Shown piece after piece: positions 1 through 32,575 of a DNA stretch of 32,575 bases (its first letter is position 1; the number at the start of each line of letters is the position of its first letter). The position numbers and the translations under genes were made by a program. This DNA is from Hyphomicrobiales bacterium. Its GTDB lineage: Bacteria > Pseudomonadota > Alphaproteobacteria > Rhizobiales > Aestuariivirgaceae. The notes beneath the pieces were generated by a model that saw only the letters and a list, made by a program, of their open reading frames with translations, was not told the DNA's origin and ran no database searches. The stretch covers positions 1 to 32,575 of the forward strand of contig JALVSR010000086.1 in NCBI GenBank assembly GCA_027024225.1, read 5' to 3'.

Positions 1-2
1 TG

Positions 3-224
3 AAAGCGAACCAGAACGTGCTGGAGCTGCAGCGGCAGTTGGCGCAGATAGAGCACGACATCCAGATGGCGCGGCGCTATTACAACGGCGCGGTGCGCGA
101 AAACAACGTACTGGTGGAATCCTTTCCCTCCAACCTGGTGGCCAAATACTTCAGCTTCGACAAGGCTGAATATTTCGAGCTGGAAAACGCGGCCGACAGG
201 CAGGTGCCACAAGTGCAGTTGTAG
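3..224 (+). CDS. lemA: LemA family protein, C-terminal part
   Basis: Only the last 73 codons are in the window, because the reading frame is already open at base 3. The visible part is helical and charged. It contains the LemA-type C-terminal pattern in which an Arg-Tyr-Tyr-Asn segment (ARRYYN) is followed by a V-x-x-FPSN-L-V-A motif and a hydrophobic/acidic tail ending in QVQL. LemA proteins have one N-terminal membrane anchor and a helical bundle; their biochemical role is poorly defined. The stop is 4 bp before the next start, so it is cotranscribed with the DUF2207 gene, a pairing common in bacteria. The N-terminus and anchor lie outside the window. Confidence 0.88.
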   Translation, partial: KANQNVLELQRQLAQIEHDIQMARRYYNGAVRENNVLVESFPSNLVAKYFSFDKAEYFELENAADRQVPQVQL

Positions 225-228
225 GGCC

Positions 229-2163
229 ATGCGCTTTCTTGCCGTCATCCTGGCGGAATTTCTGCTCTTGCTCGGCGCCTTTCCGGCGTGGGCGGCGGAG
301 GAGATCCTCGAATTCGATGCAGCGGTGGAAGTGCGCAAGGATGCCGCGCTCATCGTGACCGAACGCATTGTCGTGCGGGGGGAAGGCGTGCGCATCAGGC
401 GCGGCATCTATCGCGACTTTCCGCTGTATTTCCGCCATGCCGACGGCAGCAGGGGCAGGGTCGGTTTCGAGGTGCTTTCCGTAAGGCGCGATGGCCAACC
501 GGAAGGCTGGCACACGAAAAGCATCGGGAAATACATCCGCATATACATTGGCAAGAGGGATGTGTTCCTGCGCCCCGGCGTTTACACCTATACGCTCAAA
601 TACCGCACCACGCGTCAGATCCGGTACTTCCCGGATCATGACGAGCTCTACTGGAACGTCACGGGCAATTTCTGGGAGTTTCCCATCCGCCGCGCGGCGG
701 TCGCGGTGCGACTGCCGGGGAAGATCATGCCGGACCGGGTGGCGCTGTTCACCGGACCGCTGGGGTCGAAAGAAAGCCACGCGCGCATCGTGAAAAAGGA
801 ACCGGGGCTGCTGGTGGCCGAAACCACCCGGCCACTGGCGCCACGGGAGGGATTCACCATCGTGCTGGCGCTGCCAAAGGGGCTGGTGCGGGAGCCTTCG
901 GCGGCAGAAAAACAGCTGCGCAAGCTGTGGGAGACCATGGCCGCTCCCCTCTGGCTGGCCCTGGGCTGGGTGGCGGTGCTGGCCTATTTCCTGTTCGCCT
1001 GGTGGAAGGTGGGGCGCGACCCATCACCGGGCGCCATCTACCCGCGCTGGGAACCGCCGAGGGGGTTGGGTCCGGCCGTGACCGGCTGGCTCGATGGCGA
1101 GGCCCGCCTGCTCGGCGCGGATGTGCAACGTGCCTTCATCGCCGCACTGGTATCGCTGGGGGTGAAGGGACGGCTGCGCATCGAGCGGCGCGATGGCAAG
1201 ACCCACATCCGCAAGCTCGATGCCTCACTCGAAGGCCTGACGCCGGCGGAACAGGTGGTGCTGCAAAACCTGCCCGGCGGCAAATTCGAATTGTCGGATA
1301 TCGACGGCGCACGACTGCGCGAGATTCTGGATGACTTGCAAAAGGCGCTGGAAGCGGAGGTGGAAGAAAACTTCATCGTGCGCAACCGCCGCTGGTTCCT
1401 GGTTGGCCTCGTGCTGGTGGCACTGGTGGCGGTCGGGCTTGTGGCGCTGGCCTTTTTCGGCAATTCGCTGGCGATCGGCATCATCACCGCGAGCATGTTC
1501 CTGCTCGTGCCGTCCTTCATTCTGTTCGTCATTCTGAGCAACTTCCTGCGCGCGCAAAGCTGGAAGCAGCGGCTGGAGCTGGCGCTTCCCCTCTTCCTCG
1601 TCCTGGGCATGGTGGTGCTGTTCGCCAAGGCCGCGATTTCCATCGACCAGGGCGAGATGTCGCCGGAAGGTCTTACCGGCGGGTGGCGCAAGGCGGGGCT
1701 GCTGCTGGCTCTGGCCCTGCCCGCCACCCTTCTGGCCTTCTGGCACCTGCTGCCGCGTCCCACCATGGCCGGGCGCAGGGCGATGGACGAGATCGAGGGG
1801 CTTCGCATGTTCATCGAAACAGCGGAACAAGGCTTGCTCAACGGCCGTGGCGGGCCGAAGATGTCGGTTTCCATGTTCGAAAAGCTCCTGCCCTACGCCA
1901 TTGCGCTGGGGTTGGAAAAACCCTGGACCCGGGCCTTCAAGACCTGGTTGGCCAGCGCCACGGCAGAAGGGGCGAACGGCGGCCTTCACTGGTACCGGAG
2001 TGACATGGACGGCGATCTCGTCGAAACGCTCGGCGAAGAGCTTGTCTCCGGCATCAGCGCGGACATGGCCGCGGCCATACCGAGCGTTTCCGACAGCGGC
2101 TTTTCTTCCAGCGGTGGCTTTTCCGGCGGCGGTGGCGGTGGTGGCGGCGGTGGCGGCTGGTGA
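229..2163 (+). CDS. DUF2207 domain membrane protein
   Basis: This 644-residue protein starts with a signal peptide (about 1-23, ending PAWAAEE). An extracytoplasmic beta-rich DUF2207 region follows (about 25-220), recognisable from the RIVVRGEGVRIRRGIYRDFP-type segment and the later YRTTRQIRYFPDHDELYWN segment. A membrane helix lies near 240-260. A cytoplasmic stretch and a cluster of hydrophobic helices (about 388-510) come next. The C-terminus is Ser/Gly-rich and ends in a run of 11 Gly plus Trp, as in many family members. The start is 4 bp after the lemA stop, so the two are probably translationally linked. Function of the family is unknown; an envelope role is inferred from topology and the LemA partner. 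Confidence 0.9.
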   Translation: MRFLAVILAEFLLLLGAFPAWAAEEILEFDAAVEVRKDAALIVTERIVVRGEGVRIRRGIYRDFPLYFRHADGSRGRVGFEVLSVRRDGQPEGWHTKSIGKYIRIYIGKRDVFLRPGVYTYTLKYRTTRQIRYFPDHDELYWNVTGNFWEFPIRRAAVAVRLPGKIMPDRVALFTGPLGSKESHARIVKKEPGLLVAETTRPLAPREGFTIVLALPKGLVREPSAAEKQLRKLWETMAAPLWLALGWVAVLAYFLFAWWKVGRDPSPGAIYPRWEPPRGLGPAVTGWLDGEARLLGADVQRAFIAALVSLGVKGRLRIERRDGKTHIRKLDASLEGLTPAEQVVLQNLPGGKFELSDIDGARLREILDDLQKALEAEVEENFIVRNRRWFLVGLVLVALVAVGLVALAFFGNSLAIGIITASMFLLVPSFILFVILSNFLRAQSWKQRLELALPLFLVLGMVVLFAKAAISIDQGEMSPEGLTGGWRKAGLLLALALPATLLAFWHLLPRPTMAGRRAMDEIEGLRMFIETAEQGLLNGRGGPKMSVSMFEKLLPYAIALGLEKPWTRAFKTWLASATAEGANGGLHWYRSDMDGDLVETLGEELVSGISADMAAAIPSVSDSGFSSSGGFSGGGGGGGGGGGW

Positions 2164-2292
2164 TGGCATGAAGGCCGGCGGCGACGCCCTTGCGTCACGC
2201 GGACGCGGTTGTATGCTCTGCAAGCTGGTCAAAACCGTCCGCTGGCCCGCCTGTCCTCCAGGCACTTCCCTTCCCATTTCGGTGGAATCGTC

Positions 2293-3213
2293 ATGCGCAA
2301 GCCCGGCCTGTCCGACTACCTCCTGCTGACGTTGCTCGCCTTCATCTGGGGCAGCTCGTTCACGCTCATCAAGGTAGTGGTGCCGCATCTGCCCCCGCTG
2401 TCGCTGACCCTGTGGCGGGTGAGCATGGCGGCGCTGGTGTTGTGGCCGGTGGCCTGGCTGCTGGGGGAACGGCCGTGGATCGGCTGGCGCGGCATGGGCT
2501 GGGTGGCGCTGGCGGCGCTGACGGGAACGGTGCTGCCCTTTTCGCTCATCTCGTGGGGCGAGGAGCACATCGATTCGGGCCTGGCGGCCATCTTCATTTC
2601 GCTCACGCCCATCATGGTGCTGCTGCTGGCGCACTTCGTCACCGGCGAGGAGAGACTCACCCCGCGGCGGATGCTGGGCGTGGCGCTGGGGCTGGCGGGC
2701 GTGCTGGTGCTGATGGGCGCGGAGAGCCTGCTGCACTTGGGCGAAAACGTGTTGCGGCAGCTGGCGGTGGCGGGAGCGGCCTTTTGCTACGCCGTGAACA
2801 CGCTGGTGATGCGGCACTTGCAGCTGCGTTACGCCATATCCGGAACGGTGCGCACCGGGCCGGTGTCCCTGGCCGCGCTCATCATGCTCACCTCCGCCCT
2901 CATGCTGGCGCCCCTTGCGCTGTGGCGCGATGGTTTGCTTCTCCCGCCACCGGTGGCGGCAGGCTGGGCCATGTTGCTGGGCGTGGTGCATACCGGCATC
3001 GCGGCCCTGTTGATGTTCGCCATCCTGCGGCGGGCGGGCGCGGTATTCTTCGCCTCCATCAATTTTCTCATACCGGTGTTCGGCTACATGCTGGGGGTGC
3101 TGGCGCTGGGCGAGCCGCTTTCCCTGCGGGCGCTTCTGGCGCTGGGGCTGGTTCTGGCGGGCATCGCCCTGGCCTCCGGCGACAAGAGAAAAGAAGGGAG
3201 GGAAAAGGCATGA
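2293..3213 (+). CDS. EamA/DMT family transporter
   Basis: This 306-residue hydrophobic protein has about ten membrane helices arranged as two EamA repeats. The first opens with LLTLLAFIWGSSFTLIK, a classic DMT first helix with the W-G-S-S-F motif. The second repeat contains the GAVFFASINFLIPVFGYMLG segment typical of late DMT helices, and the end is a short basic tail. An in-frame ATG at 2209 would add 28 non-hydrophobic residues; ATG 2293, directly before the first helix, is the better start. It lies 129 bp after the DUF2207 gene on the same strand. Substrate cannot be told from sequence; the family exports amino acids and other metabolites. Confidence 0.88.
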   Translation: MRKPGLSDYLLLTLLAFIWGSSFTLIKVVVPHLPPLSLTLWRVSMAALVLWPVAWLLGERPWIGWRGMGWVALAALTGTVLPFSLISWGEEHIDSGLAAIFISLTPIMVLLLAHFVTGEERLTPRRMLGVALGLAGVLVLMGAESLLHLGENVLRQLAVAGAAFCYAVNTLVMRHLQLRYAISGTVRTGPVSLAALIMLTSALMLAPLALWRDGLLLPPPVAAGWAMLLGVVHTGIAALLMFAILRRAGAVFFASINFLIPVFGYMLGVLALGEPLSLRALLALGLVLAGIALASGDKRKEGREKA

Positions 3214-3341
3214 ACCGCCCTGCCCCGCCACCAGAGCCCGAAAGGGAGACCGACGACACCACCGCGCCCGGTTTATTGTGCGCCGCGCTTTCGGCCCATC
3301 AAGTGCTCAACATTACAGGCCCTTGGCGCCTCAGACCAAAA

Positions 3342-3452
3342 TGCATAAAGGACCACCCACCGCCCCGCGCCCTCACCCAACCCCCCAAATCATGAGAAAC
3401 AAGGGGGGCGCGGGGGAGTTTCACCGGTCAGACATTGCGCAATCTGGTATCA
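3342..3452. repeat. Structured intergenic repeat, copy 1
   Basis: The left flank TGCATAAAGGACCACCC is followed by arm ACCGCCCCGCGCCC (3359-3372), a 33-nt core (3373-3405), and the partner arm GGGCGCGGGG (3406-3415; 10 bp paired). The right flank runs TTTCACCGGTCAG...GCGCAA. Copy 2 is at about 19830-19946. Flanks align directly with copy 2 (left 15/17; right about 75% without gaps). The core matches only the reverse complement of copy 2's core. It lies between two convergent genes, as copy 2 does. Confidence 0.75.
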
Positions 3453-3470
3453 GATCTTTGGCATGTCAGG

Positions 3471-3536
3471 CATTCGGCGCGGCCGGTCTTCGGCGCATCG
3501 AGCCTTCGGTGCGTGAGGCCTTCGGTGCATGGGGGC
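3471..3536. repeat. Degenerate 16-17 bp tandem repeat, four units
   Basis: The units start at 3471, 3488, 3504 and 3520. The last three follow the pattern CTTCGGYGCRT with a G-rich end; the first is more diverged. The array abuts the stop codon of the small minus-strand ORF at 3537. No function can be assigned; it could be slippage-derived. Confidence 0.55.
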
Positions 3537-3707
3537 TCAATGCGTCAGGCTCCCCCGGTCCGGCTTCTTCTCCTTGCGGCCATATTCCGGATGATCGCGC
3601 GAATATTCATAGCGCACACCGGTGAACAGCAGAATTTCCGCCTTGCCATCGGGTGGCGGCGTGATCACCCTGCGCTCGCGCGGCACGTATCGCACTATCT
3701 TGCCCAT
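3537..3707 (-). CDS. Small hypothetical protein (56 aa)
   Basis: This 56-residue ORF starts MGKIVRYVPRERRVITPPPD, continues AEILLFTGVRYEY, and ends in a Lys/Asp-rich tail. The composition (basic start, short hydrophobic AEILLFTGV strand, charged tail) looks like a real small cytosolic protein and not a random frame. The frame stays open for 26 more codons upstream, but that extension is Arg/Pro/Gly-rich and non-protein-like, so ATG 3707 is preferred. No strong ribosome binding site is visible. The function is not recognised. The coding call is a judgement from composition. Confidence 0.5.
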   Translation of the reverse strand: MGKIVRYVPRERRVITPPPDGKAEILLFTGVRYEYSRDHPEYGRKEKKPDRGSLTH

Positions 3708-3902
3708 CGCCCGTTTTCGCCCCCCGTTTGCGGGCCTGCATCCTGGTCGAAGGTGGGCCGGCCCTTGCCATCGCTTCAGGCACATTGAACAGGCAACATG
3801 GTTAATGCGGGATTAATGACCTGGCGAAACAACAAGCCACGGTTGCGCAACCGGGACCCGTCGATCAGGGAGGCGGGGCCAGGGCCGGGTCTGAACCCGG
3901 GC

Positions 3903-4700
3903 CTATTCCCTCTCTCCCTCTTCCCGCCGGATGGGAGACTCCTCGGCGGTCTCGCGGGGAGCCGTCTCGCCAGCCTTTTCCCTTGCCTTCCTTTCTCCCG
4001 TCTCCCCTTCCCTCGCCTTCTCCTTCTCTTCCAGGAGCATCGGAAGCAGGGGGTGTTCGTCCACGGCGCCCTGTCCGGGCAGCACCAGACCGGCGGAAAT
4101 CACCAGCTTGGCGGCGTCTTCCACCGATACATCCAGGATGCGCACCTGGTCCTTGTGGACAAAAAACAGGAAGCCGGAGGTGGGATTGGGCGTGGTGGGC
4201 ATGAAGCAGGCGTACATGGGCGAACCGGGAGGCAGGCCGATTTCGCCGGAATCCAGCTCGCGCGCGATGAAGGCGATGACGTGCACGCCCGGACGCGGAT
4301 ATTCGATGAGCGCCACCGACTTGAAGTTGCGCGTGCCCTGGGAAAGCGCGGTGTGGAAAATCTGCTTGGTGCCGCGATAGACGGAGCGCAACACCGGCAT
4401 GCGGTCCAGGATGCGCTCCCACCAGTTCACCACGGAGCGCCCCACCAGGTTGGCCGTGAAGGCGCCGATCATGGTGATGACGGCCACCGTGAACACCAGC
4501 CCCACGCCGGGCACGGTGAAGGGAAGATAATTGTCCGGATTGTAAATGTCCGGGATGAGCGGCTTGACCCAGCGGTCAAACAGGGAAATGAACCACCACG
4601 CCAGCCAGATGGTAATGGCCAGCGGCGCCACCACCACCAGTCCGGCCAGGAAATATCCTCTCAAGCTGCGCATCATTCCTCCATCTGCCTGCGAGGACAT
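3903..4700 (-). CDS. DUF502 family membrane protein
   Basis: This 265-residue protein has two membrane helices (about 14-40 and 65-85). They are followed by the DUF502 hallmarks: PGVGL (64-68), the RMPVLRSVYRGTKQ segment (100-113), and a soluble domain containing P-G-V-H-V-I-A-F and MPTTPNPTSGFLFFV. The last 50 or so residues are a Lys/Glu/Arg-rich low-complexity tail unlike the conserved part. The start could be 4700 or the Met-Met pair at residues 9-10. The function of this widespread family is unknown. A 15-bp hairpin separates it from the upstream TPR-SPOR gene, so the two are probably separate transcripts. Confidence 0.9.
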   Translation of the reverse strand: MSSQADGGMMRSLRGYFLAGLVVVAPLAITIWLAWWFISLFDRWVKPLIPDIYNPDNYLPFTVPGVGLVFTVAVITMIGAFTANLVGRSVVNWWERILDRMPVLRSVYRGTKQIFHTALSQGTRNFKSVALIEYPRPGVHVIAFIARELDSGEIGLPPGSPMYACFMPTTPNPTSGFLFFVHKDQVRILDVSVEDAAKLVISAGLVLPGQGAVDEHPLLPMLLEEKEKAREGETGERKAREKAGETAPRETAEESPIRREEGERE

Positions 4701-4777
4701 TTCATATCAGGAACAAGGAACAAAAGCCATCGCGCCAGTGGCGTGAAAGCATGGCGGCCAGCCATCAGCCAGAAAGA

Positions 4778-4814
4778 ATGAAGGACCGGATGCCCCCGTC
4801 ATCCGGTCCTTCAT
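4778..4814 (-). terminator. Intrinsic terminator after the TPR-SPOR gene
   Basis: A perfect 15-bp stem has arms at 4778-4792 (ATGAAGGACCGGATG) and 4800-4814, with a 7-nt loop. Read on the minus strand, it is followed by a T-rich tail (TTCTTTCT). It lies 46 bp past the stop of the TPR-SPOR gene. Confidence 0.75.
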
Positions 4815-4859
4815 CTGCTCGCTTCGCAGGCTTGTTTCGGCAACTCGCCGGATCACCAT

Positions 4860-6260
4860 TCAGCTGCCGGCGTGCACCACCAGGCAGGAAATGCGGCCGC
4901 GCTTGAGATTGCGGCAGTGGCGTTTCGCCGTCTTGCGATCGGCGAACCCCACCAGGCGAATACGGTAGAAGACACCCTTGCCCGGCACCTCGGCGCGGAT
5001 GATGGCCAGCTTGCCCGCCCGGGTGCGGCGGCGCACCTTGCCCTTCAGCCTTTTCCAGTGGGCGCGGGCGGCTTCCTCGGAACGCTGGGCGGCCAGCTGA
5101 ATGGCCCAGCCGGAATACCGGGGTTGCGCCTTGCGCGCCTTGTCCGGCGCGGCGGCATCGGCGGCGGCTGGCGCGATGGAGGCCGTGTGGATGGCGGCGC
5201 GCGCCTTTTTCGCCGAGGCCGGGGCGCTGATCGCGGAGCTCAGGCGGTCCTGGGGCCGCTGCCGGCTGGCCTGCGCGGGGGCCACGGGCCGCGTGCTGGC
5301 GACGCGCCAGGCGCGAGAGACTTCCTCCGGCGCGGGTTTCGTCCCTGCCCGCGCCATCGTCCGGGCGCCGGCCGCCGGCGGCGCCACGGGCGCGGCCTGA
5401 GGCTCCTTGCGCAGGTTGAGGATCGGGGCTCCGGCGATCATCACCGAGGCGGTGCGCGGCGCGCTCATGAGCCCCGCACCCTTGGCGGGAGCGTCGATGC
5501 GCGCCACGATGCGCTTCTTCGACGGCCTTGCCAGGTCGGCGAACAGGCGTGTCCCGGGCAATTCGCCGCTGAGGATGGCGGCCAGGCGCTTGCGCGCTGG
5601 CTGGAAGTCGGGCCTTTCCTTCAGCGCGGCATACAGGGCTTCCTTGGTTTGCGTCAACGAGTTCAGGGCGGAGAACAGCAGCGCTCGCGCATAATGCACC
5701 CGGTGCTTTTCCGGATGGTCATTGGCCAGCGCCTGGTCGTAGTCGGCCAGCGCCAGATAATACAGGCCGCGCTCGTGCAGGATGTTGCCGCGGGCGAAAT
5801 AGGCCTGGGCAAAGCCCGGATCCAGGTAAAGCGCGGCGGTGAGGTCCTCGATGGCGCGGCCGGCGTCGCCCAGGGCGCGGAAGGCCAGCGCCCGGTTGTA
5901 GAGCGCCTTCACCCGGGAGCGGCTGGACAACGCCTTGATGCGCAGCGCGGCATCGTAGTCGGTGATGGCGGCGGCGTGCTGGCCCAGCCTCTGGTGCGCC
6001 AGCCCCCGGTTCAACAGCGCCCGGGCCAGAAGCTCGGGCGCCAGCTTGCGTGTGTTGACGAGCTGCGAATACAGCTCCACCGCCTGCCCGGGCTTGCCGT
6101 TTTCCAGCGCGGCAAGCGCTTGCACCAGCATGGCGGCATCGACGTTCTTCGTTGCTTCCGTTGCGCCTGCCAGTGAGGGCGCAGCCGCACTTGCGGCGAG
6201 CAACACAACACACACAGACGCACCAAACCTACGATCAAGCTTCATAATGCCCATATTCAT
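4860..6260 (-). CDS. Exported TPR and SPOR domain protein
   Basis: This 466-residue protein has a signal peptide (hydrophobic run VCVVLLAASAAAPSLAGA). Several tetratricopeptide repeats follow (about 45-230; for example the ALLNRGLAHQRLGQHAAAITDYDAALR unit and the AYFARGNILHERGLYYLALADYDQAL unit). Next comes a long Ala/Pro/Arg-rich linker, and then a C-terminal SPOR domain (about 382-466, SGWAIQLAAQRSEEAARAHW to the end). SPOR domains bind denuded septal peptidoglycan, so a periplasmic cell-wall or division role is likely. Three candidate Met codons (residues 1, 3, 6) lie close together; ATG 6245 at residue 6 starts the most typical signal peptide. It is divergent from nadE and ends before a strong terminator. 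Confidence 0.88.
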   Translation of the reverse strand: MNMGIMKLDRRFGASVCVVLLAASAAAPSLAGATEATKNVDAAMLVQALAALENGKPGQAVELYSQLVNTRKLAPELLARALLNRGLAHQRLGQHAAAITDYDAALRIKALSSRSRVKALYNRALAFRALGDAGRAIEDLTAALYLDPGFAQAYFARGNILHERGLYYLALADYDQALANDHPEKHRVHYARALLFSALNSLTQTKEALYAALKERPDFQPARKRLAAILSGELPGTRLFADLARPSKKRIVARIDAPAKGAGLMSAPRTASVMIAGAPILNLRKEPQAAPVAPPAAGARTMARAGTKPAPEEVSRAWRVASTRPVAPAQASRQRPQDRLSSAISAPASAKKARAAIHTASIAPAAADAAAPDKARKAQPRYSGWAIQLAAQRSEEAARAHWKRLKGKVRRRTRAGKLAIIRAEVPGKGVFYRIRLVGFADRKTAKRHCRNLKRGRISCLVVHAGS

Positions 6261-6435
6261 GAAGCATCAGGGTTAAATGCCGCCTAAGGAGAAATGAACG
6301 CCAGGGCAAACGGTTGTCTCATTCCGACACGGCCCTCGCCCGTCCGTGGACATGGATGCAGTTGCAACATCGCGGCATCGATGCCAGAACCTTGTGGGAA
6401 GCATCTCACCGTGAACCGGCAAGAACGCTAGGCAC

Positions 6436-8124
6436 ATGACACGCAAGCTGGACATTCTGCTCGTGCAGGGCGACCCGTGGGTGGGGGATCTCGCCGGCAA
6501 TGCCGCAAAGGCGCGCGCCGCGCTGGAAAAGGGCGAAAACGACGGCGCCGACCTGGTGGTGCTGCCGGAACTGTTCATCTCGGGCTATCCGCCGGAAGAC
6601 CTGGTGCTGCGCGAGGCCTTCGTGCGCGCCTGCATGGAGGAGGTGCGCGAGCTGGCCCGCCAGACGAAGGGCAAGAACGCCGCCCTGCTCATCGGTACGC
6701 CGTGGCTGGAAGACGGTAACGCGCACAATTCCGTGGCGCTTCTTGAAAACGGCGAGATCGCCGCCATCCGCCACAAGCACGAGCTGCCCAATTACGGCGT
6801 GTTCGACGAAAAGCGCGTGTTCGCGCCCGCACCATTGCCCGAACCGGTGGAGTTTCGCGGGTTCCGCCTTGGCGTGCCCATCTGCGAGGACATCTGGACG
6901 CCGCACGTGGCCGCGCACCTGAAGGAGCGCGGGGTGGAGGCGCTGATCGTCGTGAACGGCTCGCCGTTCGAGATCGGCAAGCAGGGGGCGCGCAAGAAGC
7001 TGGTGCGCGAGCGCATCCTGGAGACGGGCCTGCCGATCGCCTACCTCAACCTCGTCGGCGGGCAGGACGAGCTGGTGTTCGACGGCGGCTCGTTCGCGCT
7101 GAACCCCACCGATGACGGCGATGTGCCGGAAGCGGGCGAGGATGTCGCCTTCCGCCTGCCGCGGTTCGAAACGGCCACCGAGCTGGCGGTGCTGGAAGAG
7201 GTGCCGAAGGGCTTGCGCTTCGCGCGCGGGCACATGGCGGAGCGGCCCGGCGAGCTGGAAGCCATCTGGCGGGCGTGCGTGCTGGCGGTGCGCGATTACG
7301 TGGACAAGAACCGCTTTCCCGGCGTGGTCATTGGCCTGTCGGGCGGTATCGATTCGGCGCTCACCGCGGCCATCGCCACCGATGCGCTGGGGCCGGAGCG
7401 GGTGCATTGCGTCATGCTGCCCTTCCGCTACACCTCGCCGGAGAGCATCGAGGACGCGGCCGAGGTGGCCAGGCGGCTGGGAGTGCACTACGACGTCATT
7501 CCCATCAACAAGCCGGTGGAAGCCTTTTTCGATACCCTGTCGGAAAAGTTCGCCAACCTGCCGCCGGGCACGGCGGAGGAGAACATCCAGGCGCGCTCGC
7601 GCGGCAATATCCTCATGGCCATTTCCAACAAGTTCAACCTCATGCTGCTTTCCACCGGCAACAAGTCGGAAATGGCGGTGGGCTACGCCACGCTGTATGG
7701 CGACATGAGCGGTGGCTACAATCCGCTGAAGGACATCTACAAGACCACCGTCTATCGCCTGGCGGAGATGCGCAACGAGACGCGGCCCGCCGGCTGCCTG
7801 GGGCCGGAGGGGGCGGTGATCCCAAGGCGCATTCTCACCAAGCCGCCCTCGGCCGAGCTGAAGCCCGACCAGAGGGACGAGGACACCCTGCCGCCCTACG
7901 AGATACTGGACGCCATCCTGCACAATCTCATCGAGCAGCGGCGCTCGGTGGAGGAAACGGCGGAGAAACTGGACCTGGACAGGGCACTGGTGGCGCGGGT
8001 GCAGAACATGCTGTTCGTGGCCGAATACAAGCGCCGGCAGGCGCCGCCGGGGGTGAAGATCACCTCCACCAGCTTCGGGCGCGACTGGCGCTATCCCATC
8101 ACCAACGCCTACCGGGAGAAATGA
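6436..8124 (+). CDS. nadE: NAD+ synthase, glutamine-hydrolysing
   Basis: This 562-residue enzyme makes NAD+ from deamido-NAD+, ATP and glutamine-derived ammonia. The N-terminal nitrilase-fold glutaminase carries the catalytic triad E45 (VVLPELFISGYPPEDL), K114 (RHKHELPNYGVFDEKR) and C150 (GVPICEDIW). The C-terminal synthetase has the ATP pyrophosphatase loop SGGIDS at 302-307 and the LLSTGNKSEMAVGYATLYGD segment. Length and order match two-domain bacterial NadE. It is preceded by a weak AGG Shine-Dalgarno-like site and followed after 6 bp by gltX, so the two are surely co-transcribed. Confidence 0.97.
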   Translation: MTRKLDILLVQGDPWVGDLAGNAAKARAALEKGENDGADLVVLPELFISGYPPEDLVLREAFVRACMEEVRELARQTKGKNAALLIGTPWLEDGNAHNSVALLENGEIAAIRHKHELPNYGVFDEKRVFAPAPLPEPVEFRGFRLGVPICEDIWTPHVAAHLKERGVEALIVVNGSPFEIGKQGARKKLVRERILETGLPIAYLNLVGGQDELVFDGGSFALNPTDDGDVPEAGEDVAFRLPRFETATELAVLEEVPKGLRFARGHMAERPGELEAIWRACVLAVRDYVDKNRFPGVVIGLSGGIDSALTAAIATDALGPERVHCVMLPFRYTSPESIEDAAEVARRLGVHYDVIPINKPVEAFFDTLSEKFANLPPGTAEENIQARSRGNILMAISNKFNLMLLSTGNKSEMAVGYATLYGDMSGGYNPLKDIYKTTVYRLAEMRNETRPAGCLGPEGAVIPRRILTKPPSAELKPDQRDEDTLPPYEILDAILHNLIEQRRSVEETAEKLDLDRALVARVQNMLFVAEYKRRQAPPGVKITSTSFGRDWRYPITNAYREK

Positions 8125-8130
8125 GGCGCC

Positions 8131-9495
8131 ATGAGCGTGACCGTTCGTTTCGCCCCTTCGCCGACGGGATATTTGCACATCGGCAACGTGCGCACCGCCG
8201 TGCTGAACTGGCTGTTCGCGCGCAAGCACGCCGGGCGTTTCATCCTGCGGCTGGATGACACCGACACCGAGCGCAGCCGCGAGGAATACGCGCAGGCCAT
8301 CATCGAAGACCTCGAATGGCTGGGATTGCGGCCCGATGCCGTCTTCCGCCAGAGCGAGCGGCTGGAGCTGTATGAGCAGGCGGCGGAACAGCTCAAACAG
8401 GCAGGGCTTTTGTATCCCTGCTACGAGACGGAGCAGGAACTCGCCCTGAAACGCAAGGCGCAGCTGATGGCGGGCCGCCCGCCGGTATATGACCGCTCGG
8501 CACTGAAGCTGACGGACGAGGCGAAAAAGGCGCTGGAGGAGGCCGGGCGCAGGCCGCACTGGCGCTTCAGGCTGCCGGAAGGGAGTATAACGTGGGAAGA
8601 CGCCGTGCGCGGGCGGGTGGAGATCGACCTTTCCACGCTTTCCGATCCGGTGCTCATTCGCGAGGACGGCAGCTTCCTCTACACCCTGCCCTCGGTGGTG
8701 GACGACATGGACATGCGCATCACCCACGTGGTGCGCGGCGATGACCACGTGGTGAACACCGCGGTGCAGATTGCGCTCACCCGCGCGCTGGGTGGCGAGC
8801 CGCCCATGTTCGCCCACCACGCCCTGCTGCGGGCGAAGGACGGCGGGCCGCTGTCGAAGCGGCTGGGCAGCCTTGGCGTGCGCGACTTCCGCGAGCAGGG
8901 GCTGGAGCCGGAGGCCATCGTTTCCTATTGCGCCACGGTGGGCACGTCCGGGCCGGTGAGGGCCTTCATCGACATAGACGCGCTGGCGGCGGAATTCGCG
9001 CTGGAGAAGCTCTCGCGCGCCCCGGCGCGGTTCGATGAGGAGGAGCTCCTGGCGCTGAATGCGGATGTATTGCACGCCCTGCCCTGCGAGAAAGCCTTGC
9101 CGCGGCTGAAAAATCTGGGCATTGGGCTGAACTGCGCGGAATGGGAGGTGGTGCGAGCCAACCTCTCGCTTTTGCATGAGGCGGCGGAATGGGAAGCGGT
9201 ATTGCACGGCGATATTTCGCCGCCGGAGCTGGAGGAGGAAGACCGCGTTTATCTGAAGCAGGCGGCGGACCTGTTGCCGGAAGAGCCGTGGGACGAGGCC
9301 ACGTGGAAGGCGTGGACGGAAGCGCTGAAGCGCGAGACGGGGCGCAAGGGCAAGGCGCTGTTCATGCCGCTCAGGCTGGCGCTGACCGGCAAGACGCACG
9401 GGCCCGAGATGTCGAGGCTGCTGCCGCTGATCGGCCCCGGGCGCACCCGCTCCCGCCTGCTCTCGGCTGCCGGACAAGCGCATGGAGCCTCTTGA
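8131..9495 (+). CDS. gltX: Glutamate-tRNA ligase, second (short) type
   Basis: This 454-residue class I aminoacyl-tRNA synthetase attaches glutamate to tRNA. The HIGH motif is HIGN (16-19, in APSPTGYLHIGNVRTAVLNW). The KMSKS equivalent is LSKR (241-244), followed by LGSLGVRDFREQGLEPEAI. That segment and the later V-G-T-S-G motif resemble the second GluRS class of alphaproteobacteria more than the canonical 470-residue enzyme with a KLSKRHGA-type loop. The tRNA specificity (Glu or Gln) cannot be read from the sequence. A GAGG ribosome binding site overlaps the nadE stop. The gene ends 6 bp from convergent rarD. Confidence 0.94.
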   Translation: MSVTVRFAPSPTGYLHIGNVRTAVLNWLFARKHAGRFILRLDDTDTERSREEYAQAIIEDLEWLGLRPDAVFRQSERLELYEQAAEQLKQAGLLYPCYETEQELALKRKAQLMAGRPPVYDRSALKLTDEAKKALEEAGRRPHWRFRLPEGSITWEDAVRGRVEIDLSTLSDPVLIREDGSFLYTLPSVVDDMDMRITHVVRGDDHVVNTAVQIALTRALGGEPPMFAHHALLRAKDGGPLSKRLGSLGVRDFREQGLEPEAIVSYCATVGTSGPVRAFIDIDALAAEFALEKLSRAPARFDEEELLALNADVLHALPCEKALPRLKNLGIGLNCAEWEVVRANLSLLHEAAEWEAVLHGDISPPELEEEDRVYLKQAADLLPEEPWDEATWKAWTEALKRETGRKGKALFMPLRLALTGKTHGPEMSRLLPLIGPGRTRSRLLSAAGQAHGAS

Positions 9496-9501
9496 ACAAA
9501 G

Positions 9502-10419
9502 TCATGGGGCGGCCCGCTGCAAAGCGCGCTCGCGGCGCCAGCTGTCGGCGGCGTAAATGAATAGCGCCGTCCAGATCAGCGCAAAGGCGATGAGGCGGCG
9601 GACATCGAACGGCTCGCCGAAGACGAACACGGCGGTGAGAAAATGCATCGTCGGCGTGATGTATTGCATCAGTCCCAGCGTCGAGAGGCGAATGCGCCGC
9701 GCTCCGGCGGCGAACAGCACAAGCGCCGCGGTGGTCAGCGGCCCCGACGCGATGAGCAGGAAAGTGAGCCAGCCGGACGCGCCGAAAGAAAGCGCAGGGC
9801 CACTCCGCGCCAGCAGCCATAGCGCCAACATTACCGGCGGCAGCAACAGCAGCGTTTCCACGAACAGCCCCTGCAAGGCGTCCGCGCGCATGGTCTTGCG
9901 CAAGTATCCGTAGGCGGCGAAGGAAAAGGCCAGCACCAGCGCCAGCCACGGAAACTCGCCCGCCGCCAGCGTCAGCCACAGCACTGCCGCCGTGGCCAGC
10001 GCGATGGCCAGCGTCTGCGGCCGCGAGAAACGCTCGCCCAGCAGCACGAAGCCCAGCAGAACGTTCACCAGCGGGTTGATGTAATACCCAAGCGCCGATT
10101 GCAGTGTGTAGCCGTTGACAACGCCCCAGACGAAGAAGCCCCAGTTGATCATCAGCAACAGGGCCGAGGCCAGCAGCACCCGCGCCTGCCGCCACTCGCG
10201 CAATGGCGCAAGCGCCGCCTTCAGCGCGCCGCCGCGGCCGGAAACCCACAGCAGGGCGGCCACCGCGGGCAGCGACCAGAGGGCCCGGTGCACGACGATT
10301 TCCGCCGCGCTTGCCTCTCGCAGCAGGTGGAAGAACAGCGGAAAGGCACCCCAGATGACATAGGCCATGAAGGCCAGCAACATGCCGCGGGGGTCTTCCC
10401 GCTTCTGGGCGGCGGCCAT
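9502..10419 (-). CDS. rarD: RarD-type EamA transporter
   Basis: This 305-residue protein has about ten membrane helices. RarD-specific segments are visible: AYVIWGAFPLFFHLL near the start, INWGFFVWGVVNGYTLQSALG, and LGYYINPLVNVLLG (110-123). Later LGLMQYITPTMHFLTAVFVF matches the second half of the family. A strong GAGGAGGAAGAG ribosome binding site precedes ATG 10419. RarD was named from chloramphenicol sensitivity studies, but its substrate is unproven. It is the last gene of a minus-strand run after cimA. Confidence 0.92.
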   Translation of the reverse strand: MAAAQKREDPRGMLLAFMAYVIWGAFPLFFHLLREASAAEIVVHRALWSLPAVAALLWVSGRGGALKAALAPLREWRQARVLLASALLLMINWGFFVWGVVNGYTLQSALGYYINPLVNVLLGFVLLGERFSRPQTLAIALATAAVLWLTLAAGEFPWLALVLAFSFAAYGYLRKTMRADALQGLFVETLLLLPPVMLALWLLARSGPALSFGASGWLTFLLIASGPLTTAALVLFAAGARRIRLSTLGLMQYITPTMHFLTAVFVFGEPFDVRRLIAFALIWTALFIYAADSWRRERALQRAAP

Positions 10420-10600
10420 GTCTCTTCCTCCTCGTGGTATAATGGTATGTGCGGAATTGCGGGAAATTCATGTCGCTGCCGGTCCGCCCCGGTCTTGTGC
10501 TGACAAGGCCGGCGAGTTCGGATGCCACGCGCGCAGACGTGACGATGCACCCCACGGTCAGGGGGCGGGCGAGGTCATGACGGAACAGGAGAGGGGCCCC

Positions 10601-12241
10601 TCACTCCGCCGCCTGCGCGCCTTTTTTCGCGGTGGTGGGTTTCGTTGCGCCGTTCTTCATCAGGCGGTAGGTGATGGCGTCCAGCATGGCCTCGAAGGAG
10701 GCGTCGATGATGTTGGGCGACACGCCCACGGTGAAGAAGCGCTCGCCGCCGTTGTAGCGCCACTCGATGAGCACCCGCGTGGTGGCGTGCGTGCCGGTGT
10801 TCACGATGCGCACCTTGTAGTCCACCAGCTCCAGGTCATCCAGCTTGCGCGAATACGGCCCCAGGTCCTTGCGCAGGGCGGCGTCCAGCGCGTGCACCGG
10901 GCCGTTGCCCTCGGCCACCGACATGTAGCGTTCGCCATCGATGTTCACCTTCACGATGGCCTCGGCCATGGTCACCAGCTCGCCCAGCGCATTGTGCCGG
11001 CGCTCCACCAGCACCTTGTAGCTCTCGACATCGAAGAACTCCGGCACCGTGCCGAGCGTGCGCCGCGCCAGCAGTTCGAGGGAGGCCTCCGCCGTATCAT
11101 AGGCATAGCCCGCCGCCTCGCGCTCCTTGACCTCGCGCAGCAGCTCGTTAAGCCGCGGGTCGTCCTTCTTCACCTCCAGCCCGTAGCGCTTCAGCTCCGA
11201 GAGCAGGTTGGACTTGCCCGCCTGGTCGGAAACCAGCACCCGGCGCACGTTGCCCACCGCTTCCGGCGGCACGTGCTCGTAGGTGTCGGGGCTTTTCAGG
11301 ATGGCCGAGGCATGAATGCCCGCCTTGGTGGCGAACGCGGTGAGGCCCACGTAGGGCGCCTGCTCCTCCGGCGGGCGGTTCAGGATCTCGTTGAAGGCGC
11401 GGGAAACCTGTGTGAGCTTCGCCAGCGCATCCGGCTTCAGCCCCAGGTCAAAACGCTCGGCATAGGCCTTTTTCAGCGCCAGCGTGGGGATGAGGGTGAC
11501 GAGGTTAGCATTGCCGCAGCGCTCGCCGATGCCGTTGAGCGTGCCCTGGATCATGCGCGCACCGCCGCGCACGGCGGCCAGCGAGTTCGCCACCGCCATG
11601 CCGGTGTCATCATGGCAGTGAATGCCAAGGTTTTCGCCGCCGAAGCGCTCGGCCACGCGGGTGGTGATTTCCTCGATTTCCTCCGGCAGCGTGCCGCCGT
11701 TGGTATCGCACAGCACGGCCCAGCGCGCGCCTGCTTCCAGCGCCGTCTCGACGCATTTCAGCGCATAGTCCGGGTTGGCCTTGTAGCCGTCGAAGAAATG
11801 CTCCACGTCCACCAGCGGCTCGAAGCCCTTTTCCTTCGCCGCCTGAACGGAATCGCGGATGGCCTGGAGGTTTTCCTCCAGCGAGCATTTCAGCGCCAGC
11901 TCAACATGATAATCCCAGCCCTTGGCGACGAAGGTGATGGCGTCTGCCTTCGCCTGCAACAGCGCCTGCAAGCCGGGGTCATTGCTGGCCGAGCGGCCGG
12001 GCCGGCGCGTCATGCCGAAAGCGGCGAAGGTGGCGTTCAGGCCCGGGTCTTCGGAGAAGAAGGCCGTGTCCGTGGGGTTCGCGCCGGGGTAGCCGCCCTC
12101 GATGTAGGCAATGCCCAGGTCATCCAGCATGCGCGCGATGGTCTTCTTCTCCTCCAGCGAGAAGTCGATGCCCGGCGTCTGCGCTCCGTCGCGCAGCGTG
12201 GTGTCATAGAGATAGAGGCGTTCCTTGCCTTGCGCGGTCAT
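10601..12241 (-). CDS. cimA: (R)-citramalate synthase
   Basis: This 546-residue enzyme condenses pyruvate and acetyl-CoA to citramalate, the threonine-independent entry to isoleucine synthesis. The [12 protein letters not shown] motif is at residues 13-24, with Arg18 and Asp19 of the LeuA/HMGL active site. Metal-binding HCHD is at 207-210. A C-terminal LeuA-like regulatory domain spans about the last 110 residues ([22 protein letters not shown] region). The length and the K-G-W-D-Y-H segment favour CimA over isopropylmalate synthase. The frame opens 23 codons earlier at 12310, but that extension lies in repeat DNA, so ATG 12241 is chosen. Feedback inhibition by isoleucine is expected from the family. 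Confidence 0.93.
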
Positions 12242-12304
12242 GATCGTTTTCCCGTGCGTAATGTTGATTCCCCGGCGTCCCGTTTCGTCACCCCGGCGTT
12301 CGTT

Positions 12305-12427
12305 CGTCATTCCGGCCCTTCACACGTCATTCCGGCCCTTCACACGTCATTCCGGCGAAAGCCGGAATCTGGTGCAGTTCACCGCGGTGCTTGCGGCACG
12401 AGACCCCGGCTTGCGCCGGGGGTGACG
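12305..12427. repeat. Paired palindromic element B with 20-bp tandem lead
   Basis: Two 20-bp units starting CGTCATTCCGGCCC (12305 and 12325) run into the main element at 12345-12427. The element has a palindrome at 12349-12368 (ATTCCGGC-GAAA-GCCGGAAT), a variable middle, and a second palindrome at 12404-12421 (CCCCGGC-TTGC-GCCGGGG). Its outer ends are CGTCA and TGACG, themselves inverted. It sits between cimA and the 57-residue ORF. Confidence 0.85.
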
Positions 12428-12435
12428 CGTGAGCC

Positions 12436-12609
12436 TCAGCCGAATACCCCGGCCCACCACATGACGCCGATGGTGATGGCCACCACCAGCACCAGCTTCG
12501 CGGCGAAGCCGTAGATGAGCCACTTCGGCAGCCCCGCCTGCGGGGTGGGACTGCCGGCGGGGCGCTCAGGCGCGGGATCCGGCATTTCCGGCGGCGTGAT
12601 CTGTGACAT
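12436..12609 (-). CDS. Small single-pass membrane protein (57 aa)
   Basis: The protein has a Pro-rich soluble N-terminus (MSQITPPEMPDPAPERPAG) and one C-terminal membrane helix of about 23 residues (LIYGFAAKLVLVVAITIGVMWW), ending AGVFG. An AGGAG ribosome binding site sits 7 nt upstream of ATG 12609. A longer frame from 12693 runs through palindromic repeat DNA and is not credible. It lies between cysS and cimA on the same strand, with a palindromic element on each side. The family is not recognised and no function can be given, but the ribosome binding site and clean helix make it a convincing gene. Confidence 0.72.
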   Translation of the reverse strand: MSQITPPEMPDPAPERPAGSPTPQAGLPKWLIYGFAAKLVLVVAITIGVMWWAGVFG

Positions 12610-12638
12610 GATGGCTCTCCTGTTTTTGTGGACTTTTC

Positions 12639-12720
12639 CGTCATGCCGGCGAAAGCCGGCATCTCGGGCCTTATTATCCTGCGTTGGTTGCACGAGACCC
12701 CGGCTTTCGCCGGGGTGACG
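12639..12720. repeat. Paired palindromic element A
   Basis: This 82-bp element has the same architecture as 12345-12427. Palindrome 12643-12662 is ATGCCGGC-GAAA-GCCGGCAT. The variable middle ends in GCACGAG, then palindrome 12697-12716 is ACCCCGGC-TTTC-GCCGGGGT, and the outer ends are CGTCAT and GTGACG. It lies between cysS and the 57-residue ORF and may act in transcript processing or termination. Confidence 0.85.
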
Positions 12721-12754
12721 AAAGTGGGCAAAGGCGGATGAAAAGACCTGTCCT

Positions 12755-14107
<1,353 letters not shown>

Positions 14108-14112
14108 GAATG

Positions 14113-14135
14113 CTCCTCCGGGCTTTCAGGCCCGG
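14113..14135 (-). promoter_or_regulatory. cysS ribosome binding site beside a leader hairpin
   Basis: The cysS Shine-Dalgarno sequence GGAGGAG is the complement of 14113-14119. A 6-bp GC stem (14118-14123 with 14130-14135, 6-nt loop) overlaps its first two G residues. Folding could reduce cysS translation, but the stem is short and regulation is not shown. Confidence 0.3.
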
Positions 14136-14575
14136 GGCCGCCTGATGATGTCAAAAGAGGGGGAAAAGCCATGCGAACCCGGGCCAGCCGTATGCTAGCC
14201 GGTAATGATGATGATTTCACAAATCTGCCGTTTCAGGGTCCGCATGGCCCAAGCCTATGCGCCCACCACGCGCCTTTGTCAAGATGCGGGGGCGGCAGGG
14301 ATGATGAAGCCGAAACTCGCGACGAGATGTTTCAACCGGGAAACGACATGAACGTGGAATGAAAAAATATGTCATGAAAAATATAAGGAACACATGTCAT
14401 GCATAAAAGTTTGCAACCAAAGCTATATATCAGAATTCATGAATAAATTAAGAAGCAAATTTTTTCAAAATGCGCAAAAACAACTTGTGATTTTATTGTG
14501 AAGTGGTAATGTTTTCCTTGGCAGTCAGGGGCGGGTGCCAGACAAGCAAGATCCGAATTGTAATCAGGAGATATC
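14136..14575. promoter_or_regulatory. AT-rich upstream region of the secreted-protein cassette
   Basis: No gene is credible here. Bases 14341-14530 are strikingly AT-rich in a high-GC window. ATGTCATG occurs twice in direct orientation, at 14369-14376 and 14394-14401 (25 bp apart). A weak -35/-10 pair is TTGTGA (14485-14490) with a 16-bp gap to TAATGT (14507-14512), about 65 bp before the start of the next gene. Binding of an AT-seeking regulator is possible but inferred. Confidence 0.5.
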
Positions 14576-16612
14576 ATGAGAAAACGTCGATCCCCCGCGT
14601 GGTGGGGGAGCGGGATAGTTTTGGCCGGTTTTCTGGCCATATCCGCTCCGGCGCTGCCACAATCGAACGATAACGTCATCGCGCCCGGCGATGGCGTTGT
14701 TACGGCCTTTCCGGGCACGGTTGTGAACAGGGATTTCGCCAGGGGATCCACGATTCTGGACGAGACGGTGCTCGACCTGAAGGGTGCTTCGGCGAAAGTC
14801 CTGGTGCTTGGAGCGCCGCGCTACATCTGGGACGGGCGGGCCTGGCGTGCGCCGGAGCGGCTGGCCATCCCCTTGCAGCGGACGGGGCTGGTGTTCGGCG
14901 TGGCACTGGATGATGCGAAACCTGCCAACGCCTATTTCACCGCCACTTCCACTTTCGGAATACACGCGGTCATTCCGGACAATGATGGCGATGGACATGC
15001 CGAACGCATTCGCACCGGACGCGCGGATGCCGGGTTCATGGCCGGCCAGTGGGGTGAAGGTGGTGGCCCGGGCGCGGTGTGGAAGCTGGATGGCAAGACG
15101 GGCGAGGTGAGCCTGTTTGCCGTCATACGGCTGAACGGGCGCGACAATGCCGGCGCGGCGCTGGGCAACATCGCCTTTGATGCCAGGCATCGGCAGTTTT
15201 TCGTTTCCGACCGCGATACCGGGATGATCCACCGGCTGGACATGGACGGGCGCGACCTGGGCCATTTCGACCATGGACGAACGGGCCGTGCGGCAATGGG
15301 CCTTGCCCCCGTGGCCTTCGATCCGGCGAACAAGCTGGACCTGGCCTCTGCGGATTTCGACAGCGAAGACCCGGAAACCTGGGGTTATGCCGCGTTGGAG
15401 CGGCGCGTGTGGGGGCTGGCCGTGCATGGCGGGCGGCTCTATTACGCCGTGGCGCGCTCGAAGACCAATCGGCCCGAGGTCTGGAGCGTGGGGCTGGACG
15501 AGAAGACGGGCGCCTTCCTGCGTGATGCGCGCTGGGAGCTGACGCTGCCCAGGGAAGTGTCGCGGGACGAGATTTCCGATATCGCCTTTACCAGGGAAGG
15601 GGCGATGATCCTGGCGCAGCGCGGGGCGCAGCGGGGTTCCTATGATTATTCGCGCTTCGCCCGGCCACGCAAGGCCAGGGTCTTGCGCTACTGGCTGGAG
15701 CGGCCTGATGACCCGAAAACGCCGAGCCGCTGGATCGCCCGGCCGGAAGAATACGCGGTGGGCTTTCAGCCCGATTATCACAACGGCAATGGCGGTATCG
15801 CCCTGGGCTATGGCTACACGGAAAAGGGTATCGTCAATCGCAAGGTCTGCGAAGCGTCGCTGTGGAGCACCGGCGAGGCACTGCGCCGGAACGAACTGTT
15901 CAAGAAGCAGCTCGCGGCTGGTGGCCCGCTGGATGTGAGTGGTCTGCAGGGGTCTCCGGCACGCCCGGTAAGGCCCTTCAACGCGCCACCCTGGACGAGC
16001 TATTTCAGCAGCTTCGCGGCGAAGGGCGCGGGGCCGCGTGATACCGGTCACATGGGGGATGTGGAGATTTACACCCCCGGCTGCGGTATCGGCGGGCAGG
16101 CCATCGCCGGCGCGCCGGGTGATTACGCCACGGCATGGAACTATCCGCCGGCGGACGGTTGGTATTACCCGCAGGACACAGACCCCACCTGCACCTTCGA
16201 GAATGGATGCGCGGAGCCGCCTGACCCGATATCTGATCCGACGCCCGATGACGACCCGTCGCCCGATCCATCGCCATGCATGGAGGTGAAGGCCAGGCCT
16301 TACTGCGACGCGGCCACGGGACAGGGCGGGCTTGAAGTCTCCATCGGTTCCACGCCGGCAGGGTTTTCTCCCGATGTCGTGAAGGTAACAACACCGACCA
16401 TGGGCGTCTCGCTGCCCGGTGGGCCGTTGGTCAACCTCTCGCCCACGGCCACTGTTCCGGTTTCCGGTGCGGCCCCGGGCCAGCCGGTTACCTTCAACCT
16501 GTGCGCCTTTGACAAGGCGGAAGCCAAAAGCGGCAAGCCCTTCACCTGTTGCAGGGCGACAATCACCGTAACGGCGCCGGAGAAGACCTGCGAACAGGGA
16601 GGGGTGAAATGA
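14576..16612 (+). CDS. Large secreted protein, beta-propeller-like, with C-terminal CC domain
   Basis: This 678-residue protein has a signal peptide (MRKRRSPAWW, then a hydrophobic run ending ISAPALPQS). The long middle (about 35-540) is rich in short beta strands and propeller-like phrases such as FDARHRQFFVSDRDTGMIHR, but no named family is recognised. An Asp/Pro/Ser linker leads to a C-terminal domain starting at C568 and holding adjacent C658-C659. That domain resembles residues 245-350 of the next protein. A purine-rich AGGAG site precedes ATG 14576. Its stop overlaps the next start (ATGA), so the two are translationally coupled. No catalytic residues are evident. An extracellular structural or binding role is inferred only. 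Confidence 0.85.
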   Translation: MRKRRSPAWWGSGIVLAGFLAISAPALPQSNDNVIAPGDGVVTAFPGTVVNRDFARGSTILDETVLDLKGASAKVLVLGAPRYIWDGRAWRAPERLAIPLQRTGLVFGVALDDAKPANAYFTATSTFGIHAVIPDNDGDGHAERIRTGRADAGFMAGQWGEGGGPGAVWKLDGKTGEVSLFAVIRLNGRDNAGAALGNIAFDARHRQFFVSDRDTGMIHRLDMDGRDLGHFDHGRTGRAAMGLAPVAFDPANKLDLASADFDSEDPETWGYAALERRVWGLAVHGGRLYYAVARSKTNRPEVWSVGLDEKTGAFLRDARWELTLPREVSRDEISDIAFTREGAMILAQRGAQRGSYDYSRFARPRKARVLRYWLERPDDPKTPSRWIARPEEYAVGFQPDYHNGNGGIALGYGYTEKGIVNRKVCEASLWSTGEALRRNELFKKQLAAGGPLDVSGLQGSPARPVRPFNAPPWTSYFSSFAAKGAGPRDTGHMGDVEIYTPGCGIGGQAIAGAPGDYATAWNYPPADGWYYPQDTDPTCTFENGCAEPPDPISDPTPDDDPSPDPSPCMEVKARPYCDAATGQGGLEVSIGSTPAGFSPDVVKVTTPTMGVSLPGGPLVNLSPTATVPVSGAAPGQPVTFNLCAFDKAEAKSGKPFTCCRATITVTAPEKTCEQGGVK

Positions 16613-19600
16613 CCCATCGCATGAAAAAATTTATCGCGGTGCTGGCCGTTGCGGCCGGTTGCGCGGTTGCCGCGGGCGGCGCGCTGGCGGCCAATCTGAT
16701 CCAGAACCCCGGGTTCGAGGACAATCCCCCACCCAATTTCGGCAACAATATCGGCTGGTCCATTTCACCCTGGATCGTTGGTGGTGGCAGCCAGCCAAAC
16801 GTCGTCAAGGTGGATGGCCCGGGTGGATACAATTATGCTTCCAACGGCCCGGAATCCGATGCCTCGGCGCCGGGAGCGGGCGTGGAGCAGCATTACCTGG
16901 ACATCGCCAACGGCTCCAATGACTTCTACCAGGTCTTCAAGATAGAGGCCTGCCCCGCGGCCCCGGACGGAGAAATGGCGGAAGTGACCTTTGGCGGTGC
17001 CTTTTCCACCCGTGGCAACAGCAGCGGCAAGGGCAGCATCACCATCCGTTCGGGCACGGGCACGGGCGGGGCGGTGCTGGCCACCTTGCCGTTCAACCTG
17101 CCGGCGGGCAACTCGAAGACCGACCCGTGGGTGGTCAAGACCGGCACGGTGAGCCTGCCGCGCGGCACGACGTTCTCCTTCGTCGTGCAAATGTCCAACC
17201 CGGTGAACTTCGACAATGCCTTCCTGTATATCGAGAAAGATCCGTGCAATCCGGACGATGGCGGCGACCAGGATGATCCGGGCGGCGGTGGTCATGACGA
17301 TCCGGGTGATGGGGGCGGCTCACACGATGACCAGGCCCAATGCCTGAGGCTGGATCCGAAAGTGAAATGTTCCGCCGATGGTGTCATCAGCGTCTCCCTG
17401 AACGGCTCCGGCCCCCTGGGCTTCACGCCCGATACGCTGGAACTCACCTCGCTGACCTCCGGTGTTACCGTCACGCCGTCCGAGCTGAGCCTGCCCGGAC
17501 AGACGTTCACTCTGAACGGGGCAAGCGAGGGGCAGACGGTCACGCTCCTTGCCAATGCCGTGGCCAGCGGCGCGGGCAAGGCGGAAGGAACCGACCTGTG
17601 CTGCGCCAGCAAGATCGAGGTGCAAATTCCCAAGGATATCTGCCCGCGCGATGAACCGAAGGAACCGAAGCTGACGGTGAAGAAGGAATGCGGGCCGGTG
17701 GAAAAGGGCGAGGCGTTCCCCTTTGAGGCGCAATGCACCATCACGGTAACGGGCGAGAACCTGCCGTCTGGCTCCGTGGTGGAAGTGAACGAGATGCTTT
17801 CCGGCATGGGCATGATCGGCATGATCACCTCCAGCGCCAGCTCCGAGCCGTGGTCTTGCAGCTCGTCTTCCTGGCCCGCCAGCGCGGGAACGCCGGTGAA
17901 TTGCACGCTCGGCGCCGATGACCTGATGGCCGCCGGGGGTACCTCTGTCATCAACGTGACGGTGGGCTGGGCCGGGCCCCACGACGCGGAGGAAAGCCGC
18001 AATTGCGCCAGCGTCGGGGCCTTCTTCCCGGGGCGGCAATCGGCGAAATCATCCGTCCTTCCGGATTCGATCGAGGAGGAGAAGAGCTGCCATGATTTCT
18101 CCGGGAAACCGGACGACGATGAGCCGCTGGATGTGAAGATATCCAAGGCCCATGCACCGGGTGGAGCGGAAGGGCCGCGGTTCTTCATCAGCGTGGAGCA
18201 GGTCAGCGGCTCGCTGAAGGCGGGTGATGTCGTGATTGTTACCGACACGGTGCCGCCGAATGCCACCTTCACCTCGCTGAACGCTCCGTCGGGCTGGAGC
18301 TGCACGCCGGCGAGCATTCCACCCGCCATGAGCGCGGGGCAGACGTTGACATGCTCCTACACGGTGAGCAGTGACGGGCCGCTTGGCTCCGTGTCGCCGC
18401 TGGAGGTGGGGGCGCCTCCTGGCGTGGCCATGGAGAACTGCGCGACGGTGGAGGTGCGCCGGCCCGGCGAGCTGCACGGGTTGCCGGAGACGGACACGGC
18501 CAACAACACGGCTTGTGATCACCTGCAGGATGGTAGCGGTGATACCGGCGAAAATGCGCCCCGGCTCAACGTGGACAAGAAGTGCGATCCGGCCGTTCAG
18601 GGGCCAACGGGAGCCACCGCCCAGTGCACCATTACCGTGACGGGAGCCCACCTGCCGGCTGGCGCCCAGGTGGAGGTGAAGGACGCCATTCAGGTGTATG
18701 GCGGCCAGGTGACGGCCATTGCGGGAGCCAATTCCGCCGATGGCTGGACATGCGGCCAGACACCGGTGGCGGCCAACCAGGACGTGACGTGTTCCATTTC
18801 CGGTGCGGCGTTGAACGCGGCCAGCCCGTCGGTGCTGAACGTGACGGTTTCCCTGCCGGCGAATTTCGCCAGTGACCCGGCGCACAACAAGAACTGCGCC
18901 ATGGGCGGAATCCAGGCACTGGGGCTGCAATCGGGCATCTCCTGCGCCACGTTCACCGAGGCTCAGGCAATCAAGCCGCCGGTGGTGAAGCCGCCCGTGG
19001 TTCATGACCCCGGGCCGAAGTGCGATGCACGCACCACGGTGCGCAAGGGACGGGCTTGCGCTTGTCGTTTCGGCGGGGCGCGCAAGGTTTCGCCTACGCG
19101 CTGCGCCTGTCCGCGCAGCACGAAGCTGAACCCGAAGCGTGGCCGCTGCGAGAAAATGGTGGTGTGCAAGAAACCCGCTTTCCCGACGCGTGCCGGCAAG
19201 TGTGCCTGTCCACGCGGCTGGCGTCCTGATGGCCGCAACGGCTGCCGCAAGATCGAGAAGCCGCGGCCAAACTGCGTGAAGCCCGCCTTCCCGGTCAACG
19301 GTGGCCGTGCCTGCGCCTGCCCGCGCGGCTGGCGGAAGATCTCGCCCACGCGTTGCCGCAAGATCGAGAAGCCGAGGCCGAACTGCGTGAAGCCCGCCTT
19401 CCCGGTCAATGGTGGCCGTGCCTGCGCCTGCCCGCGTGGCTGGCGGCAAGTGTCGGCGACGCGCTGCCGCAAGATCGAGAAGCCGAGGCCGAACTGCGTG
19501 AAGCCCGCCTTCCCGGTCAACGGTGGCCGTGCCTGCGCCTGCCCGCGCGGCTGGCGGAAGATCTCGCCCACGCGCTGCCTTCCCAGGGGCAAGCCAGACC

Positions 19601-19698
19601 ATCCGAAGCCTGGCAGGCCGGTCAAGCCCATCAAGGGCAAGCCCGCCAAGCCCATCAAGATGGAGCGCGGCCTGCCGGGACACCCGGGCAAGCCATAG
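16609..19698 (+). CDS. Large secreted multidomain protein with DUF11-like and Cys-rich repeats
   Basis: This 1029-residue protein has a signal peptide (MKKFIAVLAVAAGCAVAAGG). An N-terminal lectin-like region follows (NLIQNPGFE opening, about 25-210), and then an Asp/Gly linker. A CC domain (C245, C331-C332) is shared with the upstream protein. Three DUF11-like beta domains run from about 355 to 790; one holds TDTVPPNATFTSLNAPSGW and the ETDTANNTAC ending. Pro/Lys linker and Cys-rich tandem repeats (about 800-995) precede a Lys/Pro/Gly tail. ATG 16609 has an AGGGAGG ribosome binding site and overlaps the previous stop; ATG 16621 is an alternative. Architecture suggests a surface or extracellular adhesive protein; this is inference. 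No enzyme motif was seen. Confidence 0.86.
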   Translation: MTHRMKKFIAVLAVAAGCAVAAGGALAANLIQNPGFEDNPPPNFGNNIGWSISPWIVGGGSQPNVVKVDGPGGYNYASNGPESDASAPGAGVEQHYLDIANGSNDFYQVFKIEACPAAPDGEMAEVTFGGAFSTRGNSSGKGSITIRSGTGTGGAVLATLPFNLPAGNSKTDPWVVKTGTVSLPRGTTFSFVVQMSNPVNFDNAFLYIEKDPCNPDDGGDQDDPGGGGHDDPGDGGGSHDDQAQCLRLDPKVKCSADGVISVSLNGSGPLGFTPDTLELTSLTSGVTVTPSELSLPGQTFTLNGASEGQTVTLLANAVASGAGKAEGTDLCCASKIEVQIPKDICPRDEPKEPKLTVKKECGPVEKGEAFPFEAQCTITVTGENLPSGSVVEVNEMLSGMGMIGMITSSASSEPWSCSSSSWPASAGTPVNCTLGADDLMAAGGTSVINVTVGWAGPHDAEESRNCASVGAFFPGRQSAKSSVLPDSIEEEKSCHDFSGKPDDDEPLDVKISKAHAPGGAEGPRFFISVEQVSGSLKAGDVVIVTDTVPPNATFTSLNAPSGWSCTPASIPPAMSAGQTLTCSYTVSSDGPLGSVSPLEVGAPPGVAMENCATVEVRRPGELHGLPETDTANNTACDHLQDGSGDTGENAPRLNVDKKCDPAVQGPTGATAQCTITVTGAHLPAGAQVEVKDAIQVYGGQVTAIAGANSADGWTCGQTPVAANQDVTCSISGAALNAASPSVLNVTVSLPANFASDPAHNKNCAMGGIQALGLQSGISCATFTEAQAIKPPVVKPPVVHDPGPKCDARTTVRKGRACACRFGGARKVSPTRCACPRSTKLNPKRGRCEKMVVCKKPAFPTRAGKCACPRGWRPDGRNGCRKIEKPRPNCVKPAFPVNGGRACACPRGWRKISPTRCRKIEKPRPNCVKPAFPVNGGRACACPRGWRQVSATRCRKIEKPRPNCVKPAFPVNGGRACACPRGWRKISPTRCLPRGKPDHPKPGRPVKPIKGKPAKPIKMERGLPGHPGKP
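19159..19590 (+). repeat. Tandem repeats encoding Cys-rich units
   Basis: Three near-identical units start at 19270, 19381 and 19492 with exactly 111-bp period, giving 37 residues that begin NCVKPAFPVNGGRACACPRG and end KIEKPRP. The third loses its tail. A diverged unit (CKKPAFPTRAGKCACPRGW) precedes them from about 19164. Each full unit has four Cys. The DNA identity indicates recent duplication or gene conversion. Confidence 0.9.
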
Positions 19699-19739
19699 GG
19701 CTTTCACATGGACGCCCCTTCCGGGCTGACACGAAAATA

Positions 19740-19770
19740 CCCGGCTGCTTCGGCAGCCGGGCTTTTTCTT
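19740..19770 (+). terminator. Intrinsic terminator of the secreted-protein cassette
   Basis: A perfect 9-bp stem CCCGGCTGC / GCAGCCGGG has a TTCG tetraloop (19740-19761) and is followed by CTTTTTCTT. It lies 41 bp after the stop of the 1029-residue protein gene. This is a textbook Rho-independent terminator. Confidence 0.95.
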
Positions 19771-19829
19771 GTCCACGATGAAAAACGATCCGGCAGGACA
19801 GGAGGCATCCCTCGCGTCTCTTGCCAACC

Positions 19830-19946
19830 TGCATGAGGGACCACCCACCGCCCCGCGCCCTGCCCAAGCCCTTGTTCGTGACGATTTGGGGTTCGGGTGG
19901 GGCGCGGGGCGGTTTTACCGATCAGCCTTCGCGCAAATTGGCATTA
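19830..19946. repeat. Structured intergenic repeat, copy 2
   Basis: The left flank TGCATGAGGGACCACCC is followed by a perfect 14-bp inverted repeat: ACCGCCCCGCGCCC at 19847-19860 and its complement at 19900-19913. A 39-nt core lies between. TTTT follows the right arm, and the right flank reaches the aroG stop codon. The core is in the opposite orientation to that of copy 1 (3342-3452). The stem plus T run could also terminate plus-strand transcription. Confidence 0.8.
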
Positions 19947-21326
19947 TTCCGCCGCCGCGCGGGCGGCTGCGGACTTGCTCAGCTCCTCCGCCACCAGGAA
20001 GGCCAGCTCCAGGGCCTGGGCCGCGTTCAGCCGCGGGTCGCAATGGGTGTGATAGCGGTCGGACAGATCGGCCTCGCGGATGACGCGCGTGTTGCCGCCG
20101 GTGCACTCGGTCACGTCCTTGCCCGTCATCTCGATGTGGATGCCGCCCGCGTGCGTGCCCTCCGCCCGGTGCACCTGCATGAAGGCGCGCACCTCCGCCA
20201 ACACCTTCTCGAAGGGACGCGTCTTGTAGCCGGAAGCGGAGCGGATGGTATTGCCGTGCATCGGATCGCACGACCACACCACATGGCGTCCCTCGCGCTG
20301 GACCGCGCGGATGAGCGGCGGCAGGCCGGCGGCCACCTTGTCCGCGCCGAAGCGGGTGATGATGGTGAGCCTGCCCGGCTCGTTTTCCGGGTTGAGGATG
20401 TCGATGAGGCGCAACAGCTCGTCCGGCGTCATGGTGGGCCCCGCCTTCAGCCCGATGGGATTGCGGATGCCACGCATGTATTCCACGTGCGCGCCCTGCA
20501 CGTCGCGGGTGCGGTCGCCAATCCACAGGAAATGGCCCGAGGTGGCATACCATTCGCCGGTGGTGGAATCGATGCGGGTGAGCGCCTGTTCATAGGGCAG
20601 AAGCAGCGCCTCGTGCGAGGTGTAGAAACTGGTGGTGCGCAGCTGCGGCGTGGTGTCGCTGGTGATGCCGCAGGCGCGCATGAACTTCAGCGCCTCCGTG
20701 ATGCGGTCGGCGATTTCCTGATAGCGCTCGGTGGCTGGGGAATCCTTCAGAAAGCCCAGCGTCCAGCGGTGCACATGCTCCAGGTTGGCGTAGCCGCCCG
20801 TGGCGAAGGCGCGCAGCAGGTTCAATGTCGCCGCCGACTGGCGGTAGGCCTGCAACATGCGGTGCGGGTCGGGTTGGCGCGCCTCCTCGTCGAAGGCAAT
20901 GTCGTTGATGATATCGCCGCGGTAGGCGGGCAAGGTCACGCCGTCGCGCGTTTCCGTCGGCTCCGAGCGCGGCTTTGCGAACTGCCCGGCGATGCGTCCC
21001 ACCTTCACCACCGGCTGGCCGCCTGCATAGGTGAGCACCACCGCCATCTGCAGGAACACGCGGAAGAAGTCGCGGATGTTGTCGGCGTTGTGCTCGGCGA
21101 AGCTCTCCGCGCAATCGCCGCCCTGCAACAGAAAGCCCTTGCCGGCTGCGACATTGGCCAGCTCACGCTTCAGCTGGCGCACCTCGCCGGCGAACACCAG
21201 CGGCGGAAAGGTGGAGAGCTTGCGCTCCACCTCGGCCAGCGCCGCCTTGTCGGGATATTCCGGGGTTTGCCTGATGGGCCTGGAGCGCCAGCTGTCGAGC
21301 GCCCATTTGTTGCCTGGTACCGTCAT
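19944..21326 (-). CDS. aroG: 3-deoxy-7-phosphoheptulonate synthase, class II
   Basis: This 460-residue enzyme condenses phosphoenolpyruvate and erythrose 4-phosphate, the first step of the shikimate pathway. It is the plant-like class II type: [12 protein letters not shown] (metal-site C72), [27 protein letters not shown], and [19 protein letters not shown] followed by [18 protein letters not shown]. Length matches the family. The start ATG 21326 gives a normal N-terminus, but the ribosome binding site is weak. Gene symbol usage varies (aroG, aroF, aroH). No Trp-rich leader peptide typical of attenuation was seen upstream. It is divergent from the zinc peptidase gene. Confidence 0.96.
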
Positions 21327-21570
21327 GACATTTCACAAAGCAGATTGTTTTCGGGCCGGTTCATGCCCCATGTGGCGCGGGCGCCAGACCATGCGCCCCA
21401 TCACCTTCCAGCCTGTCGTGTCCTTTTTGGCCTTTTTGCCCATGCTTGACAAGACTTGCGCGGAAATAGCGGCCTTGCAGGTCATGCGTTTCGCGCCGGC
21501 TTCCGCCCCGCACGTTCCATCAGCGCAGGAGCCATCAGGATTGAAAATCCGGTTTCTGGTGCTTCGAGGC

Positions 21571-21600
21571 TTGTTAAGCGTCTCGCGCTCGGCCTAAACT
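21571..21600 (+). promoter_or_regulatory. Possible promoter for the zinc peptidase gene
   Basis: TTGTTA (21571-21576) and TAAACT (21595-21600) are separated by 18 bp; each matches four of six consensus bases. This would give a leader of about 140 nt. It is weak evidence from pattern only. Confidence 0.3.
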
Positions 21601-21658
21601 GCCCTCGCACCGACGTGAATCGCGCGGCCCGGACGGGCGCGAGGCGAGCGATGGCTTC

Positions 21659-21678
21659 CGGCGCCGGCGCCGGCGCCG
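21659..21678. repeat. 20-bp perfect GC palindrome
   Basis: CGGCGCCGGCGCCGGCGCCG is self-complementary over all 20 bases and lies about 70 bp upstream of the zinc peptidase start. It could be a cruciform or hairpin in the leader, or simple GC slippage. Confidence 0.6.
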
Positions 21679-21748
21679 AAATCCACGCCCTGGATGGGGT
21701 CCGAGCCCGTGGGCCGTTGGGATTTTTCCGCTTGACCGGGGGTTGACA

Positions 21749-22690
21749 ATGCGACTGGACGACGAACGCCCTTCCGAAAATATCGAGGATCGCCGCGGGG
21801 CGGGCGGCGGCATGTTCCGCCTTCCGCGTGGGCGCGGCGGTTTCGGTGGGCGGCGGGTGCGCATTCCCATGGGGCGGCGTGGCGGCCGCATGGGGCTGGG
21901 CACCATCGTGCTGCTGCTGGTGGTGGCCTACTTCATGGGCATCAATCCGCTGAGCCTGATTTTCGGCGGTGGCCTGCCACTGCCCGGAGGCGGCGGAAAC
22001 GTGGCCACGCGCCAGGCGCCCGCCCCCGGCGGCACCATGCGCACCACCCGAAACGACGCGGAGAAGGTGTTCGTGGCCAAGGTGCTGGGCACGACGGAAC
22101 GCACATGGGACAGGATTTTCCGTCAGCGCCTGGGCCGCACCTATGAAAGGCCCAGGCTGGTGCTGTTTTCCGGCTCGGTGCGTTCGGCTTGCGGCTTCGC
22201 CTCCGCCGCCATGGGGCCGTTCTACTGCCCGCTGGACAGGAAGGTCTATCTCGACCTCTCCTTCTTCCGCGACATGCGGCGCAAGCTGGGGGCATCGGGC
22301 GACTTCGCGCAGGCTTACGTGATCGCGCACGAGGTGGGGCACCACGTGCAGAACCTGCTGGGCATCCTGGGCAAGGCGCAGCAGGCCAAGCAGCGTGTCG
22401 GCCGGGTGGCGGCCAACCAGTTGCAGGTGAAGGTGGAGCTGCAGGCGGATTGTTTCGCCGGCGTGTGGGGGCATCACAACAAGCACCTGCTGGAGGCGGG
22501 CGACTTGCGCGAAGCGCTGGAGACGGCCGCGGCCATTGGCGATGACCGTCTGCAGAAGAAGGCGCAGGGCTATGTGGTGCCGGAGAGCTTCACCCATGGC
22601 AGCTCCGAGCAGCGCGTGCGCTGGTTCAGGCGGGGCTTCGATACGGGTGACGTGCGCCAGTGCGATACTTTCCGCGCCAAAAGGCTGTGA
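21749..22690 (+). CDS. ypfJ: YpfJ-type neutral zinc metallopeptidase
   Basis: This 313-residue protein starts MRLDDERPSENIEDRRG, which matches the family's usual N-terminus. A Gly/Arg-rich stretch is followed by one membrane helix (about 49-64). The peptidase region has HEVGH at 194-198 and later ELQADCFAGVWGHH, where the downstream acidic residue is expected to be the third zinc ligand. The C-terminus ends with SSEQRVRWFRRGFDTGD, also typical. A TTG codon 6 bp upstream is possible, but ATG 21749 fits family starts. Its physiological substrate is unknown. The next secreted Cys-rich gene follows on the same strand. Confidence 0.92.
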   Translation: MRLDDERPSENIEDRRGAGGGMFRLPRGRGGFGGRRVRIPMGRRGGRMGLGTIVLLLVVAYFMGINPLSLIFGGGLPLPGGGGNVATRQAPAPGGTMRTTRNDAEKVFVAKVLGTTERTWDRIFRQRLGRTYERPRLVLFSGSVRSACGFASAAMGPFYCPLDRKVYLDLSFFRDMRRKLGASGDFAQAYVIAHEVGHHVQNLLGILGKAQQAKQRVGRVAANQLQVKVELQADCFAGVWGHHNKHLLEAGDLREALETAAAIGDDRLQKKAQGYVVPESFTHGSSEQRVRWFRRGFDTGDVRQCDTFRAKRL

Positions 22691-22846
22691 ATGTCTGTTT
22701 GCGACCGTCTTCCACCGTTCATCCTGCATACAGGATCGATGTGCGAGCCTGAGGCGCCAAGAGCGCTCGGCACGCTTGGGCGCTCCTTGTCCGGCTCCGC
22801 AAGACACGTGAAGATGCATGAGACAAAGCACAGGGCACACGGAACC

Positions 22847-23353
22847 ATGGCCAGCCTGATCCCATTCGACGAGTTCCGAAACATCCGCGCGGCCCTATCG
22901 TGGGCGATGCCGCTGATGGCGAGCCTGGCGATTGCCGCCATCACGCCGGCGCAGGCGCACGACCAGCGACGATATTGCCCGATGGTCCACAAGCCCGTTT
23001 GCGCCGAGGTGGCCGTGGAAACCGGCATAGGCGTCATCCGCAAGCGGCGCACCTTTTCCAACGCCTGCTTCGCCCGTATCAATGGCGCGCGCATCATTCA
23101 CCGCGGCCGCTGTCGGCACACCCGGCCGCCGGTGAAGCGCCCGCCCATTGCAACGCCATCGCCCATCGCAACGCCCCCGCCGGTCGCCAAGCGTCCGCCG
23201 CGCCGCTGCAGGGTCTGGTTCGATGGCTGCAACATCTGCATCCGCAAACGGCCGGGAGGCGCGTTGGCCTGCACGAAAAGCTTTTGCCCCCGGCCGGGCA
23301 AGGCACGGTGCAGAAAATGGTTCGGCCGTCGCACCATCTACAATTTCCGCTAG
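22847..23353 (+). CDS. Secreted Kazal-like, Cys-rich protein
   Basis: From ATG 22847 (168 aa) there is a signal peptide ending TPAQAHDQ. A Kazal-like domain follows: CPMVHKPVCAE, then RRTFSNACFARINGARI and GRC (C44, C52, C74, C89). This fits a bacterial Kazal type lacking the C1-C5 disulfide. A Pro-rich linker with IATPSPIATPPP leads to a second module with six Cys (C121-C155) starting CRVWFDGCNICIRKRPGG. Kazal domains usually inhibit serine proteases; inhibition here is inferred. The frame is open back to 22691, directly after the peptidase stop; ATG 22814 is also possible. No strong ribosome binding site decides the start. Confidence 0.8.
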   Translation: MASLIPFDEFRNIRAALSWAMPLMASLAIAAITPAQAHDQRRYCPMVHKPVCAEVAVETGIGVIRKRRTFSNACFARINGARIIHRGRCRHTRPPVKRPPIATPSPIATPPPVAKRPPRRCRVWFDGCNICIRKRPGGALACTKSFCPRPGKARCRKWFGRRTIYNFR

Positions 23354-23556
23354 GTTCGGGAAGCAATTCGGAAACGCGGAATGCCTGTGGCCTTTTGCGG
23401 TTTCTCTCAGGGCCGACACACCGGCCCCCGTGATGTGGTGCGACTTGATTCAGACCGCCACCGGGGTGATTCGGCGTGAATTTTCCCTGAAAGAATTGCG
23501 CAAGGCGCCCGCCCCTTCGCACAGCCGCGCCTTTCCGGGCATGCATCGATGCGCCA

Positions 23557-23871
23557 TTAATTGATCGGCTTGCCGTAATACCGCCGACATACCTGCTTGA
23601 AGTGCCACGGCAGCCCCAGGTCGTTCAGCTCGAACGTCCAGTGACAGCGTTCGATGTAGGGAATCTTCTTGCCGCCGCGCACGTGATAGTTCCCCACCGG
23701 CGTGGCCACGTCGCCGGGATAGCGCACGCCGCGCGCACCGTAGATGTGCTGATCGTAAATGCTGTCGGTGGCGTCATAACGCTTCGTCTCGCGCCTGCTG
23801 CCGGCATCCGCCGGCATGGCCAACGCGCCCGCCAGCAGCATCAGCGCAAGTGCCGCGAATATCCCACGCAT
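23557..23871 (-). CDS. Small exported protein (104 aa)
   Basis: This protein has a clear signal peptide (MRGIFAALALMLLAGALAMPADAG) and an AGGAAG ribosome binding site before ATG 23871. The mature part is 80 residues, rich in Tyr, Arg and Gly, with only two Cys (C76, C95) that could form one disulfide. Segments such as DSIYDQHIYGARGVRYPGD and YHVRGGKKIPYIERCHW look conserved, but the family is not recognised. It is divergent from parE. A much longer open frame upstream is only the antisense of parE and is not used. Confidence 0.78.
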   Translation of the reverse strand: MRGIFAALALMLLAGALAMPADAGSRRETKRYDATDSIYDQHIYGARGVRYPGDVATPVGNYHVRGGKKIPYIERCHWTFELNDLGLPWHFKQVCRRYYGKPIN

Positions 23872-24045
23872 GGTGTCTTCCTCCGTCTGCCCTTGCTCGC
23901 AGCCTGATTTTTTCATTATGGCACAGGTTGGCAAATACCTGTTAACCAAAATGTGGCACACTGGCCGCCGGGCGCACCCTTTGCCATACTGCACGCGAAG
24001 GGGTGCGTGATTCGGCGAGATCCTGATGAAAGCGTGACAAGGCGC

Positions 24046-26130
24046 ATGACCGACGACCTGTTCGCCAGCCTGCCGGAAGAGCCGGAAGAAGAGGAGCGGC
24101 CCACATCGCCGCCCGCGAAGCCACGCCCGGATGCCAGGCCGTGCGAGCAGAAAGGGACCACGAAGCCGGCCGCCAGGCCCGCCGCCGGGCAAGGGGGTGA
24201 GTATTCCGCCGCCGACATCGAGATACTGGAAGGCCTGGAGCCGGTGCGCCGCCGGCCGGGCATGTATATCGGCGGCACGGATGCGCGCGCGCTGCATCAT
24301 CTGTTCGCCGAGGTGCTGGACAACTCCATGGACGAGGCCGTGGCCGGACATGCCAGCTTCATCGAGGTGGAGCTGGACGCGGACGGCTACATCACCGTCA
24401 CCGACAACGGCCGCGGCATTCCTGTCGATCCGCATCCCAAGTATCCGGACAAGTCGGCGCTGGAGATCATCCTGACCACCCTGCACGCGGGCGGCAAGTT
24501 CGATTCGAAGGCCTACAACACCTCCGGCGGGCTACATGGCGTGGGCATATCGGTGGTCAACGCCCTTTCCTCCGACCTGGTGGTGGAGGTGGCGCGCAAC
24601 CGCCGCCTGTACCGGCAGCGCTATTCTCGCGGCAAGCCGCTGGGACCGCTGGAGGAGGTGGGCGCGGCCCCCAATCGCCGCGGCACGAGGGTGCGCTTTC
24701 ATCCCGACCCGGAGATCTTCGGGCCGGACGCCCGCTTCGACCCCGCCGTCATCTTCGAGAAATGCAAGTCCAAGGCCTATCTGTATAGTGGGGTGAAAAT
24801 CCGCTGGAAGTGCGCCTCGGAGCTGCTGACGGACAAGAAGGATGTTCCGCCGGAGGCCACCATCCACTTTCCCAACGGCCTGCGCGACTTTCTGGAGGAA
24901 AAGCTGACGGGCAAGGAGCGCATTGCCGATGAGCTGTTCGCTGGCAAGGTGGAGCAGGATGGCGGGCACGGCACGGTGGAATGGGCCGTGGGATGGTTCG
25001 TGGGCGACGGCTTCATCCACTCCTACTGCAACACCATCCCCACGCCGGAAGGCGGCACGCACGTCACCGGCCTGCGCATGGCGCTGCTCAGGTCGCTCAA
25101 GAATTTCGCCGAGATGACCGGCAACAGGCGCGCCGGCAACATCACGGCGGACGATATTCTCTCCACCGCCGGCGTGGTGCTTTCCGTCTACATCCGCGAG
25201 CCGGAGTTCGTCGGCCAGACCAAGGACAGGCTGTCCACGCCGGAGGCCGCGCGCATCGTCGAAGGCGCTTTACGCGATCACTTCGACCACTGGCTTTCCG
25301 GCCACCCGAAGCAGGCTGAGCGGCTGCTGGACTGGGTCATCGAGCAGGCCGACCAGCGCCTGGCCCGGCGCCGCCAGAAGGAGGTGCAGCGCAAGGCCGC
25401 CACCCGCAAGCTGCGCCTGCCCGGCAAGCTGGCCGACTGCACGGCCAAGGACAGGCGCGGCACGGAGCTGTTTTTGGTGGAGGGCGACTCCGCCGGCGGC
25501 TCCGCCAAGCAGGCGCGCAACCGCGAAACGCAGGCCGTGCTGCCCTTGCGCGGCAAGATCCTGAACGTGGCCAGCGCCAGCCGCGACAAGATCATGGCCA
25601 ACCAGGAAATCTCCAATATCGTGCAGGCGCTGGGCTGTGGCACGCGCTCGAAATACCGTGAGGAAGATCTGCGCTACGACAGGATCATCATCATGACCGA
25701 TGCGGATGTCGATGGCGCGCACATCGCCTCGTTGCTGATAACCTTCTTCTGGCGCGAAATGCCCGAGCTGATCCGCAATGGCCACCTGTATCTGGCCGTG
25801 CCGCCACTGTATCGGCTGGTGCAGGGGGCGAAGTCGGCCTACGCGCGCGACGATGCGCATCGCGATGAGCTTCTGGAAACGGAATTTTCGGGTCGTGGCA
25901 AGGTGGAGATTTCCCGCTTCAAGGGCCTGGGCGAGATGTTGCCCCAGCAGCTGAAGGAGACGACCATGGATCCGAAAACGCGCACGCTGCTCAAGGTGGT
26001 GGTGCGCGAAGAGGAGCGCGAGGAGACAGACAGAACCATCACCCGCCTCATGGGCACCAAGCCCGAGGCCCGCTTCGCCTTCATCAGCGACCGCGCCGAG
26101 TTCGTGGACGACGAGCTGTTGGACGTCTAG
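24046..26130 (+). CDS. parE: DNA topoisomerase IV subunit B
   Basis: This 694-residue ATPase subunit works with ParC to decatenate chromosomes. After a Pro/Glu-rich N-terminal extension (about 1-52) come the GHKL ATPase motifs: E89 and N93 in EVLDNSMDEA, DNGRGIPVD, and YNTSGGLHGVGISVVNAL. The TOPRIM domain has LVEGDSAGGSAKQARNR and TDADVDGAHIASLLITFF. The C-terminal Toprim tail MLPQQLKETTMDPKTRTLL with FVDDELLDV fits ParE more than GyrB, and no GyrB-type insertion is present. ATG 24046, preceded by AAGG, is chosen over an in-frame ATG at 23953 whose extension is not protein-like. Confidence 0.95.
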   Translation: MTDDLFASLPEEPEEEERPTSPPAKPRPDARPCEQKGTTKPAARPAAGQGGEYSAADIEILEGLEPVRRRPGMYIGGTDARALHHLFAEVLDNSMDEAVAGHASFIEVELDADGYITVTDNGRGIPVDPHPKYPDKSALEIILTTLHAGGKFDSKAYNTSGGLHGVGISVVNALSSDLVVEVARNRRLYRQRYSRGKPLGPLEEVGAAPNRRGTRVRFHPDPEIFGPDARFDPAVIFEKCKSKAYLYSGVKIRWKCASELLTDKKDVPPEATIHFPNGLRDFLEEKLTGKERIADELFAGKVEQDGGHGTVEWAVGWFVGDGFIHSYCNTIPTPEGGTHVTGLRMALLRSLKNFAEMTGNRRAGNITADDILSTAGVVLSVYIREPEFVGQTKDRLSTPEAARIVEGALRDHFDHWLSGHPKQAERLLDWVIEQADQRLARRRQKEVQRKAATRKLRLPGKLADCTAKDRRGTELFLVEGDSAGGSAKQARNRETQAVLPLRGKILNVASASRDKIMANQEISNIVQALGCGTRSKYREEDLRYDRIIIMTDADVDGAHIASLLITFFWREMPELIRNGHLYLAVPPLYRLVQGAKSAYARDDAHRDELLETEFSGRGKVEISRFKGLGEMLPQQLKETTMDPKTRTLLKVVVREEEREETDRTITRLMGTKPEARFAFISDRAEFVDDELLDV

Positions 26131-26140
26131 GGCCTGGCCT

Positions 26141-26222
26141 CAAAAAATCAAGCGCCCCAATCTGACGCAAAAACGCTGAATAGGCAAAGGGTTGCCCATG
26201 ACTGACGATTTTTTGCGCCAGA
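26141..26222. repeat. Inverted repeat after parE
   Basis: TCTGACGCAAAAA (26161-26173) pairs with TTTTTGCGCCAGA (26210-26222) with one mismatch over 13 bp. CAAAAAATC (26141-26149) is also the exact complement of GATTTTTTG (26207-26215), giving two competing structures. It lies between convergent parE and the [13 protein letters not shown] gene and may be a terminator or a small element remnant. Confidence 0.45.
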
Positions 26223-26304
26223 CCCTCGGAGCAGCATTTTCGCGGTATGTCACCGGTCGGTCGCCGCGCGCGCAAATGCCATGAGAGGCAGCGGGTTTCC
26301 CGCC

Positions 26305-27327
26305 CTATCCGCTCAGGCGCACGTCCAGCACGGAGGTCTTGGCGCGGCGGGCCACCTCCGAGGCGGTGGAGCCGAAGAAGATGCGTTGCAGGCGCGAGCG
26401 GCCTTCGTCGGTGACAACGATGCAGAAATAGTCCGAACCGTGCCGGATGATCTCATCGGCCGGCTTGCCTACGGAGATTTTCGTCTCCTTCACCGGAATG
26501 CCGAGGTCATCCAGCAGCTTGGCGGCCTTGTCCACGGCCTTCTGCGCCTTGTTCCGTTCGGCCTCGGTGGGGGCGACGGAAAACAGGGTGATGTCCTCGC
26601 CTGCGTAACAGGCCAGCACGGCGGCGCGGCGCACGGCGTTCATGGAGCGCGCGGTGCCGTCGGTGCAGATGAAAAAGCCCTTCTTGTCCAGCGTGTCGCG
26701 CGCGATCATGACCGAGCACGGGGCCAGCGCCAGGATGCGCTCGGCCACCACGTGGTGGAACAGCACCCAGATGCCGGACTTCTTCCAGCGCACCGGCTCG
26801 CCCAGGATGATGAGGTTGTAGGGCCCCAGCTCGTACTGGTCGAGAATGCCGGAAGTGATGTCCGGCGCCACCTTGAGCTTCAGCACGAGCTCGCGCCCTT
26901 CCGGACAGGTGAAGCTGACCTTGTTGTCGCCGGCGGGATCACCCCAGGCCTCGGTGTGCACGGCCTTCATTTCGCACTTGTCCACTTCCAGGCCCAGCTC
27001 GTCCTGCAGCACCTCCAGCCCCTTGCGCAGCACGCGCAGGCCCGGCAGCTCCACGCCGGCCTCCAGCATGTTCTGGCGCGCGATCTTGATGTGAATGCTG
27101 CCCGAACGGTCGATGGGCCGCACATACAAGAGCACGATGTCGCACGTGGGGCAGTTGGCGATGCGTGCGGCCATGCGCACCACGTAGAGCGTTTCCTCGT
27201 CCTTCACCGAGACCAGCACACGGAAACGCTTGCGCCGCTCGGTGCGCAGTTTCTTCAACTGCTCCTGCAGCGCCTTTTCCGTGCGGTCCGCCAGCGGCGA
27301 ACGCTTGAAGAATTCCACGACACCCAT
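26305..27327 (-). CDS. Universal stress protein, tandem
   Basis: This 340-residue protein has two USP-fold halves (about 35-170 and 215-340). The second half carries KKGFFICTDGTARSMNAVRRAA and the IVVTDEGRSRLQRIFFGSTASEVARRAKTSVLDVR ending typical of USP domains (ATP-binding-like G-S-T-A-S). The first half has VLVSVKDEETLYVVRMAARIA. The start codon lies 3 bp beyond the stop of the transporter gene, so it is made from the same mRNA. USPs often bind ATP or act with transporters; a regulatory or accessory role for this transporter is inferred from this context. Confidence 0.9.
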   Translation of the reverse strand: MGVVEFFKRSPLADRTEKALQEQLKKLRTERRKRFRVLVSVKDEETLYVVRMAARIANCPTCDIVLLYVRPIDRSGSIHIKIARQNMLEAGVELPGLRVLRKGLEVLQDELGLEVDKCEMKAVHTEAWGDPAGDNKVSFTCPEGRELVLKLKVAPDITSGILDQYELGPYNLIILGEPVRWKKSGIWVLFHHVVAERILALAPCSVMIARDTLDKKGFFICTDGTARSMNAVRRAAVLACYAGEDITLFSVAPTEAERNKAQKAVDKAAKLLDDLGIPVKETKISVGKPADEIIRHGSDYFCIVVTDEGRSRLQRIFFGSTASEVARRAKTSVLDVRLSG

Positions 27328-27330
27328 GGT

Positions 27331-28896
27331 TCAAAGCCCCAGCAATGGCCAGTAGAACGCGGCCGCCAGCAACAGGATGATAGTCGACATGATGACCATG
27401 CGCCAGCCCACCTTCAGGAAGTCCGTGGTCTTGAGGTAGCCCGAGGCGTAGACGATGGTGCAGGCCGGGGTGCCCACCACGGTGAGATAGGCGAAGGCCG
27501 AGGAAATGGCGGTGATGAAGCCGATCAGGATGGGGCTTTCGCCCGCGGCCTGCGCCAGGTTGAGCACGATGGGGCCCAGCACCGCCACCGCCGCGCCGTT
27601 GCTCATGGTGTTGGTCACGCCGGTGGTGAGCGCCGAAACGGCCGCCCACAGGCCCACGCCCTCGCCCATGCCCAACGGCTTGAGCATGGACAGGAAGCTG
27701 TTGGCGATCCAGGCGGCCGCGCCCGTCTCCTTCATTTGCAGGCCCAGCGAGATGGCCGCCGCGTAGAGCAGCACCACGCCCCAGTTGACGCCGGAGTTGA
27801 TGTCTTCCCACTTCACCAGCCCGGCGATGAGGAAGGCGGCCGCGCCAGCCACCGCGATGGTGCCCATGCCCAGCGAGCCGGAGAGCATGATCCAGCCATA
27901 CAGCACCGCAAAGAACAGCGCGATGGCCACCCAGTCGGCCGGCTTCAGCGGCCCCTGCTCCAGCACCTTCGCGCGCAGGCGCGCCACGGCGCGGTCAAGC
28001 TTGCGGTATTCGGGCCTGAAGGCGGTGAACAGGATGAGCGTGACGAAGGGCAGCTGCGCCAGAAAGACCGGATAGGCGTAGAGCATCCACTTGGCATAGT
28101 CGATGAGATACTTGTAGGTCTCCGGGTTCGTCGGGTCGTAGAAGAACTCCTTCCAGTAGCCGATCATGATGGCGTTGCGCGCGCCGCCCGAGGGCGTGCC
28201 GATGCCGGCCACGGAACAGCCGTAGGAAATGGAGAACAGCAGCACCGCGGCGAGGTTGCGCACCTTCTTGGGATCCTGCGAGGTAAGCGTAATCAGCGTG
28301 ATGCCCACGGGCAGCATCATGGCCGCCACCGTGTGCTCGCCGATGAAGGAGGCCAGCAGGCCAGAGACGAAGGAAATGCCGAAGGCGATGTTGAGCGTTC
28401 GGGTGCCGGTCATGCGCACGATGCCCCAGGCGATGCGCGTGTCCAGCTTCTGTTTCACCACCGCCACGGCCAGCATGAGCGAGCCCATGATGAACAGCAC
28501 CGAATCGGTCATCAGGCTTTTCGCCACCTTCGTCGATTCGATGCCCATGAGCACCACTTCCGCCACCACGATCATGAGCGCCACGGTGGGCAACGGCACC
28601 GGCTCGGTGACGAACAGGATGGTGGCGACCAGCGACATGACCAGCACGATGTGGCCCTCGCGGTTCAGCCCCTCCGGCGTAGGCAGCGAGAGCAGCACCG
28701 CGCCCAGGATGATGGCGATGAAGAACCAGCGTTTCTCGATGAAATAATGCAGGTTGATGGCCTGGCGAAACAGCAGCCAGCGCTGATAACCGCGGCGACG
28801 CAAATGGGCGATGTAATCGACTTCCGGCGCCTGCAGGCTGTCGCGCGCGAGCGAGAACCGCTCGCGACAGATTTCCGATGCGCTCGTTTCCGCCAT
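27331..28896 (-). CDS. SLC13/DASS family anion transporter
   Basis: This 521-residue protein has a 50-residue soluble N-terminus and about 11-12 membrane helices. Family features include FVTEPVPLPTVALM, FIGEHTVAAMMLPVG, YGCSVAGIGTPSGGARNAIM (the first S-N-T-like loop), and NTMSNGAAVAVLGP with GTPACTIVYASGY later. Members carry dicarboxylates, sulfate or related anions with sodium. Substrate cannot be set here. ATG 28896 follows an AGGGAGCGGG ribosome binding site; an open extension to 29214 is antisense to upstream DNA and not credible. The universal stress protein gene follows at 3 bp. Confidence 0.92.
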   Translation of the reverse strand: MAETSASEICRERFSLARDSLQAPEVDYIAHLRRRGYQRWLLFRQAINLHYFIEKRWFFIAIILGAVLLSLPTPEGLNREGHIVLVMSLVATILFVTEPVPLPTVALMIVVAEVVLMGIESTKVAKSLMTDSVLFIMGSLMLAVAVVKQKLDTRIAWGIVRMTGTRTLNIAFGISFVSGLLASFIGEHTVAAMMLPVGITLITLTSQDPKKVRNLAAVLLFSISYGCSVAGIGTPSGGARNAIMIGYWKEFFYDPTNPETYKYLIDYAKWMLYAYPVFLAQLPFVTLILFTAFRPEYRKLDRAVARLRAKVLEQGPLKPADWVAIALFFAVLYGWIMLSGSLGMGTIAVAGAAAFLIAGLVKWEDINSGVNWGVVLLYAAAISLGLQMKETGAAAWIANSFLSMLKPLGMGEGVGLWAAVSALTTGVTNTMSNGAAVAVLGPIVLNLAQAAGESPILIGFITAISSAFAYLTVVGTPACTIVYASGYLKTTDFLKVGWRMVIMSTIILLLAAAFYWPLLGL

Positions 28897-29220
28897 GAAC
28901 CCGCTCCCTGACCTTAATCCTATGGCGTGCGAAACTCCCCTACCCCCTCCATTCCGTCTGGAGAGACCTCTTGAAATACATTTCATCCGCTGTCGTGGGA
29001 CTGGTGCCGAGGCAAACCGCCAATCCCGCCGGAAATGCCCCCATGCGTGTGGCGAATGTCTGAATGCCCGGTTCTGAATATGTTGAAATGCGCACACATG
29101 CAAGAGCACAGGTGCATCATTTCCCCACGAACCGGGCAAAAACCGCTCAAACGTGCCGACCGTGGCAAAGAACACTTTTCCGGATTGCCCGGCATGACGC
29201 GAGGCGATATCCACTTGCGC
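28897..29220. other. Divergent intergenic region
   Basis: This lies between the SLC13 transporter gene (-) and the YihY-like gene (+). No gene is supported. It holds the palindrome at 28972-28985 and presumably both promoters, but no clear -35/-10 pair was found. Confidence 0.45.
28972..28985. promoter_or_regulatory. Palindrome TGAAAT-AC-ATTTCA, possible operator
   Basis: A 6-2-6 perfect palindrome sits 76 bp upstream of the transporter start, a usual place for a dimeric repressor or activator site. No regulator gene is adjacent and the factor is unknown. Confidence 0.35.
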
Positions 29221-30057
29221 ATGACGAGCGAAAGCAGAAAGCCCCGGCTGCTGCGCATCTTGCGTCTGTACTCGCGCTTCGTGCGCGATTTCTTAAGCGC
29301 GCTGTTCGACCCGAGGCTGGAGCATTACGCGGCGTCGCTGAGCTTCTCCACCCTGTTCGCGACGGTGCCGTTGCTGGCCATCATGGCTTCCGTGTTCACC
29401 GCGCTACCCGCCTTCGAACGGCTGCGCGACGTGGTGGAGCGCCTGTTGCGCTCCAACCTGCCGCTGACGGATCCGGCGTTGATCATGAACACCATCGACC
29501 GTTTCGTGGCCAACACGGACAAGCTGGGGCTTTTGGGCGTGGGCTGGATGGGGCTGGCGGCCTATTTCTTCTCGCGCACGCTGGATTACATCGTGCAGGA
29601 CGTGGCGCATGCGCCAACGCGCAGCGTGGCGGGCGCCTTGTTCACCTATGCGATGCTGAGCCTGAGCGTGCCGCCGCTGGCAGCGGCGGCCTATGCGGCG
29701 CAGGGCTGGCTGAGCGGCATGGTGGGGCACCTGCCGGGTGCGTGGCTCTTGCAGTGGAGTATTTCGTTGCTGCTGGTGTGGGCCATCTTCTGGCTGTTCT
29801 ACCAGTTCGCGCCAAACCGGCGCATCGAACCGGGCGCGGCGGCCATGAGCAGCTTCATCGTGGCGCTCATCTGGACGCTGCTGCGCGACGCCTTCCTGTG
29901 GTACGCGGCGCACGCCACCACCTACATGACCATTTACGGCGTGGTGGCCAGCCTGATGCTGTTCCTGTGGTGGATCTACATCTCGTGGGCGGTGCTGATC
30001 TATGGCCTGCGATTCTGCATCCTGCTGCACGGCAAGCAGGCCTTGGCGGAGGAATGA
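29221..30057 (+). CDS. YihY/BrkB family membrane protein
   Basis: This 278-residue protein has about six membrane helices. The family's opening AASLSFSTLFATVPLLAI is at 37-54. Later come GLAAYFFSRTLDYIV, FWLFYQFAPNRRIEPGAAAM, and ATTYMTIYGVVASLMLFLWWIYISWAVLIYG, all typical. It was once annotated as ribonuclease BN by mistake in many genomes; the real function is unknown. ATG 29221 is chosen; ATG 29194 is equally open and neither has a strong ribosome binding site. It ends 6 bp from convergent EamA gene. Confidence 0.9.
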   Translation: MTSESRKPRLLRILRLYSRFVRDFLSALFDPRLEHYAASLSFSTLFATVPLLAIMASVFTALPAFERLRDVVERLLRSNLPLTDPALIMNTIDRFVANTDKLGLLGVGWMGLAAYFFSRTLDYIVQDVAHAPTRSVAGALFTYAMLSLSVPPLAAAAYAAQGWLSGMVGHLPGAWLLQWSISLLLVWAIFWLFYQFAPNRRIEPGAAAMSSFIVALIWTLLRDAFLWYAAHATTYMTIYGVVASLMLFLWWIYISWAVLIYGLRFCILLHGKQALAEE

Positions 30058-30063
30058 CCCCCC

Positions 30064-30933
30064 TCAGCCGCGCAAGGTGGCGTAAAGGGAACTCAACACG
30101 ATGATGCCGATGCCGAGGAAGGTGAGCGCATCGGGCCATTCACCGAAGGCCAGCCAGCCGGCCAGCACACCCCAGATGATGACCGAGTAGCGCCACGGCG
30201 CGGAAACGGACAGCGGCGCGGCGCGCACCGCCAGCACCAGCGCGAACATGGCGGCGGAAAGAAATGCCGCCGCCAGCGCCAGCCCGGCCCAGGCCGCAGC
30301 ACTCACTTCCGCCCCGCCCTGCCACGCCCACAGCGGGAGCGCCACCACCTGCACCATGGCGATGTTGGCCAGCGCCACCACCATTGACGGCGCGGCGGGT
30401 GGAATGTTGCGCGTGGACATGTCGCGCCCGGCGATGCCCAGCATGGCGGCGAAGGCGGAAACCGCCCACCAGTTGAATCCCTCCGGCCCGGGGCGCACCA
30501 CCAGCAACGCGCCGATGAGCCCGCCCAGCACCGCCAGCATGTCCGCAAACCGCAGCCGCTCGCCCAGCCGCCAGGCCGCCAGCGGCAGGATGACCAATGG
30601 CGCCAGGTTGATGATGGCCAGGATGTTGGCGATGGGCATGTGCATGAGGGCGGAAAGGTAGGTGTAGGTGACGAAGGTGTCCCACGCGGAGCGGATGAGC
30701 ACGCTCTTGTGTTTGAGCCAGCCGAGCGCGCGCGGGCCGTGGCCGGGCAGGACGAGGATGAAGGCCAGCAGCAGCGCGATCATGACGAAGCCGCGCAGGG
30801 CGATGAGCTGGCCCAGCGGCAGCTCGCGCCCCAGCAGCTTCACCACCGCGTCGTTGGCCACGTAGAGGCCCATGGAGACGACCATGAAAAAGGGGGCGAT
30901 GAGCGTTGCGCGGGTGTGGGGGTGGTCGGTCAT
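30064..30933 (-). CDS. EamA/DMT family transporter
   Basis: This 289-residue protein has about ten membrane helices in two EamA halves. The start reads FFMVVSMGLYVANDAVVKLLG; the first half ends near NLAPLVILPLAAWRLGERLR and the second half contains SAPWRYSVIIWGVLAGWLAFGEWPD. The YVANDAVVK pattern is common in alphaproteobacterial DMT proteins. Substrate is unknown. It converges with the YihY-like gene at a 6-bp gap. It is the third EamA-type gene in the window; its divergence from the other two argues against local duplication. Confidence 0.9.
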   Translation of the reverse strand: MTDHPHTRATLIAPFFMVVSMGLYVANDAVVKLLGRELPLGQLIALRGFVMIALLLAFILVLPGHGPRALGWLKHKSVLIRSAWDTFVTYTYLSALMHMPIANILAIINLAPLVILPLAAWRLGERLRFADMLAVLGGLIGALLVVRPGPEGFNWWAVSAFAAMLGIAGRDMSTRNIPPAAPSMVVALANIAMVQVVALPLWAWQGGAEVSAAAWAGLALAAAFLSAAMFALVLAVRAAPLSVSAPWRYSVIIWGVLAGWLAFGEWPDALTFLGIGIIVLSSLYATLRG

Positions 30934-31309
30934 GAAAGGCTGCCTTCATGGAGAATCGCGAAACTTGTAGCACGTTTCGATGAATCGCACCGGGGGCTTC
31001 GGATTTTTCCCATGACGGCCTGCCCGTTCCCGTCATTGCCGGCCTCCGTTGTTCAGCCCGGAGACATAGCTGACAGGTGTTCGGGGACATGGTTGACACT
31101 TATCGCACCGAAAGCGGGCCAAGCTGGGAGGTGCGAGATGGGATGGCAAGTCGAGACATGGCCGCCAGCCGAAAAAGCGCCATCCTCTTGACCGAAATCG
31201 GTTGACCGGCCCTTTCATGTGGCCAATCATGCCTTCCATGGACGCGAGAACGCGCATTACCATCAACGACGCGGCGGATGTCTCGCCGCAGGCGAAGCAG
31301 GAAGCCGGT
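30934..31309. other. Intergenic region with mobile-element remnant
   Basis: This lies between the EamA gene (-) and moaA (+). It contains a possible truncated palindromic element (CGTCATTGCCGGC at 31031-31043) and the IS481-like remnant at 31050-31191. No complete gene was found. Confidence 0.5.
31050..31191 (+). mobile_element. Probable IS481-type insertion sequence end (remnant)
   Basis: The stretch TGTTCAGCCCGGAGACATAG and following GACAGGTGTTCGGGGACATG resemble the terminal sequences that precede IS481-type transposases in alphaproteobacteria (recalled pattern, not searched). A GGGAGG ribosome binding site and ATG at 31138 begin a peptide [13 protein letters not shown] that stops at 31191, as expected for a cut-off transposase start. 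No transposase core remains. It sits just upstream of moaA and could affect its promoter. Confidence 0.5.
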
Positions 31310-32362
31310 ATGGAGCGGCCGCCGGAACCACGGCGCGTGCCGGATGATTCCGGTGCGCTCGTCGACCCGTTCGGGCGGGCCATCACCTATTTGCGCATTT
31401 CCGTCACCGACCGGTGCGATTTTCGCTGCCGCTATTGCATGGCGGAGCAGCCCGTGTTCCTGCCGAAGAGGGAAATCCTCTCGCTGGAGGAGATCGACGC
31501 GGTGGCCAGCGCCTTCGTGCGGCTGGGCGTGCGCAAGATACGGCTCACGGGCGGCGAACCGCTGGTGCGGCGCGACATCATGTGGCTGATCGAGCGGCTG
31601 GCGCGGCACCTGGATGATGGCGCCTTGCATGAGCTGACGCTGACGACCAACGGTTCGCAACTGGCCAGATACGCCGCCGGGCTGGCCGAGGCCGGGGTGC
31701 GGCGGGTGAACGTCTCGCTGGACACGCTGGACGCGGAGAAGTTCCGCCACGTTACCCGGCGCGGCGAGCTTTCGCGCGTGCTGGAGGGGCTGGAGGCGGC
31801 GCAACGGGCGGGCCTTCGCATCAAGATCAACACCGTGGCGGTGAAGGGGCTGAACGAGGACGAAATTCCCGATATCATCCGCTGGGCGCACGAACAGGGC
31901 TTCGATATCAGCCTCATCGAAACCATGCCCATGGGCGAGACGGGCGAGGACCGCGCCGGCCAATACCTGCCGTTGTCCGAAGTGAAGAAGCGGCTGGAGG
32001 AAGAGCTGGGCTGGCGGCTCGAGAAGGATGATCTGAACACCGGCGGGCCGTCGCGCTACTGGCGGGTCAGGGAAACCGGCGGGCGGCTTGGCTTCATCAC
32101 GCCGCTGTCGGCGCATTTCTGCGATGACTGCAACCGCGTGCGGCTCACCGCCACCGGCAAGCTCTACCTGTGCCTGGGCCAGAACGAGGACGCGGATCTT
32201 CGCGCCGTGGTGCGCGGCGCGGCGCCGGAAGATGTGGACGCGGCGCTGGAAAAGGCCATCCGCCAGGCGGTTGCGCACAAACCCCGCGGACACGAGTTCG
32301 CCATTTCCGCCAGCGAGGTGCAGGGCCAGATGCCGCGCACCATGAACGTCACCGGCGGCTAG
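31310..32362 (+). CDS. moaA: GTP 3',8-cyclase (molybdopterin synthesis)
   Basis: This 350-residue radical SAM enzyme makes the cyclic intermediate of molybdenum cofactor from GTP. The N-terminal cluster CxxxCxxC is C36, C40, C43 ([10 protein letters not shown]). The second cluster is C271, C274 and C288 ([22 protein letters not shown]). The C-terminal Gly-Gly is present and is needed for activity in the family. ATG 31310 has an AGGAAG site 6 nt upstream and the frame's upstream extension to 31202 overlaps insertion-derived DNA, so this start is preferred. No moaC, mogA or other mo genes are seen within the window. Confidence 0.96.
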
Positions 32363-32395
32363 GACATGCTCCTTTCTTCATGTCGCTCTGTCGTC

Positions 32396-32415
32396 CCCCC
32401 GGCAAAAGCCGGGGG
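32396..32415. repeat. Palindrome after moaA
   Basis: CCCCCGGC-AAAA-GCCGGGGG is an 8-bp stem with a 4-nt loop, 33 bp past the moaA stop, and is related to the palindromes at 12.3-12.7 kb. No T tract follows, so termination is uncertain. Confidence 0.6.
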
Positions 32416-32448
32416 TGTCAGCCGGGGATAGATGCGCTTCCGCACCTT

Positions 32449-32467
32449 CGTCATCCCGGCGAAAGCC
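32449..32467. repeat. Broken palindrome at right edge
   Basis: CGTCATCCCGGCGAAAGCC is the left half of the palindromic family, but the expected GGGAT completion is replaced by CAGTAGTGTCC from 32468. The remaining 108 bp are not recognised. Confidence 0.55.
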
Positions 32468-32575
32468 CAGTAGTGTCCAAGAAAAATCTACCTTGGCTCA
32501 AAAAAGCTCGGGATTGTTCCGCACTTACGGTAAAATCAGGTTTGTGAAGCTTGATTTGCCGCAAGCGCAGGAACA

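Follow-up and report, generated by a model that had tools for sequence, protein, structure and literature searches.

The analysed window, a stretch of 32,575 nucleotides assigned to a Hyphomicrobiales bacterium, carries two consecutive genes, here called A and B (Table 1), which are flanked by opposite-strand housekeeping genes encoding cysteinyl-tRNA synthetase and class II DAHP synthase. The preliminary description of this DNA had proposed overlapping stop and start codons of two signal-peptide proteins, and both the ATGA at 16609-16612 and, judged by eye, signal-peptide-like N termini of A and B were found. The AT-rich region upstream was also confirmed: the GC content falls to 0.385 at positions 14400-14599, whereas it is 0.60-0.70 over most of the region. 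A search of this upstream region for sigma-70 promoters gave no site above chance. The terminator claimed downstream of gene B stood as an individual site, a strong hairpin directly followed by CTTTTTCTTG, although terminator-like sites as a class were not above chance in the region.

Table 1 Features of the two-gene locus (positions in the window; aa, residues of A or B)
Feature	Position	Strand	Remark
AT-rich region upstream of gene A	14340..14530	+	GC 0.385-0.495 vs 0.60-0.70 nearby
Gene A	14576..16612	+	678 aa: signal peptide, propeller, CC domain
Predicted six-bladed β-propeller of A, aa 32-507	14669..16096	+	long inserted loops; AlphaFold2 and fold match
CC_A, aa 562-674	16259..16597	+	six conserved Cys; β-sandwich prediction
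ATGA overlap, stop of A/start of B	16609..16612	+	
Gene B	16609..19698	+	1029 aa
N-terminal head of B, aa 28-215	16690..17253	+	starts NLIQNPGFED; jelly-roll/CBM-like
CC_B, aa 243-347	17335..17649	+	five conserved Cys
DUF11/CLIPPER-like repeat 1, aa 353-470	17665..18018	+	K359/E395/N465; fold match 9ifr
DUF11/CLIPPER-like repeat 2, aa 507-640	18127..18528	+	K513/D546/N610; sub-cut-off Pfam DUF11
DUF11/CLIPPER-like repeat 3, aa 650-785	18556..18963	+	K657/D692/N762; sequence pattern
Cys-rich repeats of B, aa 805-990	19021..19578	+	the final three are near-identical units of 111 bp
Basic Pro/Lys-rich C-terminal tail of B	19579..19695	+	
Intrinsic terminator 3' of gene B	19740..19761	+	hairpin and T run

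No family matched protein A in the Pfam and NCBIfam searches, and no convincing hit was obtained when PDB sequences were searched with profiles of the propeller and of CC. The body of A, which had been described as propeller-like, was predicted by AlphaFold2 as a six-bladed β-propeller (pLDDT mostly 87-98), and fold comparison of the predicted structure gave a Z score of 25.8 with nidogen (1npe_A). The fold resembles the YWTD-type six-bladed propellers of nidogen, LRP6 and megalin (Z 24-26 over approximately 260 residues), but the identity to the top matches is only 9-13%, and A has long inserts and no Pfam match. The predicted YWTD-like propeller is a common fold, and no functional likeness is claimed.

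Protein B begins with a signal peptide and a CBM-like domain, continues with the CC domain described below and three stalk domains resembling DUF11/CLIPPER, and ends in Cys-rich repeats followed by a basic tail. The similarity of its head to CBM4/CBM61-type jelly rolls is weak (Z about 7.3-7.4, Foldseek E 9e-4), the pLDDT being low in parts. At least four kinds of N-terminal domain precede a constant CC_B across the lineages. Most B relatives have a DUF7929-type domain, similarity clustering assigned six loci to the window type (L093 only via a DUF11-like stretch), and two other kinds occur besides. The DUF11-like repeats suggested for B did not reach the Pfam cut-off (19.4 bits with PF01345, gathering score 24.6), and only sub-threshold DUF11 and CoaZ were obtained in the Pfam/NCBIfam search with B; the B proteins of the relatives L035 (63.3 bits) and L036 (54.7 bits) pass the DUF11 gathering score. 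The fold upheld the suggestion, since residues 350-483 matched the CLIPPER structure 9ifr, a CnaA-like Ig fold, with a Z score of 9.8 (rmsd 3.1, 110 aligned residues). In all three repeats, Lys, Asp/Glu and Asn are placed at the spacing expected for isopeptide bonds, with Glu in repeat 1, and K359 of this repeat is invariant among the compared relatives. A Lys-Asp-Asn triad does not occur in every member of the DUF11/CLIPPER family. Three 111-bp units with a 92% match (19241-19579) encode Cys-rich repeats of B and suggest, at the sequence level, a recent repeat expansion. A close relative (L081) has other repeat content at this place.

The two proteins share a domain of approximately 110 residues, present in a single copy in each. 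The preliminary description had defined this CC domain by a set of motifs, all of which were found at the named sites: the first Cys (C568 in A, C245 in B), GFSPD/GFTPD, GQPVT/GQTVT and the Cys-Cys pair (658-659 in A, 331-332 in B), which follows the first Cys by 90 and 86 residues, respectively. Two further Cys sites (C577/C254 and C672/C345) are common to both copies. Residues 556-678 of A aligned with residues 216-1029 of B by blastp with E=9e-10 (32% identity over 106 amino acids), and a whole-genome search with A detected the CC domain of B (E=3e-8). In an alignment of 14 copies, C9, C18, G23, G51, C99, C100 and P109 (A-copy numbering) were invariant. Six Cys are conserved in CC_A (64 of 65 copies) and five in CC_B (56 of 62 copies), the additional Cys of CC_A being located in the strand that precedes the CC pair. 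No Pfam or NCBIfam model covers the domain, and the CC domain alone had no credible family match. A different folding of the two copies had been named as evidence against a paired system; AlphaFold2 predicted the same run of β-strands in A 570-666 and B 247-339 (pLDDT of B 77-90) with fair-to-good confidence. CC_B matched an Ig-like viral domain, which has a common fold, with a Z score of 8.0 over 85 residues. In the tree, the CC_A and CC_B copies form reciprocally monophyletic clades with 100/100 support, which indicates that one old duplication gave rise to the A/B pair and that the pair arose once.

The question whether homologues always occur as a linked pair was answered with a CC profile. 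Among 397 genomes of the order, 28 matched, each with exactly two matches that were adjacent on one contig, mostly 1.0-1.2 kb apart, and none of the 28 had a single copy. A search of 385 genomes of the class revealed three further convincing CC-bearing genomes, two with the pair and one with A at a contig end, and the CC search of the phylum sample added none. The order-wide pairing rules out chance or an operon artefact, and it supports the earlier proposal that A and B are secreted partners, presumably at the cell surface, which have a new domain in common. A propeller-only search of the named genomes provided 80 loci, found in Mesorhizobium, Nitratireductor, Aminobacter, Methyloligella, Rhodomicrobium and many MAG contigs. 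When the window was included, A with CC_A was followed directly downstream on the same strand by B with CC_B in 62 loci, including L089, the B of which was confirmed. The CC_A and CC_B distances showed a partial correlation of 0.23 given the propeller and DUF11 distances, and 1 of 500 permutations reached as high a value; this residual co-variation is weak and the tree is not fully controlled for.

The propeller is more widespread than the CC domain, with matches in 43 of 100 relatives, that is in far more genomes. Elsewhere it mostly stands at the N-terminal end of long single-chain proteins and is followed by DUF11-like domains and Cys-rich repeats. In these long-tailed (fused) propeller ORFs, the CC domain was found in none of 38 (E 0.01, filters off), whereas all 31 intact short-tailed ORFs of the dereplicated set contained it. 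The split form had at first been labelled by the presence of CC, and the ORFs were therefore re-sorted by tail length alone as a check for circularity; every intact short-tailed propeller with a paired B again had the CC domain. The CC-less short tails were cut at contig ends, broken in frame (L106 and L182) or replaced by another repeat tail (L175). In L175 (3769-6189), the propeller of the same family is followed by a long Lys/His/Trp-rich repeat array (KWKSKFHKKWKSVQHNKATSKPF) and not by DUF11 or CC domains. Gene A of the MAG locus L106 (8860-10944) is seemingly broken in frame just before CC_A, and the CC_A coding sequence is kept in a small ORF (10681-10944), which is followed by an intact B; the break could be a sequencing error.

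In a tree of 52 propeller sequences, the root of which is not known, the split/fused state needs five changes, at least four of which are forced by supported branches, and none of the 200 bootstrap trees could be explained by a single change. The fused L083 groups with the window (99/96), L086 with L084 (100/99) and L096 with L091 and L099 (100/100). In all three fused proteins, the match to A stops where CC_A starts, and the match to B sets in shortly behind CC_B. The match of L083 comprises A to residue 545 and B from 347 (CC_A starts at about 562, CC_B ends at about 347), and that of L086 comprises the A of its relative to 568 and B from 524 (CC_A from 573, CC_B to 526). The comparison of L096 with L091 is the cleanest case: A is matched to residue 601 with 77% identity and B from residue 344 with 52% (411/533 and 404/776 identities), both CC domains and the N-terminal domain of B are missing, and one extra DUF11-like domain is present at the joint. 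Since the pair arose once and the fused forms are nested among the split ones, the fused forms are, from the sequences, most simply explained as secondary fusions with loss of both CC domains. Recombination between the CC repeats would leave one CC domain and was rejected as their source. The genome of the window also encodes a fused relative of 1673 amino acids (G000:C34:24529-25956; L040:6077-11098, minus strand), consisting of a propeller, DUF11-like domains and a Cys-rich tail without a CC domain, so that split and fused forms coexist in one organism. The fused L043 (6761-9823) contains PG_binding_1 in its tail (E 2e-6), hinting that tails of the propeller family may attach to peptidoglycan.

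Judging from this genome organisation, CC_A and CC_B are probably heterotypic docking domains through which the chain with the propeller is joined to the chain with the stalk. The strict pairing, the presence of CC only in two-chain forms, the fusions bounded by the CC domains, the repeated changes of state and the two separate clades of CC copies favour docking, and the residual co-variation of CC_A and CC_B does so weakly. The body of A fused to B-like stalks without CC points in the same direction, because the CC pair would be dispensable where the chains are already joined. The exchange of N-terminal domains of B next to a constant CC_B may also be counted for it at the sequence level. Against docking, CC_B is internal, whereas the domains of classical docking pairs lie at chain ends, and operon-mates co-evolve without touching. 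In the proposed model, A and B would form one adhesin-like assembly of two chains at the surface or secreted. A would be a propeller head ending in CC_A, and B would be the stalk chain, carrying its own CBM-like head, CC_B, the DUF11/CLIPPER-like domains, the Cys-rich repeats and the basic tail. The binding of CC_A to CC_B would fix the propeller next to the head of B, close to the upper end of the stalk. Two heads, the propeller and the exchangeable N-terminal domain of B, may thus be displayed there for ligand binding. Predicted isopeptide and disulfide bonds would lock the stalk domains, and the Cys-rich repeats with the basic tail are probably the attachment part. Fusion of the chains would make the docking pair superfluous and lead to its loss. 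For the complete picture, an undescribed heterotypic Ig-like docking pair of an alphaproteobacterial two-chain surface fibre with two heads per stalk, which underwent several conversions between two chains and one with both domains gained or lost together each time, we are inclined to believe it, by a small degree.

Three other explanations were considered. The CC domain could be a targeting or anchoring module by which each chain binds the same third partner (an envelope protein, peptidoglycan or a glycan), with no need for contact between the chains. The separate export of A and B, both with CC, is in agreement with this, and the PG_binding_1 domain in the tail of the fused relative indicates that anchoring parts exist among these proteins. 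However, a fused chain would still need its anchor, yet none of the 38 kept any CC copy, and CC_A and CC_B are fixed as different clades with six and five Cys, which fits a heterotypic role better than one common target; we consider this explanation unlikely. It is rather improbable that CC is a DUF11-related Ig-like stalk or spacer domain whose presence results from history and operon inheritance, with no pairing function. The predicted Ig-like β-sandwich, with its 85-residue match to the viral domain (Z 8.0), and one BLAST alignment of a DUF11-like domain with CC_B (27% identity) are compatible with a spacer, but such a domain would be expected to vary in copy number and to occur in single chains as well, whereas CC always occurs once per chain and is absent from the fused chains of at least three separate lineages. 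A disulfide linking A and B covalently through the CC domains would be a special form of docking. It is suggested by the odd number of Cys in CC_B (five in 56 of 62 copies, against six in 64 of 65 copies of CC_A), which leaves one Cys of CC_B without the partner present in A, but it appears very improbable. The six Cys of CC_A could all pair with one another, in which case none would be free for CC_B, and the odd Cys of CC_B could pair elsewhere within B.

If docking by CC_A and CC_B is true, the CC domain would stand for a new family of domains whose task is clearly defined, namely to connect one protein to another in the bacterial envelope. The pair is conserved in the much-studied genera Mesorhizobium, Nitratireductor and Aminobacter, in which the propeller and CC are without a family model. 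The fusions that recurred at the boundaries of CC amount to a natural experiment, from which it can be learned under what conditions a secreted assembly depends on docking. The CC pair is, moreover, a possible tool for extracellular coupling.

A literature search on the A/B pair found nothing beyond the survey of isopeptide-bond domains, in the accessible text of which DUF11 was recently characterised as CLIPPER, a domain that builds the stalks of fibrillar adhesins and contains an isopeptide bond (PF01345; PMC12617251). B resembles the DUF11/CLIPPER adhesins in the signal peptide, the N-terminal head, the tandem Ig-like stalk and, by spacing, the Lys-Asp/Glu-Asn pattern (PMC12617251). Of the features of fibrillar adhesins, B has the export signal (by eye) and repeated stalk domains (by fold); the Pfam/NCBIfam search of A and B recognised no sorting or outer-membrane anchor. 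In contrast to these adhesins, the system described here comprises two gene products with a common domain, and the DUF11 score of B is below the cut-off. DUF7929 (PF25551), tabulated in the same text as a predicted isopeptide domain and mentioned there with neither a propeller partner nor a CC domain (PMC12617251), forms the N-terminal domain in the B proteins of several relatives, directly before CC_B, whereas the window B has the CBM-like domain instead. Two-partner secretion (TpsA/TpsB) differs, as the Pfam families of the TPS domain and the TpsB barrel are absent from A and B. Polyketide synthases use pairs of matched docking domains at chain breaks, which are missing where the chain is continuous. 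The CC domains differ from these in being secreted, Ig-like and homologous to each other, with CC_B internal and the docking itself proposed from genome organisation, but they are alike in their occurrence, present in the two-chain forms and absent from the fused ones.
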